A stretch of 64,000 bases of DNA, taken from positions 1-64,000 of the forward strand of contig CAIJYV010000022.1 of the NCBI GenBank assembly GCA_903825035.1. Reading direction: 5' to 3'. A model generated the notes under the pieces. It had not been told where the DNA came from. It made no database searches and saw nothing but the letters and a program-made list of their open reading frames with translations. The stretch's first letter is position 1, and each line of letters starts with the position of its first letter. Below are positions 1-64,000 of the stretch, one piece after another. This DNA comes from an uncultured Actinomycetes bacterium (GTDB lineage Bacteria; Actinomycetota; Acidimicrobiia; Acidimicrobiales; RAAP-2). The position numbers and the translations under genes were made by a program.

Positions 1-85
1 GCGAATTTGCCAACCTCTAGGGTCGTGGTCATTTCCGCCACTTGGACCTCGTGAGTGTGAACTCGCAGCAAGTTTTGAAGCCGAA

Positions 86-114
86 TTGACTGTTTGAGGC
101 GCTGTGAGTAAACT
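86..114 (+). promoter_or_regulatory. Promoter of initiator tRNA gene
   Basis: A TTGACT -35 box (86-91) and a TAAACT -10 box (109-114) are separated by exactly 17 bp. The predicted transcription start falls a few bases before the tRNA at 126. This is one of two promoters in the window with both boxes near consensus. Bases 1-85 show nothing I recognise. Confidence 0.7.
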
Positions 115-125
115 GGTCTTTCCAT

Positions 126-199
<74 letters not shown>

Positions 200-235
200 C
201 GAAGAAACCTGGTGAATCCACCGGTTTCCCCAGAT

Positions 236-277
236 GTCCCGGCTATTTCCCCTCCACGGGAAGTGGTCGGGACTTTT
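236..277 (+). terminator. Terminator downstream of initiator tRNA
   Basis: A two-part hairpin pairs GTCCCG (236-241) with CGGGAC (268-273). An inner TTCCC (247-251) / GGGAA (258-262) stem lies inside it, and TTTT follows. It would separate the tRNA transcript from pstS. Confidence 0.6.
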
Positions 278-364
278 ACATTCCGCGACCTGTCGAGGAT
301 CTTGAAATGCTGAGATTTAACCTTCAGGCAAACGAGCGAAAACTGTGCGGTAATTCACTCCGCC

Positions 365-370
365 TAGGTT
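365..370 (+). promoter_or_regulatory. -10 box of the orphan pstS
   Basis: TAGGTT fits TANNNT and predicts transcription from about base 377, downstream of the first in-frame ATG (369). This supports translation from ATG 429. No good -35 box lies 17 bp upstream, which fits activator-dependent (for example phosphate-starvation) control; that part is inference. Confidence 0.45.
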
Positions 371-428
371 GAAAATGTCGAAGTGCTCAAATCAGGGCTC
401 ATCGGCTCAACTCTACAAAAGGAGAAGC

Positions 429-1790
429 ATGAAAAAACTGACTCAATCGATGGTCGCCGTTACCATGATGGTCGGAGGATTATTGACGGTTGCAACTCCG
501 TCAATGGCCACGACTCTTAAGAACTGTTATTACTTGTTTCCAAACACGCCGAAGGCCGTTTCACTGGCGGTCAAGCAAGCTAGTTGCACTACTGCTCCTG
601 GCGTGGCCGCTTCCTCGGGCTCGGCCACCTTCAGTTCAATTCTTGGTAACAATAAGCACGGCGATCGCGACCTCAGCACGCCAACTGGAGTTACTCTTAA
701 CTTCGAAGGCTCGAGTTTTGTGCAGCCTCTCATTACCGCACTAGACACCACTGGCGGTACTGCTGGCACTTTCTGGAATCCCAGCAACGCTGTTAGCTTC
801 GGAAACTACACCGGCCAGGGATCGACCTATGGACGTACGAACGTCACTGGCGGCTCACTAAACGTTGGATTTTCAGATCAACCAATGACAAATGCGAACA
901 ACGCAGGCACCGTTCCTCTGAACGTCACCCCCTCGGATTACGCACAATTGCCCGTGGCACTCGGTGGAGCAGTTGTTGCCTACGACCTCGGACCAGCACT
1001 AGACGGCTTGCACTTGAGTTCAGCTGTTATCGCCGCAATGTACATGGGCACCATCACTAAGTGGGATGACGCTCGTATCGTCAACTTGAACGGTGGGCCA
1101 ACCAAGGGACTCGGCAAGAAACTAAAGGCTCTTCCCACTCAGTACAAGACCATTAAGCCACTGGAGCGTAGCTCTGGTTCAGGAACCACCTTTGCCTTCA
1201 CGGACTACTTGAACACTGCTAACGGCGGCCTTCCAACCGGTGTTACCGCAGGCCCATCGAGTGGAGTGCTTGACACCAAGGGTTGGGCTGCGGCACATTT
1301 CACTCCAGTTTCGGGAAACGCTGGAATGGCCACTGCGCTGAGCAGCACCATTGGAACTGTTGGCTACCTTGAGTACAGCTACTTGCTGGTTCCTTACAAC
1401 GCCCCTATCGACGTGGCCATGTTGCAAGACAAGGCCGGCGTGTGGATTAAGCCTTCACTTACTTCCATCCAGAACGCGGCGAACGCTGGTGGCAACACCA
1501 TCACCCCTGACAACTTCTCGATCGTCTTCCTCCAGGCTGCGAAGAATCCCAAGACCACCCCGGTCTGGCCACTCGCTACCTACAGCTGGGCAATCATCAA
1601 GAAGGACCAGTCTGCTAACGCTGCAGCCGGAACAGCCGCTGTCCGCTTCTTGGATTGGCTGATCCACTACGGTCAGACACAGGCCAACTCGCAGGGCTTT
1701 GTTCCACTGCCATTCGCGGTGCAAAACTACGGACGCCACCAATTGATGAAGGTCAAGAACGGTGCAACCGCACTGTTGACGGCTAACTAA
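429..1790 (+). CDS. pstS: Phosphate ABC transporter substrate-binding protein, PstS (orphan copy)
   Basis: A secreted high-affinity phosphate-binding protein that would feed PstCAB. The frame is open from ATG 369. ATG 429 is preferred because AGGAG sits just before it (420-424), the protein then opens with a classic signal peptide (MKK, hydrophobic core, cut near Ala27), and the -10 box at 365-370 puts transcription after 369. It has 453 residues. The phosphate-binding stretches are GSSFVQP (about 94-100) and RSSGSGTTF (about 247-255). It lacks an N-terminal lipobox Cys, so it is either released or held non-covalently at the surface. It resembles the second PstS at 9684 throughout. It stands alone, with a terminator directly after it and no permease genes beside it. 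Confidence 0.9.
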   Translation: MKKLTQSMVAVTMMVGGLLTVATPSMATTLKNCYYLFPNTPKAVSLAVKQASCTTAPGVAASSGSATFSSILGNNKHGDRDLSTPTGVTLNFEGSSFVQPLITALDTTGGTAGTFWNPSNAVSFGNYTGQGSTYGRTNVTGGSLNVGFSDQPMTNANNAGTVPLNVTPSDYAQLPVALGGAVVAYDLGPALDGLHLSSAVIAAMYMGTITKWDDARIVNLNGGPTKGLGKKLKALPTQYKTIKPLERSSGSGTTFAFTDYLNTANGGLPTGVTAGPSSGVLDTKGWAAAHFTPVSGNAGMATALSSTIGTVGYLEYSYLLVPYNAPIDVAMLQDKAGVWIKPSLTSIQNAANAGGNTITPDNFSIVFLQAAKNPKTTPVWPLATYSWAIIKKDQSANAAAGTAAVRFLDWLIHYGQTQANSQGFVPLPFAVQNYGRHQLMKVKNGATALLTAN

Positions 1791-1805
1791 GTTACGAATT
1801 TAATC

Positions 1806-1846
1806 AAAGGACCCGGGTGGCTTCGGCCGCCCGGGTCCTTTGTTTT
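1806..1846 (+). terminator. Rho-independent terminator after orphan pstS
   Basis: A 12-bp perfect stem (AAAGGACCCGGG at 1806-1817 with its complement at 1830-1841) is followed by a T-rich tail. It lies between convergent pstS and the hydrolase gene ending at 1882, and can act in both directions. Confidence 0.85.
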
Positions 1847-1881
1847 CTCGAGTTCAATGCTATTTCAGCACGTACTGTCCA

Positions 1882-3327
1882 CTAGCGAATCGAAACTCGC
1901 AAGGTTTGAATTTTCAAGGGCAAGACGGGCGTCAGTCGTAGCTCGCAAAGCAAACTCTCCTTCTCTCCGGGAATCAACCAGCGTGCGTGAAGTGCCGATT
2001 CATCCACCTCCGTCTCGAATTCATTCACCTTTCGAAGGTTGCCAACTTGGTCAAGCATGGCGGCAATCTCCAGAGACCGTTCGTCATAAGGGATGTCCAG
2101 TGCGACATTTGGTGCGCAGATTTCATCGGCAAGCTCATCTGTCCAGTTGAGGATTAGCGAACTGGCGCGCGCAATGTAATTGTCAAGGATGCTGCTCAAT
2201 CGGGGCGTTGCTGGTTGGGGGAGCTCGCTGACAACCGACTCGAGTATTCGGGTTGCGGTGGCCCAAGCTCCTGAGTATCGAGCATTCTCGAGGACAACAA
2301 CGCCGACTCGAGAATTCTCGTGCCAACGCATGTGGGCGCTGTATCCGGGGTAGCCGCCGGAGTGAGAGACGAACTTTCCATAGTTCTCGTCAATGTCAAC
2401 GTGAAGCGCAAAGCCATACCCAAACAGGCGCCCTCTGGTCTCGGGAGTTGTCGCTGCATCGTTACTGAAAGGCATTGGGATATGGAGTTGTTGCATTTCG
2501 CGGCGCGTGGCAAGCGAGAGCGGGCCAGACTCAGGGGAATCAGGATTTAGTGATTGTGCCAACCAATTTGCCCATCTCGCAAGATCGCGGGCGGAGCTAA
2601 ATGCTCCACCAATACTTGAAAAGGAACCTGGACCCGAGAAATCCTGGGCGAGCCATTCTTCGCCTCGGCGCCGATATCCAATGGCGACATTCGGCGATTG
2701 TGACGCCGCAACCGAAAAGCTCGAATCATTTAGCGCTAGAGGAGCAAAGATCTGGTCAGTGACAAATTGGGGAAAGCTCTGACCCGAGACAATTTCAATG
2801 ACTCGTCCAACAAGGGCGTACCCCAAATTCGAGTATTCGTATCGAGTGCCGGGTGCTGAGATTAGATAGATGCCATTCGAGACGTGGCGCTCAAGCTCAC
2901 AAGCTGAAATCGACTCTTCTCGATCTGCCCACGGATCATCAGTACCGAATCCGGCCGACATCGTCAGCAACATACGTAAGGTCGGCGGAGCGCTGTGGGC
3001 GAGAGGTCCGGCGTGCTGGTAGCCGGGCATGTACTTCGTAATGGGGTCGTCAAGGCTGAGGAGACCACGATCGCGCAGGAGGAGCGTCGCGGCCGCGGTG
3101 AAGCTCTTAGTGCAAGAGGCGATACGAAATGCGGTGGAGTCCTCGGGAGCCGGCCCACCAACTTCGCGCGAACCAGCCCCGCGGAACCAGAGGACCTCGC
3201 CCTCGTAAAAGAGGGCGGCAACTATTCCTGGCGTTGCCTTCGAATCAATTCTCGACTTGACGATTTCCTCTATCTTCGCAAGAGAATTCTCAATCGCAAC
3301 CGTAACTTGAACTCGACTAAACGACAT
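1882..3327 (-). CDS. Serine beta-lactamase-like / penicillin-binding family hydrolase
   Basis: A member of the class C beta-lactamase, D-Ala-D-Ala peptidase and esterase superfamily. The nucleophile motif SxxK is seen as SCTK in the segment ASCTKSF. A Tyr-x-Asn motif occurs in YEYSNLGYALVG, and an HSGG near residue 340 replaces the usual KTG box (HxG form). These are typical of the EstB/LactB branch, whose substrates range from peptidoglycan to small esters. The actual substrate cannot be read from sequence. No clear signal peptide is seen, so it is probably cytoplasmic. The 481 residues include an extra C-terminal domain of about 110 residues after the catalytic fold. AGGAG precedes the ATG by 4 nt. 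It lies 7 nt downstream of the DUF2079 gene and is probably co-transcribed with it. Confidence 0.8.
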   Translation of the reverse strand: MSFSRVQVTVAIENSLAKIEEIVKSRIDSKATPGIVAALFYEGEVLWFRGAGSREVGGPAPEDSTAFRIASCTKSFTAAATLLLRDRGLLSLDDPITKYMPGYQHAGPLAHSAPPTLRMLLTMSAGFGTDDPWADREESISACELERHVSNGIYLISAPGTRYEYSNLGYALVGRVIEIVSGQSFPQFVTDQIFAPLALNDSSFSVAASQSPNVAIGYRRRGEEWLAQDFSGPGSFSSIGGAFSSARDLARWANWLAQSLNPDSPESGPLSLATRREMQQLHIPMPFSNDAATTPETRGRLFGYGFALHVDIDENYGKFVSHSGGYPGYSAHMRWHENSRVGVVVLENARYSGAWATATRILESVVSELPQPATPRLSSILDNYIARASSLILNWTDELADEICAPNVALDIPYDERSLEIAAMLDQVGNLRKVNEFETEVDESALHARWLIPGEKESLLCELRLTPVLPLKIQTLRVSIR

Positions 3328-3334
3328 GGTGCTC

Positions 3335-5329
3335 CTATTTCTTTTTGGGTCTAATCCTCGTTATTTGGATCGAACCCTCTTTGACCGTTCCGGCCCCCGT
3401 CTTCATTATGCGCAATTCGACGGGGTCATTCAGGTCACCTGGTGGAATTTGTCGAAATTGATAGGGACCCCACCCGGTGTACAGCAGTGGTTTGCCCAGA
3501 GAATGCATGTGATAACTGAAATCCTGGGCCCCAACTGAATTCTGGAAGGTTTTTCGAATCAGCAACGTTTTGGTGGTGTTGTCCCAGAACTCAACGGTTA
3601 AAGGGGCCGTGGAGCTGAGGTCCATGTGAACGTGCCAATTGCCCGAGGCGAGATTCCAGGTCAAGCCGTAATTGATAGTGCCCACTTGGTTGCCGCGTGA
3701 GACGGCGCACAGTTGGGTGACGTCATGGCATCGCTGCGCACTATTTGTGCCCTCGCTTAGCCACATGGCGATTGGCTGAAGGGCCATGTGGCGTTTTGGC
3801 GCGAAGTCCTGAAGGGTAGGGCTTCGCTTCACCTGCACCAGAAAGACTCCATTTTTGTGAATGGGCATTTTCGAGGCTGGCAATTGGGCTAGCGCCGTGA
3901 CGAGGGCTAAGTGTTGGGCGGGATAAAGATTTTCAATGGCACTCCACGGGACAACGATGAAGTCAGTTGTCTTGGTCCAGAGATGGTCTGGGTGCGACAC
4001 ACCTAACTTAAAGTCATAATTTCGATCTGCATACATTCCTATGATGCCAAAAGAAACAAAAGTGGCGTCTTGTGGTTTTATGTACCGATGAGCCTCGCCC
4101 AGACTCGCGGACGTCGCAGAAGGCATTCGCGCGTAGTCAAGTTGAACATGTGGCAGCCAAACGATGGACCACATGGCGGTATTGGCCAAGAGAATCCAGG
4201 GCAGGTACCGAGTCGCGTACCGTCGGAGATTCCCGCTGGATTTTCCGACGAGCCAACCCCAACTCAGAACTGAGGCGGGGACCATCGTCAAAGTCGCCGG
4301 AAAGGTCTCCCAGGGAATAGTCGCGAGCCGTCCAATCTTGCCCGAGAGACCGGTTTGCACCATCACGAGTTGGGGGAGAATTGAAATGGGATTCAAGAAA
4401 CCGAGAAAGCCCGTGGTGCTGTTGTATGAAAGCCAAGAGCTAATGGAGGTTTTGAAGTGGCTCCAAGCGAGTAGGGGATGTTTAACAATTCCCTCGAGGA
4501 CCTTCAACATCGTGCCGTGCTTCACGGCGTACGAATTCTTAGGGCCCAAGAGGTACCCGTAGTGAACAGCGAAGTTAGAACCAACACTTCCGTGGAACAT
4601 CGTTGCCACCGACCCCCAGAGTACGCCGGCGGCTGCGAACCCAGCAAGAATCACGAGTGTCCGGAGTGACTTGCGGTGAATAATGGCGAGTGACAGCGCC
4701 AGTGCGACAATGTAAGTTCCTGAAACATCGGCCACCAAAAAGGTCATCGCGGCGAAAAATGCGGCGGAATACCACTTTTTCTTTAGGCCAAAATACAAAA
4801 ACCATATTGAGAGACCCATGGCCGCACTCGTTTGATAGTGCACGTCATTTGAAATGGTGTACCACGTCCACGGGGAAAGGGCGAGGACGAGTGAGACGCA
4901 AGTAATGACCGTAACGGGTCGCCACTCCTTGGGCCACCAGCTACTGGGGAGGTAGTGGCGCACAACGGCAATCGCTCCGCACTCGGCGGAGAGGACGAAG
5001 CCATTTTGGACCCACAAAATCCAGCCCATGTGAGGCCACAGGTTAGCGAGAGGCGCGAAGGGCCAGTTCAGAAGTTCAAAGTGGTCGGAGATGAATGAAC
5101 GACCAAGTGGGGTGGTGTAGGGATTGAAGTGTCCGTGAGCGATCTTCCACCACGCCTGGTAGCGCATCGCGAAGTCGACGCTCTCGCTGTAGTGCCAGAG
5201 CAACACCAATGACCAGAGACACATGGCAATGAATTGGAGGCCGAGAATCAGTACGGCCCAACGGATGGGGCCAAGTCGCCGCCAGCGATTAAGTAACGGG
5301 CTGAACACGGCTATCTGGCTAGTGTCCAT
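3335..5329 (-). CDS. DUF2079 family polytopic membrane protein
   Basis: A 664-residue membrane protein with an N-terminal set of about ten hydrophobic helices and a soluble C-terminal region. The segment beginning VDFAMRYQAWWKIAHGH, followed by NPY and later SDHFELLNWPFAPL, is the conserved core of DUF2079. That family is distantly related to GT-C glycosyltransferases and its biochemical role is unproven. The ATG lies inside the stop region of the preceding membrane protein gene (11-nt overlap) with no Shine-Dalgarno sequence, so translational coupling is likely. Together with its neighbour it suggests a role in building an extracellular or wall-linked glycan; that is inference. Confidence 0.75.
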   Translation of the reverse strand: MDTSQIAVFSPLLNRWRRLGPIRWAVLILGLQFIAMCLWSLVLLWHYSESVDFAMRYQAWWKIAHGHFNPYTTPLGRSFISDHFELLNWPFAPLANLWPHMGWILWVQNGFVLSAECGAIAVVRHYLPSSWWPKEWRPVTVITCVSLVLALSPWTWYTISNDVHYQTSAAMGLSIWFLYFGLKKKWYSAAFFAAMTFLVADVSGTYIVALALSLAIIHRKSLRTLVILAGFAAAGVLWGSVATMFHGSVGSNFAVHYGYLLGPKNSYAVKHGTMLKVLEGIVKHPLLAWSHFKTSISSWLSYNSTTGFLGFLNPISILPQLVMVQTGLSGKIGRLATIPWETFPATLTMVPASVLSWGWLVGKSSGNLRRYATRYLPWILLANTAMWSIVWLPHVQLDYARMPSATSASLGEAHRYIKPQDATFVSFGIIGMYADRNYDFKLGVSHPDHLWTKTTDFIVVPWSAIENLYPAQHLALVTALAQLPASKMPIHKNGVFLVQVKRSPTLQDFAPKRHMALQPIAMWLSEGTNSAQRCHDVTQLCAVSRGNQVGTINYGLTWNLASGNWHVHMDLSSTAPLTVEFWDNTTKTLLIRKTFQNSVGAQDFSYHMHSLGKPLLYTGWGPYQFRQIPPGDLNDPVELRIMKTGAGTVKEGSIQITRIRPKKK

Positions 5330-7364
5330 TCAAGAACCGAATTGGAACAATCTCGGAATATCCGTAGGGATATCCAGTCAAATTATTCACGAGGTTGGCC
5401 TCGAAGTACACGGGGTCGGTGGAGCTCAACTGAGAGGTCACGTAAAAAGTTGCGGCTCCATTGGAATCGGTATAAGCGACGACGGGGGTCATGCCCACCC
5501 CCTTGCCGTTAATTGAGGCTTGGCCATAAATTTGACCCGCTTGGGTGTAAACGGTCTGCCCTAAGAAGACCGGCAGCCCAGTGAGGTGCACCGGGTTGTC
5601 AAAGGCGTCGACCAATTGCGTGGTCAGCGTGACGACCTTTCCAGGGGGTTGAACTTGATTAACGGCCTCGGGGTTCATGATCAGGTGGTAGGGATTCACT
5701 GAAAAAGGTGCCGAAATGCTCACCGAACCGGGATTTTCGGTAAAGGCGGCGATTTGGAATCCGCCAGTAAGTGGAGACTGAGCGAAGAAGTTTGGCGCCA
5801 TCAGGTTATAAAAAGCGCTGCTGTGTGCTCGCAGCGTCTTAGGTCCCGCCTGGCGAATCCAGAATGCTGTTTCGGCGCCACCATTTTGGACGGTAAAGGC
5901 GGGGGTCACCGAGTGATTGGTGTGATTGGTGACATTGAGCCGCACCTGGATAATGGTGGCCAATTGTCCGGTTGTCTTGATGGACAGAATTTGAATCGAA
6001 AGTGGCGCGCTCGAGGTGAGGGCCAACGTGCCCGCCAAGAGTCCGGCCACCGCGAGACCAATGGCCGAATACTCAAACCGCTTGTGGGCGGTGAGCCGTG
6101 GAAAATCCTCGCGAGTGACACTCGTTGTTGAACACAATGCCACAATGGCCGGCAGGGCAAGAACGACAAAATAGGAAGCGAAAGACCGGGCACTGAAGAA
6201 AAGAATGAAAGATGGAGTGAGCACCGTCAGCGCTTTAAACCGTGGGAAGGTCGCAACGTAGATTACGAAGAAGGCCCCAAAGGTAATGATCAGCAACAGC
6301 GAGAAGTAGAAAAGATTACCGCCGCCGATACCAAGAAAGATTGCTAAGCCCACTAACCCCTGACCCGCGGGAACGGCGTTTGAGGCGACGGGGGTCAAGA
6401 CTCCTTGGAGCCAGGCGCTGGGGTTAGAGAGGATAAAAGGCAGGTTGATGACTAGGAATACTCCGCCCATGATGAGAAGGAACCGAGTCAGCATCCGCAT
6501 AGCCTCCCCCCGTCGCCCTTGCCGGTTGAGCTCTAAGTACCAGGCCGCTAGCAAAAACGGAATGATGGGCCACGGCGTTTGCTTTACCGAAATCGCTAGG
6601 CCCATCGCCACTGGAGTCATCCAAGCGCGCCAACCGGTGAATGTCGGGTAGCGATCCCATTGGTAGACCGCAATGATGAGGGGGATGAGAAAGACCACGT
6701 CGGTAACTCCGCCAACGGTAAACCCAGTCAAGATAGGCAATGAGCCGGCGATGAGCGCCAGCGGACGAAGGCGCTTGGGGAGCAGGTAAAAGGTGAGCAG
6801 TACCGCTAGGGCCCACAACACAACATTCACAATCACGGCCATCTGAGTGGCGAAGCCCAACCATAAGGAGGGCAGATAAATGAGGAAGGAGAGCGCGGGA
6901 TAACTCAGTGCCTCAACGGGGGTTCCGTTTAGTCGAAAGGTGTACCCATTGGGAGAGACGTGGAACATCTGGAACGACGGTGCCATCGAGTGGATGTAAG
7001 GGTTGTGCCAATGAGAGGCAATCTGGGCGGCGTACTGATTGAACGCGATTTCGTCTGTGCCGTAGCTCGGACTCAGACGAATCTGCATCCATGCCCAAGC
7101 TCCGAAGCCAATCATGGTGAGAATGGCGGTGGTCCAATTCCACATGGTCATATATCGGCGGTTGTAGGTGGGAGCAGTCCACGCAAGCCCAATCGTCGCT
7201 AAGCCCCAAGCACCTAGCAAAACTTCGATATAGGCGAGCCAGGAATAGAGGTCGGTGAAGGCAAAGAGCAAAAAAGCCCAAGTGATGAGGAGGAAGCCGA
7301 CAATTCCCCACAGCGCTCGGTAGGTCTCGACACTCTTGGTAGTTACCTCGGGTTGATCGAGCAC
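5319..7364 (-). CDS. GT-C-like polytopic membrane protein with C-terminal beta domain
   Basis: About 681 residues. It has 10-12 predicted membrane helices, and an extracytoplasmic loop after the third or fourth helix contains YGTDEIAFNQYAAQ. An acidic residue there is typical of lipid-phosphate-sugar-dependent GT-C transferases. After about residue 430 the protein becomes a soluble, strand-rich region. Near the C-terminus lies an Ig-like segment with the pattern VDAFDNPVHLTGLPVF then YTDSNGAATFYVTSQ, as in bacterial Ig-like folds that present surface domains. The open frame reaches TTG 7370, but TAGAAT at 7371-7376 followed by 6 nt and GTG 7364 fits a leaderless start at 7364. Acceptor and donor are unknown. 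Confidence 0.7.
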   Translation of the reverse strand: MLDQPEVTTKSVETYRALWGIVGFLLITWAFLLFAFTDLYSWLAYIEVLLGAWGLATIGLAWTAPTYNRRYMTMWNWTTAILTMIGFGAWAWMQIRLSPSYGTDEIAFNQYAAQIASHWHNPYIHSMAPSFQMFHVSPNGYTFRLNGTPVEALSYPALSFLIYLPSLWLGFATQMAVIVNVVLWALAVLLTFYLLPKRLRPLALIAGSLPILTGFTVGGVTDVVFLIPLIIAVYQWDRYPTFTGWRAWMTPVAMGLAISVKQTPWPIIPFLLAAWYLELNRQGRRGEAMRMLTRFLLIMGGVFLVINLPFILSNPSAWLQGVLTPVASNAVPAGQGLVGLAIFLGIGGGNLFYFSLLLIITFGAFFVIYVATFPRFKALTVLTPSFILFFSARSFASYFVVLALPAIVALCSTTSVTREDFPRLTAHKRFEYSAIGLAVAGLLAGTLALTSSAPLSIQILSIKTTGQLATIIQVRLNVTNHTNHSVTPAFTVQNGGAETAFWIRQAGPKTLRAHSSAFYNLMAPNFFAQSPLTGGFQIAAFTENPGSVSISAPFSVNPYHLIMNPEAVNQVQPPGKVVTLTTQLVDAFDNPVHLTGLPVFLGQTVYTQAGQIYGQASINGKGVGMTPVVAYTDSNGAATFYVTSQLSSTDPVYFEANLVNNLTGYPYGYSEIVPIRFLNGH

Positions 7365-7370
7365 TTTCAA

Positions 7371-7376
7371 ATTCTA
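7371..7376 (-). promoter_or_regulatory. Leaderless -10 box for the GT-C-like gene
   Basis: TAGAAT on the minus strand ends 6 nt before GTG 7364. It abuts the upstream TTG 7370, which therefore cannot be in the transcript made from this box. Confidence 0.5.
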
Positions 7377-7383
7377 CAAACCT

Positions 7384-8277
7384 TTAGTTTGCGCTGAAAG
7401 TCTGAAGATTACCCACTAGGTCGGTACCCACGAAACTAACGATATACGCCCCGTTGGCGGTAAGTGCAATCTCCCGTGCATTTGATGGCGCCGGAAGAGC
7501 CCGTAAGACTGCTTCGGTCGTGGTGTTTACTACTGCGACATTCTCGCTGCCAACTCCCTTAAGGACGTAGAGCCGAGTACCGTCCGCGTTCATGGTCGCA
7601 GCAATCGGGTTGGCACCAACTTTGAAGGTTTGCGTTAACTGCCCAGTGGTGCTCGAGAGATACGTGACAGTTCCGTCGCTCTTCAGCACAACAATGGACT
7701 GACCGTCACGACTTGGGACGAATGTATTGGCGTTGATTGGTAATGGCAGTGATTGAGGTAGGACCTGCATGAGCCTCGGGTCCAGGATTTGAATTGCCTT
7801 TGCCGTTGAGGTAGAGATCATTGCGTAAAACTTGTTCGAGTTCGGCGCTTTCTGTAACGCGGAAACTGGGCCAGCTGTTGGGATGACGCCAATTTCAGTC
7901 TTGGTGGTTGTGTTGACGAAGGAGACGAAGCCAGTTGTAGAAGTTCCAGAGCCGATGGCAATAAGGTTTTTGCTTTCGATCGCGATTGAAGTTGCGTTGA
8001 GCGATGTTGGAATAATTTCGCTGACCTTACCGGTGGCTACCGAGAGGTACTGAGCATTTGCGGCAATCCCCGTGTTGGTTAAAACCCACGCGTGTTGGCC
8101 ATCACCAACTAAGGCACCGCCGACGATTCCCGCAGGACCCGGCACAATTCCCTTGGGCAAACTGAACGACGAATGAGTAGTTGAAGCCTGACTCGTTAGG
8201 AAAAAGAGCCCGCTTGCGCCCAAGAGCAACGCAACGACAAAAATTGCGATTGACTTGGGATTGATGAATCGTTTCAT
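7384..8277 (-). CDS. Secreted beta-propeller (YVTN/YncE-like) protein
   Basis: 297 residues with an N-terminal signal peptide or anchor (KSIAIFVVALLLGASGLFFL). Repeated strands follow, of the form TVTYLSSTTGQLTQTFKVG / PIAATMNADGTRLYVLKG / VAVVNTTTEAVLRALP. These are the repeating units of seven-bladed YVTN/YncE propellers found in surface proteins. No catalytic motif is visible, so a binding or scaffolding role is more likely than an enzymatic one. A GAGAAAG stretch about 10 nt before the ATG may be the ribosome site. It lies 35 nt downstream of the Thr-rich secreted protein gene and 19 nt before the GT-C-like gene, in the same orientation. Confidence 0.65.
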   Translation of the reverse strand: MKRFINPKSIAIFVVALLLGASGLFFLTSQASTTHSSFSLPKGIVPGPAGIVGGALVGDGQHAWVLTNTGIAANAQYLSVATGKVSEIIPTSLNATSIAIESKNLIAIGSGTSTTGFVSFVNTTTKTEIGVIPTAGPVSALQKAPNSNKFYAMISTSTAKAIQILDPRLMQVLPQSLPLPINANTFVPSRDGQSIVVLKSDGTVTYLSSTTGQLTQTFKVGANPIAATMNADGTRLYVLKGVGSENVAVVNTTTEAVLRALPAPSNAREIALTANGAYIVSFVGTDLVGNLQTFSAN

Positions 8278-8312
8278 GGCGAATTAACTTTCTCAAAAAT
8301 GGTTACAAAGGT

Positions 8313-9353
8313 TCAAATACCCAGTGAAAAGTATTTGGCCCGCTGGATTACGTGAGCGGCTTTAAATGCCGAGGCCGCTCGTGACTTCTTGGGCTTTGTC
8401 GTAGTGGTGACCCCCTTATGGGAGGTGGTAGTTGTCGACTTTGGCCTGGTTGTTGTTGTTCCCTTGCGGGTCGTCGTCGTAGTTCCCCTGTGAGAGGTGG
8501 TGGTTGTCGATTTTGGCTTGGTAGTAGTCGTTGCCTTAGGTCGAGTCGTGGTAGTTACCTTCGGCTTGGTAGTAGTCGTTGCCTTAGGCCGAGTCGTTGT
8601 AGTTACCTTCGGCTTGGTAGTAGTCGTTGCCTTAGGTCTGGTTGTTGTAGTAGTTCGCGGACGAGTGGTCGTTGTAGCGCGTGGTCTCGTGGTCGTGGTT
8701 GTGGCCCGCGGGTGCGTGGTGGTTGTTGTCGCTCGAGGGTGCGTCGTCGTCGTTACCGAACCGGGATTCACAACTTCAAGTGCGAGTCCCGAAGCTTCAT
8801 AGTAGGAGAGCGACTGACTGGCGTTTGTGGCGGGGGTGTATGCCGTCCAAGCATTGTTACTTAATTTAAATACGAACTGGCGTCCAGTGATCAAGGTGCT
8901 CGAAATGGAAATTAAAATTGCGTGGGGGAAAGTGTTTAAAAAAGTTCCGCTCGCGTTTTTTCCGACGACGTCATATGCGAAGGCAACCGAACCGTATCCC
9001 TCCGGCGCGCTAGCAAGCGAGATTGCATTGAGAATTGCAATCTGAGAATGCGCAGCAAACGTCTTTGCGGGCACGTGTACCGTGACAGTTGCCATTGAGA
9101 TGTTGAAGGTCAAAGTAGTTGCGCTCGATCCAACAGCGTGAACACCCAAAACAGGAAGTCCGCTGAGCCCCCCAGAGCCACCACCTTCTCCTCCGCCGTA
9201 GCTGGTTCCTGCGGCTTCTGCTCGAACAGAGCCAACTAGTGGCAAAAGTGTTGCAGCTACAAATGCAATTAGTACGGTGAGAGAAAGTACATTGCGACGG
9301 CGATCCGCCCCAACAAAAGTGGGGATTCGCAAATTGGCAAAACAGGCTCTCAT
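8313..9353 (-). CDS. Secreted protein with Thr-rich PKxTTTT tandem repeats
   Basis: 346 residues. A signal peptide spans about residues 1-47 (hydrophobic core 22-40, Ala-x-Ala cut site). A Gly/Ser-rich linker (50-66) follows, then a beta-rich domain (about 67-198). Residues 200-322 are a low-complexity tail of 7-9-residue units of the type PKATTTTK / PKVTTTTR / PRATTTTTH. The tail ends in a short basic segment. Such Thr/Pro/Lys tails are frequent in Acidimicrobiia surface proteins and are good candidates for O-glycosylation or for spanning the wall. There is no LPxTG sorting signal. It is the first gene of the minus-strand envelope block and shares its upstream region with pstS2. Function unknown. 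Confidence 0.7.
   Translation of the reverse strand: MRACFANLRIPTFVGADRRRNVLSLTVLIAFVAATLLPLVGSVRAEAAGTSYGGGEGGGSGGLSGLPVLGVHAVGSSATTLTFNISMATVTVHVPAKTFAAHSQIAILNAISLASAPEGYGSVAFAYDVVGKNASGTFLNTFPHAILISISSTLITGRQFVFKLSNNAWTAYTPATNASQSLSYYEASGLALEVVNPGSVTTTTHPRATTTTTHPRATTTTTRPRATTTTRPRTTTTTRPKATTTTKPKVTTTTRPKATTTTKPKVTTTTRPKATTTTKPKSTTTTSHRGTTTTTRKGTTTTRPKSTTTTSHKGVTTTTKPKKSRAASAFKAAHVIQRAKYFSLGI
8388..8756 (-). repeat. Coding tandem repeat (24/48-bp units) for the Thr-rich tail
   Basis: The DNA for residues 200-322 of the secreted protein is a degenerate 24-bp tandem repeat. In 8510-8640 a 48-bp higher-order unit (PKATTTTK + PKVTTTTR) recurs almost unchanged. Near-identity there implies recent unit duplication and predicts length variation between strains. 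Confidence 0.8.
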
Positions 9354-9683
9354 AAGTAATGGTGAGAATAATGAGGGATAGGGAATTTGAGGCTACAAAT
9401 GGACAATTTTGAGGTGAAAAGAAGGTTAATAGTGAGTGACTATTTTGACCGTCCAATAACCAGAGCATTTACCTCTTTTCCGATTCAAAATTGAAAAGAC
9501 GCCACCAAATTTCGCCTCGAAGAAACTCATAAAAGTTAATCTCCACGCACCTGTGTTTTCACGGGCAGTTAACTTGCTCTTCGTAATGTCTTGCTCGTAT
9601 CGAAGCGGAAATGTCTGTCGGGAGACGCACGGAACCGCGGAGATTCACCACATTTCAACACTTTTCTATAGGAGGAAAGTTTA
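9354..9683. other. Divergent intergenic region between Thr-rich gene and pstS2
   Basis: A 330-bp AT-richer stretch without a plausible gene. It must hold the promoter for the minus-strand envelope block and the regulated promoter of pstS2. The pstS2 side has an 11-nt periodic TTCAC/TTAAC repeat over the -35 region. No RNA gene or terminator is apparent. Confidence 0.6.
9558..9589 (+). promoter_or_regulatory. Candidate PHO-box and -10 of pstS2-pstCAB
   Basis: TTCAC (9558) and TTAAC (9569), then weaker TTCGT (9580) and TTGCT (9591), recur exactly every 11 nt. That is the spacing of PhoP direct-repeat boxes in actinobacteria. A TANNNT box, TAATGT (9584-9589), follows without a -35 match 17 bp upstream, as expected for activator-dependent initiation. 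AGGAGG (9671-9676) then precedes ATG 9684. The motif assignment is inference from spacing. Confidence 0.4.
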
Positions 9684-11024
9684 ATGAAGAAGATGCTCAA
9701 GTCATCAGTTGCAGCTGCGGTTGCGCTAGTTGGCTTCGCAAGCGTTGCCGCTCCGGCATTCGCTACCACCACGACCAAAGTATCGTGCTACCCGCTGTAC
9801 CCAACCGGCAAGATCAAAGCCGCCAAGCTCACCGCTTGTTCAGTAACTGCTTCCACCACTGGCTCTGCACTTACCGACAGCGCAGCTACTTTCGGTGTGA
9901 ACCTTGGCCAGAACAGCTCATTGGACAGTGACCTCTCGATTCCTTCGGGCGTTTCATTGAACGCTGAGGGTTCGTCCTTCATTCAGCCTTTGGTTATGGC
10001 TCTTCAGAGTGGCTCGGGCAGCTCATACTGGAACCCAAGCAATGCTGTTTCCTGGAGCACCTACGCAGGTTCAGGATCAGGCACGGGCCGTACCAACGTG
10101 ACCAACGGAACCTCCGTAATCGGTTTCTCCGACCAGCCAATGACGACCTACAACAATGCAGGTACAGTTCCTACTGGCATCACCACCTCCGACTACGCGC
10201 AGATTCCTGCTGCTTTTGGTGGTGCGGTTGTTGGTTACGACCTGGGTTCAGGTTTGAACAACTTGAAGCTGTCGGCCTCAATCATTGCTGACATTTACAA
10301 TGGTGTCATCACTTCATGGGCGAACATCTCAATTGTCAACCTAAACGGTGGAAGCACCTCAAAGATTGGTAAGAAGCTTCTTGCTTTGCCAAGCGGTGTC
10401 AAGACCATCAAGGTTCTTGAGCGCAATGCTTCTTCAGGTACGACCTTTGCGTTTGTTGACTACCTCAACACTGCGAACTCAGGCTTGCCAACTGGAGTAA
10501 CCGGCCCTTCCGGGTCAGTAATGGGTACCAAGGGTTGGGGCGCATCCTTCACGGGTGAGGCCAACAATGGTGCCATGGCTAACGCTTTGACCACTACTCC
10601 TGGTGCAATCGGCTACGTGGAGTACAGCTACCTCTTGATTCCCGGTAACTCGGCAATCGACACCGCTCAGCTTCAAGACGCGGCGGGTGCTTACGTCAAG
10701 CCTTCAATCAAGACGATCCAGGCTGCCGCTACGGCTGCTGGCACGAACATCACCCCTGACAATTTCTCAGCGGTGTACCTGCCAGGTGCCGGCGTATGGC
10801 CATTCGCAACCTTTAGCTGGGCCATCATCAAGAAGGACCAGTCTGGACAGGCTGCCAAGGGTGAAGCTGCCGTGAAGTTCCTTGACTGGATGGTTCACTA
10901 TGGTCAGACCCAGGCTGCTGGTCAGGGCTTCATTGCCTTGCCAAACGCAATCAAGAACTACGACCGCAAGCAGCTCATGGCAGTTGTAAACGGCTCGCAG
11001 CACCTGTTGCTCCTGGCTAACTAG
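9684..11024 (+). CDS. pstS: Phosphate ABC transporter substrate-binding protein, PstS (operon copy)
   Basis: 446 residues, secreted, the phosphate-binding component of the Pst importer. The N-terminal signal peptide (MKKMLKSSVAAAVALVGFASVAAPAFA) would be cut after about residue 27. The binding motifs GSSFIQPL and RNASSGTTFAF correspond to those of the first copy, and the two proteins align along their whole length with no large indel. A strong AGGAGG lies upstream. The pstC start follows after 34 nt, so pstSCAB is one operon. Upstream repeats suggest PhoP-type induction under phosphate limitation. No phoU or phoRP gene is present in the window. Confidence 0.93.
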   Translation: MKKMLKSSVAAAVALVGFASVAAPAFATTTTKVSCYPLYPTGKIKAAKLTACSVTASTTGSALTDSAATFGVNLGQNSSLDSDLSIPSGVSLNAEGSSFIQPLVMALQSGSGSSYWNPSNAVSWSTYAGSGSGTGRTNVTNGTSVIGFSDQPMTTYNNAGTVPTGITTSDYAQIPAAFGGAVVGYDLGSGLNNLKLSASIIADIYNGVITSWANISIVNLNGGSTSKIGKKLLALPSGVKTIKVLERNASSGTTFAFVDYLNTANSGLPTGVTGPSGSVMGTKGWGASFTGEANNGAMANALTTTPGAIGYVEYSYLLIPGNSAIDTAQLQDAAGAYVKPSIKTIQAAATAAGTNITPDNFSAVYLPGAGVWPFATFSWAIIKKDQSGQAAKGEAAVKFLDWMVHYGQTQAAGQGFIALPNAIKNYDRKQLMAVVNGSQHLLLLAN

Positions 11025-11058
11025 TCAGACGGGGAATTTGGGCTTAGGATTAGTAGAA

Positions 11059-12021
11059 ATGACCACTAATACTGTTCAAGTTCCTAGATCGCGTCGCTTC
11101 GCGGTGGGTGACTCTAAGCCACCCACCGCTGAGCGTTCGTGGTACACCTACGTATTAGCTGCCGCCTGGATTTTGTTTCTCGGCGTTTCTGGCCTCTTCT
11201 TCTGGTCAATCGTGTCGAAGTCACTACCGGTGTGGCAAAAACAAGCTGGCACCATAATCACCGGTACCGGTTGGGGAGGGCCCTACGGTGGCCTTCCAAT
11301 GATCATCGGAACACTGCAAACCTCATTGATCGCTCTCGTAATCGCGGTGGTCGTCGGCCTGGGAACGGCCATTTCAATTGTGTTTTTAATTCCCGCACGG
11401 CTCCGCCTCATCACCGCCACAATTGTGGAACTGCTCGCCGCAATCCCCTCAATTGTTTACGGCGTGTGGGGCCTCTTGGTTCTCTCGCCTTGGATGCTCG
11501 CGCATTTCTACCCCTTCCTTGATTCGCTGGGACTTACTTTCTTGGGTAGCTCAAATATTGCGACCGGACCTTCGATTTTGCTCGCTTCAATAGTTCTCGC
11601 TGTAATGATCTTGCCAATTTTCGTTTCGATTACTCGTGAAGTAATTTCGGCTGTACCCCAGGACCTCATCGAGGCGAGCCTGTCGCTTGGCGCCACTCGC
11701 TGGCAGGTTATTTCGAAGACGGTCCTACCAACGGCCCGAATTGGAATTATGGGAGCGGCTTTCTTGGCCCTGGCGCGCGCGACAGGCGAAACAGTAGCTG
11801 TCGCACTTACCATTGGAACAATTTCGAAGGTGCAATGGCACTTCTTCTACCCAGGCACCACAATTGCTTCGTGGATTGCCACTGCTTTCGGAGAGGCCAA
11901 CTCCAACGATATTCAAGCCCTGATGGCTCTCGGAGTAATTTTGATGGTCATCAGTCTCGGGGTCTCTCTTATCAGTCGCTGGTTTATTGCTCGTCAAAGA
12001 AAGATTTTGGCCAAGGTATGA
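11059..12021 (+). CDS. pstC: Phosphate ABC transporter permease PstC
   Basis: 320-residue inner-membrane permease that pairs with PstA to form the phosphate channel. Six or so membrane helices are visible. The coupling-loop region reads EASLSLGATRWQVISKTVLPTA, the EAA motif of binding-protein-dependent permeases. The frame opens at 11038, but ATG 11059 (AGGA 10-13 nt upstream) gives the usual short N-terminus. The stop overlaps the pstA start as ATGA. Confidence 0.93.
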   Translation: MTTNTVQVPRSRRFAVGDSKPPTAERSWYTYVLAAAWILFLGVSGLFFWSIVSKSLPVWQKQAGTIITGTGWGGPYGGLPMIIGTLQTSLIALVIAVVVGLGTAISIVFLIPARLRLITATIVELLAAIPSIVYGVWGLLVLSPWMLAHFYPFLDSLGLTFLGSSNIATGPSILLASIVLAVMILPIFVSITREVISAVPQDLIEASLSLGATRWQVISKTVLPTARIGIMGAAFLALARATGETVAVALTIGTISKVQWHFFYPGTTIASWIATAFGEANSNDIQALMALGVILMVISLGVSLISRWFIARQRKILAKV

Positions 12022-12938
12022 CCGACCTGTTTACTACCATCACAACCAATGACGCTCTGCGCGCTGAAATTCAGGCAATTTCTCAACGTGGTCGCAACGC
12101 GCGTCTCATTCGTTCCCGTATCGTCATTACCCTGTGCGTAATTGCACTCGCGATAGCGGTAATTCCATTGGCGGCACTCTCTTGGGAAATTATTGTGAAG
12201 GGTTTGCCGGTAATCAAGGCGTCGTTCTTTACGCAACTCCCGCTGACTCCAAACTTGGTAAATCCCAACATGACCGGTGGCGTTTCTAACGCCATTGTCG
12301 GGTCGCTAGTTTTGGTTCTGTACTCATCCATTCTCTCAGTTCCCGTCGGTGTATTAACCGGTATTTACACGGCCGAGAATGAAAACCGAACCGCCTCACT
12401 GATTCGTTTGATGGCTCAAACCATGGCGGGCGCCCCTTCGATTTTGATGGGATTGTTTGCCTTTGCGCTGATCTGCCAGCAACTAGGTTTTGGCTACTCC
12501 GCACTGGCTGGTTCATTTGCCCTGGCCGTGCTTATGGTACCGGTCATTGTTGTCGCCACTGAAATTGCGGTGCGCAATGTGCCACAAACCCTGCGCGAGG
12601 CTGGCTTGGCCTTAGGGGCCAAGCCCCACAAAGTTTCGATGAAGATCGTTTTGCCGACGGCGCTATCGGGAATAGTTACCGGCTGTATCTTGGCGATTTC
12701 GCGTGCGGTTGGAGAAGCCGCCCCCGTGCTCTTCACAATTGGTGGCGCAACGCTCCTGAATTGGAAACCAACTGACCCCGTTTCGGCCCTGCCAATTTCG
12801 ATCTACATTGATGCAAAATCTCAGTGGCCGAGCCTCCGTGCCATGGTCTTTGGCATCGCTCTAGTCCTGCTTTTTGTTGTATTTATTGCCAGTTTTACTG
12901 CTCGCTTCCTGGTCGGACGCCAGCAGCGTAAGAGTTAG
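12018..12938 (+). CDS. pstA: Phosphate ABC transporter permease PstA
   Basis: 306-residue second permease subunit of the Pst importer. The true start is ATG 12018 in the ATGA overlap with pstC. The upstream open frame (from 11835) is the pstC gene read in another frame. The EAA loop is seen as [24 protein letters not shown], and REAAPVL-like sequence ([12 protein letters not shown]) follows as in other PstA proteins. It lies 16 nt before pstB. Confidence 0.93.
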
Positions 12939-12954
12939 CATTTGGGAGATAACC

Positions 12955-13779
<825 letters not shown>

Positions 13780-13871
13780 TTTAGAAGTTTTCACACTTCC
13801 AGCAGCCATAGGTTGCGGGCAGTTCTGCATAAGATAATGCTTGCGGATGCCAAATATGGTGTTCTTGCCCG

Positions 13872-13877
13872 TAGAGT
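13872..13877 (+). promoter_or_regulatory. Leaderless -10 box of the GH3 gene
   Basis: TAGAGT ends 6 nt before ATG 13884, and no Shine-Dalgarno sequence is present. This fits a leaderless transcript. Confidence 0.5.
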
Positions 13878-13883
13878 TGAAAT

Positions 13884-15098
13884 ATGGGTACTGACCTCGA
13901 CCACTCGGTGAAACTTCACTGGGGTGGATCACAGCCTCGAAGTAGCGGTATAAGGCGAAACCTTCCGGTGGTAGTTACACTTCTAATCCTTGGCCTGAGT
14001 GGGTTTGTAACGACTGCTAACGCCACTACCTCGACTACTTCCACAACAACTCAAGTGGCTCCTCACTGTGGTGCGCCCGTCTCGGTTGACTCACTTTCGG
14101 TAATGCAATTGGTCAGTCAACTCATCGTTCCAACGATTAACGCGACCTCAATCGGAGGCGCTTCTGTGATTTCGGCAGCAGGATATGCCGGAATTATGGT
14201 CTCGGGATCTCAGGCGCCCGCGAACTTTTCCTCCAAAGTTGCGCAGCTTCAAGCTGCGAGCTTGCTACAAGTCCCGCTCTATGTCATGACCGATGCCGAA
14301 GGTGGCGGCGTGATGCGACTCGCAAATAAGTTGCCGTCACTTCCGTGGGCCCAGACAATGGGGAAGTGGAGCACCTCTCGTGTGCAGAGCACAGCCTCGT
14401 CGCTCGGTGCCGCCCTGAAATCACTCGGGATAAATATGGACCTCGCCCCCGTGGCCGACGTAGATGGAAGAAGTCAATTTCCGAGTGCTCTCAATCCGGA
14501 TGGACTGCGAAGCTTCTCCGGGGACCCACGAACGGTCGGGAGAGACTCGGTGTCATTTGCGAAGGGCCTGATTTCGCATGGCGTGGTGCCGGCAGCAAAG
14601 CATTTCCCAGGCATTGGGTTTTCATCGAGAAATTCGGATTATGGTCCGGCAAAGACCAAGTCTTGGGCCGCTTTGCAGTTGAGTGGCCTCGTACCATTTC
14701 GTGCACTAATTTCGTCGAACATACCAGTGATCATGATGTCGAACAACTCGGTGCCTGGATTTACGAGTCTTCCTGCAAGTCTGTCGCCTGCTCTGTATTC
14801 TTACCTCCGAGATAGTTTGAATTTTTCTGGACTCACAATCACTGATTCGCTGTCGGCCGGCGCCATCAGTGCGCTTCACATTGGGCTATCGGAAGCTTCG
14901 GTTCAAGCTGTGATTGCTGGCGCCAATCTCGTTCTGCTCGGCAACTCATCAACTGTTGCCCAGGCGATGTCGAATGCAAACGCCGCAAGAGCTACTTTGA
15001 CATTGGCCGTACGCAGCGGAAGGCTTCCGCTTTCGGTTTTACGGAATTCGGCTCAAGCGGTGCTGAACGCTAAGCAATCTCAATTTTGCTCGAACTAG
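13884..15098 (+). CDS. Secreted glycoside hydrolase family 3 (beta-N-acetylhexosaminidase-like)
   Basis: 404 residues with an N-terminal membrane or signal segment (about 26-47) and a Thr/Ser linker, then a GH3 TIM-barrel. Family landmarks are TDAEGGGVMRL, KHFPGIG (239-245) and the nucleophile Asp321 in LTITDSLSAGAI. This is the NagZ-like branch, which removes GlcNAc from muropeptides or chitin-type glycans. The NagZ acid/base Asp-x-His dyad after KHFPG is replaced by Asp252-Tyr253. Such a change is seen in a group of actinobacterial relatives as I recall them, so the exact substrate is uncertain. The extracellular location would suit wall turnover. The gene has its own leaderless-type promoter and is not clearly linked to pst. 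Confidence 0.8.
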   Translation: MGTDLDHSVKLHWGGSQPRSSGIRRNLPVVVTLLILGLSGFVTTANATTSTTSTTTQVAPHCGAPVSVDSLSVMQLVSQLIVPTINATSIGGASVISAAGYAGIMVSGSQAPANFSSKVAQLQAASLLQVPLYVMTDAEGGGVMRLANKLPSLPWAQTMGKWSTSRVQSTASSLGAALKSLGINMDLAPVADVDGRSQFPSALNPDGLRSFSGDPRTVGRDSVSFAKGLISHGVVPAAKHFPGIGFSSRNSDYGPAKTKSWAALQLSGLVPFRALISSNIPVIMMSNNSVPGFTSLPASLSPALYSYLRDSLNFSGLTITDSLSAGAISALHIGLSEASVQAVIAGANLVLLGNSSTVAQAMSNANAARATLTLAVRSGRLPLSVLRNSAQAVLNAKQSQFCSN

Positions 15099-15229
15099 AG
15101 ATAATGCGGTGGAATTTCGGCGTCACTGCGTCGAGTGATGCGCAGCTGCTCTTGTAATCGCTGCACCTCGGCTCTCAAAGCGGCAATGGTAGCTTCGAGT
15201 TCCTCGGTAGTTGGCTGATCAGTACTCAC
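15095..15229 (-). CDS. Possible 44-residue coiled-coil protein
   Basis: A GTG start at 15229 opens a frame ending at TAG 15095-15097, overlapping the GH3 stop tail to tail by 4 nt. The product starts VSTDQPTTEELEATIAALRA and continues with a heptad-like EVQRLQEQL helix and a polar end. It is acidic, Leu-periodic and has codon use like neighbouring genes. No ribosome site at good distance is visible (AGGG abuts the GTG), so it may be leaderless or start elsewhere in the frame, which stays open upstream to about 15330. I do not recognise the family; the coiled coil suggests a dimerising or adaptor role. Confidence 0.45.
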   Translation of the reverse strand: MSTDQPTTEELEATIAALRAEVQRLQEQLRITRRSDAEIPPHYL

Positions 15230-15339
15230 CCCTAAATTTTCCCATAGTTGGGGCAAGAAACCAAAAGTTTTTCTCTTAAAATTGTCGGGTTTCTTGGCGG
15301 TAAGTGAAATTAGTTCCCATTTTTCACGCCTTTAGTAAT

Positions 15340-15345
15340 TAGCGT
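15340..15345 (+). promoter_or_regulatory. -10 box of the APC permease gene
   Basis: TAGCGT (TANNNT) predicts a start near 15352 and a leader of about 40 nt containing GGGAG before ATG 15392. No convincing -35 box. Confidence 0.35.
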
Positions 15346-15391
15346 TATGTGATTACCCCACAAGGGGGGATTAAAAAGCAAGGGAGACTTT

Positions 15392-16930
15392 ATGTCTGAC
15401 AAAGGTATGGGGACCCAAGACGATGCTCGTCTGAAGGACCTCGGATACAGCCCAGAATTGTCACGAGTGCTATCACTCTTTGACAACTTCTCGGTGGCCT
15501 TTAGTTATTTGAGCCCAATGGTGGGAATTTTCTCACTCTTTGGACTTGGTTTGGCCATGGGTGGTCCACGTTATATCTGGACCATGCCAGTTGTCGTTGG
15601 GTTTATGACCCTCGTCGCACTGGTCTTTGGTGAGCTTTCAAGCGAGTACCCACTTTCAGGTGCGCTCTACCAGTACGGTAAGTACAACGTGGGTGCACGC
15701 TACGGATGGTACGTCGGTTGGATCTACGGATTCGCCCTTCTCGCTACCGTGGCCTCGGTGGACTCAGGTGTAGTGGGCTACGTTACGGCTTTGAGCCATA
15801 ACTTGTTCAAGACGAACTGGGACCCTTCGAGTCACTGGACGATCTTCATTATTACCGGCGCGGTAATTCTGCTGTCGACTATTTTGAACTCAGTCGGAGC
15901 GAAGATCATGGGCCGTGTGGCATCCATTGGTGTGTACATCGAGACCATTGGTACATTCGGCGTATTCATTACGCTCTGGATCAAGGGTTTCCACCAGGGA
16001 TTTGGTTCAATTTTCACTACACAGCACGTTGAGCAGGGCTCCATGTTCGGTGGTCACTGGTTGACCGGCGCAGCATTGGTTGCTGTTCTCGCCAACGTCT
16101 ACATCTTCTTCGGATTCGAGTCCGCAGGTGACATCGCTGAAGAGACCGTGAACGCTGGCCGACAGGTGCCTCGCGCAATGCGCAATGCACTTCTATACGG
16201 TGGCATCGCCTCATTCGTCCTCGTCCTCGGTTTGCTCTTGGCAATTCCGAAGGGTGGCTTCGCTGCAGTCGCCGCCGGAGGCGCTGGTGTGATTTTGGCA
16301 ACCTTGCCAAGTGGCATTCAGGACGTCTTCTTGCTTATGATCATCATCGCCTTCTTCAGCTGTGGTACCGCTGTTCAGGGTGCTGGTGCTCGAGTGGCTT
16401 TTGGATTGGCTCGAGACGGCGGAGTTCCTTTTGCCGAAAAGGTTCGCAAAATTCACCCCAAGCACAAGACTCCAAGCAACGCAATTTGGGTGGGTGCAGT
16501 AGTGCCCTTCTTGTTCTTGTTGCTCGTACTGGTGAACCCATCAAAGAATGTGCACGTTCTGTGGTTTGACTACCCAGCCCACATCAATGCGTTGTACGCA
16601 TTAGTTTCATTTGCTACTTCGGGTATCTACCTGTCTTTCTTCCTCACCGTCTTCGGCGCGCTCATTGCTCGTCTACGCGGCTGGAAGCCTTCAGGTCAGT
16701 TCACCCTAGGCAAGTGGGGCATGCCCGTAACAATTACGGCAGCCGTGTACTTGTTCTTGATGTTGCTGAACATCGTCTGGCCAAGCTCGTTGGCGAGCGG
16801 CCGTGCCTATTTCAACTATGGCTGGATCACCTTGATGGTGATGTTCGTCATCTTTGTTCTTGGCGCACTGTACGAAGTACTTGCTCGTCCAGACCGCAAG
16901 ATTGCTGCACATCGCGTAGAGAAGAAGTAG
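15392..16930 (+). CDS. APC superfamily amino acid permease
   Basis: 512 residues with about 12 membrane helices. The N-terminal signature LKDLGYSPELSRVLSLFDNFSVAFSYLSP and the first-helix unwound segment mark the amino acid-polyamine-organocation superfamily, ACT/GabP-like branch. Substrates there include GABA, amino acids and choline, and cannot be chosen from sequence. GGGAG lies 6-10 nt before the ATG. It faces the glutamate dehydrogenase gene across a shared terminator, which is compatible with uptake of a glutamate-yielding amino acid but does not prove it. Confidence 0.85.
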   Translation: MSDKGMGTQDDARLKDLGYSPELSRVLSLFDNFSVAFSYLSPMVGIFSLFGLGLAMGGPRYIWTMPVVVGFMTLVALVFGELSSEYPLSGALYQYGKYNVGARYGWYVGWIYGFALLATVASVDSGVVGYVTALSHNLFKTNWDPSSHWTIFIITGAVILLSTILNSVGAKIMGRVASIGVYIETIGTFGVFITLWIKGFHQGFGSIFTTQHVEQGSMFGGHWLTGAALVAVLANVYIFFGFESAGDIAEETVNAGRQVPRAMRNALLYGGIASFVLVLGLLLAIPKGGFAAVAAGGAGVILATLPSGIQDVFLLMIIIAFFSCGTAVQGAGARVAFGLARDGGVPFAEKVRKIHPKHKTPSNAIWVGAVVPFLFLLLVLVNPSKNVHVLWFDYPAHINALYALVSFATSGIYLSFFLTVFGALIARLRGWKPSGQFTLGKWGMPVTITAAVYLFLMLLNIVWPSSLASGRAYFNYGWITLMVMFVIFVLGALYEVLARPDRKIAAHRVEKK

Positions 16931-16940
16931 TTCCAAACGA

Positions 16941-16980
16941 GAAAGCCCCCGAGCCTTCGGGCTCGGGGGCTTTCTGTTTT
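16941..16980. terminator. Bidirectional terminator between permease and glutamate dehydrogenase
   Basis: A perfect stem GAAAGCCCCCGAGC / GCTCGGGGGCTTTC with a CTTCGG tetraloop-type cap (16941-16974). T-rich on one side and A-rich on the other, so it serves both convergent genes. Confidence 0.9.
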
Positions 16981-16987
16981 CCCGTGA

Positions 16988-18262
16988 TCAGGGGAAGAGT
17001 CCGCGAACTTCGGTCGCTTCAGCGATGCGTTCCACGCCAACCGCAATTGCGGTCTCACGCAATGGCACCTGGAGCTCTTGGTGACGCTTCCAGACGTGCT
17101 CGAAAGCATCGTTCATGGTCTTTTCCAGGCGCTGCATGAATAGATCCGTTTCCCACATGTAGCCCTGGATGTCTTGCGCCCACTCGAAGTAGGAAGCAAC
17201 CACGCCACCAGCATTAGCCAACACGTCGGGCACGGCAATGATGCCGCGACGGTTGAGGACTTCGGCGCCTTCTCCAGTGGTTGGTCCGTTGGCAGCTTCG
17301 ATAATGATGTTGGCCGACATGGTCTCCGCCACGTGAGCGTCAATCACGCCACCAAGAGCCGCGGGAATTGCGATGGTGCTGGGAATTGTGAAGAAGTCCT
17401 CGGAGGGAACTTCGGTAGCACCGGCAAAGCCCATGACCGTTCCGGTGGCGGCGAAGTGCTCGGCGAGCTTGGCTGCGTCGATGCCCTCAGGGACATGAAT
17501 GGCACCTCGAACGTCAGCTACCCCGACCACGCGAATACCGCGCTCAGTGAGAAACTTGACCAATGGGGCTCCAACTTTGCCGTATCCCTGAATGATGACA
17601 CTCTCTAAGTCGGCGGGACGGTTGAGGTGGCGCAAGAGCGCAGTGGTGCAGATTGTGACGCCGAGCGACGTGGCGCCGGCGTGACCCAAGGTGCCACCGA
17701 TGGAAAGCGGCTTACCGGTGACGACACCGGGGGTGTTGTAGCCACGCAACATCGATACGGTGTCCATGATCCAACTCATAATCTGAGTGTCGGTGTTGAT
17801 GTCGGGGGCGGGAATGTCTCGGTCCGCACCAATAATCGGAGCAATCGAGAAGGCGTAACGGCGTGTGAGGCGCTCGAGTTCGGCGCGGCTCAACTTGGTG
17901 GGGTCAACGCGAACTCCGCCCTTGGCGCCACCGTAGGGAATATTCACTACGGCACACTTAATTGACATGTCACCACTCAGAGCGGCGATTTCGTCCTCAT
18001 TGACTGTCTGATGGAAGCGAATTCCACCCTTTCCCGGGCCACGAGCAGTGTCGTGTTGAATACGCCAGCCGGTGAACATTTGAACGCCACCGTTGTCCAT
18101 GCGAACGGGAATCGAAACCTCGAGCACGCGCTCGGGAGCGACAATGCGCTGCACCAAATCGGGGTCGAGTCCGAGCAATTTACCCGCTGACTCGATCAGG
18201 GATACAACACGGAGCCAGGGGTTGAATTCACCCTGGGTAACTTCATCTTGACGAGTGACCAC
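16988..18262 (-). CDS. gdhA: Glutamate dehydrogenase (Glu/Leu/Phe/Val family)
   Basis: Catalyses reversible oxidative deamination of glutamate to 2-oxoglutarate and ammonia. The substrate-site Lys is in GWRIQHDTARGPGKGGIRFH and the catalytic Lys in VNIPYGGAKGGVR. The ADRDIPAPD motif and a Rossmann stretch (IIQGYGKVGAPLVKFL) follow. About 424 residues, the hexameric NAD-type length. The open frame extends to TTG 18304, but a TAGGCT -10 box at 18307-18312 would start transcription inside it. GTG 18262, 13 residues before the conserved NPWLR, is therefore the more likely start; this choice is uncertain. It ends at the shared terminator facing the APC permease. Confidence 0.9.
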   Translation of the reverse strand: MVTRQDEVTQGEFNPWLRVVSLIESAGKLLGLDPDLVQRIVAPERVLEVSIPVRMDNGGVQMFTGWRIQHDTARGPGKGGIRFHQTVNEDEIAALSGDMSIKCAVVNIPYGGAKGGVRVDPTKLSRAELERLTRRYAFSIAPIIGADRDIPAPDINTDTQIMSWIMDTVSMLRGYNTPGVVTGKPLSIGGTLGHAGATSLGVTICTTALLRHLNRPADLESVIIQGYGKVGAPLVKFLTERGIRVVGVADVRGAIHVPEGIDAAKLAEHFAATGTVMGFAGATEVPSEDFFTIPSTIAIPAALGGVIDAHVAETMSANIIIEAANGPTTGEGAEVLNRRGIIAVPDVLANAGGVVASYFEWAQDIQGYMWETDLFMQRLEKTMNDAFEHVWKRHQELQVPLRETAIAVGVERIAEATEVRGLFP

Positions 18263-18306
18263 GTTGTCACCAACCTTTGAACCGGGAGCCTCGTTGCTCC
18301 GCAAAT

Positions 18307-18312
18307 AGCCTA
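18307..18312 (-). promoter_or_regulatory. -10 box of glutamate dehydrogenase
   Basis: TAGGCT on the minus strand implies transcription from about base 18300, downstream of the TTG at 18304. This argues for the internal GTG 18262 as start codon. Confidence 0.4.
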
Positions 18313-18373
18313 GGACAGCCGTGGGGGAGAGTCGAAGCCAAGAACCTAAGAAAATTAAGGCTGTGAGAAATTC

Positions 18374-20314
18374 TTACGCTCGAGTAGCGTCTCGACCTCC
18401 GGCCGCCAACCAAGCAGCGTACATTGTTGCGTAGGCTCCCCCTCTTGCCAGCAGTTCGGCCGGCGTACCCATTTCGACCACGCCACCTTGGTCGACCACG
18501 ACTATTCGGTCGGCGCGCTGAGCGGTCGTCAGCCGGTGGGCAATCAGAATTGCGCTTCGACCCTCGAGGATTTTGTCTAGTGCTGCTTCAATGACCGTTT
18601 CACTTTGCAAATCGAGCGAGGAGGTTGCCTCATCAAGAATCAGGACTCGTGGTCGGGAGAGGAATGCCCTCGCTAGGGCTAGCAATTGGCGCTCTCCAGC
18701 CGACAGCGTCTGACCTCGCTCGTGGACAATGGTGTCAACGCCTTGGGGAAGGCTTTGAATTAGCGCAGTGAGGCCAACGATTCGAATGGCTTCGTTGATC
18801 TCTTCATCGGAGGCGTCGGATCGACCAAAGAGGAGGTTGGTCTTAATCGAACCAGCGAAGAGGAAGGGCTCTTGAGGAACAACGCCAATCTGCGATCGAA
18901 GCGAATGTAGAGTTACGGTTTTAATGTCAACGCCATCAATCAAGACACGGCCAGCGGTGGGGTCGTAAAAGCGGTTAGCCAATTTGGCCAACGTCGACTT
19001 ACCGGCGCCCGTCGGACCCACAAAGGCAACGGACTCGCCGGGTGCTATTTCAAGGTTCACGTGACTTAAGACGGGGGTGTCGGCCAAGTATCCGAAGCTG
19101 ACGTCCTCGAAGGTGATTCGACCACTGACTGGTGGAAGTACCGTCGCGTTGTCAGATTGTTGTACCGATGGTTCGGTGAGCAGCAGCTCGCGCAGTCGAA
19201 TTATGGATGAACGGCTTGACTGAAGTGAGTTGTATTGCTGCACGAGAAGCTGAATGGGCTGAAAGAATCGGTTGAGATACAAGAAGAAAGCAACGAGTGC
19301 GCCAACTGAAAGTTGGTGGCGCAGGACCATGTGCCCACCGATAAAGAGCAAGAGACCCTGGCCCACAATCCCAATGGTCATAGTGGCTGGTCCATAGAAG
19401 CCATTGACTCGACCGGTGAAGAGGTTGGCGTCACGGTAAGCGCCAACAACTTTGCGGTGGTGAGCAATGTTCTTCGCCTGGCGGTTGTTGGATGCAACAA
19501 CGCGAATTCCATAGAGTGATTCCGAGAGATCGGCGAGGACGGCCGCGATGCGGTCGCGGCTCATCAGATATCCCTTTTCCGAGGCCCCGTGAAACCACCA
19601 GGACAGGGCGAAAAGCACAGGAACCACGAGGCCTACGGTCCATAACGCCAAGGTCACATTTGTAGTGAACAAAATAATGGTGATTGCCACCATAGTTAGG
19701 CCCTGTAGAGCGAATTGACTAATGCCGTCTTGAATGAGCATCTGCAAGTTTTCGACATCGCTGGTCATGCGGCTCATCAAGACGCCGACCTTTTCTTCGG
19801 TAAAGAAATCCAAGCTCAGTCGCTGGAGGTGCGTGAAGACTTTGAGACGGAGATCCTTCATCACGTAGGCCGCGAGGCGGCCTGTGACGAGGACCTGGGC
19901 GCGCTGGAAATACATGCCAACCAGGGTGAGCACTAGGTAAATTCCCGCGCACCATCCAATGACCGTCAGCGATTTGTTTGGCCCAGTCATTCCCTTGTCG
20001 ATGGCCCACTGGGTGAGTCGTGGCCCGGCTTGCAGCACGATACTTATCAAAATTACGTAGAGCGATCCGGTAACTAGCCACAGTCGGTACTGCTGAACCA
20101 AGCGAAAGAGCGTTAACGGTTTCTTCTCCTCAGCACTTGGAATCTGCGAGAAGTTGAGGTCAATGGGCTCGTGAGTGGGCTCGGTTGCGAGCAGTTTGTT
20201 GGCGTTGGCCTGTAATTCAGTGGGGATTCCACCGAAGGGCAACCCTGATGAGCCCCCGGGACCACCAAACATGTGGCCACCACCCGGCCCGCCGAATCCC
20301 CCGCCCCAACTCAT
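18374..20314 (-). CDS. ABC exporter half-transporter, catalytically complete subunit
   Basis: 646 residues: a Gly-rich N-terminus (1-28), six membrane helices (about 75-345) and a C-terminal ATPase. Walker A is GPTGAGKST (433-441), the Q-loop Gln is at 481, and Walker B ends in LDEATSSLD with the catalytic Glu562. The signature is LSAGERQ (537-543), deviating from LSGGQ. The start overlaps the upstream half-transporter by ATGA. In heterodimeric exporters such as TM287/288, one subunit keeps the Glu and a weak signature while the other keeps LSGGQ and loses the Glu. This pair matches that rule. Substrate (lipid, drug or peptide) unknown. Confidence 0.88.
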   Translation of the reverse strand: MSWGGGFGGPGGGHMFGGPGGSSGLPFGGIPTELQANANKLLATEPTHEPIDLNFSQIPSAEEKKPLTLFRLVQQYRLWLVTGSLYVILISIVLQAGPRLTQWAIDKGMTGPNKSLTVIGWCAGIYLVLTLVGMYFQRAQVLVTGRLAAYVMKDLRLKVFTHLQRLSLDFFTEEKVGVLMSRMTSDVENLQMLIQDGISQFALQGLTMVAITIILFTTNVTLALWTVGLVVPVLFALSWWFHGASEKGYLMSRDRIAAVLADLSESLYGIRVVASNNRQAKNIAHHRKVVGAYRDANLFTGRVNGFYGPATMTIGIVGQGLLLFIGGHMVLRHQLSVGALVAFFLYLNRFFQPIQLLVQQYNSLQSSRSSIIRLRELLLTEPSVQQSDNATVLPPVSGRITFEDVSFGYLADTPVLSHVNLEIAPGESVAFVGPTGAGKSTLAKLANRFYDPTAGRVLIDGVDIKTVTLHSLRSQIGVVPQEPFLFAGSIKTNLLFGRSDASDEEINEAIRIVGLTALIQSLPQGVDTIVHERGQTLSAGERQLLALARAFLSRPRVLILDEATSSLDLQSETVIEAALDKILEGRSAILIAHRLTTAQRADRIVVVDQGGVVEMGTPAELLARGGAYATMYAAWLAAGGRDATRA

Positions 20315-22134
20315 TCGCTGGCCTCAGAACTCATATCGTGCGACAGGATGTCGTTGTATAGATCACTGGTTGCCATGAGTTCTTCGTGGGTACCCGAAGC
20401 GGCAACTCGACCATTTTCGATGACCAGCACCCGCGTGGCGAGCGCGATGGTGGAGACACGGTGGGCAATCACCAAGGTCGTGCGGTGCTCGAGAAGAGTC
20501 TCCAGTGCCCGGTAAATAGCGGTCTCCACGTGGACATCAATGGCACTAGTCGCGTCGTCGAGAATCAAGATGGGGGGATTGGTTAACAAGGTGCGAGCAA
20601 TGGCCACGCGCTGGCGCTGCCCGCCAGAAAGGGTGTAGCCGCGTTCTCCCACGACCGTGTCGTATCCATTGGGGAGCCGTTCGATGAATTCATGTGCGTT
20701 GGCGGCCCGAGCGGCAGCGATCACTTCGTCGAGAGACGCGTCGGGACGACCGTAGGCAATGTTGTCGCGGATTGACACGCTGAATAGGAAGGGCTCGTCC
20801 ATAACGACGCCAACGTGTTCTCGCAAGGAGTGGAGGGTGAGATTTCGGATGTCTTGGTCATCGATTTTTATCGCGCCGCCAGTGACGTCATAAAAACGCG
20901 TCAAGAGTCGAGCCACCGTTGATTTTCCGGACCCCGTGCGCCCAACTAGCGCCACTGTTTCACCGGGCTGGATCTCGGCGGTGAAATCTTCGAGTACCCG
21001 CGTCCCGTTGGCGTAGTCAAATTGAACGTGGTCAAAGGTGATTTTGCCCGAGATTTCGTTGAGCGCGCTCGCGTTGGGATCTTCGACGATCTCAGAGTGT
21101 TCATCAAGAATTTCAAAGATGCGTCCAGCACTGGCCTTGGCGCGTTGCCCCATCATGACTAATTGGCCCAGCATCATGAACGGGGCTTGCAGCATTAAGA
21201 GATAGGCGTTAAAGGCCAGAATGGCCCCAACTCCCAATTTGCCCTGATAGACCATCCACCCGCCAAAAAACAGAACGAGCACTAAGCCAATTTGGGGGAG
21301 GTTCTGAATCCAGGGCGCCCACACACCACGAAGCTCGGCGTCTTTCACGTAGGCCCAAGTCACACGTTCCGAGGCGTCAGCGAGGCGATTGACTTCGGCC
21401 TTTTCTTGGGCGAACGACTTAACAACGCGGACGCCGTTTATGTTCTCATCAACAATCGTTGCCACATCGGCGAGGCGAGCCTGAGTGATCCAGGAGATGG
21501 GAAACATGACCTGACGCATGCGTAGACCAATGAGATATAAGAAGGGCATGACCGAAATGGCCACAAAGGCCAACTCGACATTGATGCGGAGCATAAATAC
21601 AAAAGCGAGGACGCCGATGAATAACTGAACGACAATCAGTGGGGCGAAAGTTGAATACATTTGAACGCTACGAATGTCAGAGTTGGCGCGACTAATCAGC
21701 TGACCGGACTGAACGCGGTCGTAGAAGGAAAACGAGAGCCAGGTCATGTGCTCGTAAATCAAGGAGCGGAGGTCGGCTTCGACGTTGTAGGCCGTCTGAA
21801 ACACGTAATTTCTTGAAATGACTCCGGTGATGCCAGTGAGAACCCCAATGCCAACAATCCACGTGACATCGTGATTTAGCGATTGTCCATGATGAGAGAT
21901 AAGTCCGGTCAAGGCGTAGTTCAAATAATTTGGAATCAAGGTCTGAAAGACCAAACTCACAAAAGAAAGGGAGATCGCAATAAAGAAGGTAAGCCGGTGC
22001 GATACCAGAACCGGAAGAATTCGGCGCCACCACTCCAAGGAGGTAATGGGTGAGACGCGGGCCTTTGGCCCCGAGTAGCGAGTGTTGAGCCCCTGGTCGG
22101 GCAGTTTTTGGTGCTCAACGGGGCTTTTAGGCAT
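20311..22134 (-). CDS. ABC exporter half-transporter with degenerate ATPase site
   Basis: 607 residues: six membrane helices (about 40-325) and a C-terminal ATPase. Walker A is GRTGSGKST (398-406) and the signature is a canonical LSGGQRQR. Walker B reads ILILDDATSAID, so Asp527 replaces the catalytic Glu, and the Q-loop Gln is replaced by Asp446 (VVMDEPF). Walker A/B of this subunit pairs with the partner's LSAGE signature to give the non-hydrolysing site. TACTCT at 22141-22146 ends 6 nt before the ATG, so the two-gene operon is probably expressed as a leaderless transcript. Confidence 0.88.
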   Translation of the reverse strand: MPKSPVEHQKLPDQGLNTRYSGPKARVSPITSLEWWRRILPVLVSHRLTFFIAISLSFVSLVFQTLIPNYLNYALTGLISHHGQSLNHDVTWIVGIGVLTGITGVISRNYVFQTAYNVEADLRSLIYEHMTWLSFSFYDRVQSGQLISRANSDIRSVQMYSTFAPLIVVQLFIGVLAFVFMLRINVELAFVAISVMPFLYLIGLRMRQVMFPISWITQARLADVATIVDENINGVRVVKSFAQEKAEVNRLADASERVTWAYVKDAELRGVWAPWIQNLPQIGLVLVLFFGGWMVYQGKLGVGAILAFNAYLLMLQAPFMMLGQLVMMGQRAKASAGRIFEILDEHSEIVEDPNASALNEISGKITFDHVQFDYANGTRVLEDFTAEIQPGETVALVGRTGSGKSTVARLLTRFYDVTGGAIKIDDQDIRNLTLHSLREHVGVVMDEPFLFSVSIRDNIAYGRPDASLDEVIAAARAANAHEFIERLPNGYDTVVGERGYTLSGGQRQRVAIARTLLTNPPILILDDATSAIDVHVETAIYRALETLLEHRTTLVIAHRVSTIALATRVLVIENGRVAASGTHEELMATSDLYNDILSHDMSSEASE

Positions 22135-22140
22135 CTTCTA

Positions 22141-22146
22141 AGAGTA
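22141..22146 (-). promoter_or_regulatory. Leaderless -10 box of the ABC exporter operon
   Basis: TACTCT on the minus strand ends 6 nt before ATG 22134; no Shine-Dalgarno sequence. Confidence 0.5.
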
Positions 22147-22198
22147 CCGGCGGCATTGGGCGGGGAATCATTGTCGCTAAGAAAGAACTTATTCAGCG

Positions 22199-22204
22199 TA
22201 AAGT
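22199..22204 (+). promoter_or_regulatory. Leaderless -10 box of upp
   Basis: TAAAGT ends 6 nt before GTG 22211; no Shine-Dalgarno sequence. Confidence 0.5.
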
Positions 22205-22210
22205 TTCGAC

Positions 22211-22849
22211 GTGTCAATTATCAAGGTTCTCGATCACCCCATCGTCTCAGACAAGGTCCGCCAACTACGAAGTGTGGCGACCTCTAACGCAGACTTCTTG
22301 CGTCTTGCGAATGAAATCACTCGGTTCGTGGGATACGAGGCGTTTCGAGACCTGCCGGTAACTTCAACCGTAGTAACTACTCCGGTGGTGCCAAATGCCC
22401 CAGCCCTCGCGCTCGACGAGGAGTATCTCGTTGTTCCAATCTTGCGGGCCGGACTCGGCATGACCCCAGCGATTGAAGAATTGTTACCTGTGCACCGCCT
22501 GTGTTTGATGGGCCTGCGTCGAAACGAGGAGACTCTTCAGCCTGAGATTTACCATGATGGCTTGCCGAAGGATTTGAAAGGCGTTCCGATGGTGATTGTA
22601 GATCCCATGCTCGCCACTGGTGGCTCGATTAGTGCCGTAGTCGAGTTAGCGCGTTCTCGAGGGGTCGGGCCTATCAAAATTCTGTGCCTCATTGCCGCGC
22701 AGCCGGGCGTGGACGCACTGTTTGCGAAACACCAGGGTCTCGAGGTGTACGCCGCGGCGCTCGATGCAGAACTCAACGAGGTTGGCTACATCACGCCAGG
22801 ACTGGGTGATGCTGGCGACCGACTCTTCGGGGCACCAGTTCGTAATTAA
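22211..22849 (+). CDS. upp: Uracil phosphoribosyltransferase
   Basis: Converts uracil and PRPP to UMP in pyrimidine salvage. 212 residues, the usual length. The PRPP loop is VIVDPMLATGGS (128-139) and the uracil-binding C-terminus reads YITPGLGDAGDRLFG. The GTG start has a TANNNT box 6 nt ahead and no ribosome site. It ends exactly where the convergent cytosine deaminase gene ends, and that enzyme makes its substrate. Confidence 0.96.
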   Translation: MSIIKVLDHPIVSDKVRQLRSVATSNADFLRLANEITRFVGYEAFRDLPVTSTVVTTPVVPNAPALALDEEYLVVPILRAGLGMTPAIEELLPVHRLCLMGLRRNEETLQPEIYHDGLPKDLKGVPMVIVDPMLATGGSISAVVELARSRGVGPIKILCLIAAQPGVDALFAKHQGLEVYAAALDAELNEVGYITPGLGDAGDRLFGAPVRN

Positions 22850-23320
22850 CTACAGGCCAATGTCCTCGTGCCAAAGCTCGGGGTGTTCGTGAATAAAGGT
22901 TCCGAGTAGTTCGGTACACGCAGGATCATCGAGAACCATGATCTCTACGCCGAGCTCCTTGAGCCAATCGTGACCGCCGTGAAAGTTTTCTGCTTCACCG
23001 ATAACTACGGCGCCGATATTGAACTGACGAACGAGGCCCGAGCAGTACCAGCAAGGCGAAAGGGTGGTCGCCATCACCGTATCGGCGTAATTGCGACGAC
23101 GTCCAGCGCGGCGAAAAGCGTCAGTTTCAGCGTGCGTTGATGCATCGTGCTCTTGGACACGACGATTATGCCCAGAACTCAGTAATTCCCCTTCGCGGGT
23201 GAAGAGGGCAGCGCCAATGGGGATTCCACCCTCGTGCAGGCCCTTTTCGGCCTCTTGGTAGGCGACTTGGAGCATGGTTGCGGCCAGGTCACGAGATAGG
23301 GGTTCGCGGTGTTGACTCAT
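22850..23320 (-). CDS. Cytosine deaminase, yeast FCY1-type nucleoside deaminase family
   Basis: 156 residues. The zinc-site motifs are HAE (63-65, Glu65 as proton shuttle) and PCWYC (Cys90, Cys93). The GGIPIG start of the domain, the SSGHNRR segment and the C-terminal WHEDIG closely match the small fungal cytosine deaminases, not the large TIM-barrel CodA. The expected reaction is cytosine to uracil plus ammonia. The adjacent upp and NCS1 permease support this. A tRNA-adenosine deaminase (TadA) role is less likely because TadA lacks that C-terminus. GGAG lies 12 nt before the ATG. Only 22 nt separate this start from the divergent PRTase start. Confidence 0.88.
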   Translation of the reverse strand: MSQHREPLSRDLAATMLQVAYQEAEKGLHEGGIPIGAALFTREGELLSSGHNRRVQEHDASTHAETDAFRRAGRRRNYADTVMATTLSPCWYCSGLVRQFNIGAVVIGEAENFHGGHDWLKELGVEIMVLDDPACTELLGTFIHEHPELWHEDIGL

Positions 23321-23328
23321 CTATTAAG

Positions 23329-23334
23329 TATGCT
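23329..23334 (+). promoter_or_regulatory. -10 box of the PRTase gene
   Basis: TATGCT ends 8 nt before GTG 23343 within the 22-nt divergent gap; no Shine-Dalgarno sequence is present for the PRTase. Confidence 0.4.
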
Positions 23335-23342
23335 CCACATAC

Positions 23343-23951
23343 GTGAGTCCTCGCACGTATTCCGTAGAAGTTGGTAGTCAGCACGTTCAACTTCCCCTCG
23401 TACCACTGGGTGATGACCTCACCCTCGCCCTTCTAATCACCGTCGACATGGGTATGAAATTCATGTCTACCGCGGGGGAAGAATTAGCTGAAATCTTGCG
23501 GCCCTACAACGTTGACATAGTCGCCACCGTTGCCACCATGGGCATCCCCGTCGCTATCGAGGTAACCCGAGCTCTGGGCCTCGATCAATACGTGATTTTG
23601 CACAAGACTCCCAAAATCCACTTGGCCGATGCGGTGCGTGAGCCAGTTCGCTCGATTACCACCAACGCTGATCAACAGTTGCTCTTTGACCGTGTTCGCA
23701 TTCCTGACGTTCAAGGTAAGCGAGTCGCGATTGTCGACGACGTTATTTCTACGGGAGCCTCCACTGGAGCGGCCTTGAGACTCCTTCGCAGTGTCGGCGC
23801 CGAAGTTGTGGCAATTGGCACTCTCGTTACCGAAGCTTCCGTATGGCGAACCTCACTTGGTGAAGACGCCGAGAAGGTCCGAGCTCTCGGTTCGATTCCG
23901 ATTTTCCGTCCCGACGGTCAAGGCGGTCTGGTCGAAGACTGGGCCGGCTAA
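23343..23951 (+). CDS. Purine-type phosphoribosyltransferase (Apt/Xpt-like)
   Basis: 202 residues, type I PRTase fold. The PRPP loop is VAIVDDVISTGAST, and the upstream ATVATMGIPVAIEVTRALG segment and KTPKIHL stretch resemble adenine/xanthine phosphoribosyltransferases. It would turn a free purine base and PRPP into a nucleotide. Which base cannot be decided. GTG start, no ribosome site, probable leaderless expression. It sits back to back with cytosine deaminase and head-on to the NCS1 permease, within a salvage group. A strong terminator follows. Confidence 0.8.
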   Translation: MSPRTYSVEVGSQHVQLPLVPLGDDLTLALLITVDMGMKFMSTAGEELAEILRPYNVDIVATVATMGIPVAIEVTRALGLDQYVILHKTPKIHLADAVREPVRSITTNADQQLLFDRVRIPDVQGKRVAIVDDVISTGASTGAALRLLRSVGAEVVAIGTLVTEASVWRTSLGEDAEKVRALGSIPIFRPDGQGGLVEDWAG

Positions 23952-23964
23952 CGGTATAGAAAGT

Positions 23965-24006
23965 AAAAACCCCCCGGACCCTCACAGTCCGGGGGGTTTT
24001 TGTTTT
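23965..24006. terminator. Bidirectional terminator between PRTase and NCS1 permease
   Basis: Stem AAAAACCCCCCGGAC / GTCCGGGGGGTTTTT (23965-24001) around a 7-nt loop, with T-runs on both strands. Confidence 0.92.
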
Positions 24007-24009
24007 GAA

Positions 24010-25569
24010 CTACTTACTGGTTTCGAGCTCGTTCTGACGCTCAACCTGAGCGGCCACGTTTCCATTCATCTTTTCAAGAATGAAGTACACGAGTGCACCC
24101 AAAATGATTCCGACTGGAACAGAGAAGTCTGCACCGCCGAGCCATCCCGCGTTGCACACGCCCTTAACGGGAGTGCCGGCACAGGCTGATCCGAAGTGGT
24201 TAGAGATTGGAGTCATCCAGTGGAAGGGGAAGTTGACGGGTGGTGGAGCCTTGGAGAAGCAGATGGTCGCACCGACAACGCCAACGGCGAACGCAATGAT
24301 GCCGTTCCAGTTAACTCCAGAGCGGCCTACGAAGTAGATGCTCTGTGCGTCTCGACGCTGGAGTTCAGCGGCGTTGTAACGAAACTTACGCAAGATCCAG
24401 TCCATGATGAAGATACCGAACCAAGGGGCAATCCACACGATGATTACACCGACGAATTCTTTCATGTACAACGAGAAGGTTGACTGAAAGGTTGCGTAGA
24501 TGGTGAGCAGGCAGGCAATAACCGAGTCCAACACCACCGCCTGGTAACGCTTCAGCTTTAGGCCAACGGCCTGGAGCGAAACGCCCGAAGAGTAGAGGTC
24601 GAGCGAGTTAATACCGAACAACTGGACAATCGCGAATACCAAGAAAATGGCGACGAACCAGCTTGGAATCAAGTGTTGACCCACCAAAGCCTCAAAGGGG
24701 TTAGCTGAGTTCCACGCCGCAAACTGAGCCGATGAGCTCAAGAAGGTGAAGGTGAGTGCACCCAAGACCATCATGAGAATTTCCGGCACAGCAGTAGCCA
24801 AGAAGAGCCAGCCCACGAGCTCGCCTTTCTTTACGTCGCGTGGGACGTAACGGGTGTAGTCGTTGCCACACTCGGTCCAGCCCAAGCCCGATAGCGCAAA
24901 AGTGAAGGCGAGTCCGGCGGTGTACAGCTGCCAGGTGCTACCCCACGGGGCAGCCTTAAAGCTGGCCGAACCGTGCTTGATGTCGTAGTAGGCGAGAACG
25001 GCGAAGATCAAACCGAAGGGAATGATGAGTGCCTTCAAAACCTTGACCATAGTGGCGTGTCCGAAATAAGGCATCAGCGCCTGAATTCCGGCCGCCAAAA
25101 TAATCAATATGACGGTGGTCGGCTTATTGATGGTGATGCCACCCAACTTGAAGAGCACGGCAGCCGCGCCCACAATCAAGATGAGGCCTTCGGTTTCGAA
25201 GCCGAGCTGAGTGATCCAGTTAAAGAACGCCACAAATCGTGACCCCTGCGTACCAAAAGGTGCGCGCGAGATTGTGAAGGCGGTAGTTCCTGTTTCCGGT
25301 CCTTGCAGTGATGCGAGCCCCAAGAAGAAGAAGCTCAAGTTACCGATAACAATCAAACTCAGCGCGGTGTAAAAACTAAAGCCAAAGCCCATGAGCAGTG
25401 CACCGTAAATGAAGTATTCGACATTGATTGCCGAACCTGCCCACATACCGGCGATGTTCTTGGCCGAGGCCCAACGCTCTGATTCTGGAATGAAGTCGAT
25501 TCCGTGTTCTTCAACCTGGAATGCTGGATCGCCCGACGAACCGTCGTGCGTAATTTCTGTAGTTGCCAC
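24010..25569 (-). CDS. NCS1 family nucleobase permease (cytosine/purine type)
   Basis: 519 residues with about 12 membrane helices. The NCS1 hallmark HGIDFIPESERW precedes helix 1, and the helix-1 sequence MWAGSAINVEYF follows. The family imports cytosine, purines, hydantoins or thiamine with Na+ or H+. Proximity to cytosine deaminase, upp and a purine PRTase favours a nucleobase. The open frame begins at ATG 25602. GTG 25569 is chosen because GGGAGG lies about 8 nt before it, and the extra 11 residues would include that ribosome site. Ends at the shared terminator. Confidence 0.87.
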   Translation of the reverse strand: MATTEITHDGSSGDPAFQVEEHGIDFIPESERWASAKNIAGMWAGSAINVEYFIYGALLMGFGFSFYTALSLIVIGNLSFFFLGLASLQGPETGTTAFTISRAPFGTQGSRFVAFFNWITQLGFETEGLILIVGAAAVLFKLGGITINKPTTVILIILAAGIQALMPYFGHATMVKVLKALIIPFGLIFAVLAYYDIKHGSASFKAAPWGSTWQLYTAGLAFTFALSGLGWTECGNDYTRYVPRDVKKGELVGWLFLATAVPEILMMVLGALTFTFLSSSAQFAAWNSANPFEALVGQHLIPSWFVAIFLVFAIVQLFGINSLDLYSSGVSLQAVGLKLKRYQAVVLDSVIACLLTIYATFQSTFSLYMKEFVGVIIVWIAPWFGIFIMDWILRKFRYNAAELQRRDAQSIYFVGRSGVNWNGIIAFAVGVVGATICFSKAPPPVNFPFHWMTPISNHFGSACAGTPVKGVCNAGWLGGADFSVPVGIILGALVYFILEKMNGNVAAQVERQNELETSK

Positions 25570-25613
25570 TTTTGTGGTCCTCCCTAATAGATGGTTGTTC
25601 ATCTTTCATCCCC

Positions 25614-25670
25614 CCGTGAGGTGCTGGGGATGACCCCACTACTTTGCCTTATTTCGAGGGGCCGTGAGGT
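25614..25670. promoter_or_regulatory. Direct repeat CCGTGAGGT upstream of the NCS1 permease
   Basis: CCGTGAGGT occurs at 25614-25622 and again at 25662-25670 (plus-strand reading), 48 bp apart, in the leader of the permease gene. A regulator site is possible. I could not match the region to a known purine or other riboswitch. The remaining 25671-25791 holds the promoter area of the DUF5666 gene and nothing else I recognise. Confidence 0.3.
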
Positions 25671-25791
25671 CGATTTGCGCCGAATTCTGAAGATAACTCT
25701 TATTTCTTTATTACCTCTTTTTGGGCATATTTAGATTTGTCGCCAGCAGTATGTAGATGTCCCGAAAACGGGGCACTGAGAAAGGAAGCTT

Positions 25792-26781
25792 ATGTATCGC
25801 TCTTCCAAACAAAAGATGATTCGGCGCATCGGGCTCTCGTCAGTGGCAGCTGCAACCGCCCTTGGCTTGGGAATTACCGTGGCCAACGCATCCACCACCC
25901 ACACCACTGGAGCCCAAGCGGTAGCCGCCAAGGCTATGGCCGGACACGCCGATCGCCCCGGAGAGGGCTTTGGCCACTTCAACGCCCTGGAGGTTCGTGG
26001 CATCATCAGCGCACTCGACGCTTCGTCAGTGACCTTGACCGACCCTGCCGGTTCGGCGACCACCTACCGCTTGGCTTCGGGACTGACGGTTACTAAAGAT
26101 CACGCGCCGTCCTCGACCGCTGACCTCTCGGTCGGACAGCGAGTCGATGCTCGGTTGTCGGCGGTTGGTTCAACCACTCTTGATTCCATTGACATTTCAG
26201 TCGCTCGACTCATGGGCCAGGTGACTGCAGTGAATGGTTCGACAGTTACGATTTCTTCTCCACGGGGAACCGCCACCATCAATGTCACTAGTTCAACTTC
26301 GTACACCCTCGACGGTGTCGCGGCCATCGCAAGCAACGTGGCGGTGGGCAAGTTCGTGACGGCAATTGGCGATAGTGCGTCCACCCCAAGCAACTTCACT
26401 GCACTGAGCGTGGCGATTTCTTCCACTGCTCCCGCTGCGCGTGAAGGGGGACCTGCAGCTGGTTATGGTGACGATGGACATGGTCAGAATATGGCACCCG
26501 TGGCCGGTGGTCAGGTGAGCGCAGTTGCTGGCTCCACCATTACCGTGACCGACCCTCGTGGAAACACTGACACCATTACCGTTGACGGATCCACTAGTTA
26601 TATCTTCAATGGTGCTGCGGGTAACCTGGGCGACGTAACCGTTGGTCGTTTCGTATTCGCTACCGGCACGAGCACTGGGCCTGGCGCGTTGACGGCAAAC
26701 AAGGTGGTCATCTCCTCCAGCGCGTCCACCTTTGCTCACCCCGGTGATGGCGATGGGCATGGTCAATTCGGCGATCACTAA
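25792..26781 (+). CDS. Secreted protein with three DUF5666 repeats
   Basis: 329 residues with a signal peptide (about 1-34). Three copies of a roughly 65-residue beta domain then follow, each with the pattern VxGxVSAVxGSTITVTDPRG...TVDxSTSY...VGRFVxATG. They start near residues 68, 138 and 232. This is the DUF5666 domain, an OB-like extracytoplasmic fold of unknown function. The C-terminus and the linker are Gly/His/Asp-rich (GDGDGHGQFGDH), a composition that could bind metal. AAAGGAAG precedes the ATG. Monocistronic, with a terminator 15 nt after the stop. Confidence 0.75.
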   Translation: MYRSSKQKMIRRIGLSSVAAATALGLGITVANASTTHTTGAQAVAAKAMAGHADRPGEGFGHFNALEVRGIISALDASSVTLTDPAGSATTYRLASGLTVTKDHAPSSTADLSVGQRVDARLSAVGSTTLDSIDISVARLMGQVTAVNGSTVTISSPRGTATINVTSSTSYTLDGVAAIASNVAVGKFVTAIGDSASTPSNFTALSVAISSTAPAAREGGPAAGYGDDGHGQNMAPVAGGQVSAVAGSTITVTDPRGNTDTITVDGSTSYIFNGAAGNLGDVTVGRFVFATGTSTGPGALTANKVVISSSASTFAHPGDGDGHGQFGDH

Positions 26782-26795
26782 GAGGACTTGAAGCG

Positions 26796-26826
26796 AGCCC
26801 CCTAGGGAAACCTAGGGGGCTTTTTC
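26796..26826. terminator. Bidirectional terminator after DUF5666 gene
   Basis: Perfect stem AGCCCCCTAGG / CCTAGGGGGCT with a GAAA loop (26796-26821) and T5. It also lies at the end of the convergent MFS gene. Confidence 0.9.
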
Positions 26827-26827
26827 A

Positions 26828-27988
26828 TTAGTTCAGTTGGGTCGTCACGCGACCCGGCACCTTGCGCCAGGTCACAAACGAAGCAATACCGAGGGCTGAA
26901 GCGCTCACGGCGGCGATGGTGAACGGCAGCGCGGGGCTGTGCGAATACAGGGTCCCCGCCACAGTCGCCGCAACTGCGAGCGAAGCGGTGTTCGCCGTCG
27001 TATACAGACCCTGACGACGTCCCATCTCTCGGTTGTCGGCGCCTTGAGTGAGGTATGAAGAAATCGAGGGCACACTGAGTGCCGAGAAGATCGATTCAAA
27101 GGAACCCGTAATTAACATCACGACGTTGTTGTGAATGTGCGGGTAGGTCGCCATAAAGGCCGCTCCACCCAGTACTCCGAGAGTTGAGACCCACCGGCGA
27201 TTCCAGTGGTCGGCAATGTACCCACCCACCGGACTCAAGAGAACCCAGGGTAAGCAAAAAACCGTCCAACTCAATCGGATCTGGAAGGTGCTGGCGTGGT
27301 GTGAATGCATCAAGAGGCTCCAGCAGGTTTCGTAGACACCAATTGAAATTCCAGCCGCACAGGCCGCACCCAGCGCGCCAAGCAGCTGAGGGTTCCAACT
27401 CAGTGGCGGAAGCGGAGTGGGGTCGTACGCTCGATCACCGAGGTCTACTGAGAAGGTGACCAGGGCCGCCACCAAACTCACAACCCCGGTGGCGAAAAAT
27501 GCCCAACCCAATTGAGAAACATTAACGACCGCGCCTATCATGGGGCCAAGGGCAATGCCGAGTAGTTGCGCGGCGATGATTTGGCTCATCGCCCGACCAC
27601 GAGTTTCTTCGGGGAAGCGAGCGGCAACCGCCGACATCGAGGCCACCTCGAAGGCTCCCGCCGCGGCACCTTGGAAGATGCGCGCCACGATAAACCAGCT
27701 GGCGTGCATGGGCACTATGTAAAAGCCACTCGCGATGGCATAGATGATGAGACTGATTACGAGAATTGGCCGTCGACCAAATTTGTCAGACAGGTGTCCA
27801 AAGAAGTATTGAGAGATTACGCCGGCGAAGAAGAAACTCGCCATGATCAACCCGATAATGGTCGGATTACCGCCCCGGTGTTCGAGAAATAGCGGCAAGA
27901 GTGGGAGGCCAAGTGTGGCACCCATGAATTGGATAGCCACAATTATGCGGAGTCGCTGCAGTGTTTGTTGAGGAGTGCTCCGAGCCAT
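26828..27988 (-). CDS. MFS transporter, DHA1-type
   Basis: 386 residues with 12 membrane helices. The loop 2-3 motif GHLSDKFGRRPIL is the major facilitator motif A, and the second-half equivalent is GYIADHWNRR. It has the length and style of 12-helix drug or metabolite exporters; the substrate is unknown. TAGCGT at 27995-28000 ends 6 nt before the ATG, so it is likely translated from a leaderless mRNA. Confidence 0.85.
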   Translation of the reverse strand: MARSTPQQTLQRLRIIVAIQFMGATLGLPLLPLFLEHRGGNPTIIGLIMASFFFAGVISQYFFGHLSDKFGRRPILVISLIIYAIASGFYIVPMHASWFIVARIFQGAAAGAFEVASMSAVAARFPEETRGRAMSQIIAAQLLGIALGPMIGAVVNVSQLGWAFFATGVVSLVAALVTFSVDLGDRAYDPTPLPPLSWNPQLLGALGAACAAGISIGVYETCWSLLMHSHHASTFQIRLSWTVFCLPWVLLSPVGGYIADHWNRRWVSTLGVLGGAAFMATYPHIHNNVVMLITGSFESIFSALSVPSISSYLTQGADNREMGRRQGLYTTANTASLAVAATVAGTLYSHSPALPFTIAAVSASALGIASFVTWRKVPGRVTTQLN

Positions 27989-27994
27989 ACCACC

Positions 27995-28000
27995 ACGCTA
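27995..28000 (-). promoter_or_regulatory. Leaderless -10 box of the DHA1 MFS gene
   Basis: TAGCGT on the minus strand ends 6 nt before ATG 27988; no Shine-Dalgarno sequence. Confidence 0.5.
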
Positions 28001-28090
28001 GTTGTGGGGCTTTTGGTAAATATCCTTTAGTGAGCAATTGAGCTTCTTACTTACCGATGAGTTCTCAAACTCCACAATTTCCAGCAGAAC

Positions 28091-28096
28091 TAGGCT
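28091..28096 (+). promoter_or_regulatory. Leaderless -10 box of the threonine dehydratase-like gene
   Basis: TAGGCT ends 7 nt before GTG 28104. It places the start codon downstream of the first in-frame codon at 28038. Confidence 0.45.
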
Positions 28097-28103
28097 TGGA
28101 GTT

Positions 28104-29069
28104 GTGAATAGCCTCGTCGGAGCACCCACCGCGCAGCAACTTGAAGATGCCCGCGAGGTTGTCAAGCGGTACTTGCGACCAACGCCATCAGTGGTGCTGA
28201 ATATTCGAGGCCGTGACGTGTACGCCAAGCTCGACAACCTTCAAGTGACCGGCGCCTTCAAAGTTCGCGGGGCTCTGGCCGCTTTGGATGCCGTTCGTCG
28301 CGAAGATTCCTCAATTGGAGTTATCACCTCTTCTGCGGGTAACCACGGATTAGGCATATCGCACGCCTCCTCGCTGCTCGGAGTTAGGGCTACGGTCGTG
28401 GTCCCCGCTAACGCCTCTCCCGTGAAGGTCGCCAAGATTAGGCAGTACGACGTGGAGCTCATCGAATTTGGCTCTTCCTACGACGAAGCCCAAGCACATG
28501 CGCGAGAACTATCCGAACAGCGTGGACTCCGGTTCGTTTCCCCATTCAACAATGCCAACGTCGTAGCCGGACAGGCCACCGCCTTTGACGAATTTCTTGC
28601 CGTCTTCCCCGAAGTCGAGCACGTAGTTGTTTCGGTGGGTGGAGGAGGGTGGATCTCTGGTGTCTTGGTATCGCGAGAAGCAAATAACCGAGAAGACATC
28701 ACGATCACAGGCGTGCAAGCCGAGAATTCCGCTGCCATGGCACAGTTTGTTCGAGGTGAAGATCCCGCACTGACGGTGCACACTCCAACAATCGCGGACG
28801 GACTTGCGGGTGGCGTGGACCCGGGTTCAATAACTAATGACATTATTTTGTCAAGTGGAATCAAGGTGCTCACTATTGCCGAAAACTCAATTCGCAACGC
28901 GGTTCGCGAAGGGGTCGAAAACAATGGCCTAGTGATGGAAGGTTCTTCGGCCGCTAGTTACGCGCTTATTGCCGAGCAACTCGAACAAGACCGATCGAAG
29001 CTTGGCTTCATGGTGAGTGGGCGCAATATTGCCTTTGATTTGCTCCAAGAGATTTTGGCTGAGGGGTAA
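28104..29069 (+). CDS. Threonine/serine dehydratase-like PLP enzyme
   Basis: Fold-type II PLP enzyme of 321 residues. The Schiff-base Lys53 lies in VTGAFKVRGAL, SSAGNHGLG is the phosphate/substrate loop, and a Gly-rich SVGGGGWISG binds the PLP phosphate. The family deaminates Thr to 2-oxobutyrate or Ser to pyruvate; serine racemases look similar. It lacks the C-terminal ACT regulatory domain of biosynthetic IlvA, so it is the short catabolic (TdcB-like) form. GTG 28104 is favoured over the upstream frame (28038) by the TAGGCT box 7 nt before it. Confidence 0.82.
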   Translation: MNSLVGAPTAQQLEDAREVVKRYLRPTPSVVLNIRGRDVYAKLDNLQVTGAFKVRGALAALDAVRREDSSIGVITSSAGNHGLGISHASSLLGVRATVVVPANASPVKVAKIRQYDVELIEFGSSYDEAQAHARELSEQRGLRFVSPFNNANVVAGQATAFDEFLAVFPEVEHVVVSVGGGGWISGVLVSREANNREDITITGVQAENSAAMAQFVRGEDPALTVHTPTIADGLAGGVDPGSITNDIILSSGIKVLTIAENSIRNAVREGVENNGLVMEGSSAASYALIAEQLEQDRSKLGFMVSGRNIAFDLLQEILAEG

Positions 29070-29093
29070 GTCGCAGCACTCAAGCGACGCCGG

Positions 29094-29099
29094 TAAGGT
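29094..29099 (+). promoter_or_regulatory. Leaderless -10 box of the secreted protein at 29106
   Basis: TAAGGT ends 6 nt before ATG 29106; no Shine-Dalgarno sequence. Confidence 0.5.
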
Positions 29100-29105
29100 A
29101 CAGAT

Positions 29106-29873
29106 ATGACCCGCTCCTTCAAAGCCCCGGCAATTTTGATTGCCACCATTTCGATAGCGCTGAGTGTCACCGGAGTGGTCCTTGCCGCCACCGATCCCAA
29201 TCCGCATGGCTTCCAAGCCGACGCGCTAAATCTCCACGGCTATGCGCCGCAAAGTGCCGATATCGGCATCACGGTCTCAGCGAACTCGCTGCCTGTGCTC
29301 AGTGGAGACTTCCAGGTGAACTTCCATCGCTCCGTTGGCGAGTTGACCATGGGAACTTCCATAATGGGTGCCACAACGCAACTACAGATTGTTCTTGCCA
29401 GAGGACGCGCCTACTTAGTACACGGCGGATCGGCCAATCGCCCCTACTTGGACCTAGGAAAGGCGGGGGTTTCTTGGTATGGAGTTTCTTTCGAAATGGC
29501 TCACCCGCAGGTCAGTCTCTTAAGCGCGGCGACTAGTTCAGTCACCCTCACCCAGAACCTGCAAGGTGAGACGGTCTACACCTACAAGTTGGGCGGAGCT
29601 TCGTTGCCGCTCGGCACGGGACTCAAGCTGAACAACGCAACTTCACTTGCGGTATCAATTGGTCGCGGCGGCGAATTGACTGGCCTCACCATTAAGGCCC
29701 ACTCGAAGAAATCCATCGAGACAATCGCCCTACGAGTGCTTTCTTACAATCAAGCGATCAACGTGACAGTGCCCAAGCGCACTGAAATTTCGACGGGGAA
29801 CGCCGGACTCGGGAATTTGTTGAACCTGCTCAACATCTCGAAGTTGACTTCGGGCCTCACCACCTCGGCGTAA
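29106..29873 (+). CDS. Secreted protein of unknown function
   Basis: 255 residues with a signal peptide (about 1-27, cut at VLAAT). The mature part alternates short strands (QLQIVLARGRAYLVHGGS, TVYTYKLGGASLPLG, SLAVSIGRGGELTGLTI), which is reminiscent of the half-barrel fold of LolA/LprG-type lipid carriers. That resemblance is only structural guesswork, and no lipobox Cys is present. A membrane protein gene follows after 3 nt, so the two probably work together in the envelope. Confidence 0.6.
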   Translation: MTRSFKAPAILIATISIALSVTGVVLAATDPNPHGFQADALNLHGYAPQSADIGITVSANSLPVLSGDFQVNFHRSVGELTMGTSIMGATTQLQIVLARGRAYLVHGGSANRPYLDLGKAGVSWYGVSFEMAHPQVSLLSAATSSVTLTQNLQGETVYTYKLGGASLPLGTGLKLNNATSLAVSIGRGGELTGLTIKAHSKKSIETIALRVLSYNQAINVTVPKRTEISTGNAGLGNLLNLLNISKLTSGLTTSA

Positions 29874-29876
29874 ACC

Positions 29877-30518
29877 ATGGCGGCTGAATCCACTAAAGAG
29901 CCACACTGGCCCGCCTCGGTGGCCCTGCTGGTCTGCGCCGGACTCTATTTCGTGTTGCCTAACCGACTCGTAGTGGGACCACGTTGGCTATTGCCAGTGC
30001 TGATTGTTTTGCCCCTTATCCCGCTGTCGGCACGGAAAAATCGTCACGCCAACGAGGCGCACTGGGTCCGAGTTCTCACCCTCACTCTGATTGCGGCAAT
30101 TACCTTGGCGAACGTTATTTCAATGGGACTACTGGTCCACCATCTCCTTCGTTCGAACGTAACGGCGGGCAGGTCGCTGATTTACTCGGCAATCGCGGTC
30201 TGGATTACCAACGTCATTGTCTACGGGTTGTGGTTCTGGGAGATCGATCGAGGCGGTCCGCATCGTCGCTCCACTGGCGAGATGATCTATCCCGATATTC
30301 AGTTCCCCCAAATGGAGAATCCGAAATTGGCCCCGGATAACTGGCGACCCCGCTTCACCGACTACCTCTACACCTCGTTTGCGAATGGCACCAGCTTTGC
30401 GCCGGCCGACGCCATGCCCCTCTCCCTGCAAGCGAAGTCGCTCTTCGTTGCTGAATCGATGGTGTCACTCGTCACGATTGCGATTGTGGCGGCCCGAGCT
30501 GTCAATATTTTGCACTAA
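29877..30518 (+). CDS. Predicted membrane protein (DUF1345-like topology)
   Basis: 213 residues with four or five membrane helices. The centre and C-terminus read WFWEIDRGGP, then TDYLYTSFANGTSFAPADAMPLS, then a last helix. This arrangement recurs in an actinobacterial family of unknown function whose C-terminal half resembles DUF1345, including the Asp/Pro-containing loop before the last helix, a pattern also seen in two-pore channel-like folds. No role can be assigned. It is coupled to the preceding secreted protein gene and followed by a strong terminator. Confidence 0.65.
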   Translation: MAAESTKEPHWPASVALLVCAGLYFVLPNRLVVGPRWLLPVLIVLPLIPLSARKNRHANEAHWVRVLTLTLIAAITLANVISMGLLVHHLLRSNVTAGRSLIYSAIAVWITNVIVYGLWFWEIDRGGPHRRSTGEMIYPDIQFPQMENPKLAPDNWRPRFTDYLYTSFANGTSFAPADAMPLSLQAKSLFVAESMVSLVTIAIVAARAVNILH

Positions 30519-30524
30519 GCAAAT

Positions 30525-30562
30525 AAAAAATGCCCCTCCCAAAATGGGAGGGGCATTTTTTC
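30525..30562. terminator. Bidirectional terminator
   Basis: Stem AAAAAATGCCCCTCCC / complement (30525-30561) with a 4-nt loop. T-runs on both strands serve the convergent membrane protein and aminotransferase genes. Confidence 0.92.
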
Positions 30563-30567
30563 TATCT

Positions 30568-31989
30568 CTAGATGTGGTGTTTAACCGCTTCGGTAAAGAC
30601 CTCGCGCAAGGTGCCGACCATCCAGTCGATGTCTTCGCGAGTCGAGATAAGTGGTGGCGCCAACTGGACAACGGGGTCGCCTCGATCGTCCGAGCGACAG
30701 ATCAGCCCGCGACGGAACATCTCGGGGGAGATGAAGCCGCGCAAGAGACGCTCAGCCTCGTCACCGCTCCACGTTTCCTTCGTCGTCTGGTCCTTGACCA
30801 ACTCGACACCCCAGAAGTAGCCGGTACCGCGAACGTCACCAACAATCGGCAGGTCCTTCAAACCTTCGAGTTGAGCCTGGAAGTAGTCCTGATTTCCGCG
30901 AACGTTTTCGAGGACCTTTTCATTCTCAATAATCTCAATTGACTTCAGCGCTACGGCCGTAGAAACGGGGTGACCCGCCCAGGTGTAACCGTGCATGAAG
31001 GCGGTGTTGTCGTGCATGAAGTAGTCAGCCACGCGGTCGGACACGATCATCGCACCAAGTGGAGCGTAGCCAGAGGTAATTCCCTTAGCGCAAGTGATGA
31101 TGTCGGGGACGAATTCGTACTTGTGGCCGGAGAACCATTCGCCAAGGCGTCCGAAACCACAAATAACTTCGTCAGCGACCATCAAGATGTCGTACTTTGC
31201 ACACACTTCCTTGACCGCAGCGAGATATCCCGGTGGCGGCGTGAAGCAACCACCCGAGTTCTGAACGGGCTCGACGAAAAATGCGGCGATGGTTTCTGGA
31301 CCTTCGCGCAAAATTGCCTCTTCGAGCAATTCAACGTTCCACTGGCCAAAGGCCACCAGGTCGTCGGCGTGTTCTGCGGCCCGGTAGAAGTTCACGCTGG
31401 GGATTTTCACCGCACCGGGAACCAATGGCGCGAAAGGTTCGCGGTACATCGGAATTGAGGTGATCGTCAGGGCTCCCAAAGTGGTGCCGTGATAAGCAAT
31501 CTCACGGCTAATCACCTTGTAACGGTCGGTGCGACCCTTCAGGCGGTGGTACTGGCGGGCGAGCTTCCATGCTGATTCGTTGGCCTCGGCTCCACCGGTG
31601 GTGAAGAAGACTTTGTTTAGGTCTCCGGGGGCGAGGGACGCGATCTTTTCAGCGAGAGCAATACCAGTGGGATTGGCGTAGGTCCATAGTGGGAAGAACG
31701 CCATTTCCTCCATTTGCTTCGCGGCAGCGGCGGCAATGTCTTTGCGACCGTGTCCGAGCATATTGTTGAACAGACCCGAGAGTCCGTCGAAATACTTGGT
31801 GCCATTCGCATCATAGACGTAGGTACCCTCACCTTTGACCATGATTGGAATTTCGTGACTCTCGTCATACGAACCCATGCGTGACATCTGTAGCCACAAG
31901 TTTTTCCTGGCTCGTTCCGAGTACTGGTGACTCGGTTGCTTGGCATCACTTACGGCAATGCCGTCGGTAATGATTTCGTCCATACTCAT
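30568..31989 (-). CDS. Class III omega-aminotransferase (putrescine/beta-alanine/taurine:pyruvate type)
   Basis: PLP aminotransferase of 473 residues. The Schiff-base Lys is in TCAKGITSGYAPLG (Lys302), the PLP-pyridine Asp in VADEVICGFG, and the phosphate-binding segment is TTGGAEANESAWK. The N-terminal NLWLQMSRMG and FDGLSGLFNNMLGHG resemble putrescine-, taurine- and beta-alanine:pyruvate aminotransferases. It would move an amino group from an omega-amine to pyruvate, giving alanine. ATG 31989 is preferred over 32001 because it forms an ATGA overlap with the upstream regulator gene. The nearby aldehyde dehydrogenase and alanine dehydrogenase fit the next steps. Confidence 0.85.
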   Translation of the reverse strand: MSMDEIITDGIAVSDAKQPSHQYSERARKNLWLQMSRMGSYDESHEIPIMVKGEGTYVYDANGTKYFDGLSGLFNNMLGHGRKDIAAAAAKQMEEMAFFPLWTYANPTGIALAEKIASLAPGDLNKVFFTTGGAEANESAWKLARQYHRLKGRTDRYKVISREIAYHGTTLGALTITSIPMYREPFAPLVPGAVKIPSVNFYRAAEHADDLVAFGQWNVELLEEAILREGPETIAAFFVEPVQNSGGCFTPPPGYLAAVKEVCAKYDILMVADEVICGFGRLGEWFSGHKYEFVPDIITCAKGITSGYAPLGAMIVSDRVADYFMHDNTAFMHGYTWAGHPVSTAVALKSIEIIENEKVLENVRGNQDYFQAQLEGLKDLPIVGDVRGTGYFWGVELVKDQTTKETWSGDEAERLLRGFISPEMFRRGLICRSDDRGDPVVQLAPPLISTREDIDWMVGTLREVFTEAVKHHI

Positions 31990-32510
31990 TTTGCACCCCA
32001 TGCATATGTCTGTTTTGAAAGTTTCAAATACAGAAAAGTTTCAACTTCGGTCACCCCAGGAATACTCCGGATGGAGTCATTCAAGAGATGCACCAAGGCG
32101 TTGTCATCCTCGGCAATAACTTCCGCCAAAATGTCGAAGCTGCCCGCGGTCATAACCACGTAGTTCGCTTCAGTAATGGCGGCCACCCTGTCGGCTACGA
32201 GCCGAACGTCACCATGGACGCGAATACCAATCAACGCTTCGCGGCCGTAGCCGAGTTGCAGTGGATCGGTAATGGCGACAATCTGCATGACGCCCGCATC
32301 TTTCAATCGCTGAACCCGGCGTCGGACAGCCGCTTCGGAGAGTCCAATCTCCTCAGCGATCGAGCCGTAGGCCCGACGTCCATCCTGCTGGAGGGCAACG
32401 ATGATTTTGCGGTCAAGCGAGTCGAGGCCGTTGGATGAACTCGGTAGGAGCTCAATCAAGGATCTCTCGGTACTCGGGGCGCTCGCGCGCTGTGGTTTGT
32501 TAGTTGCCAT
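31986..32510 (-). CDS. Lrp/AsnC family transcriptional regulator
   Basis: 174 residues. The N-terminal winged helix (LDSLDRKIIVALQQDGRRAYGSIAEEIGLSEAAVRRRVQRL in outline) is followed by a RAM ligand-binding domain (GIRVHGDVRLVADRVA ... GSFDILAEVIAEDDNAL). The family senses amino acids and controls their transport and breakdown. A 30-residue Ser/Thr/Pro-rich leader precedes the DNA-binding domain. GGAGG lies 6 nt before the ATG and TATACT (32548-32553) is a possible -10. It is coupled to the aminotransferase gene and divergent from the aldehyde dehydrogenase, so it probably controls both arms. Confidence 0.88.
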   Translation of the reverse strand: MATNKPQRASAPSTERSLIELLPSSSNGLDSLDRKIIVALQQDGRRAYGSIAEEIGLSEAAVRRRVQRLKDAGVMQIVAITDPLQLGYGREALIGIRVHGDVRLVADRVAAITEANYVVMTAGSFDILAEVIAEDDNALVHLLNDSIRSIPGVTEVETFLYLKLSKQTYAWGAK

Positions 32511-32633
32511 TTTTTACCTCCGAGCCTTGTGGGCTACGGATAGAGCCAGTATAGGGGCTCTGCGCGCCGATATGAGTCGCCCGAGGGGCATATGGGGACT
32601 AATTTCAGCCCCACGAACCCTTGAAAATCTAGT

Positions 32634-32646
32634 ACTTTACGAAAGT
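32634..32646. promoter_or_regulatory. Candidate operator in the asnC / aldehyde dehydrogenase intergenic region
   Basis: ACTTTACGAAAGT is a 13-bp inverted repeat (5-bp arms, 3-bp centre), placed between a TTGAAA hexamer (32621) and the AGGAGG (32670-32675) of the aldehyde dehydrogenase. Position and symmetry suit an Lrp/AsnC site; unproven. Confidence 0.35.
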
Positions 32647-32679
32647 GACTAAATAATCACGAAGAAACAAGGAGGCGCT

Positions 32680-34107
32680 GTGCGTCGTTTAGCGAACTTT
32701 ATCAATGGGGAATACGTCGAGCCAAAGAGTGGCAAGTACGTCGAGTTGCTGAGCCCGGTAACCGGCCTGCCTTTCGCCGAGAGCCCCGTTTCCAATGAGG
32801 CCGATGTCGACGCAGCGGTGCGTTCAGCGGAAAAGGCTTTTGCTTCGTGGAAGCGCACCACTCCAAGCCAGCGCAGCCTCGCTCTGCTTAAGATCGCTGA
32901 CGTTCTCGAAGCAAACGCCGAGCGTCTCGTCGCCGTTGAAGCAGAGAACACTGGAAAAATCGTTGCCGTTACTCTCGCCGAAGAAATTCCTCCAATGGTT
33001 GACCAAATTCGGTTCTTCGCCTCCGCTGCTCGTTTACTCGAGGGCCGTGGCGCAACCGAATACTTGGCCGGCCACACCTCGTACATTCGTCGCGAGCCAG
33101 TTGGTGTCTGCGCCGCAGTGACGCCGTGGAACTATCCGTTGCTCATGGCGGTGTGGAAGTGGGCCCCCGCCATTGCTGCTGGTAACACCATGGTCTTGAA
33201 GCCATCGGATACCACTCCCGCATCAACCTTGTTGATGGCCGAGCTCATGGCTCAAGTTCTGCCCGCTGGTGTCTTGAACATTGTTTGTGGTGACCGCGAT
33301 ACCGGTCGCCTCCTCGTAGAGCACCCAACTCCCGCCATGGTTTCAGTGACCGGTTCGGTTCGTGCAGGTCAAGAGGTGGCCGCCACTGCGTCGAACTCGC
33401 TCAAGCGCGTTCACCTCGAGCTCGGTGGCAAGGCCCCCGTGATCGTCTTTGACGACGTCGACATCGAAGCGGCGGCCCAGGGCATCGCCATTGGTGGGTA
33501 TTTCAACGCCGGACAGGACTGCACCGCTGCGACTCGAGTCATCGCTGGACCAAAGGTATACGGCGACTTCGTTGATGCGCTCGCCGAAGTGGCGAAGAAC
33601 ACCGCGACCGGACCAATTGACTCAGACGAGGCACTCTTTGGACCGATTAACAACATCAACCAGTTCAATCGCGTCAAGGGGTTCTTGGCAAACAAGCCTG
33701 GACACGCCACGATTGCCGCTGGTGGCGTCCAGATTGGTGACGCCGGTTACTACCTCGGCGCAACCGTCGTGGCGGACCTCGAGCAGAACGACGAGATGAT
33801 TCAGAACGAAATCTTTGGACCAGTTATCACCGTTCAGAAGTTCTCCGACGAGGCGAAGGCTCTCGAGTACGCCAACGGCGTGAACTACGGTTTGGCCTCA
33901 TCGGTGTGGACTCGCGACCACGGGCGTGCTCTGCGATTTGCCCGTGACCTCGACTTCGGTGTGGTGTGGATCAACACTCACATTCCAATCGTGGCCGAAA
34001 TGCCTCACGGTGGTTTCAAGAAGTCTGGCTACGGCAAGGACCTCTCGGTGTATGGCTTCGAGGACTACACGCGTATCAAGCACGTGATGCACAACATCGA
34101 GTTTTAA
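32680..34107 (+). CDS. Aldehyde dehydrogenase, aminobutyraldehyde/betaine-aldehyde type
   Basis: 475 residues, NAD(P)+-dependent. The catalytic Cys281 is in FNAGQDCTAATR, the general base Glu247 in LELGG, and Asn151 in TPWNYP. The whole length resembles gamma-aminobutyraldehyde dehydrogenases (PatD/KauB group), which oxidise the aldehyde formed when putrescine is transaminated. Betaine-aldehyde or another aldehyde is an alternative. It starts at GTG behind a strong AAGGAGG. It is divergent from the regulator and followed 33 nt later by an APC permease. Confidence 0.87.
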   Translation: MRRLANFINGEYVEPKSGKYVELLSPVTGLPFAESPVSNEADVDAAVRSAEKAFASWKRTTPSQRSLALLKIADVLEANAERLVAVEAENTGKIVAVTLAEEIPPMVDQIRFFASAARLLEGRGATEYLAGHTSYIRREPVGVCAAVTPWNYPLLMAVWKWAPAIAAGNTMVLKPSDTTPASTLLMAELMAQVLPAGVLNIVCGDRDTGRLLVEHPTPAMVSVTGSVRAGQEVAATASNSLKRVHLELGGKAPVIVFDDVDIEAAAQGIAIGGYFNAGQDCTAATRVIAGPKVYGDFVDALAEVAKNTATGPIDSDEALFGPINNINQFNRVKGFLANKPGHATIAAGGVQIGDAGYYLGATVVADLEQNDEMIQNEIFGPVITVQKFSDEAKALEYANGVNYGLASSVWTRDHGRALRFARDLDFGVVWINTHIPIVAEMPHGGFKKSGYGKDLSVYGFEDYTRIKHVMHNIEF

Positions 34108-34140
34108 CCAACTCGACACAACTAAATAGAGGGGGATGGC

Positions 34141-35640
34141 ATGTCCATCAATGATGTAACTGGCCCATTCGGTGCACCCGTACCAGAAGGGGAGGTGTCC
34201 CAACAGCTACGAGCTGATGAGCTCAACCTCCTTGACGCAACCGCAGTAGCGGTTTCGTCGGTGGCTCCCGCCTATTCAATTGCATCCACCATGACTGCGG
34301 TATTTGTCATTGCCGGAATTGGATTGGCCGCACCATCGGTGCTGCTGATTTCATTTGTGCCGGTGATGTTCATTGCGTTGTCGTACTTCCACTTGAACCG
34401 CCGGAACCCTAACTGTGGGGCGAGCTATTCGTGGTTGAGTCAAATTGTCAGCCCTGGAGTTGGCTGGGTCAATGGTTGGATCCAGGTCTGGACCTCGGTT
34501 CTTTTTTGCACGACGGCCCCGTTGTTGGCGGGCGGCTACACCCTGCAGTTCTTGCACACTGCGTTCAATGCGGTGAGTGCGTCGAGTGTCAACAACCCGA
34601 AAGATGTCGCGGTCGTGGCGGCCCTGTGGTTGTTCGTGGTGGTAGCTATCTGTGTGTACGGAATTCGGTGGACCACTAACGCCCAGTGGGTGATGGTGAT
34701 AATCGAATACATCGCCGTCGTCGGTTTCTCAATTGGGGGCATCATCAAGGTGCTCGTTTCACATCCCGTCCACTCACTTAACTTTTCCATCGCGTGGCTG
34801 AACCCCACGCACATTCACGGGTACGCCGCGCTCGCTTCGGGATTAGCGCTGGGGGTCTTTTTCTTTTGGGGCTGGGATACGGCGATGAATCTCAATGAAG
34901 AGTCGAAAGACTCCACCAAGATTCCGGGGCGCGCAGGTCTCATCTCAATGTGGCTCTTGCTTTTCGTCTTCGTGCTTAACTTTGTTGCGGCCCAGATGTT
35001 GCTTGGCTCTCACGCCGTAGCGAATCAAGGGCCTGAGGTGTTGTTTTACTTCGGGCAACAATTCGCAGGCAAGTGGGCAAGCTACGTCATGATCTTTGCG
35101 GTGCTTTCTTCGACGGTGGCGACTACTCAAACCACGGTTTTGCCAGCCGCCCGCATCACCTATTCAATGGCTCGCGACGGAGTATTTCCGAAGCTTTTTG
35201 GCACCGTGCACGAGAAGTACAAGACCCCCGCCCTCGGCACCGTTATCGTTGGCCTCTTGTCGATGTTCGGCATCTTGTTAACCACCTTTTCCTCGAGTTC
35301 TGCGAGCGTCTTCAATAACTTGGTTGCCAACATTGGCGTCTTGGTCGCCTTTTACTACGGACTAACGGGTCTGGCCTGTGCGTGGGCCTTTCGCAAAACA
35401 ATTGGACAGGGATTTAGAAACAATTTGACCATGGTCTATCTGCCCTTCATCGGCGGCGTTACCCTCCTTTACGTTTGCTACCAAGTCATGGTTTCGGGCG
35501 GTAGTACCGCTATTCCCGACATGGTGGTTTTGGGCTCGGGAATTCCTATTTATTTGTTGATGAAACTGCGGATAGGCAAGAGAACCCCTTTCTTTACCCA
35601 GCGGATTGTTTCCTACGACACCGTCGACGCAGCCGATTGA
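34141..35640 (+). CDS. APC superfamily amino acid/amine permease
   Basis: 499 residues and 12 membrane helices. The N-terminal region (DELNLLDATAVAVSSVAPAYSIASTM) and the central FFFWGWDTAMNLNEESKDSTKIPGRA pattern are typical of the APC superfamily members that accompany amine-catabolism genes. GAGGGGG lies upstream of the ATG. It is the second gene of the plus-strand arm and probably imports the substrate of the cluster. It differs in sequence from the permease at 15392. Confidence 0.85.
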   Translation: MSINDVTGPFGAPVPEGEVSQQLRADELNLLDATAVAVSSVAPAYSIASTMTAVFVIAGIGLAAPSVLLISFVPVMFIALSYFHLNRRNPNCGASYSWLSQIVSPGVGWVNGWIQVWTSVLFCTTAPLLAGGYTLQFLHTAFNAVSASSVNNPKDVAVVAALWLFVVVAICVYGIRWTTNAQWVMVIIEYIAVVGFSIGGIIKVLVSHPVHSLNFSIAWLNPTHIHGYAALASGLALGVFFFWGWDTAMNLNEESKDSTKIPGRAGLISMWLLLFVFVLNFVAAQMLLGSHAVANQGPEVLFYFGQQFAGKWASYVMIFAVLSSTVATTQTTVLPAARITYSMARDGVFPKLFGTVHEKYKTPALGTVIVGLLSMFGILLTTFSSSSASVFNNLVANIGVLVAFYYGLTGLACAWAFRKTIGQGFRNNLTMVYLPFIGGVTLLYVCYQVMVSGGSTAIPDMVVLGSGIPIYLLMKLRIGKRTPFFTQRIVSYDTVDAAD

Positions 35641-35679
35641 GTAGCGTAGATATCGACTTGAGAGAAAGGGTGATCAAAG

Positions 35680-36798
35680 ATGATCATCGGCGTACCCAAA
35701 GAAATTAAGACTGACGAAAACCGCGTGGCCATTACGCCCGCGGGCGTCAAAGAGATGGTTGGTGCGGGGCACCAAGTCATTATCGAAAAGAGCGCCGGAG
35801 TCGGTTCTTCGATCTCCGACGCGGATTACGTGAGTGTTGGCGCAACAATCATCGACAACGTCGATGATGTGTGGGCCACCGCCGACATGGTGATGAAGGT
35901 GAAAGAACCCATCGCCCCTGAATACCCACGACTGGGCGCACGAAAGGACCAAGTCCTCTTCACTTACTTGCACCTCGCCGCCGACAAGGCCTGCACCGAC
36001 GCAATGGTTGCGGGTGGCAACGTCGGAATCGCTTACGAGACCGTACGTCTCGCCGATAACTCGCTGCCACTGCTTACTCCGATGAGTGAAGTGGCTGGTC
36101 GTATGGCACCACTGATGGGTGCGCACCACTTGATGCGCCCAGGTGGCGGCAAGGGCTCCTTGATTGGTGGCGTGGCCGGAACTTCAAAGTCCAACGTGGT
36201 CATTATTGGAGGCGGAGTAGCGGGATTCAACGCCGCACAGATGGCTCTCGGTTTGCACGCGAATGTAACGATTCTCGACCGAAACCTCGAGCGCTTGCGT
36301 CACCTCGACGCCACCTTCGACGGAAAAGTCCAGACCATGGCCTCATCGTCGCTGTCGCTCGAAGAGGCTTGCTTGAGCGCGGACATCGTAATTGGTGCTG
36401 TCCTCGTGGTTGGAGCCAAGGCTCCCAAGCTCGTGAGCAATGAACTTGTCTCGCGCATGAAGCACGGATCGGTTCTCGTTGACATCTCCGTTGACCAGGG
36501 CGGTTGCTTCGAGGCCACCAAGGCCACCACGCACTCGAACCCAACCTTTGAGCTCAACGGTTCGGTTTTCTACTGCGTAGCCAACATGCCCGGAGCGGTG
36601 CCCAACACCTCAACTTACGCATTGACGAATGCCACCTTGCCCTACGCCTTGAAGTTGGCGAACGAGGGATGGAAGAAGGCGGTCGCCACGGACAAGCCAT
36701 TGCTCGAAGGAGTGAATGTTGTCAACGGCGCGGTGACCTACTCGCCAGTCGCCGATGCGCACGGAATTGCCTACACTCCTGTAGAGTCTTTCTTGTAA
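35680..36798 (+). CDS. ald: Alanine dehydrogenase
   Basis: NAD+-dependent oxidation of L-alanine to pyruvate and ammonia. 372 residues, the family length. The start MIIGVPKEIKTDENRVAITPAGV, the catalytic Lys in VMKVKEP and His in FTYLHLAAD, and the dinucleotide fold VVIIGGGVAGFNAAQMA are all diagnostic. Next to a pyruvate-dependent aminotransferase it would recycle alanine to pyruvate. TAGCGT at 35642-35647 may give it its own promoter. A terminator follows. Confidence 0.95.
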   Translation: MIIGVPKEIKTDENRVAITPAGVKEMVGAGHQVIIEKSAGVGSSISDADYVSVGATIIDNVDDVWATADMVMKVKEPIAPEYPRLGARKDQVLFTYLHLAADKACTDAMVAGGNVGIAYETVRLADNSLPLLTPMSEVAGRMAPLMGAHHLMRPGGGKGSLIGGVAGTSKSNVVIIGGGVAGFNAAQMALGLHANVTILDRNLERLRHLDATFDGKVQTMASSSLSLEEACLSADIVIGAVLVVGAKAPKLVSNELVSRMKHGSVLVDISVDQGGCFEATKATTHSNPTFELNGSVFYCVANMPGAVPNTSTYALTNATLPYALKLANEGWKKAVATDKPLLEGVNVVNGAVTYSPVADAHGIAYTPVESFL

Positions 36799-36817
36799 AT
36801 TCCCTGTCTACCGATTG

Positions 36818-36850
36818 AGACGCATGGATTTATTCCATGCGTCTTTTTCT
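36818..36850 (+). terminator. Terminator after ald
   Basis: Stem AGACGCATGGA / TCCATGCGTCT (36818-36844) with a short AT loop and a T-run. Confidence 0.88.
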
Positions 36851-36873
36851 TTACCCCCTGTAAGAGGACATTA

Positions 36874-38376
36874 ATGTCAAAAAAAACTGAAAATAACGTG
36901 GTGCACGCCGAAGTGGCTGACCCTCGTCGCTGGTTCGCACTGGTAGTTATCGCCATTGCCCAGCTGATGGTGGTGCTCGATGCTTCGATCGTGAATATCG
37001 CCTTGCCGCACGCAGCCCTGCCAAAGGCGATGGGTGGACTTAACATTGCTGCGAAGGACTACCAGTGGGCCGTAACCGCCTACACCTTGACCTTCGGTGG
37101 ATTCTTGTTGCTGGGTGGACGCATTGGTGACTACCTGGGCCGCAAGAAGGCATTTTTGATTGGCTTGGTCGGTTTCGCGGCCGCTTCATTGCTGGGTGGA
37201 TTCGCTCAGAATGGCCCAATGCTCTTCAGTTCTCGCGCCCTCCAAGGTGTTTTCGGTGCCTTACTCGCCCCAGCGGCCCTGTCATTGATCTCCGTTACCT
37301 TCACTGACTCCAAGGAGCGCGCGAAGGCCTTTGGTGTTTATGGTGCACTTTCCGGTTTAGGTGCCGCAGTTGGTCTCATTTCTGGTGGACTATTGACTCA
37401 ATACTTCTCTTGGCGCTGGTGCATGTTCGTCAACACCCCGATGGCGATGATTGCCTTCTTCCTGGCCCTTGGCAATGTTAAGGAATCGAAAGTCGAGGGT
37501 CACCCTCACTACGACGTACCTGGTGCGTTGACCGCAACCGCGGGAATGATCTCCATTGTTTACGGTGTCTCACAGGCCTCGACCAACTCTTGGGGTTCGA
37601 GCACTGCGTGGCCCTTCATTGTTCTTGGTGCGCTCTTGCTCGCGACCTTCTTGAATATTGAGTCGCGCAAAGAACAGGCCCTTATGCCGATTCGTTTGAT
37701 TAAAGACCGTGTCCGTGGTGGCGCCTACTTGGGTCAGGTTCTCGTAGCGCTGGCATTGTTCGGAATGTTCCTGTTTATGACGTTCTACTTCCAGCAGATT
37801 CACGGCTACTCGGCCGTACGTTCGGGACTTTTGTTCTTGCCTTTCTCGCTAGGTGTAATTTTCTCAGCCATTGTCGCTAGTAAGTTGCTGCCGAAGTTCG
37901 GCCCACGTCCTCTCGCGACCGTTGGCACGGTGATGGGCGCTGGCGGACTCTTCTACCTGTCGCAGATCACCGCAACCTCCAGCTACGGACTCCACGTTCT
38001 GCCGGGCATGTTGATTATTTCATTGGGCATGGGACTTGTCTTTGTTCCGACCTCGTCGACGGCACTTTTCAATGTGCGCCCGCAGGACACCGGTTCAGCA
38101 TCGGCAGTGCTCAACACCGCTCAGCAGATCGGTGGTTCGTTTGGAACCGCAATTCAAAACACCATCGCGGTATCGAGTGCGGCGGCCTTCCTTAAAGTTC
38201 CCCACATGGGATCCAAGTTGCTCGTCATGGCTGAAGCGCGTGTTCACGGATATGACATGGCCTTCCGGTTCGGTTCATTGATGTTTGCATTGGCTGCGCT
38301 CGTGTTCTTCTTTATGGTGAATATTGACCGTCACCACCTCGGTCAGCACGACGCTCCCGCCGGAGTTAGTCACTAG
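36874..38376 (+). CDS. MFS multidrug exporter, DHA2 (EmrB/QacA) family
   Basis: 500 residues and 14 predicted helices. Motif D1-like VLDASIVNIALPHA in helix 1, motif A GGRIGDYLGRKKAF, and the antiporter region LSGLGAAVGLISGGLLTQYFSWRW (motif C position) identify the DHA2 group. These proton antiporters export hydrophobic cations or other drugs. GAGG precedes the ATG. No regulator gene adjoins it. A GC-rich hairpin lies 15 nt after the stop. Confidence 0.87.
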   Translation: MSKKTENNVVHAEVADPRRWFALVVIAIAQLMVVLDASIVNIALPHAALPKAMGGLNIAAKDYQWAVTAYTLTFGGFLLLGGRIGDYLGRKKAFLIGLVGFAAASLLGGFAQNGPMLFSSRALQGVFGALLAPAALSLISVTFTDSKERAKAFGVYGALSGLGAAVGLISGGLLTQYFSWRWCMFVNTPMAMIAFFLALGNVKESKVEGHPHYDVPGALTATAGMISIVYGVSQASTNSWGSSTAWPFIVLGALLLATFLNIESRKEQALMPIRLIKDRVRGGAYLGQVLVALALFGMFLFMTFYFQQIHGYSAVRSGLLFLPFSLGVIFSAIVASKLLPKFGPRPLATVGTVMGAGGLFYLSQITATSSYGLHVLPGMLIISLGMGLVFVPTSSTALFNVRPQDTGSASAVLNTAQQIGGSFGTAIQNTIAVSSAAAFLKVPHMGSKLLVMAEARVHGYDMAFRFGSLMFALAALVFFFMVNIDRHHLGQHDAPAGVSH

Positions 38377-38390
38377 GTTTGCAACGACTT

Positions 38391-38424
38391 GCCCGCCACC
38401 CATTGGGTGGCGGGCATTCGTTAT
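38391..38424 (+). terminator. Terminator after DHA2 exporter
   Basis: Stem GCCCGCCACCC / GGGTGGCGGGC (38391-38415), 3-nt loop, then a T-rich tail (ATTCGTTATTTT). Confidence 0.75.
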
Positions 38425-38432
38425 TTTGTGGC

Positions 38433-38438
38433 TAAAGT
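38433..38438 (+). promoter_or_regulatory. Leaderless -10 box of the peroxidase gene
   Basis: TAAAGT ends 7 nt before ATG 38446; no Shine-Dalgarno sequence. It excludes the upstream in-frame codon at 38389, which lies in the terminator. Confidence 0.5.
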
Positions 38439-38445
38439 TACGGCC

Positions 38446-38928
38446 ATGAGTATCTTCCAACAACCAATCGCCACCCTCTCTGGTGAGGTCACCTCACTCG
38501 AGCCCTACCGCTCCAAGACCCTGTTGCTGGTGAATGTTGCTTCGAAATGTGGACTCACTCCGCAGTACACGGCTCTCGAGGAACTGCAGCGCAAGTACGA
38601 GGGTCGCGGATTTAGCGTCATCGGATTTCCCTGCAACCAGTTCATGGGCCAAGAACCAGGTACGGCTGAAGAGATTCAAGAGTTCTGTTCGACCACCTAC
38701 GGAGTTACCTTCCCCCTGATGGAGAAGATTGACGTGAACGGAGAAGCACAGCACCCGATATACGCCGAACTCAACAAGGTGACCGATGCCGAAGGGTACA
38801 GTGGCGATATTCGTTGGAATTTCGAGAAATTCTTGGTCGCAAGTGACGGAACGGTTACCCGCTTTAATCCAGAAATTGAACCGGATGACCCCGTCATCGT
38901 TAGCGCTATTGAGGCCGCACTCAACTAG
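38446..38928 (+). CDS. Glutathione peroxidase-family thiol peroxidase
   Basis: 160 residues. Catalytic tetrad members are visible as Cys35 (VASKCGLTPQY), Gln70-region FPCNQF (Cys63, Gln65) and Trp124 (IRWNFEKF). A third Cys81 (IQEFCSTTYG) occupies the position of the resolving Cys in plant-type, thioredoxin-dependent members. Actinobacteria usually lack glutathione, so thioredoxin is the likely reductant. Reduces H2O2 and organic hydroperoxides, cytosolic. Confidence 0.88.
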   Translation: MSIFQQPIATLSGEVTSLEPYRSKTLLLVNVASKCGLTPQYTALEELQRKYEGRGFSVIGFPCNQFMGQEPGTAEEIQEFCSTTYGVTFPLMEKIDVNGEAQHPIYAELNKVTDAEGYSGDIRWNFEKFLVASDGTVTRFNPEIEPDDPVIVSAIEAALN

Positions 38929-38936
38929 TTAGATCT

Positions 38937-38957
38937 GACCTCAACTCTGTTGAGGTC
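38937..38957. repeat. Perfect inverted repeat between peroxidase and HAD genes
   Basis: GACCTCAAC-TCT-GTTGAGGTC, 9-bp arms and a 3-nt loop, with no T-run. It could be an RNA hairpin that stabilises the upstream message or an operator for the HAD gene 14 nt downstream. Confidence 0.5.
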
Positions 38958-38970
38958 AAGAAAAGAAATT

Positions 38971-39642
38971 ATGCCCCTCGCCGCAACTCTCTTCGATATG
39001 GACGGACTCTTAATTGACTCCGAGATTCTTTGGCACAAAGCCGAAGTTGAAATTTTTGGAGCCTTGGGCATACCCTTCGAAACGATTGACGCTCGAAAGA
39101 CGAAGGGGGCCTACGTCGACGAGGTCGTCAAATATTGGCGTTCAATCTACCCGTGGACTGGTCCTACCAACGAAGAGGTTGTCCGCAGTCTTCTGTCACG
39201 GGTGGGCGAGTTGGTTCGCACGGAAGGGAGACTCCTGCCGGGCGCTGAGCGAACGATTGCGCTGTGCGCCGAGCGAGGTCCAATTGCGTTGGCCTCTTCG
39301 ACGCCGAAGCCGCTCATCGTGGCGCTTCTCGATCACTTCGGACTTCGAGAGCGGTTCGCCTCTATTCACTCAGCGGACGTTGAGCCGTTCGGAAAACCGC
39401 ATCCCGGTGTTTTTCTCTCTGCCGCGGCGGCCCTCGGCGTAGACCCAACTAAATGCTTAGTCTTCGAAGATTCCCCGGCTGGAACCTTGGCTGGCAAGGC
39501 GGGGCGCATGACTGTCGTTGCCGTCCCGGTTCAAGAGGATCGAGATAATCCCGCCATCGCGCTAGCTGACTTGGTACTGAACTCGCTCGAAGATCTCGAC
39601 CCCGCTTGGCTCGATGAACGGTTTAGTTCAAGACCTTCTTAA
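38971..39642 (+). CDS. HAD-superfamily sugar-phosphate phosphatase
   Basis: 223 residues. Motif I is FDMDGLLIDSE (nucleophile Asp and acid/base Asp), motif II Ser/Thr in LASSTPK, and motif IV in FEDSPAGTLAG with the KPHPGVF lysine. It is closest in style to 2-deoxyhexose/hexitol-phosphate phosphatases (HxpB/YniC), subfamily IA. The true substrate is unknown. ATG 38971 places the motif at the usual distance from the N-terminus; the upstream codon at 38950 lies in the inverted repeat. The 3' end overlaps the convergent GNAT gene by 20 nt. Confidence 0.82.
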   Translation: MPLAATLFDMDGLLIDSEILWHKAEVEIFGALGIPFETIDARKTKGAYVDEVVKYWRSIYPWTGPTNEEVVRSLLSRVGELVRTEGRLLPGAERTIALCAERGPIALASSTPKPLIVALLDHFGLRERFASIHSADVEPFGKPHPGVFLSAAAALGVDPTKCLVFEDSPAGTLAGKAGRMTVVAVPVQEDRDNPAIALADLVLNSLEDLDPAWLDERFSSRPS

Positions 39643-40099
39643 ATTTAATTCCGGTGGGGTAGCTGTACGCTCCCGCAGGGAAATCGTCGACGGGCTCCCA
39701 ATCAATCTTTTCGTAGAGAGCGACCGCTTCGGGCTGTTTGATCCCGGTCTCTAAATAGAGTTCGCGGTATCCACGAGCCCGCGCGGATGACTCGACCTCA
39801 ATCATGAGTTGCTTGGCGATACCGTATCGGCGCATGTCGGGTCGCACCCAGAGCCGCTTTAACTCACCAATCCTTAGTTCGGGGTCCAAAATGGGGCGGA
39901 GGCCAATTCCGCCAACGGGGTGTTCTTCATGGCGAACGACTACAAAGGCTCCGAGAGGGCCGGACATCTCATCAGGGGAAAGTTTCAAGCGCTCCTCGCT
40001 GCTGCCGTAGCGACGCTCCAACTCGTCGATGGCGTTCCAAATCATGGCGAGGGCCCCCGCGCTAGTACTGGCCTCTTCTCGATAGGTGAATTCAAGCAT
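39623..40099 (-). CDS. GNAT family N-acetyltransferase
   Basis: 158 residues. The acetyl-CoA loop is LWVRPDMRRYGIAKQLM, with the strand-4/helix-3 region before it (VGGIGLRP) and YLETGIKQPEAVALYEKIDW after it. This is the standard GNAT fold. The acceptor is not predictable. ATG 40099 is chosen over the 51-nt longer frame because TACGAT ends 6 nt before it. Divergent from ileS, whose -10 box lies only about 25 bp away. Confidence 0.82.
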   Translation of the reverse strand: MLEFTYREEASTSAGALAMIWNAIDELERRYGSSEERLKLSPDEMSGPLGAFVVVRHEEHPVGGIGLRPILDPELRIGELKRLWVRPDMRRYGIAKQLMIEVESSARARGYRELYLETGIKQPEAVALYEKIDWEPVDDFPAGAYSYPTGIKFKKVLN

Positions 40100-40105
40100 T
40101 GGTAA

Positions 40106-40111
40106 ATCGTA
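40106..40111 (-). promoter_or_regulatory. Leaderless -10 box of the GNAT gene
   Basis: TACGAT on the minus strand ends 6 nt before ATG 40099. Confidence 0.5.
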
Positions 40112-40133
40112 GGGGCAGAGCGCATTACTTCGG

Positions 40134-40139
40134 TACGAT
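40134..40139 (+). promoter_or_regulatory. -10 box of ileS
   Basis: TACGAT predicts a start near 40146 and an 18-nt leader holding AAGGAG (40153-40158) before GTG 40164. No T-box leader is present. Confidence 0.45.
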
Positions 40140-40163
40140 GGACAAATCATCTAAGGAGAATCC

Positions 40164-43100
40164 GTGTTTCGCCCCATCAGCGCAGAGTTTGATTTTGTGG
40201 CCCTCGAAGAGGCCGAATTAGCGCGCTGGAGCCAGCACGACATCTTTGCCCGCTCTATGCAGCAGCGCGAAGGTGCTCCCGCTTGGGTCTTTTACGAGGG
40301 CCCACCCACCGCTAACGGCAAGCCCGGATTGCATCACGTGTGGGCTCGAATCTACAAGGACTTGTTCTGCCGCTATCAGACAATGCAGGGTCACTACGTG
40401 GCACGTCGAGCCGGTTGGGACACTCACGGACTACCCGTTGAGGTGCAGGTTGAAAAACAACTCGGTATTTCTGGCAAGAAGGCCATCGAAGAGCAGGTCG
40501 GTATCGCGGAATTTACACGGCTCTGCAAAGAGTCAGTCTTGACCTATATTGGCGAATTCGAAAAGCTCACCAGTCGGATCGGATACTGGACCGACATGGC
40601 GAATGCTTATTACACCTTTAATCCGAGCTACGTCGAGTCGGTGTGGTGGCAACTGCAGCAACTCTTCGATCGCGGTCTGCTCTACGAAGACTTAAAAGTA
40701 ATTCCATATTGCCCACGGTGTGGCACAGCACTCTCGTCGCATGAACTCGGTCAACCCGGTGTGTACACTGACGAAATTGACGAGTCTTGCTACGTACTTT
40801 TCCCAATCACTGACGCAGAACAACATGGTGGATTGCACGGTGCCAAGAACTTGGCCGTTTGGACCACGACCCCGTGGACACTTCTGTCCAACGTTGCGGT
40901 TGCGGTGAACCCTGAAGTGACGTACGCGGTGGTCGATGGCAACATTGTTGCGCAAGAACTTGTCGAAGCGGTCTTTGGCGAGGGCGCCACGGTGTCGGCA
41001 TCCATCAAGGGCAGCGAATTGGCTGGCGTTCACTACGAGCGACCTTTCACTGACGTGCCCTACGATGATGGCGTCGATGTTAATTACGTGGTGCTCGCGG
41101 ACTACGTAACGACAGAAGATGGAACGGGTCTAGTTCACCAGTCGCCCGCCTTCGGTGAGATCGACCGTCAAGTTGCTCGCGCCAACGGTCTACCCACGGT
41201 GAATCCAGTGGGACCCGATGGTGCGTTTACCAGCGAAGTTCCGTGGCTCGAAGGAGTCCAAGTTCGTGAGGCCAACCACCAGATCAACGATGAGTTGGAA
41301 AAGCGTGGTTTCTTGCTTCGTCGCTTTGACTACACCCACTCCCTGCCTCATTGCTGGCGTTGCGGTACCGTCTTGATTTACTGGGGCAAACCATCGTGGT
41401 ACATCGCCACCAGCCAATTTAAAGAACAGCTCATCGGGGAAAATGCCGGCATTGACTGGCACCCCGCACACATTCGTGAAGGACGAATGGGCGAGTGGTT
41501 GCAAAACAATGTGGACTGGGCTTTATCGCGTGACCGCTTTTGGGGCACGCCCTTGCCAATCTGGCGTTGTGAGGAAAAGCACTACACCTGCATTGGGTCA
41601 CGAGCAGAACTTTCTGAACTTGCCGGTCGTGACGTAAACGACATCGATCCGCACCGTCCCGCAATCGACGAGGTGGTCATTAAATGCCGTACCTGTCAGG
41701 GGCCAGCTAAACGAGTTGAGCCAGTCATTGACGCTTGGTTTGACTCAGGTTCGATGCCCGCCGCCCAAGTCGGGTACCCCTTTGTCGAAGGCAGCGAAGC
41801 AGCCATGCAGTTCCCCGCCCAGCTAATTGTCGAGGCGATTGACCAAACCCGCGGCTGGTTCTATTCGCTGCTTGCGGTAAACACTTTGGTGTTCGGTTCC
41901 ACCCCCTATGAGCACGTCCTTTGTCTCGGGCACATCGTTGATGAGAACGGTAAGAAGATGAGCAAGTCTCAGGGCAACGTTATCGACCCGTGGGATGTCC
42001 TAAGTACTCGCGGTGCCGATCCGCTGCGCTGGTGGATGTTCTCGCAGGGTTCGCCCTGGACCTCAACCCGTGCGGGTCTTGGAGCCATCGATCATTCGCT
42101 ACGCGAAACAATTGCGACTTGGTGGAATACTTACAGCTTCTTTACGACCTACGCGTCATTGAATAACTTTGACCCGAGCGATGCTGAGATTCCTACTTGG
42201 GAGAATCGCCCCGATATTGATCGTTGGATTCTTTCGAGATTGGAGTCGGTAACGGTCGAGGTAACCGATTCACTCGAAGGATACGAACCTCTTTCGGCGA
42301 CCTTGCCGCTAGCAGCGTTCATTGACGAACTTTCAAACTGGTACGTGCGTCGTTCACGTCGCCGTTTCTGGCGGACCGACCCCACCGCACCTCGTTCCGA
42401 TTCTCTGGCCGCCCAGGCAACTCTGCTTGAAGTCCTCCAACGCTTGACCTTGTTGATGGCGCCTTTTTGTCCATTCATCACCGACTCGATGTACCGCGAA
42501 CTGTTTGATGTCGAAGAATCAGACTCGGTCCACTTAGCTGACTGGCCGAAGAGTGAGCCGGCTAAGCGTGACCAAGAGCTTGAGCGAGCTATGGATGTGG
42601 CCCGTCGATTGACCTCTTTGGGTCGCGCCGCTCGCGCTGAGGCGCACGTCAAGGTGCGTCAACCTTTGGCTCGTGCCCTGGTCTTTATTCCTAGTGGGGA
42701 AGTTCACCCACCGGCTGGAATTGTCGAAGAAGAGCTGAACGTTGACCTGCTCGAATATGGGCAGGAATTGGCTGAAGTATTGAGTTTTGAATTGGTGCCC
42801 AACTTCCGCACCGTGGGGCCGCGACTTGGCGAGGCGGTTAAAGAACTAAAGCCCGCCTTGGCAGCTCTTGACTCGGTGGCCGCCGCTGATGCAATCGAGG
42901 CGGGGAATTCGATCTCGATAAAGCTCTCGACCGGAACCTTTGAGTTAAGTGGTGAAGATGTTGAGCTTCGCGTAAAGAGCCAGGGCGGGTTTGCCGTGTC
43001 TCGAGAGGGTGGCGAAGTGATTGCGCTTGATTTAACTCTGAATGACGAATTGCTTCGCCGCGGGTATCTGCGAGATGTTGTTAGACAAGTTCAGGACTTG

Positions 43101-43298
43101 CGGAAAACTTCGGGACTTGAAGTTTCCGATCGCATCGTGCTCCACGTCACGGGAATTGAGGACCTCGCCGACGGATTTACAACCTTGGCGAGCGAAGTTT
43201 TGGCGATTGACATTATTACCGGAGTAGGTTCAGGCGACGGTTCAAAACTTGAACTTGACGACGAGCGCGAGGCTTTTGCTTGGCTCGTAAAGGCCTAG
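40164..43298 (+). CDS. ileS: Isoleucyl-tRNA synthetase, IleRS2 type with GxHH signature
   Basis: Charges tRNA-Ile. 1044 residues: Rossmann core split by an editing (CP1) domain, then anticodon-binding and C-terminal domains. Zinc-ligand pairs include CPRCGT, CWRCGT and CRTC. KMSKS is intact at 598-602. The first signature, normally HxGH, reads G55-L56-H57-H58 in [12 protein letters not shown], so His and Gly are exchanged. The Thermus-like neighbourhood ([21 protein letters not shown]) marks the IleRS2 group, which is naturally mupirocin-tolerant. The swapped signature has been linked to very high resistance in that group. The GTG start has a good AAGGAG. The stop overlaps the convergent marR by 4 nt. 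Confidence 0.95.
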   Translation: [1044 protein letters not shown]

Positions 43299-43750
43299 TG
43301 CGCGTTTAGCTTGCCGAGCAGAGTTGCGAGCGATTTGCGCTCACCCGCGTTAAGACGCTCGGCCAGGGTGGCTTGCAGAAATTCCATGTGAGTGGCCAAA
43401 GCGGCATCGAGCTTTCGATTGCCCGCCTCGGTGATTGCGACGTAGATGGCACGTCGATCGGTTGGGCAGAGCTCACGTACAACAAAACCTGCCTCTTCCA
43501 AGCGATCAATTAATCGGGTAGTGCCACCGGTGGAGTGAACGATGGCGTCGGCAATCTCATTCATCTTGAGTCGTCCAGAATCCACCTTGCGAAGGTGCAA
43601 AAGCGCATCGAACCAAGCCAGTGGGAGTTCGCAGTACTTCTCCAGCTCTTCACCCAAGTCCTTGGTGAGACGGGCGTTGGTGTCCATCAGGAGACCAAAG
43701 AGCAGTACCTTTTCATCCCCAGACGGGCAAATGGTGGGTTCAAAGCTCAT
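43295..43750 (-). CDS. MarR family transcriptional regulator
   Basis: 151 residues with a winged-helix core. The recognition region reads KMNEIADAIVHSTGGTTRLIDRLEEAGFV and the wing CPTDRRAIYVAITEAG, both typical of MarR. Three Cys residues (near positions 8, 40 and 94) could respond to oxidants, but none sits in the OhrR sensing position I know. TAGATT (43757-43762) ends 6 nt before the ATG, so it is likely leaderless. Divergent from yceI; a palindrome in the shared 112-bp region is the probable binding site. MarR dimers usually repress neighbours until a small molecule or oxidant binds. Confidence 0.88.
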   Translation of the reverse strand: MSFEPTICPSGDEKVLLFGLLMDTNARLTKDLGEELEKYCELPLAWFDALLHLRKVDSGRLKMNEIADAIVHSTGGTTRLIDRLEEAGFVVRELCPTDRRAIYVAITEAGNRKLDAALATHMEFLQATLAERLNAGERKSLATLLGKLNAH

Positions 43751-43756
43751 ATGTCC

Positions 43757-43762
43757 AATCTA
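43757..43762 (-). promoter_or_regulatory. Leaderless -10 box of marR
   Basis: TAGATT on the minus strand ends 6 nt before ATG 43750. It lies about 35 bp from the palindrome over the yceI promoter. Confidence 0.5.
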
Positions 43763-43790
43763 GCATTTAGTTGCTTACAAAATAATTGAT

Positions 43791-43819
43791 TTGCAAATAG
43801 TTGTATAAGCAATTATAAT
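43791..43819 (+). promoter_or_regulatory. yceI promoter with embedded MarR-type operator
   Basis: TTGCAA (-35, 43791-43796) and consensus TATAAT (-10, 43814-43819) are 17 bp apart. The spacer plus the first bases of the -10 form the imperfect palindrome ATAGTTGTATAAGCAATTAT (43797-43816, 14 of 20 positions symmetric, TTG/CAA half-sites). A second TTG-N4-CAA element lies at 43771-43780, nearer marR. Occupancy would block RNA polymerase directly. Confidence 0.65.
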
Positions 43820-43862
43820 GAACAGGTACACAAAAGTGTCCATATCCAATAAGGAGAAACAA

Positions 43863-44405
43863 ATGAGCAACCTTCCAGCTCCTGGTGTTTACACCATCGA
43901 CTCAGTTCACTCACACGTCGGTTTCAGCGTTCGACACTTGGTTGCGGCCAAGGTACGCGGTGAATTCACCGAGTACACCGGCACCGTAACCATGGGTGAC
44001 AGCGCCGAGACCTCTTCGGTAGAGGCCACCGTAAACGCTGCTTCGATCACCACGAACAACGACATGCGCGACGGCCACTTGAAGTCCGCTGACTTCCTTG
44101 ACCTCGAGAACCACCCCAACTTGACCTTCAAGTCAACCTCGATCAAGCCCAAGGGCGACAACTACGTGATGACCGGTGACCTCACCCTTCGTGGCGTTAC
44201 CAAGTCCGTTGACTTCGATCTCGAGTTCCTCGGAACTGGTCCTTCGGCTCAGCCAGGTGTGACCATGGCCGGTTTCGAAGCTAAGACTGAAATCGACCGT
44301 CGTGACTTCAACGTCAACTTCGAAGCAACTCTCGAAAACGGTGGACTTGTTGTTGGTAACAAGGTCACCCTCGAGTTGAACATCGAAATTAACAAAGCTG
44401 ACTAG
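43863..44405 (+). CDS. YceI family polyisoprenoid-binding lipocalin-like protein
   Basis: 180 residues, eight-stranded extended barrel of the YceI family. Conserved YTIDSVHSHVGFSVRHL, VEATVNAASITTNNDMRDGHLKSADFLD and GDLTLRGVTKSVDFDLE are all present. Family members bind isoprenoid quinones or fatty amides. Acid- or oxidant-inducible expression is known in other bacteria. No signal peptide, so cytoplasmic. ATG 43863 with AAGGAG is chosen over 43818. Controlled by a strong promoter overlapped by a MarR-type palindrome. Terminator 16 nt after the stop. Confidence 0.92.
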   Translation: MSNLPAPGVYTIDSVHSHVGFSVRHLVAAKVRGEFTEYTGTVTMGDSAETSSVEATVNAASITTNNDMRDGHLKSADFLDLENHPNLTFKSTSIKPKGDNYVMTGDLTLRGVTKSVDFDLEFLGTGPSAQPGVTMAGFEAKTEIDRRDFNVNFEATLENGGLVVGNKVTLELNIEINKAD

Positions 44406-44420
44406 TAAATCTTGCTAGCC

Positions 44421-44455
44421 AAAGGCCGGGGGCGATGCCCCCGGCCTTTTGCATT
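44421..44455 (+). terminator. Terminator after yceI
   Basis: Stem AAAGGCCGGGGGC / GCCCCCGGCCTTT with a GAT loop (44421-44449) and T-rich tail. Confidence 0.9.
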
Positions 44456-44462
44456 TACTCGG

Positions 44463-44468
44463 TAGGGT
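44463..44468 (+). promoter_or_regulatory. -10 box of the MFS gene at 44477
   Basis: TAGGGT ends 8 nt before ATG 44477; no Shine-Dalgarno sequence. Likely leaderless. Confidence 0.4.
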
Positions 44469-44476
44469 AGATACCC

Positions 44477-45727
44477 ATGGCCTTTGCTTCGTTCGCACCG
44501 CTTCGTCACCGAAGTTTCGCCCTCGCCCTCTCTTCGTCGTTTATATCCTCGACTGGAACCTGGATGCAGTCGGTGGCACTGGGCGTGTACCTCACACAAA
44601 CCACTCACAACCCTGAATGGCTTGGGCTTATTACCTTGGCCGCTTGGTTACCGGCACTAATCGGTTCGCCTCTAGGCGGGGTTATGGCCGACCGCAAACA
44701 CCGTCAACGATGGATTCAGATGATGAACAGCGCCATGGCGCTGAGCGCTACGGGGTTGGCGGTCGCCCAGTTGACCGGCCATCTCTCGCCCACCTTGGCG
44801 TGCTGCTTGGCACTGGTCGAAGGGTTTTGTGGAGCCGCTTCTTGGGCGGCGTGGCAGTCGCTTATGCCCGACCTGGTCGAAAAAGATGAAGTACTCGCCG
44901 CGGTTTCGATGGCCTCGGCTCAGTTCAACTTGGGCCGAATTATCGGACCCCTTTTGGCAGGAGTCGCTCTCGCCGTTGGTTCTCCTGGCTGGTGCTTCGC
45001 GCTTAACGCTGGCTCCTTCCTCGTCGTTGTGGTCATCTTTTCGTACGTACGCAGCGCACCTCGGCCAGCGGTGACGACGAAGTTGGAATTCTTCTCCGAA
45101 ATACGCCACGGAATTCGTGAAGCGTGGCGAGTGAAGGGATGTCGGTACCCGATTATTGCTGTCGGAACGCTGGCCTTCATCATTAGCCCCTTCATAGCGC
45201 TCGTTCCGGCGATGGCGATTGACGTCTTACGAGCGGGCAAGGTCGGGACTTCGTGGTTGGTGACCGCCCAAGGGGTTGGGGCCGTTATCGGGGCGATTTT
45301 TCTTCCTCACTTCGCCAAGCGAACCTCTCGGGTGGTCATCTTGCGAATCGTGGCGATCGGTCTCGTGCTGGGTATCGCGGGATATGCCGTTGCCCAAACC
45401 TTGGTTGAAAGTGTTCTTTGCCTAGTGGTGGTCGGCCTCTGTTACGTCGGAACCTTGAATGGACTGAACGCCTCAGTTCAGATTCACGCCCCGACAAAAG
45501 CACGATCTCGAATACTGTCTCTTTACACACTCTCTTTATCTATTTGGTACCCCTTTGGCGCACTTTTGCAATCGGCCATCGCCAAACAATGGGGAGTTCG
45601 CCAGATCACCCTGATCAGCGCCGTGGCCATGGCGGTGCTGCTGGCTGGAATTTTCCTCTTTAAACCAAACTTCTTTAGGGCTATGGGACCTGCGCCGTCT
45701 GACACTGAGGAATTGCTGGCAGAATAG
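44477..45727 (+). CDS. MFS transporter, DHA3/EntS-type
   Basis: 416 residues and 12 helices. The opening FAPLRHRSFALALSSSFISSTGTWMQSVALGVYL and the motif GSPLGGVMADRKHRQRW are typical of the MFS_3 (DHA3) group, which includes siderophore and macrolide exporters. Substrate unknown. Likely leaderless. The stop is 4 nt before the succinate-semialdehyde dehydrogenase ATG, so the genes are probably co-transcribed. Confidence 0.83.
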   Translation: MAFASFAPLRHRSFALALSSSFISSTGTWMQSVALGVYLTQTTHNPEWLGLITLAAWLPALIGSPLGGVMADRKHRQRWIQMMNSAMALSATGLAVAQLTGHLSPTLACCLALVEGFCGAASWAAWQSLMPDLVEKDEVLAAVSMASAQFNLGRIIGPLLAGVALAVGSPGWCFALNAGSFLVVVVIFSYVRSAPRPAVTTKLEFFSEIRHGIREAWRVKGCRYPIIAVGTLAFIISPFIALVPAMAIDVLRAGKVGTSWLVTAQGVGAVIGAIFLPHFAKRTSRVVILRIVAIGLVLGIAGYAVAQTLVESVLCLVVVGLCYVGTLNGLNASVQIHAPTKARSRILSLYTLSLSIWYPFGALLQSAIAKQWGVRQITLISAVAMAVLLAGIFLFKPNFFRAMGPAPSDTEELLAE

Positions 45728-45731
45728 GGGA

Positions 45732-47096
45732 ATGCCCTTTATTGCAACGAATCCAGCCACCGGCAAAGTTATTGCCGAATATCCAGCCTTCAACGCAGTT
45801 GAAGTAGAGAGCGCCCTCGCCGAGGCTCAGTCTGGGTACGAAACGTGGTCGGCAATGAGCTTCGCCGAGCGTGCGACGTTGATGACCCGTGCAGCCGAAT
45901 TGCTCGAAAGTGAACTTCCTGCCGTCGCTGAGCTCATGACCAGCGAGATGGGCAAGACCTTCGCCGCCGCTAAGGGTGAAGCCGCGAAGTGTGCCATGAG
46001 CATGCGCTACTACGCCGAACACGCTGAAGAGATGCTGACCGAGCAGATTGTAAAGACCAGCGGTTCGCGCTCTGGTATTCGCTACGAGCCAATTGGCGTC
46101 ATCTTCGCGGTTATGCCCTGGAACTTCCCTCTGTGGCAGGTTGTTCGCATGGCGGCACCAACCATCATGGCCGGCAACGCAGTTGCCTTTAAACACGCAC
46201 CCAATGTTCCTGGCTGTGCCCTCTACATGCACGACTTGTTTATTCGCGCCGGATTCCCGAGGGGAGTATTGCGCAACATGTTCGTCGAAGTTGAGCAGGT
46301 TGCCGACATCATCGCCGACGACCGCATCGTCGCGGTATCACTCACTGGTTCTGAGCGTGCGGGAAGAAGCATTGCTGCCGTGGCGGGCCAGAACCTCAAG
46401 AAGGTTTTGCTCGAGCTCGGTGGCTCGGACCCCTTTATCGTGGCCTCGTCGGTCGACATGGAGCGCACCATTCCTTTGGCGGTGACGGCGCGCGTTCAAA
46501 ATAACGGCCAAGCCTGCATCGCTTCAAAGCGTTACATCGTCGTGCAAGACCGTGCCGAAGAGTTCATCGAGAAGTTCACTGCGGCCATGGCCGCCGTACC
46601 GGTGGGTGACCCAATGTCCCCCGAAACTGTTGTGGGGCCGCTGGTCAACAAGTCCCAACTCGACATCTTGACTCGACAGGTGAACGAATCCGTAGCCAAG
46701 GGTGCGAAAGTGCTCACCGGAGGCGCCCCAGTAGGGGGTGAGGGTTACTACTTCCCACCAACTGTCCTTGTTGATACGGCCAAAGACTCACCGGCAAATT
46801 GTGAAGAACTGTTTGGGCCAGTTGCGGTAATTCACGTGGTGAAGGACCTTGACGAAGCCATTGAGTTGGCCAACGACATCCCCTGGGGACTAGGCGGTTC
46901 GATTTGGGCTACCGACGATGCGGAAATTGAAAAAGCCATTAACGGAATTGACGCCGGCATGGTCTTCGCGAACGCGGTCGTAGTTTCAATGCCCGAGCTG
47001 CCCTTTGGCGGAACCAAGCAATCTGGTTTTGGTCGCGAACTAACTGCCTTTGGAATGCGCGAGTTCACGAACCAGAAGTCTTACTTCGTCGCGTGA
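45732..47096 (+). CDS. gabD: Succinate-semialdehyde dehydrogenase, NAD(P)+
   Basis: 454 residues. Catalytic Cys262 (NNGQACIASKR), Glu228 (LLELGGSDPF) and Asn131 (MPWNFP) are present. Length and the LGGSDPFIV, FGGTKQSGFGRELT segments match the short SSADH group (GabD1 of mycobacteria), which oxidises succinate semialdehyde to succinate, the last step of GABA breakdown. It could complete the amine pathway of the 30-37 kb cluster although it is 9 kb away. AGGGGA overlaps the preceding stop as ribosome site. The stop overlaps the cysteine desulfurase GTG (GTGA). Confidence 0.85.
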   Translation: MPFIATNPATGKVIAEYPAFNAVEVESALAEAQSGYETWSAMSFAERATLMTRAAELLESELPAVAELMTSEMGKTFAAAKGEAAKCAMSMRYYAEHAEEMLTEQIVKTSGSRSGIRYEPIGVIFAVMPWNFPLWQVVRMAAPTIMAGNAVAFKHAPNVPGCALYMHDLFIRAGFPRGVLRNMFVEVEQVADIIADDRIVAVSLTGSERAGRSIAAVAGQNLKKVLLELGGSDPFIVASSVDMERTIPLAVTARVQNNGQACIASKRYIVVQDRAEEFIEKFTAAMAAVPVGDPMSPETVVGPLVNKSQLDILTRQVNESVAKGAKVLTGGAPVGGEGYYFPPTVLVDTAKDSPANCEELFGPVAVIHVVKDLDEAIELANDIPWGLGGSIWATDDAEIEKAINGIDAGMVFANAVVVSMPELPFGGTKQSGFGRELTAFGMREFTNQKSYFVA

Positions 47097-48250
47097 CCCT
47101 GTATTACTTTGATCACGCCGCCTCGGCTCCACGTCGAGACGAGGTGACCGAAGCCATGGCTCCATTTCAGCATGGCGTCGTGGGTAATCCGAGCGGAATG
47201 CACAAAGCGGCTCGTGACGCACGGCGAGTAATTGAGGATGCGCGCGATCAAATTGCCGAATTCGTCGGTGCTCAACCAGGACAAGTGGTATTCACTGGAG
47301 GTGGCACCGAGTCCTGTCACATGGCGATTGCGGGGGTGGCGAACGCCTATCGTCGGGCCAAGGGGTCGGCTCATGTTGTTACCTCCGCCATCGAACATCA
47401 CGCAGTTTTAGATTGTGTCACGACCCTGCAACGTGATTACCCCACTGTCACGAGTAACGAATTGGGTGTTGATAGCGACGGCGTCGTAAAGCTTGATGAA
47501 TTGGCGGGGATTCTGAAACCGAATACCGCCATAGTTTCAGTGATGAGTGCCAATAACGAGACCGGCGTAATTCAGCCGCTTCATGGACTGGCCCAGACAT
47601 TGCGTGAACTCAACCCCGAGGTAGTCACCCACACCGACGCCGTGGCGGCCGCACCCTGGCTTGATCTAGCGGAGGTCACGAGAGAAATTGATCTCGTGTC
47701 GATCTGCTCGCACAAACTGGGCGGACCGGTCAACGCCGGAGCGTTGATCATTCGCCGGTCGCTGCCCTTTGACGCAATCATTCCTGGTGGTGGGCAAGAG
47801 CGGGGACAACGCGGAGGCACCGTGGACGTGGCGGCCGCGGTTGGGCTCGCGACGGCAACGAAGTTGGTTTCGCAGGAACGTGAAGAGTCAGCCGCTAAGG
47901 CCAGAGCCCTCCAAAGAATGATGCACGAAGCACTCAGCCAGATCTCGGGATGCGTGGTCACTGCACCCAGTGCGAGCAAGGTGCCGGGAACGGTACATCT
48001 CACCTTCGAAGGTATTGCCAGTGACGAATTGCTCTTTTTACTGGACCACGCTGGTATTTGCGCGTCCGCGGCTGCTAGCTGCTCTTCGGGAGCAGCCAAG
48101 CCCAGCCACGTTCTAGGTGCGATGGGGGTCAGTGATTCACGGGCTCGTGGATCATTGCGACTTTCCCTGGGTCGAGAGACCACGCAAGCCGAGGTTGACT
48201 ACGTCATTGCGAATGTGGCCAGAATTGCCTCGCAACTAACTCGGGTCTAG
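47093..48250 (+). CDS. Cysteine desulfurase (IscS/NifS family)
   Basis: Takes sulfur from cysteine as an enzyme persulfide, for tRNA thiolation and possibly Fe-S assembly. 385 residues. YYFDHAASAP start, PLP Lys208 (ICSHKLGGP), His102/103 in AIEHHAVL, Asp182 in HTDAV, and the persulfide Cys330 in ASAAASCSSGA. The group-I extended loop carries the Cys. The gene lies 29 nt before mnmA, the usual actinobacterial pairing, so its main client is probably MnmA. GTG start inside the preceding stop indicates coupling. Confidence 0.92.
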   Translation: MTLYYFDHAASAPRRDEVTEAMAPFQHGVVGNPSGMHKAARDARRVIEDARDQIAEFVGAQPGQVVFTGGGTESCHMAIAGVANAYRRAKGSAHVVTSAIEHHAVLDCVTTLQRDYPTVTSNELGVDSDGVVKLDELAGILKPNTAIVSVMSANNETGVIQPLHGLAQTLRELNPEVVTHTDAVAAAPWLDLAEVTREIDLVSICSHKLGGPVNAGALIIRRSLPFDAIIPGGGQERGQRGGTVDVAAAVGLATATKLVSQEREESAAKARALQRMMHEALSQISGCVVTAPSASKVPGTVHLTFEGIASDELLFLLDHAGICASAAASCSSGAAKPSHVLGAMGVSDSRARGSLRLSLGRETTQAEVDYVIANVARIASQLTRV

Positions 48251-48279
48251 CCGGTCCCACAAACTGGCAAACTAGAACG

Positions 48280-51365
<3,086 letters not shown>

Positions 51366-51390
51366 GGAAACGAAAAAGAGGTAATTCCCA

Positions 51391-53250
51391 ATGGCTGCAT
51401 CGACGTTCTCACCAGGACACGTACTCGCTAAGCGTTACCAGATCCAAGAACTCATTGGCGTGGGAACCACTGCCGAGGTTTACATCGCCGAAGACCTCTC
51501 ACTGCACCGCACAATTGTGGCCAAGGTGCTTTTGCCCGAACTCGCTGCTCATAACGATGTGCGTAATGAATTTCGTGACCACATCGTTCGTGGCGCAACC
51601 TTAAGCCACCCGAGCATCGCAAAAATCTTTGACGGGGGACAAGATTCCGGTGCCTACTTCATGATTACCGAGTACTTGCCGGGCGGCTCACTCGCTGAGC
51701 TCATCGGTGAGGGCCAAGTCCTGTCAATGGCCGACGCCGCAAAGATTGGCCAAGACATCGCATCGGCTCTGGACTATTTGGCTCGAGAAGGTTTCGTTCT
51801 CGGCTCGCTAACGCCCGCGAAGTTGTTGTTCGATCAAGCGGGAAATATTCGCATTGCTGATGTTGCGCTCGCTGGCCTGGCCGACAACTATCGTCACGAC
51901 TTCACGCTTAATCAAGTGCGCTACTTAAGTCCCGAGCAAGCCCAAGGTCTTCCCGCCACCGAGAAGAGCGATGTCTACGCACTCGCTCTAATTATTTTTG
52001 AAGCCCTCACCGGTGAGCACGCGTTCCCAGGCAATTCGGCCGAACAGGTATTGCGTGACCGCATCACGTCGCCAATTCCCGCCCGTGGCGAATTGGGCAC
52101 CTTGGACATGGTCCTCGCCCAAGCCACCGTGCCAGATCCCGCAATGCGAGTCGACGCCTCCCAGCTCGAGCAACGCTTGTCAGGCATTGTCGAAACGATT
52201 CCTTCGTATTCAGAAATTCCCGCCGATAGCTCGGGCGACCCCTTCGACTGGGGATTTGAGGACGAAGTAGAAGAAGAGCAGAGCTTTGAAGAGGTAGCAC
52301 CGACACCATTCAAGGTGCGCGAACTTCCTGAGCGGGGGGCCGCCATTGGGTTTAACCCCGACGCCGTTCAAATCTCTGGTGGGCGACGCGCGCGTGATGT
52401 CGTGAATACTCGTGACTTCCAAGAAGTTAACGATGAGCAGGAGCCAATTGTAAAGGCCCGACCTGTTCCTCGCCGTCCCATGATTGATTCAGACCTAGTA
52501 TCGGCCAGCCGCCCTCGGGGATCTCGCCGAGGACTCGTGTTGGCGAGCATCGTGATTGTGGTGCTGCTCATTGCCGGTGGTGGCATGTTCGTCGCGGGCA
52601 TGTTTTCTTCATCCTCGACTGTGCCGTCTTTGGTGGGCAAGTCGATGACCGACGCAAGTTCGCTCGCCGCTAAGGCGGGTATTACTCTCACCGTTTCTTC
52701 ACACGCCCACTCAACCTCGGTGCCAGTGAATGACATCATCAGCCAAACTCCCGCCTCGGGAACTAGTTCGAAGTCGGTCAACGTCGTCGTCTCTGACGGT
52801 CCACTAATGACCACGATTCCAGCTGGTCTCAAGGGTCTGGACTGTGTTGGCGCTACAGCCAAACTGGCCCGGGTCGGCGTCGTTGCGACCTGCCCCGCAA
52901 CCCAACACGTGGCAAGCGCTACGGTCGCGGTCGGGCGCGTAGCGGAAGTTCTCTACAACTCGACGGTGAACCCAGTTTCGGTTCCATCGGGTGCTCACGT
53001 CATCTTGGCCCTCTCATCGGGTAAGGGGACGGGTACGACCACTACGACGACTGTCGCTGGTCCCGCCGTGCCAAACTTCGTGGGTATGTCCCCAGCTCAG
53101 GTCAACGCATTGTCGGCCTCTTCTGGTTACTACTACCACACCGTTGGAGTTCACGCCGGGACGAAGGGTTGGACTCGGGTCTTGAGCCAGAGCCCAGCTG
53201 CCGGAAGTCCGCTGAAAAAGCACAGCACGATCACCCTCAACGTCAACTAA
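51391..53250 (+). CDS. PASTA-domain membrane pseudokinase (PknB-like architecture)
   Basis: 619 residues with the layout of a Ser/Thr receptor kinase: kinase-like domain (16-265), acidic juxtamembrane region (266-380), one membrane helix (381-404), then three PASTA repeats (about 410-473, 474-548, 556-619). The ATP-site Lys45 and the APE-type SPEQ (180-183) remain. The catalytic loop HRDxKPxN is changed to L137-G-S139-L-T-P-A-K144, removing both the catalytic Asp and the Asn. The helix-C Glu is His64, DFG is D157-V-A, and the Gly loop is GVGTTAEV. It should not phosphorylate. It may bind ATP and act as a wall-sensing scaffold, because PASTA repeats bind muropeptides or lipid II. AGAGG precedes the ATG. 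Confidence 0.88.
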   Translation: MAASTFSPGHVLAKRYQIQELIGVGTTAEVYIAEDLSLHRTIVAKVLLPELAAHNDVRNEFRDHIVRGATLSHPSIAKIFDGGQDSGAYFMITEYLPGGSLAELIGEGQVLSMADAAKIGQDIASALDYLAREGFVLGSLTPAKLLFDQAGNIRIADVALAGLADNYRHDFTLNQVRYLSPEQAQGLPATEKSDVYALALIIFEALTGEHAFPGNSAEQVLRDRITSPIPARGELGTLDMVLAQATVPDPAMRVDASQLEQRLSGIVETIPSYSEIPADSSGDPFDWGFEDEVEEEQSFEEVAPTPFKVRELPERGAAIGFNPDAVQISGGRRARDVVNTRDFQEVNDEQEPIVKARPVPRRPMIDSDLVSASRPRGSRRGLVLASIVIVVLLIAGGGMFVAGMFSSSSTVPSLVGKSMTDASSLAAKAGITLTVSSHAHSTSVPVNDIISQTPASGTSSKSVNVVVSDGPLMTTIPAGLKGLDCVGATAKLARVGVVATCPATQHVASATVAVGRVAEVLYNSTVNPVSVPSGAHVILALSSGKGTGTTTTTTVAGPAVPNFVGMSPAQVNALSASSGYYYHTVGVHAGTKGWTRVLSQSPAAGSPLKKHSTITLNVN

Positions 53251-53276
53251 TTCGAGGGGAACTTCGAGGGCGAGGG

Positions 53277-53282
53277 TAGGCT
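53277..53282 (+). promoter_or_regulatory. -10 box of the gatCAB operon
   Basis: TAGGCT predicts a start near 53289 and a leader of about 28 nt before ATG 53317. Confidence 0.4.
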
Positions 53283-53316
53283 AGAGCCTCAAACCGTTCG
53301 AGAAGAGTCCACCAAC

Positions 53317-53619
53317 ATGAGTAGTCCACTCTCTAGAGAAGAGGTCGCCAAGGTCGCGAAATTGGCACGTTTGCGCATCACCGATGCCGAACTTGAGCAA
53401 TTCACTGAACAGCTTGGCCAAATCCTCGAGCACGCCCACGACATGACCTCTCTCAATCTCGCTGATGTCGAGCCCACGGGCCACCCCTTCGGATTAATCA
53501 ATGTGATGCGTGATGATGTCGTTCGCCCGTCACTGGATCGCGACGCGGTCTTGGCTGAAGCACCAGCTTCCGAAGATGGTCGATTCGCAGTTCCTCGCAT
53601 TATGGGAGAAGCACCATGA
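53317..53619 (+). CDS. gatC: Glutamyl-tRNA(Gln)/Asp-tRNA(Asn) amidotransferase subunit C
   Basis: 100 residues. LSREEVAKVAKLARLRITDAELEQF start and the LNLADVEPTGHPFGLINVMRDDV segment that wraps GatA are typical. The small subunit stabilises GatA-GatB. The stop overlaps gatA by ATGA. Confidence 0.94.
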   Translation: MSSPLSREEVAKVAKLARLRITDAELEQFTEQLGQILEHAHDMTSLNLADVEPTGHPFGLINVMRDDVVRPSLDRDAVLAEAPASEDGRFAVPRIMGEAP

Positions 53620-55037
53620 AAAACGCAACCGACATCGCCGCGGCGGTAAACGCCAAGATCAGTTCGGCGAGTGCTGAGCTCGACAAATCACTCGCGGTAA
53701 TTGCGGAGAAGAACGGTGCAATCAACGCCTTCTTATTCGTTGACACCGATGGGGCCAAGAGCTTCGCATCGAATGTTGACGAGAGAATTGCTCAGGGCGA
53801 GAAACTGCCGCTCGCCGGTGTTCCGATTGCAATCAAGGACAACCTTTGCCAGACTGGCGTGCCAACAACCTGCTCGTCAAAAATTCTGGCCGATTGGCGT
53901 CCTCCCTATACCGCAACAGTTGTTGAACGGCTGATTGCCGCGGGAGCCATTCCGGTTGGCAAGACGAACTTGGATGAGTTCGCTATGGGCTCATCAACCG
54001 AGACTTCGGCGTTTGGCCCGACCAAAAACCCACTCGACCTCACCCGTGTCCCCGGTGGTTCGTCAGGCGGATCGGCCGCCGCAGTAGCTGCTGACATGAC
54101 GCCAATTTCCTTAGGGTCAGACACCGGTGGATCAATTCGTCAGCCCGCTGCATTGTGCGGACTTGTTGGCATTAAGCCGACCTACGGTCTTGTCTCCCGT
54201 TACGGATTGATTGCCTTCGCCTCCTCGCTCGACCAAGTTGGACCATTCGCCAAAACCGTTGCGGACGCGGCGCTGGTCCTTGAGGTGATTGCTGGACATG
54301 ACCCGATGGACTCAACCTCCTTGCCCGAGCCCGCTCCGTCGCTGGTGGCGCATGTAAATGATGGTGTCGCTGGAAAGCGCGTTGCGCTCGTGAAGGAACT
54401 CTACGAAGGCGCGGACGACGAAGTCGTCGCCTCGGTCAAAGCTGCCGTGGCTGCTCTCGAAGCCGCCGGGGCGACCATTGTGGAACTTTCGATCCCTGAG
54501 CTTCGTTTAGGGCTGAGCGCCTACTATCTAATCGCTCCCGCGGAAGCTTCGAGCAACCTCGCTCGATACGATGGCGTTCGATTTGGTTTGCGTGAACAAG
54601 CCGAGGACGTCAACGATATGTACGAAGCGACGCGAACTGCGGGGTTTGGCGCCGAAGTGAAACGTCGAATTATGTTGGGCACCTACGCACTGTCGGCTGG
54701 TTACTTTGACGCTTACTACGGGCAAGCTTTGAAGGTCCGCACCCAAATGATTAAGGCCTTCGCCAAGGCTTACGAACAAGCGGACATGCTGATTGGCGCT
54801 ACTACGCCAACTGTCGCCTTTGAATTTGGATCGAAGACATCGAATCCAATGGCGATGTACTTGTCGGATGTTTTCACAATTCCAACGAACCTGGCTGGCG
54901 ACGCCGCCGTGTCAGTTCCTTTCGGCACTGGCGAAAACGACCTTCCAATTGGTGTTCAAATTCTTGGACCGGGCCGGAGCGAGGCTACTTTGCTAGCGGC
55001 TGCGCGAGTTCTCGAGATTGCTGACGGTCGAGCATGA
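53616..55037 (+). CDS. gatA: Glutamyl-tRNA(Gln)/Asp-tRNA(Asn) amidotransferase subunit A
   Basis: Releases ammonia from glutamine or asparagine for the GatB reaction. 473 residues, amidase-signature fold. The Ser-cisSer-Lys triad is Lys74 (IAIKDN), Ser149 (GGSSGGS) and Ser173 (DTGGSIRQPA). ATGA overlaps at both ends couple it to gatC and gatB. Its presence implies indirect Gln-tRNA(Gln) formation and misacylation by a non-discriminating GluRS. Confidence 0.96.
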   Translation: MKNATDIAAAVNAKISSASAELDKSLAVIAEKNGAINAFLFVDTDGAKSFASNVDERIAQGEKLPLAGVPIAIKDNLCQTGVPTTCSSKILADWRPPYTATVVERLIAAGAIPVGKTNLDEFAMGSSTETSAFGPTKNPLDLTRVPGGSSGGSAAAVAADMTPISLGSDTGGSIRQPAALCGLVGIKPTYGLVSRYGLIAFASSLDQVGPFAKTVADAALVLEVIAGHDPMDSTSLPEPAPSLVAHVNDGVAGKRVALVKELYEGADDEVVASVKAAVAALEAAGATIVELSIPELRLGLSAYYLIAPAEASSNLARYDGVRFGLREQAEDVNDMYEATRTAGFGAEVKRRIMLGTYALSAGYFDAYYGQALKVRTQMIKAFAKAYEQADMLIGATTPTVAFEFGSKTSNPMAMYLSDVFTIPTNLAGDAAVSVPFGTGENDLPIGVQILGPGRSEATLLAAARVLEIADGRA

Positions 55038-56461
55038 CATTGCCAAACGGATGGGAAATGGTTGTTGGGCTCGAAGTCCACACCGAATTGAAAACTGCAA
55101 CAAAGATGTTTTGTGGTTGCGCTAACGCATTCGGATCCGAACCGAACACCAATATTTGTCCCGTCTGCCTTGGCTTGCCGGGTTCACTTCCGGTACTGAA
55201 CAAGATGGCGGTTGAATTGGCGATGGCCATTGGCGTCGCCCTCCATTGCACAATCGCACCTTCGACCTTTCACCGGAAGAACTATTTCTACCCGGACATG
55301 CCGAAGGATTTTCAAATTTCGCAGTACGACCTACCAATTAACTCTCGTGGGTATCTAGACCTTCCCGATGGTTCGCAAATCAGTGTGGAGCGAGCTCACC
55401 TCGAAGAGGACACTGGTAAGTCGACGCACCTTGGTGGAACTGGCCGAATTCACGGCGCGGACCGATCCATGGTCGATTACAACCGCTCCGGTGTTCCACT
55501 GGTAGAAATAGTGTCTGGTCCCGATATTCGCTCGGCGGCGCAGGCTCGAGCCTATGCGTCCGAGCTCCGGGGGATTCTGATCGCTACCGGTGCTTCCGAT
55601 GGTCGCATGGAAGAGGGGTCGATGAGATTCGACGCCAACGTATCTGTTCGTAAGAGTGGTGAGCCATTTGGAACTCGTTGCGAGATCAAGAACTTGAATT
55701 CTTTGCGATCGCTCCAGCGCGCAATTGACTACGAAGCGCTTCGCCAAATTGAGGTGCTTGAAGAAGGTGGCTCGATTCGCCAAGAGACTCGCCACTGGGA
55801 CGAGAACCGAGGTGAGACCTCAACGATGCGCGTAAAGGAAGAAGCCGAGGACTACCGCTACTTCCGCGAACCAGATTTGGTTGAATTAAGTCCAGATCAG
55901 GCTTGGCAGGACCGGGTCCGCGCAGCTCTTCCCCCAATGCCCGCCGCTCGACGTTCTCGGCTCGAAGAACTTCTCGGTGACCCATCTGATGCGCAACGTG
56001 ATGCCATCGGTACGGTGGTTGAACTAGACCTCGATGGTTTCGTGATTTCAGCGGCGCAAGCGAAGGCTGACGTGGCGATTGCCCTGGCGCGGTCGGCCAA
56101 CGAAATTGCGGCCGACATTGAGAATGTGGCGAAATTGAGCACGGAGGCCTTCGTAGCCACCGTCTTGATGGAGCAAAAGGGCGAACTCTCCGCAACCCAG
56201 GCCAAGAAGGTACTTGGTGTCTTGCTGGAATCTGGCGGAGATCCAAGCACAATTGCTAAGGCTTTGGGTTTTGAACAGATGGGTGCGGACGCACTAGGAG
56301 ACCTCGTTGCGAAGTGCATCGAGGAAAATCCCTCTGAATGGCAGCGCTACCGCGAAGGCGACGACAAACTGTCCCAGTTCTTCATTGGCCAAATCATGAA
56401 ACTGACCAAGGGTCAAGCCAACGGAAAATCAGTTATCGCTGAGTTGCAACAGCGTAAATAG
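55034..56461 (+). CDS. gatB: Glutamyl-tRNA(Gln)/Asp-tRNA(Asn) amidotransferase subunit B
   Basis: Binds the mischarged tRNA, activates the Glu/Asp side chain with ATP and amidates it. 475 residues. WEMVVGLEVHTELKT start, NTNICPVCLGLPGSLPVLN and the DFNRSGVPLVEI-type kinase-site segment (YNRSGVPLVEIVS) are present. The C-terminal YqeY-like tail domain ends GQIMKLTKGQANGKSV. Last gene of gatCAB. Confidence 0.96.
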   Translation: MTLPNGWEMVVGLEVHTELKTATKMFCGCANAFGSEPNTNICPVCLGLPGSLPVLNKMAVELAMAIGVALHCTIAPSTFHRKNYFYPDMPKDFQISQYDLPINSRGYLDLPDGSQISVERAHLEEDTGKSTHLGGTGRIHGADRSMVDYNRSGVPLVEIVSGPDIRSAAQARAYASELRGILIATGASDGRMEEGSMRFDANVSVRKSGEPFGTRCEIKNLNSLRSLQRAIDYEALRQIEVLEEGGSIRQETRHWDENRGETSTMRVKEEAEDYRYFREPDLVELSPDQAWQDRVRAALPPMPAARRSRLEELLGDPSDAQRDAIGTVVELDLDGFVISAAQAKADVAIALARSANEIAADIENVAKLSTEAFVATVLMEQKGELSATQAKKVLGVLLESGGDPSTIAKALGFEQMGADALGDLVAKCIEENPSEWQRYREGDDKLSQFFIGQIMKLTKGQANGKSVIAELQQRK

Positions 56462-56470
56462 GCAGTCAAC

Positions 56471-56476
56471 TACATT
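56471..56476 (+). promoter_or_regulatory. Leaderless -10 box of the ROK kinase gene
   Basis: TACATT ends 6 nt before GTG 56483; no Shine-Dalgarno sequence. Separates this locus from gatCAB. Confidence 0.5.
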
Positions 56477-56482
56477 CTTCTA

Positions 56483-57241
56483 GTGGCTAAATCTCAAATG
56501 TTCCTAGCGGTCGACATTGGCGCTACTTCGGTCAAGTTCGCCAGCGTTGGATTGGATGGCGAGTTCACAAGTGAGGTCGGCCAGATTCCAACACCGTACC
56601 CCTGTGAGCCAACTCGCATGGTCGATCTCGTGGCTGAAATTATTTCGCGCTTCGACGACATGTCCGTTGGCGTTGGATTTCCAGGTGACTTCGCTGACGG
56701 AACAGTTATTCAGCCGGGAAACCTATCCAGGGTGGCTGGCTTTGATAGTCCAATTGATCCGCAAATCCACGCCAAGTGGGAGGGCTTCGAATTACAAAAC
56801 GCTCTTCGAGCCGCCACTGGGCGCACTGTTCGCGTCGTAAATGATGCCGCGATGGCCGCCATTGGTTATTCCGATGGTGTTGGGCGTGAATTGACTTTCA
56901 CCCTCGGTACCGGCCTCGGCATAGCCTTGGTTGTTGATGGGAAGTTCACACGCATTCGCGATGTTGGCGCCGAAGAGTTTAAGAACTATGGAACGTACGA
57001 CGAAGTACTGGGGGAGTTCTCGCGAGCGCAAAACCCTGAAAAGTGGCGGGCAAATCTCCACGAAGCGATTGGCGCCTTCGTGACGGAGTTCGCTGCTACG
57101 AAAGTTCACTTTGGCGGCGGGAACGCCCGTCGATTGCCTAAGGACGAGTTCGCTGAACTCGAGATTCCAGTCATGTTCAATGACAATAACGGGACCCTAA
57201 AGTCAGTTCTGAAGCTCTTCGCCGACGAAATCAACAACTAG
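56483..57241 (+). CDS. ROK family sugar kinase
   Basis: 252 residues, hexokinase/actin fold. Phosphate-1 motif LAVDIGATSVKFASV, GVGFPGDF, catalytic Asp in RVVNDAAMAAIG and phosphate-2 LGTGLGIALVVDG are present. It has no zinc-binding CxCGxxGC motif, as in polyphosphate glucokinases and some other ROK kinases. A sugar or amino-sugar kinase role is supported by the SIS gene 12 nt downstream and the transporter that follows. Glucose, GlcNAc and glucosamine are all possible substrates. Confidence 0.75.
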   Translation: MAKSQMFLAVDIGATSVKFASVGLDGEFTSEVGQIPTPYPCEPTRMVDLVAEIISRFDDMSVGVGFPGDFADGTVIQPGNLSRVAGFDSPIDPQIHAKWEGFELQNALRAATGRTVRVVNDAAMAAIGYSDGVGRELTFTLGTGLGIALVVDGKFTRIRDVGAEEFKNYGTYDEVLGEFSRAQNPEKWRANLHEAIGAFVTEFAATKVHFGGGNARRLPKDEFAELEIPVMFNDNNGTLKSVLKLFADEINN

Positions 57242-57253
57242 TTAAGGCGACCC

Positions 57254-58279
57254 ATGACGACCAACTTTGAAGCTGAGATTCGATCGCAGGGTGCTATTTT
57301 GGCGGCCCGCACCGCGCGTTCGCGAGAGCTCGCGAACCAGACGAAACAACTCTGGCGTGACGTTAAGTATCTTCTTGTCGCCGCGCGGGGATCCAGCGAT
57401 AATGCAGCTCTCTATTTTCAATACGTCGTTGGCCAGCACGCAAAACGTGTAGTGGCGCTGGCTACGCCGTCGCTGTTCGAAAATGGTCAGTCACTCACTT
57501 TGAGTGGTGCGGGAGTGCTTGCAATCAGTCAGTCTGGTCGATCGCCGGGAATTGTCGATGTGGTCTATTCCGCGAAGGAACAAAACTGCCCAACCGTTGG
57601 CGTGACTAATTTCGCAAATTCGCCAGTAGGTGAAAGCTGTGACTTGTTGATTGGGCTTGAGGCCGGGACTGAAGTCGCGATTGCATCGACGAAAACTTTC
57701 ACCGCCACCGCTCAAGCGCTAGTGCAGATAGCGAGCGCCCTCGGCGAAACTGAGCTTGAGGGCATTGACGGATTCGCTACGTATATTGACTCAGTCGTTG
57801 AGTTTGCGCTTAATGCAGAACTGCCACTTGATTTACTGAACCAAGATCGTGGGTTTACTGTCGTTGGGCGAGGCGTCGGTATGGCTGCCGCAGCTGAGAT
57901 TGCACTGAAGATCCGAGAGGTCACTGGCCTGAAGGCGGAAGCCTATTCGGCTGCTGATTTTGTCCACGGACCAATTGGCGCCGACGGAGATCACGCGGCC
58001 TTAATGCTGGTAGTAACAGATGAAATGTCCGATGAATTAGTAGCAAAACTCTTGAGTGATTGTTCCGCGAAGGGGATGAGAACAGTGGTGGTGCGTTCAC
58101 CTGATCGCCAAAGCTTTTCAGCCAATGCAGAAATTGTGCTTCCTGAACAGGCACCTAACTGGCTGATTCCAATGGGGCACGTCGTTGTGGGCCAAGTTTT
58201 GGCTCTACGACTAGGAACCTTGCGGGGCCGACCGATCGACACGGCACCGGGATTGGCCAAAGTCACACTTATTGCCTAA
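57254..58279 (+). CDS. SIS-domain phosphosugar isomerase/deaminase (GlmS-C/NagB-II like)
   Basis: 341 residues with two SIS domains. The first has AARGSSDNAALYFQYVVG and LAISQSGRSPGIVD (sugar-phosphate Ser/Thr loops). The second has VVGRGVGMAAAAEIALKIREVTGLKAEAYSAADFVHGPIG, carrying the Glu and His-Gly-Pro of GlmS. It lacks the N-terminal glutaminase domain of GlmS. Such stand-alone forms interconvert glucosamine-6-P and fructose-6-P (deaminase direction) or act on other amino-sugar phosphates. TAAGG lies about 7 nt before the ATG. Co-transcribed with the ROK kinase. Confidence 0.8.
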   Translation: MTTNFEAEIRSQGAILAARTARSRELANQTKQLWRDVKYLLVAARGSSDNAALYFQYVVGQHAKRVVALATPSLFENGQSLTLSGAGVLAISQSGRSPGIVDVVYSAKEQNCPTVGVTNFANSPVGESCDLLIGLEAGTEVAIASTKTFTATAQALVQIASALGETELEGIDGFATYIDSVVEFALNAELPLDLLNQDRGFTVVGRGVGMAAAAEIALKIREVTGLKAEAYSAADFVHGPIGADGDHAALMLVVTDEMSDELVAKLLSDCSAKGMRTVVVRSPDRQSFSANAEIVLPEQAPNWLIPMGHVVVGQVLALRLGTLRGRPIDTAPGLAKVTLIA

Positions 58280-58311
58280 ATCCTCACACTTTTTCACATG
58301 TAAAGTTCAGG

Positions 58312-58317
58312 TAGGTT
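58312..58317 (+). promoter_or_regulatory. -10 box of the family-5 ABC importer operon
   Basis: TAGGTT predicts a start near 58324 and a leader of about 155 nt before ATG 58480. The -35 side is AT-rich without a clear box. The leader has a short GC hairpin-prone stretch and a 22-codon frame but no recognisable riboswitch. Confidence 0.35.
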
Positions 58318-58479
58318 AGCGACAGGTGCATAAGAGGGGGGAAGGCAGTTGAGAGGTGCGGAGAAGCTTCGCATTCACTCGCTGGCTTCACATCGATCGC
58401 GTGTGTCTAAAACTTAAAATCAATTCACTTCGGTGATGCGATGGGTCGAAAGGCCCACAGACAAATAAGGAGTATCACA

Positions 58480-60150
58480 ATGATTGGAAAGTTCAAAGCG
58501 GGAATGTTCGCTTCGGCACTCGCCATCGTTGCTAGCACGGTCGTTCTTGCGCCTGCTGTTACCAACGTCGCGACGGCTGGTGCAACGACTGCATCTACGC
58601 CACTCAACTTGGCAAATGAGCAGGGCATGTTATGGTCCTGTTCGTTTAACCCGTTCAACCCGTCTTACCTTCCATACTCGGTTGGTTTGACTTACGAGAC
58701 CCTTGACTTTGTCAATGCTCTCGGTAATGCGAAGGTAACTCCATGGCTGGCTAAGAGCTACGCCTGGTCTAACTCGAATAAGACGCTGACCTTCACTATT
58801 CGTGATGGTGTCAAGTGGTCCGACGGTGTTGCATTCACCGCTGCCGACGTCGCTTACACCTTCAACATGTTGAAGGCCCACTCGGCTCTCGACCTAAATG
58901 CAGTGTGGTCAGTGCTTTCGAGCGTAAGTGCAATGGGAAACACGGTAACGTTCAACTTCCAGAACGCCGCTGTGCCGTACTTCTATTACATCGCTGGCCA
59001 GGTTGCCATCGTGCCTCAGCACATCTGGAGCAAGATCGCCAACCCTGTCACCGACCCAATCACTAAGCCTGTTGGTACGGGTGGCTACTTGATGAACAAG
59101 TGCACGCCTCAGAACATTCAGTGGACTCGCAACGCGAACTATTGGCAGAAGGGCAAGGCCGTCATTAAGACCGTCAACATGCCTGCGTTCTTGGACAACA
59201 ACACTTGCAACCTCTACTTAGCTCAAGGTAAGTCGCAGTGGGGTTCACAGTTCATCCCCAGCATCAAGTCCGCCTACGTTGCTAAGAGCCCAGGTAACTC
59301 CTACTGGTTCCCGCCCGTAGCGAACGTCGTGCTCTTCCCGAACTTGACCAAGGCACCATTGAGTGACGTTGCGGTCCGTAAGGCAATTAGTTACGGCATC
59401 AACCGTGGTGCTGTTTCTCGGATCGGCGAGTACGGCTACGAGCCTGCCGCCAGCCAGACCGGTATCGTGGCCCCGACCTTCTCGAAGTGGTCCAGCGCGA
59501 CCGCCAAGAGCGCGCAGGGCAAGTCCTTCAACGCCAGCAAGGCCGAGAAGATCTTGAAGGCTGCTGGCTACAAGAAGGATGCCAACGGTTACTTCGCTAA
59601 GGGTGGCAAGGAAATCGCTATTACCATCAAGACCAACGGTGGTTACTCTGACTGGGTCGCTTCGATGCAGGTCGTTGCTACTCAGCTCAAGGCCATCGGC
59701 ATCAACGCCACCGTTACACCAGAGGCAGCGAATACCTTCTACTCAGATGTGTACACCGGAAACTTTGACTTGGCGTACAACGCCGAGTCGGGTGGCCCAA
59801 CGCCGTTCTACGAGTTCCGCCAGTGGCTCTACTCAAAGAACAGTGCCGCAATTGGTACCGCCGCTGCGTCGAACTGGGAGCGATTTAACTCCTCAGCCGT
59901 CGACACCTTGCTGAACCAGTACACCGCGACTGTTTCGCCAGCTACGCAGAAGACAATCATGAACAAGTTGCAAAAGATCATGGTTGATCAGGTTCCTGTT
60001 ATCCCGGTACTCGAAGAAGTCGACTGGTTCCAGTTCAACAAGTTGGCCTTCACTGGTTTCCCATCAGCTAAGAATCCCTACGCTCAGCCCGGTTTGTACA
60101 ACGAGCCTGACTGGGGTTACGTCTTGGACAACCTGAAGCCAATCAAGTAG
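58480..60150 (+). CDS. ABC transporter substrate-binding protein, family 5 (oligosaccharide/peptide)
   Basis: 556 residues, secreted SBP_bac_5 protein. Signal peptide about 1-30; no lipobox. The sequence LTFTIRDGVKWSDGVAFTAADVAYTFN is the family signature, and PVGTGGYLMN and VRKAISYGINRGAVS follow. The N-terminal lobe (MLWSCSFNPFNPSYLPYSVGLTYETLDFVN) is rich in aromatic residues, as in the sugar-binding members of this family (cellobiose, chitobiose) rather than classical OppA. Substrate is inferred, not shown. AAGGAG fixes ATG 58480 over the frame start at 58441. Confidence 0.85.
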   Translation: MIGKFKAGMFASALAIVASTVVLAPAVTNVATAGATTASTPLNLANEQGMLWSCSFNPFNPSYLPYSVGLTYETLDFVNALGNAKVTPWLAKSYAWSNSNKTLTFTIRDGVKWSDGVAFTAADVAYTFNMLKAHSALDLNAVWSVLSSVSAMGNTVTFNFQNAAVPYFYYIAGQVAIVPQHIWSKIANPVTDPITKPVGTGGYLMNKCTPQNIQWTRNANYWQKGKAVIKTVNMPAFLDNNTCNLYLAQGKSQWGSQFIPSIKSAYVAKSPGNSYWFPPVANVVLFPNLTKAPLSDVAVRKAISYGINRGAVSRIGEYGYEPAASQTGIVAPTFSKWSSATAKSAQGKSFNASKAEKILKAAGYKKDANGYFAKGGKEIAITIKTNGGYSDWVASMQVVATQLKAIGINATVTPEAANTFYSDVYTGNFDLAYNAESGGPTPFYEFRQWLYSKNSAAIGTAAASNWERFNSSAVDTLLNQYTATVSPATQKTIMNKLQKIMVDQVPVIPVLEEVDWFQFNKLAFTGFPSAKNPYAQPGLYNEPDWGYVLDNLKPIK

Positions 60151-60171
60151 TAAATCGGAGTCGTCGGGGGA

Positions 60172-61155
60172 ATGAGGTATTTAGTTAGACGAATTGGATT
60201 CCTGCTCGTAGCACTATGGGCAGCCATTACGTTGAACTTCTTCATCCCCCGACTGATGCCCGGTAATCCGGCCATCGCCATGATGGCCAAATTCAAAGGT
60301 CACCTCAATCCGGCAAGTTTGCACGCGATTGAGGTGGCTTTTGGCATTCATACCCACGAGAACATCTTCGTTGCGTACGTGCAATACGTTGGCAACACCC
60401 TCCAGGGAAACTTCGGTACATCCCTCAGTAATTTTCCTAATTCCGTCACCTCAGTAATTTCGAAGGCCCTGCCCTGGACTCTCGGGCTGGTTGGAATAAC
60501 CACAATTCTCGGCTTCCTTATTGGCACTGCGGTCGGGGCAATCGCCGCCTGGCGTCGTGGGGGAGTCCTCGACTCGGTATTGCCCCCAGTCTTCATCGTC
60601 GTCTCAGCATTTCCTTACTTCTGGATCGGCCTCATGGCCATCTGGCTCTTTGCCATCACCCTTAACTGGCTTCCCTTCTTAGGTGGTTACACCGAAACCG
60701 TCACGCCCAGCTTTACGCTGAGTTTTATTCTGGATGTGCTCAACCACGCCGTGTTACCCGCCTTCACGATTCTGATCACCTCTATTGGCGGTTGGATCTT
60801 GACGATGCGTAACAACATGATTACCGTGGTCGCCGAAGACTACGTGAAGATGGCTCGCGCGAAGGGACTTCGCCCGCGTCGAATTTTGTGGCAATACGCT
60901 GGTCGAAATGCGTTGTTGCCTAACTTGACGGGTTTCGCGATGTCACTCGGCTTTGTCATCTCAGGCGCGATCTTGGTTGAGTACGTCTTTAATTACCCCG
61001 GGGTTGGCTTTATGCTGCTGCAGGCGGTTGAGAATGAGGACTACCCGTTGATGCAAGCACTGTTCTTGCTCATCACGGTCGCAGTGCTAGTCGCCATCTT
61101 CATCTCCGACATCGCCACTGCGATTCTTGACCCGAGAACTCGGAGCCAAGAATGA
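60172..61155 (+). CDS. ABC transporter permease, DppB/OppB type
   Basis: 327 residues and six helices. MRYLVRRIGFLLVALWAAITLNFFIPRLMPGNP is the standard N-terminus; the EAA loop reads DYVKMARAKGLRPRRIL. Pairs with the next gene to form the channel. Overlaps it by ATGA. Confidence 0.92.
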   Translation: MRYLVRRIGFLLVALWAAITLNFFIPRLMPGNPAIAMMAKFKGHLNPASLHAIEVAFGIHTHENIFVAYVQYVGNTLQGNFGTSLSNFPNSVTSVISKALPWTLGLVGITTILGFLIGTAVGAIAAWRRGGVLDSVLPPVFIVVSAFPYFWIGLMAIWLFAITLNWLPFLGGYTETVTPSFTLSFILDVLNHAVLPAFTILITSIGGWILTMRNNMITVVAEDYVKMARAKGLRPRRILWQYAGRNALLPNLTGFAMSLGFVISGAILVEYVFNYPGVGFMLLQAVENEDYPLMQALFLLITVAVLVAIFISDIATAILDPRTRSQE

Positions 61156-62039
61156 AATTCTTCGATGTGGCTAAGGGAATTTGGAGATTCATCCGTCGAG
61201 ACAAGAAGGCTATGGCCGGCTCTTTCATCTTGCTGGGCCTCTTGACTATTGCCGCCTTTCCTAACTTCTTCACGCCCCACGACCCCGCCGCCGAGGTGTA
61301 CATGCCCGGAGCGGGACTCTCGTGGAATCACATCCTCGGAACGACCTCATTTGGTCAGGATGTCTTTTCGCAGCTGATTGCGGGAACTCGCCAGTCCATG
61401 ATGATTGCCCTAGTCGTGGGCTTCTTATGCACTGTGCTTTCGGTGTTGGTGGGCATCACCGCTGCCTACGCCGGCGGATGGCTTGATGACCTCTTGTCGC
61501 TGATGACCGACGTGGTCTTAGTTATTCCAACCTTTCCATTAATTATCGTCATCACCGCATACTTGAAGAGTGCCAGCTTCTGGCTGATGGTTTTTGTGCT
61601 GGTAGTGACTGGCTGGTCGTACGGAGCGCGGCAACTTCGCGTGCAGGCGCTTTCGCTACGCAACCGTGACTACCTATTGGCGGCTCGTGCTCGTGGCGAG
61701 TCCAGCATCTACGTAATCTTTGTGGAACTTATTCCACCGATGACGTCGTTGATTGTGGCGAACTTCCTTGGCGCGGCTCTGTACGCTGTTTTAGCTGAGT
61801 CGAGTTTGCAGTTCATTGGCTTAGGTGACATCAGCACTCAGAGTTGGGGAACGATGCTGTACTGGGCGCAAAACAACGCGGCACTCAACTCAGGGCTACC
61901 CCTGTGGGCGTTGGCCCCGGGAATTGCGATTGCGCTGCTCGGATCCGCTTTGGCACTTCTGAACTACGCCTTTGACGAAATCGCGAATCCGGCTCTCCGT
62001 CCCGTTCGCGCTAAGCGCCTGAAGGTCACCAGTTCATGA
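61152..62039 (+). CDS. ABC transporter permease, DppC/OppC type
   Basis: 295 residues. N-terminal cytoplasmic segment, helix 1 (SFILLGLLTIAAF), HILGTTSFGQDVFSQLIAGTRQS and the EAA loop RDYLLAARARGESSIYVIFVELIPP are diagnostic. GLGDISTQSWGTML near the C-terminus is conserved. Starts in the ATGA of the preceding gene and ends in the ATGA of the next. Confidence 0.92.
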   Translation: MKFFDVAKGIWRFIRRDKKAMAGSFILLGLLTIAAFPNFFTPHDPAAEVYMPGAGLSWNHILGTTSFGQDVFSQLIAGTRQSMMIALVVGFLCTVLSVLVGITAAYAGGWLDDLLSLMTDVVLVIPTFPLIIVITAYLKSASFWLMVFVLVVTGWSYGARQLRVQALSLRNRDYLLAARARGESSIYVIFVELIPPMTSLIVANFLGAALYAVLAESSLQFIGLGDISTQSWGTMLYWAQNNAALNSGLPLWALAPGIAIALLGSALALLNYAFDEIANPALRPVRAKRLKVTSS

Positions 62040-63004
62040 GCACCATTCTCCAAGTCCGGGACCTCGAGGTCCAATACCAAACCCCGAATGGCCCCGCTCA
62101 AGCGGTCAACGGAGTCAGTTTTGATCTAGCCGCAGGGGAATTCCTCGCGGTAGTCGGCGAATCGGGTTGTGGCAAGTCGACCATGCTCTTTGCTATCGCG
62201 CAACTATTGGCCTATCCCGCTTCCCAGACCGGCGGACAGGTTCTTTTCGATGGCGTTGACTTAACGACGCTCGACGAAGAGGCGTTGCGACTACGTCGCT
62301 GGCGCGACATCTCGGTCGTCATGCAGAGCGCCATGAATGCGCTGAATCCAACTTTGACTATCGGAGCTCAATTGGCCGATACCTGTCGGGCTCACACCAC
62401 GTGGGACGATAAGCAAATTGCTGAGCGCAGTGCCGAAGTTCTAGCGATGGTATCGATTGATAAAGCGCACCTCTCGAGTTACCCATTCCAGTTGTCTGGA
62501 GGTATGCGTCAACGAGCAATGATTGCGATGGCGCTACTACTCGAGCCGAAATTGATAATTATGGACGAACCAACCTCGGCCCTCGATGTCGTTGCGCAGA
62601 AGTCGCTCATGCGCCAAGTTGAAACGCTCAGGCAGAAGCTTGGTTTCTCGGTCCTGTTCGTTACCCACGACATGAGCGTGGTCTCGCACTTCTCTGATCG
62701 CCTTGCGGTTATGTATGCCGGAGAGATTGTTGAGTTGGGCGAGACACGTGAAGTTTTTGACCGACCGCAGCACCCGTACGCCACCGGACTCATGGAGGCG
62801 TTCCCCTCCCTTTTGGGACAGGCCAAAGAATTAACCGGAATCCCTGGAAACCCTCCTTCACTCGTGAACCCACCCAAGGGCTGTCTCTTTGCTGATCGGT
62901 GCCCCAAGGTGATGGAAATTTGTCGCGAGGAGGCGCCCGAGCTGGTGGCCAATGGCCCACACAGCGTTCGCTGCCACCTCGTGAACCCCAAGGTGCGGGC
63001 ATGA
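62036..63004 (+). CDS. ABC transporter ATP-binding protein, DppD/OppD type
   Basis: 322 residues. Walker A GESGCGKST, signature LSGGMRQRAMIAMAL, Walker [14 protein letters not shown], followed by the oligopeptide C-terminal domain (GCLFADRCPKVMEICREE) with its Cys cluster. MQSAMNALNPTLTIGAQ in the Q-loop region is normal for the type. Overlaps the next gene by ATGA. Confidence 0.93.
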   Translation: MSTILQVRDLEVQYQTPNGPAQAVNGVSFDLAAGEFLAVVGESGCGKSTMLFAIAQLLAYPASQTGGQVLFDGVDLTTLDEEALRLRRWRDISVVMQSAMNALNPTLTIGAQLADTCRAHTTWDDKQIAERSAEVLAMVSIDKAHLSSYPFQLSGGMRQRAMIAMALLLEPKLIIMDEPTSALDVVAQKSLMRQVETLRQKLGFSVLFVTHDMSVVSHFSDRLAVMYAGEIVELGETREVFDRPQHPYATGLMEAFPSLLGQAKELTGIPGNPPSLVNPPKGCLFADRCPKVMEICREEAPELVANGPHSVRCHLVNPKVRA

Positions 63005-63966
63005 GCGAAACGATTCTCAAGGTCAGCAACCTCACTCGCACCTTCCGAGTGGGCGGATTCCGTTCTCGGGGAACGCTGCACGCTATTGACGACGTGAGCT
63101 TTGAGGTTCGTGCGGGCCAGATTGTGGCCCTCGTGGGGGAGTCTGGTTCGGGAAAATCAACTATTGCCCGAGTGCTGGCGGGACTCTACCCACCCACCTC
63201 TGGAACAATTGAGTTCGAGGGCCAGGTATTGGGTAAGAGAATGACTCGTCAGGTGCGAGGTCGAATGCCTATGGTTTTCCAGGACCCTTTCGGTTCAATC
63301 AACCCAGTGCTTCGAGTTGGCCACGCACTCCATCGCTCCTTGAAGCTCCACCGTCGCGACCTTTCCAAAGTCGAACGCGATCAAATTGCCATCGAGTTGG
63401 CAAACGCAGTCGGCCTCGTTCCCGGTGAAGAGGTATTGGCACGATTCCCTCATGAACTTTCTGGCGGCCAGCGTCAACGCCTCGGTTTCGCACAAGCACT
63501 GGCATCAAAACCCGCCTTAATTCTGGCCGATGAACCTGTTTCGATGCTTGACGTCTCAATCAGAATCGGTTTGCTAAACGTGATGCGCAAGCTCCGCGAT
63601 GAGCAAGGCGCGTCGTTGCTCTACATCACGCACGACCTCGCTAGTGCTCGCTACGTAGCTGACCGCATGATTGTTCTCTACGCCGGGCGAATCGTCGAAG
63701 AGGGTACGAGCGAAGAGGTAATCGCAGCGCCGAAGCACCCGTACACCAAGCTCTTGATGTCAACCGCTCCGGACCCCCGCTTGCCGCTTGGTGGCAGTGA
63801 GGGCGCCGATGACCTCGGCGAGCCACCGAAAGTTATTGATCCCGTGCCTGGGTGTCGTTTCGCCCCTCGGTGTGCACTCGCCACTGATGAGTGTCGGACT
63901 ACCGATCCGGTGAAGGTCCAAATTTCTCCGACTCACCAAGTCGCCTGCTTTGCAGTAAAGGGCTAG
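63001..63966 (+). CDS. ABC transporter ATP-binding protein, DppF/OppF type
   Basis: 321 residues. Walker A GESGSGKST, Q-loop VFQDPFGSINPV, signature LSGGQRQRLGFAQAL, Walker B ILADEPVSMLDVSIR, and C-terminal GCRFAPRCALATDECR. ATG 63001 is in the ATGA overlap; the longer frame from 62899 lies in the preceding gene. Second ATPase of the importer. Confidence 0.93.
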   Translation: MSETILKVSNLTRTFRVGGFRSRGTLHAIDDVSFEVRAGQIVALVGESGSGKSTIARVLAGLYPPTSGTIEFEGQVLGKRMTRQVRGRMPMVFQDPFGSINPVLRVGHALHRSLKLHRRDLSKVERDQIAIELANAVGLVPGEEVLARFPHELSGGQRQRLGFAQALASKPALILADEPVSMLDVSIRIGLLNVMRKLRDEQGASLLYITHDLASARYVADRMIVLYAGRIVEEGTSEEVIAAPKHPYTKLLMSTAPDPRLPLGGSEGADDLGEPPKVIDPVPGCRFAPRCALATDECRTTDPVKVQISPTHQVACFAVKG

Positions 63967-63968
63967 CC

Positions 63969-64000
63969 ATGAACCTACTTCCGCAGCCCCAAGAGGTAAC
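63969..64000 (+). CDS. Start of a probable glycosidase gene (GH20/GH84-like), cut by window end
   Basis: Two bases after the ATPase stop an ATG opens MNLLPQPQEV and runs off the window. An N-terminal LLPxPQEV is the usual first strand of the small domain that precedes the catalytic barrel in GH20 beta-hexosaminidases and GH84 O-GlcNAcases. Ten residues are weak evidence, but the position behind a sugar-type ABC importer and near ROK/SIS genes fits. Confidence 0.4.
   Translation, partial: MNLLPQPQEV

Follow-up and report, generated by a model that had tools for sequence, protein, structure and literature searches.

PASTA Ser/Thr kinases of the PknB/Stk1 type (NCBIfam NF033483) consist of a kinase-like domain, a linker, a transmembrane stretch and PASTA repeats. 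In M. tuberculosis, N-lobe dimerisation activates PknB allosterically, according to the accessible part of PMC3601408. Moreover, the PknB residues T171 and T173 are autophosphorylated in M. tuberculosis, and the activity of T171A/T173A was found to be significantly compromised (PMC6428115, accessible text). It is not settled how PASTA kinases couple wall ligand, dimerisation and activation-loop phosphorylation, and the available text of PMC6428115 contradicts the prevailing model.

Bacterial pseudokinases, defined by the loss of the beta-3 Lys, the HRD-Asp or the DFG-Asp, have been reviewed, and seven families are named in the accessible part of this review, where the word 'PASTA' occurs once, in the reference list (PMC12599244). 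For instance, the pseudokinase domain of MviN (ActPs3) is, like the protein described here, an actinobacterial cell-wall pseudokinase; the constraint on ActPs3 is concentrated on the N-lobe dimer interface, the beta-3 motif of MviN reads VALT, a DFG is lacking and the ActPs3 family carries an activation-loop deletion (PMC12599244, available text). ActPs1, ActPs2, GLW, CP1, DYD and DLHK are likewise conserved families of the Hanks type whose motifs are impaired, and several of them are membrane-bound, but none is described with PASTA repeats or with the motif set reported below in the part of the review that was accessible (PMC12599244). No PASTA pseudokinase was found in the literature searched by title and start of abstract, a search with preprints and most subscription papers outside its scope. 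A related working idea is known from HER3-like pseudokinase co-receptors, in which a dead receptor activates a live partner allosterically. The pairing presumed below shares this idea, although ligands and lineage are unrelated.

The window analysed here, a stretch of DNA of 64,000 nucleotides, encodes a protein with the layout of PknB/Stk1. It differs from these kinases in lacking the catalytic Asp, the catalytic-loop Asn, the catalytic Lys, the alpha-C Glu and the Phe and Gly of DFG, it scores under the family cut-off, and the same genome has a second, motif-intact PknB. In contrast to ActPs3, of which all canonical catalytic motifs including the beta-3 Lys are degraded (PMC12599244, accessible part), the protein has PASTA repeats and keeps Lys45 and Asp157. 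An ActPs3-like constraint on the N-lobe is present, with Arg15 and Asp81 invariant and Leu38 nearly so in the genus.

The receptor gene and its surroundings

A preliminary description of the locus had reported an intact PknB-like gene between ligA and gatCAB. This is borne out by an intact open reading frame of 619 amino acids that spans positions 51391 to 53250 exactly and encodes a PASTA receptor whose kinase domain is degraded. The following features were located in the window:

49335 to 51365, plus strand: ligA, conserved neighbour
51391 to 53250, plus strand: PASTA receptor pseudokinase gene, 619 amino acids, 25 bases 3' of ligA and 66 bases 5' of gatC on the same strand
51415 to 52200, plus strand: kinase-like domain, residues 9 to 270 (Pfam PF00069 and PF07714, AlphaFold2 model, PDB matches)
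51433 to 51435, plus strand: Arg15, equivalent of PknB R10 by alignment to PknB, presumed N-lobe dimer interface (87/87 in the genus)
51502 to 51504, plus strand: Leu38, equivalent of PknB L33, presumed dimer interface (84/87 in the genus)
51523 to 51525, plus strand: Lys45, the beta-3 lysine, kept
51580 to 51582, plus strand: His64, replacing the alpha-C Glu
51631 to 51633, plus strand: Asp81, equivalent of PknB D76, presumed dimer interface (88/88 in the genus), followed by Gly82 (Trp in active relatives)
51799 to 51822, plus strand: degraded catalytic loop LGSLTPAK, aligned with HRDVKPAN of active relatives
51859 to 51867, plus strand: DVA in place of DFG, with Asp157 kept
52327 to 52383, plus strand: juxtamembrane short motif (IGF..P...QI, a loose pattern; SIGFRPPSPDQI-like) in the cytoplasmic linker
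52531 to 52605, plus strand: hydrophobic transmembrane stretch, residues 381 to 405, recognised by eye from the sequence
52618 to 53247, plus strand: extracellular PASTA region, residues 410 to 619 (Pfam PF03793, two stretches, 79.4 bits, above the cut-off)

Besides the PASTA repeats, a Pkinase domain was found by Pfam with 94.2 bits, above the cut-off, and NF033483 (Stk1 family PASTA kinase) aligned over residues 9 to 618 with 247.5 bits, which is below its cut-off of 450. The catalytic residues had been named correctly in the preliminary description: Lys45 is kept, the alpha-C Glu is His64, HRD is L137-G138-S139, the catalytic-loop Asn is Lys144 and DFG is D157-V158-A159. A further loss that had been overlooked concerns the catalytic-loop Lys (HRDxK), which is Thr141. 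Since identical losses are present in two relatives with about 80% identity to the window protein (G143 and G145), a sequencing error is unlikely.

The AlphaFold2 model of the kinase-like domain, built from a 72-sequence alignment, has the helices and strands of the kinase fold (pLDDT 93.2, pTM 0.91). The best match in the PDB was M. tuberculosis PknA (4ow8; Z 33.0, rmsd 2.3, 265 aligned residues), and PknB was matched with 2fum (Z 31.5, rmsd 1.8, 250 aligned residues). Arg15, Leu38 and Asp81 align with R10, L33 and D76 of PknB (numbers counted from the alignment), which we take to be residues of the N-lobe dimer interface; structures of the PknB mutants L33D and D76A are among the PDB matches. 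The protein, which has PknA and PknB among its closest solved folds, keeps the counterparts of these residues. However, since the three residues are conserved to the same extent in active kinases and in the genus, they may have been retained for homodimers or for the fold.

Two observations concern the remaining parts of the protein. The juxtamembrane motif stands out within a variable linker and is also present in some active orthologues. Midway through the PASTA region, Cys485 and Cys501 (52843 to 52893) are kept in 80% or more of the 83 fully aligned rows of the genus, and the conserved pair suggests a disulfide in the sensor.

The idea of a conserved ligA-gatCAB locus held for its upstream side only. 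LigA adjoins the orthologue in 88 of 91 loci of the window's genus (g1), in 5/5 loci of g10 and in 30 of 42 other loci of the family. By contrast, gatC or gatA, which lie at 53317 to 56461 in the window, were found within a flank of at most 2.5 kb in 14 of the 91 g1 loci and in none of the 47 others (0/5 in g10, 0/42 in the rest of the family), and a conserved gatC context was thus rejected. The commonest downstream open reading frame resembles an SDR oxidoreductase: both of what we take to be the SDR signature motifs are present in 63 of 128 downstream frames.

Catalytic losses and selection within the genus

The gene was read in 91 rows, some of them partial, after searching 99 g1 genomes. 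Among readable orthologues, the HRD Asp is present in 10 of 90, the HRD Arg in 0/90 and the catalytic Lys in 1/90, and the catalytic-loop Asn is lacking in all 90, with Lys at this position in 72. The alpha-C Glu is found in 8 of 88 rows, as compared to 41/41 in the comparison set, and the DFG Gly in 10 of 90, while the DFG Asp is present in 87 of 90. The question raised in the preliminary description, whether Lys45 is retained, can be answered with yes for 75 of 87 rows, but the remaining 12 have His, Gln or Arg. When five residues were scored in 87 rows (beta-3 Lys, alpha-C Glu, HRD Asp, Asn and DFG Asp), 69 rows were found to keep two, 11 to keep three, six to keep one and one to keep none; three is the maximum. 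The ten rows with an HRD Asp also lack the Asn, and the tree groups seven of them together and three together. The bacterial pseudokinase definition of PMC12599244, in its accessible wording, applies because the HRD-Asp is Ser139 in the window and a residue other than Asp in 80 of 90 g1 rows.

Selection was estimated as dN/dS (Nei-Gojobori without correction for codon bias, ligA taken in parts) for eight g1 pairs with dS below 1.5; dS is saturated for the window gene, G143 and G145. The kinase domain gave values of 0.028 to 0.104, and ligA, at 0.049 to 0.199, lay above the kinase domain in each of the same eight pairs. The PASTA part (0.070 to 0.303) is at least as free as the linker (0.039 to 0.222).

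The genus has also acquired conserved residues of its own. At 15 sites, a residue that is conserved in active relatives is replaced by another residue conserved in g1; seven of these sites belong to the N-lobe, where they lie in alpha-C and beta-4/5 or close by (54, 58, 65, 77, 82, 84 and 89), and three are in the catalytic loop (138, 141 and 144). At position 82, 90% of the g1 rows have Gly and 100% of the active relatives have Trp. In total, 72 of 262 columns are 90% conserved in g1 versus 127 of 262 in the active set. The entropy in g1 is zero for Arg15 and Asp81, and Leu38 ranks 43 of 262, the alpha-C Glu 230 and the catalytic Asp 243. The low dN/dS of the kinase domain, the invariant Arg15 and Asp81 and the variable catalytic columns together imply that catalysis has been released and part of the surface held.

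The gene has no clear orthologue in 8 of the 99 genomes and is a fragment at a contig start in G088. A loss of the gene in some members of the genus was considered and rejected: six of the eight genomes are also without a ligA match and the other two have ligA at a contig end, and true gene loss is therefore not indicated. The earlier suggestion of selection rather than decay is supported, as all g1 orthologues read are degraded, the kinase domain is under stronger constraint than ligA by dN/dS and own conserved residues have been gained. Thus, as far as can be judged from sequences, a non-catalytic PASTA receptor that is maintained by selection is well supported.

Orthologues outside the genus

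The preliminary description had proposed a comparison of orthologues at the ligA-gatC position, with intact HRD and DFG in close orthologues as a refutation. The outcome is divided: all those of the same genus turned out to be degraded, but most of the wider family keeps HRD and DFG. Outside g1 and g10, 42 of 50 genomes of the family were read, and all five scored residues are kept in 41 of the 42 orthologues. The exception, G006 of genus g7 (L145), has HSA for HRD with the four other scored residues kept, which is a separate loss of the catalytic Asp. In g10, Lys45 is replaced by Arg and HRD by HGA in all five rows, which keep the Glu, the Asn and the DFG Asp. The HRD is intact in g18; g19 reads HGD at this motif and has the Lys and the Asn. 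Since all g1 orthologues are degraded and most of the wider family is intact, the conversion can be dated to approximately the base of the genus. In a tree of the kinase domain from which the catalytic columns had been removed, and which was built without four partial rows of g1 and one row of g18, g1 forms one clade (87 rows, SH-aLRT 90) near g10 plus g19 and g18. On the tree, loss of the intact state requires three changes, which are most simply placed in g1, g10 and G006. In other families of the class, ligA adjoins the gene at eight loci; the HRD is intact in seven of these and the eighth was unreadable by pattern.

A second family of the order, f2, has degraded copies as well. At least one of the five residues is lost in 29 of the 30 f2 rows that were counted (L221 to L250), and 20 more, inspected by eye only (L345 to L364), also look degraded; ligA lies beside the gene at 25/30 and 17/20 of these loci, respectively. 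Of the presumed interface residues, Leu38 survives in 7 and Asp81 in 24 of the 30 counted rows, which speaks against the pairing with PknB considered below. The catalytic loop HGELTPSK of part of the f2 members is close to HGELSPSK in part of g1. A shared pseudokinase ancestor of g1 and f2 is disfavoured, as a second tree without the catalytic columns joins g1 with g10, g19 and g18 and f2 with other families, and a ligA tree sets f2 outside f1 (each of these two trees included 32 of the 91 g1 rows). In the second tree, the 30 f2 rows form a single clade (SH-aLRT 100). Judging from these trees, separate origins of the g1 and f2 degradations are probable but not proven, because AU tests do not exclude g1 and f2 as one clade (p 0.097 and p 0.16).

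PknB as a candidate partner and possible modes of action

The genome of the window (1.42 Mb, 37 contigs) is 96.5% complete, and a further kinase could therefore be missing from it. A profile search with PF00069 at E 0.001 gave two matches, the gene described here and a canonical PknB of 632 amino acids on contig 18 (L161, G000:C18), which lies downstream of a PBP-like open reading frame (by eye), two FHA domains and a PP2C phosphatase. One FHA domain of the genome is encoded in an open frame of 156 amino acids (L251, G000:C28:21988-22176), which, at a guess, could possibly be a GarA/OdhI-like target of PknB.

A PknB match, sometimes a fragment, was present in 41/41 g1 genomes searched, and HRD and DFG are intact in 30/30 g1 loci read. 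When PknB of 29 g1 loci was compared with PknB of 20 loci from other genera of the family, 25 columns were found to differ. The activation loop holds seven of these, four are no more than three residues away from the counterparts of Arg15 and Leu38, and the remainder are mostly in the C-lobe. No change was seen in g1 at the three interface columns, and a co-evolution of PknB at these columns was thus rejected.

The activation loop of PknB was read in 50 of 99 g1 genomes, 44 of 55 other genomes of the family and 30 of 61 f2 genomes at the two threonine positions that we take to correspond to M. tuberculosis T171 and T173. The T171 equivalent is present in 7 of 50 g1 genomes (lost in 43) versus 44/44 family genomes outside g1, and the T173 equivalent in 0/50 versus 30/44. 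The loop has TQT in 30/30 other family genomes, only the first Thr in g10, g14, g18, g19 and g7 (14/14) and AEE in the window's own genome. Of the seven g1 genomes that keep the T171 equivalent, all but G098 branch early in the gene tree. In 83 rows for which both states are known, the first Thr is missing from 38, all of which have a degraded gene and have lost Trp82, and it is kept in all 33 with an intact gene and in 12 with a degraded one. The loss of the T171 equivalent amounts to two changes on the tree and one to two independent pairs (sign test p 1), so the link to the pseudokinase is beyond a statistical test. Moreover, f2 PknB keeps the T171 equivalent in 30/30 loci beside a degraded gene. 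For the T173 equivalent, a loss that tracks the pseudokinase was rejected, since g7 and g14 have lost this Thr with the gene intact (in all read but G006) and the f2 genus g77 (G236 and G253) keeps it beside degraded copies. Taken by its loop sequence, PknB of most g1 appears to have given up activation-loop phosphorylation.

We give about even odds to a wall-sensing PASTA pseudokinase that acts as a co-receptor, pairing with PknB and exerting allosteric control over it. By analogy with its family, the outer PASTA part would bind cell-wall material. The inner kinase-like domain, given the lost residues, would no longer transfer phosphate; it is kept by selection and would offer the N-lobe face that PASTA kinases use for back-to-back pairing. 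PknB, the sole other Hanks kinase found in the genome, would be the most likely partner, and the pseudokinase may set its activity by an allosteric effect that takes the place of phosphorylation of the activation loop.

The co-receptor paired with PknB is suggested by the kept interface residues, the rewired N-lobe, the finding of only two kinases in the genome and the fading phospho-switch of PknB. A bolder version, which we put forward tentatively, is that wall signalling in this lineage has shifted from phosphorylation-driven activation to one driven by a partner: the dead PASTA pseudokinase would switch PknB on, PknB could for this reason afford the loss of both activation-loop threonines, and the same gene would have been converted separately in f2, where part of the members have a similar loop, HG[ES]L[ST]PSK.

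A non-catalytic scaffold or decoy that does not pair with PknB is a less likely alternative. The PASTA part would localise the protein to sites of wall growth, and partners would be engaged via the juxtamembrane motif or by the protein as a substrate phosphorylated by PknB. The motif, identified by a loose pattern, is indeed present in 83/91 genus rows, 7/8 rows of g10, g18 and g19, 10/39 other orthologues of the family and 0/5 canonical PknB proteins, but it has no invariant Thr in the rows displayed, and the linker evolves under weaker constraint than the kinase domain, although it is not less constrained than the PASTA part. The three FHA domains found in the genome would suit a scaffold, as would the precedent of the MviN pseudokinase domain, which recruits FhaA (PMC12599244, accessible part).

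It is rather improbable that an ATP-dependent activity remains, either weak or of another kind such as metal-independent phosphotransfer, AMPylation or glutamylation. SelO and SidJ are examples of such repurposed domains (PMC12599244, available text). Here, an activity of this type would rely on Lys45 and Asp157, which are jointly kept in 75 of 87 rows, and the frequent Lys at the Asn position would be compatible with it; however, Lys45 is lost in the other 12 rows and there is next to no constraint on the column of the catalytic Asp. The adenine-contacting Ala of the VAIK motif is replaced by Val, Ile, Thr, Ser or Met in 67/87 g1 rows, which should crowd the nucleotide pocket and also speaks against an ATP-dependent activity. 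Finally, relaxed decay of a dispensable paralogue or an assembly error is hardly credible: the position of the catalytic Asp is highly variable, but the kinase-domain dN/dS of 0.03 to 0.10, the genus-specific conserved residues, the lack of a stop within any match row displayed and the coincidence of a missing orthologue with a missing ligA match or a contig end in eight genomes all argue against it.

With a selected dead receptor beside a PknB without phospho-threonines, one lineage seems to have separated ligand sensing, dimerisation and loop phosphorylation. The small system, with two Hanks domains found in a genome of 1.4 Mb, lends itself to a direct test of activation by heterodimers. Moreover, the bacterial pseudokinases, whose families are mostly of unknown function according to the accessible part of PMC12599244, would gain a PASTA receptor type.
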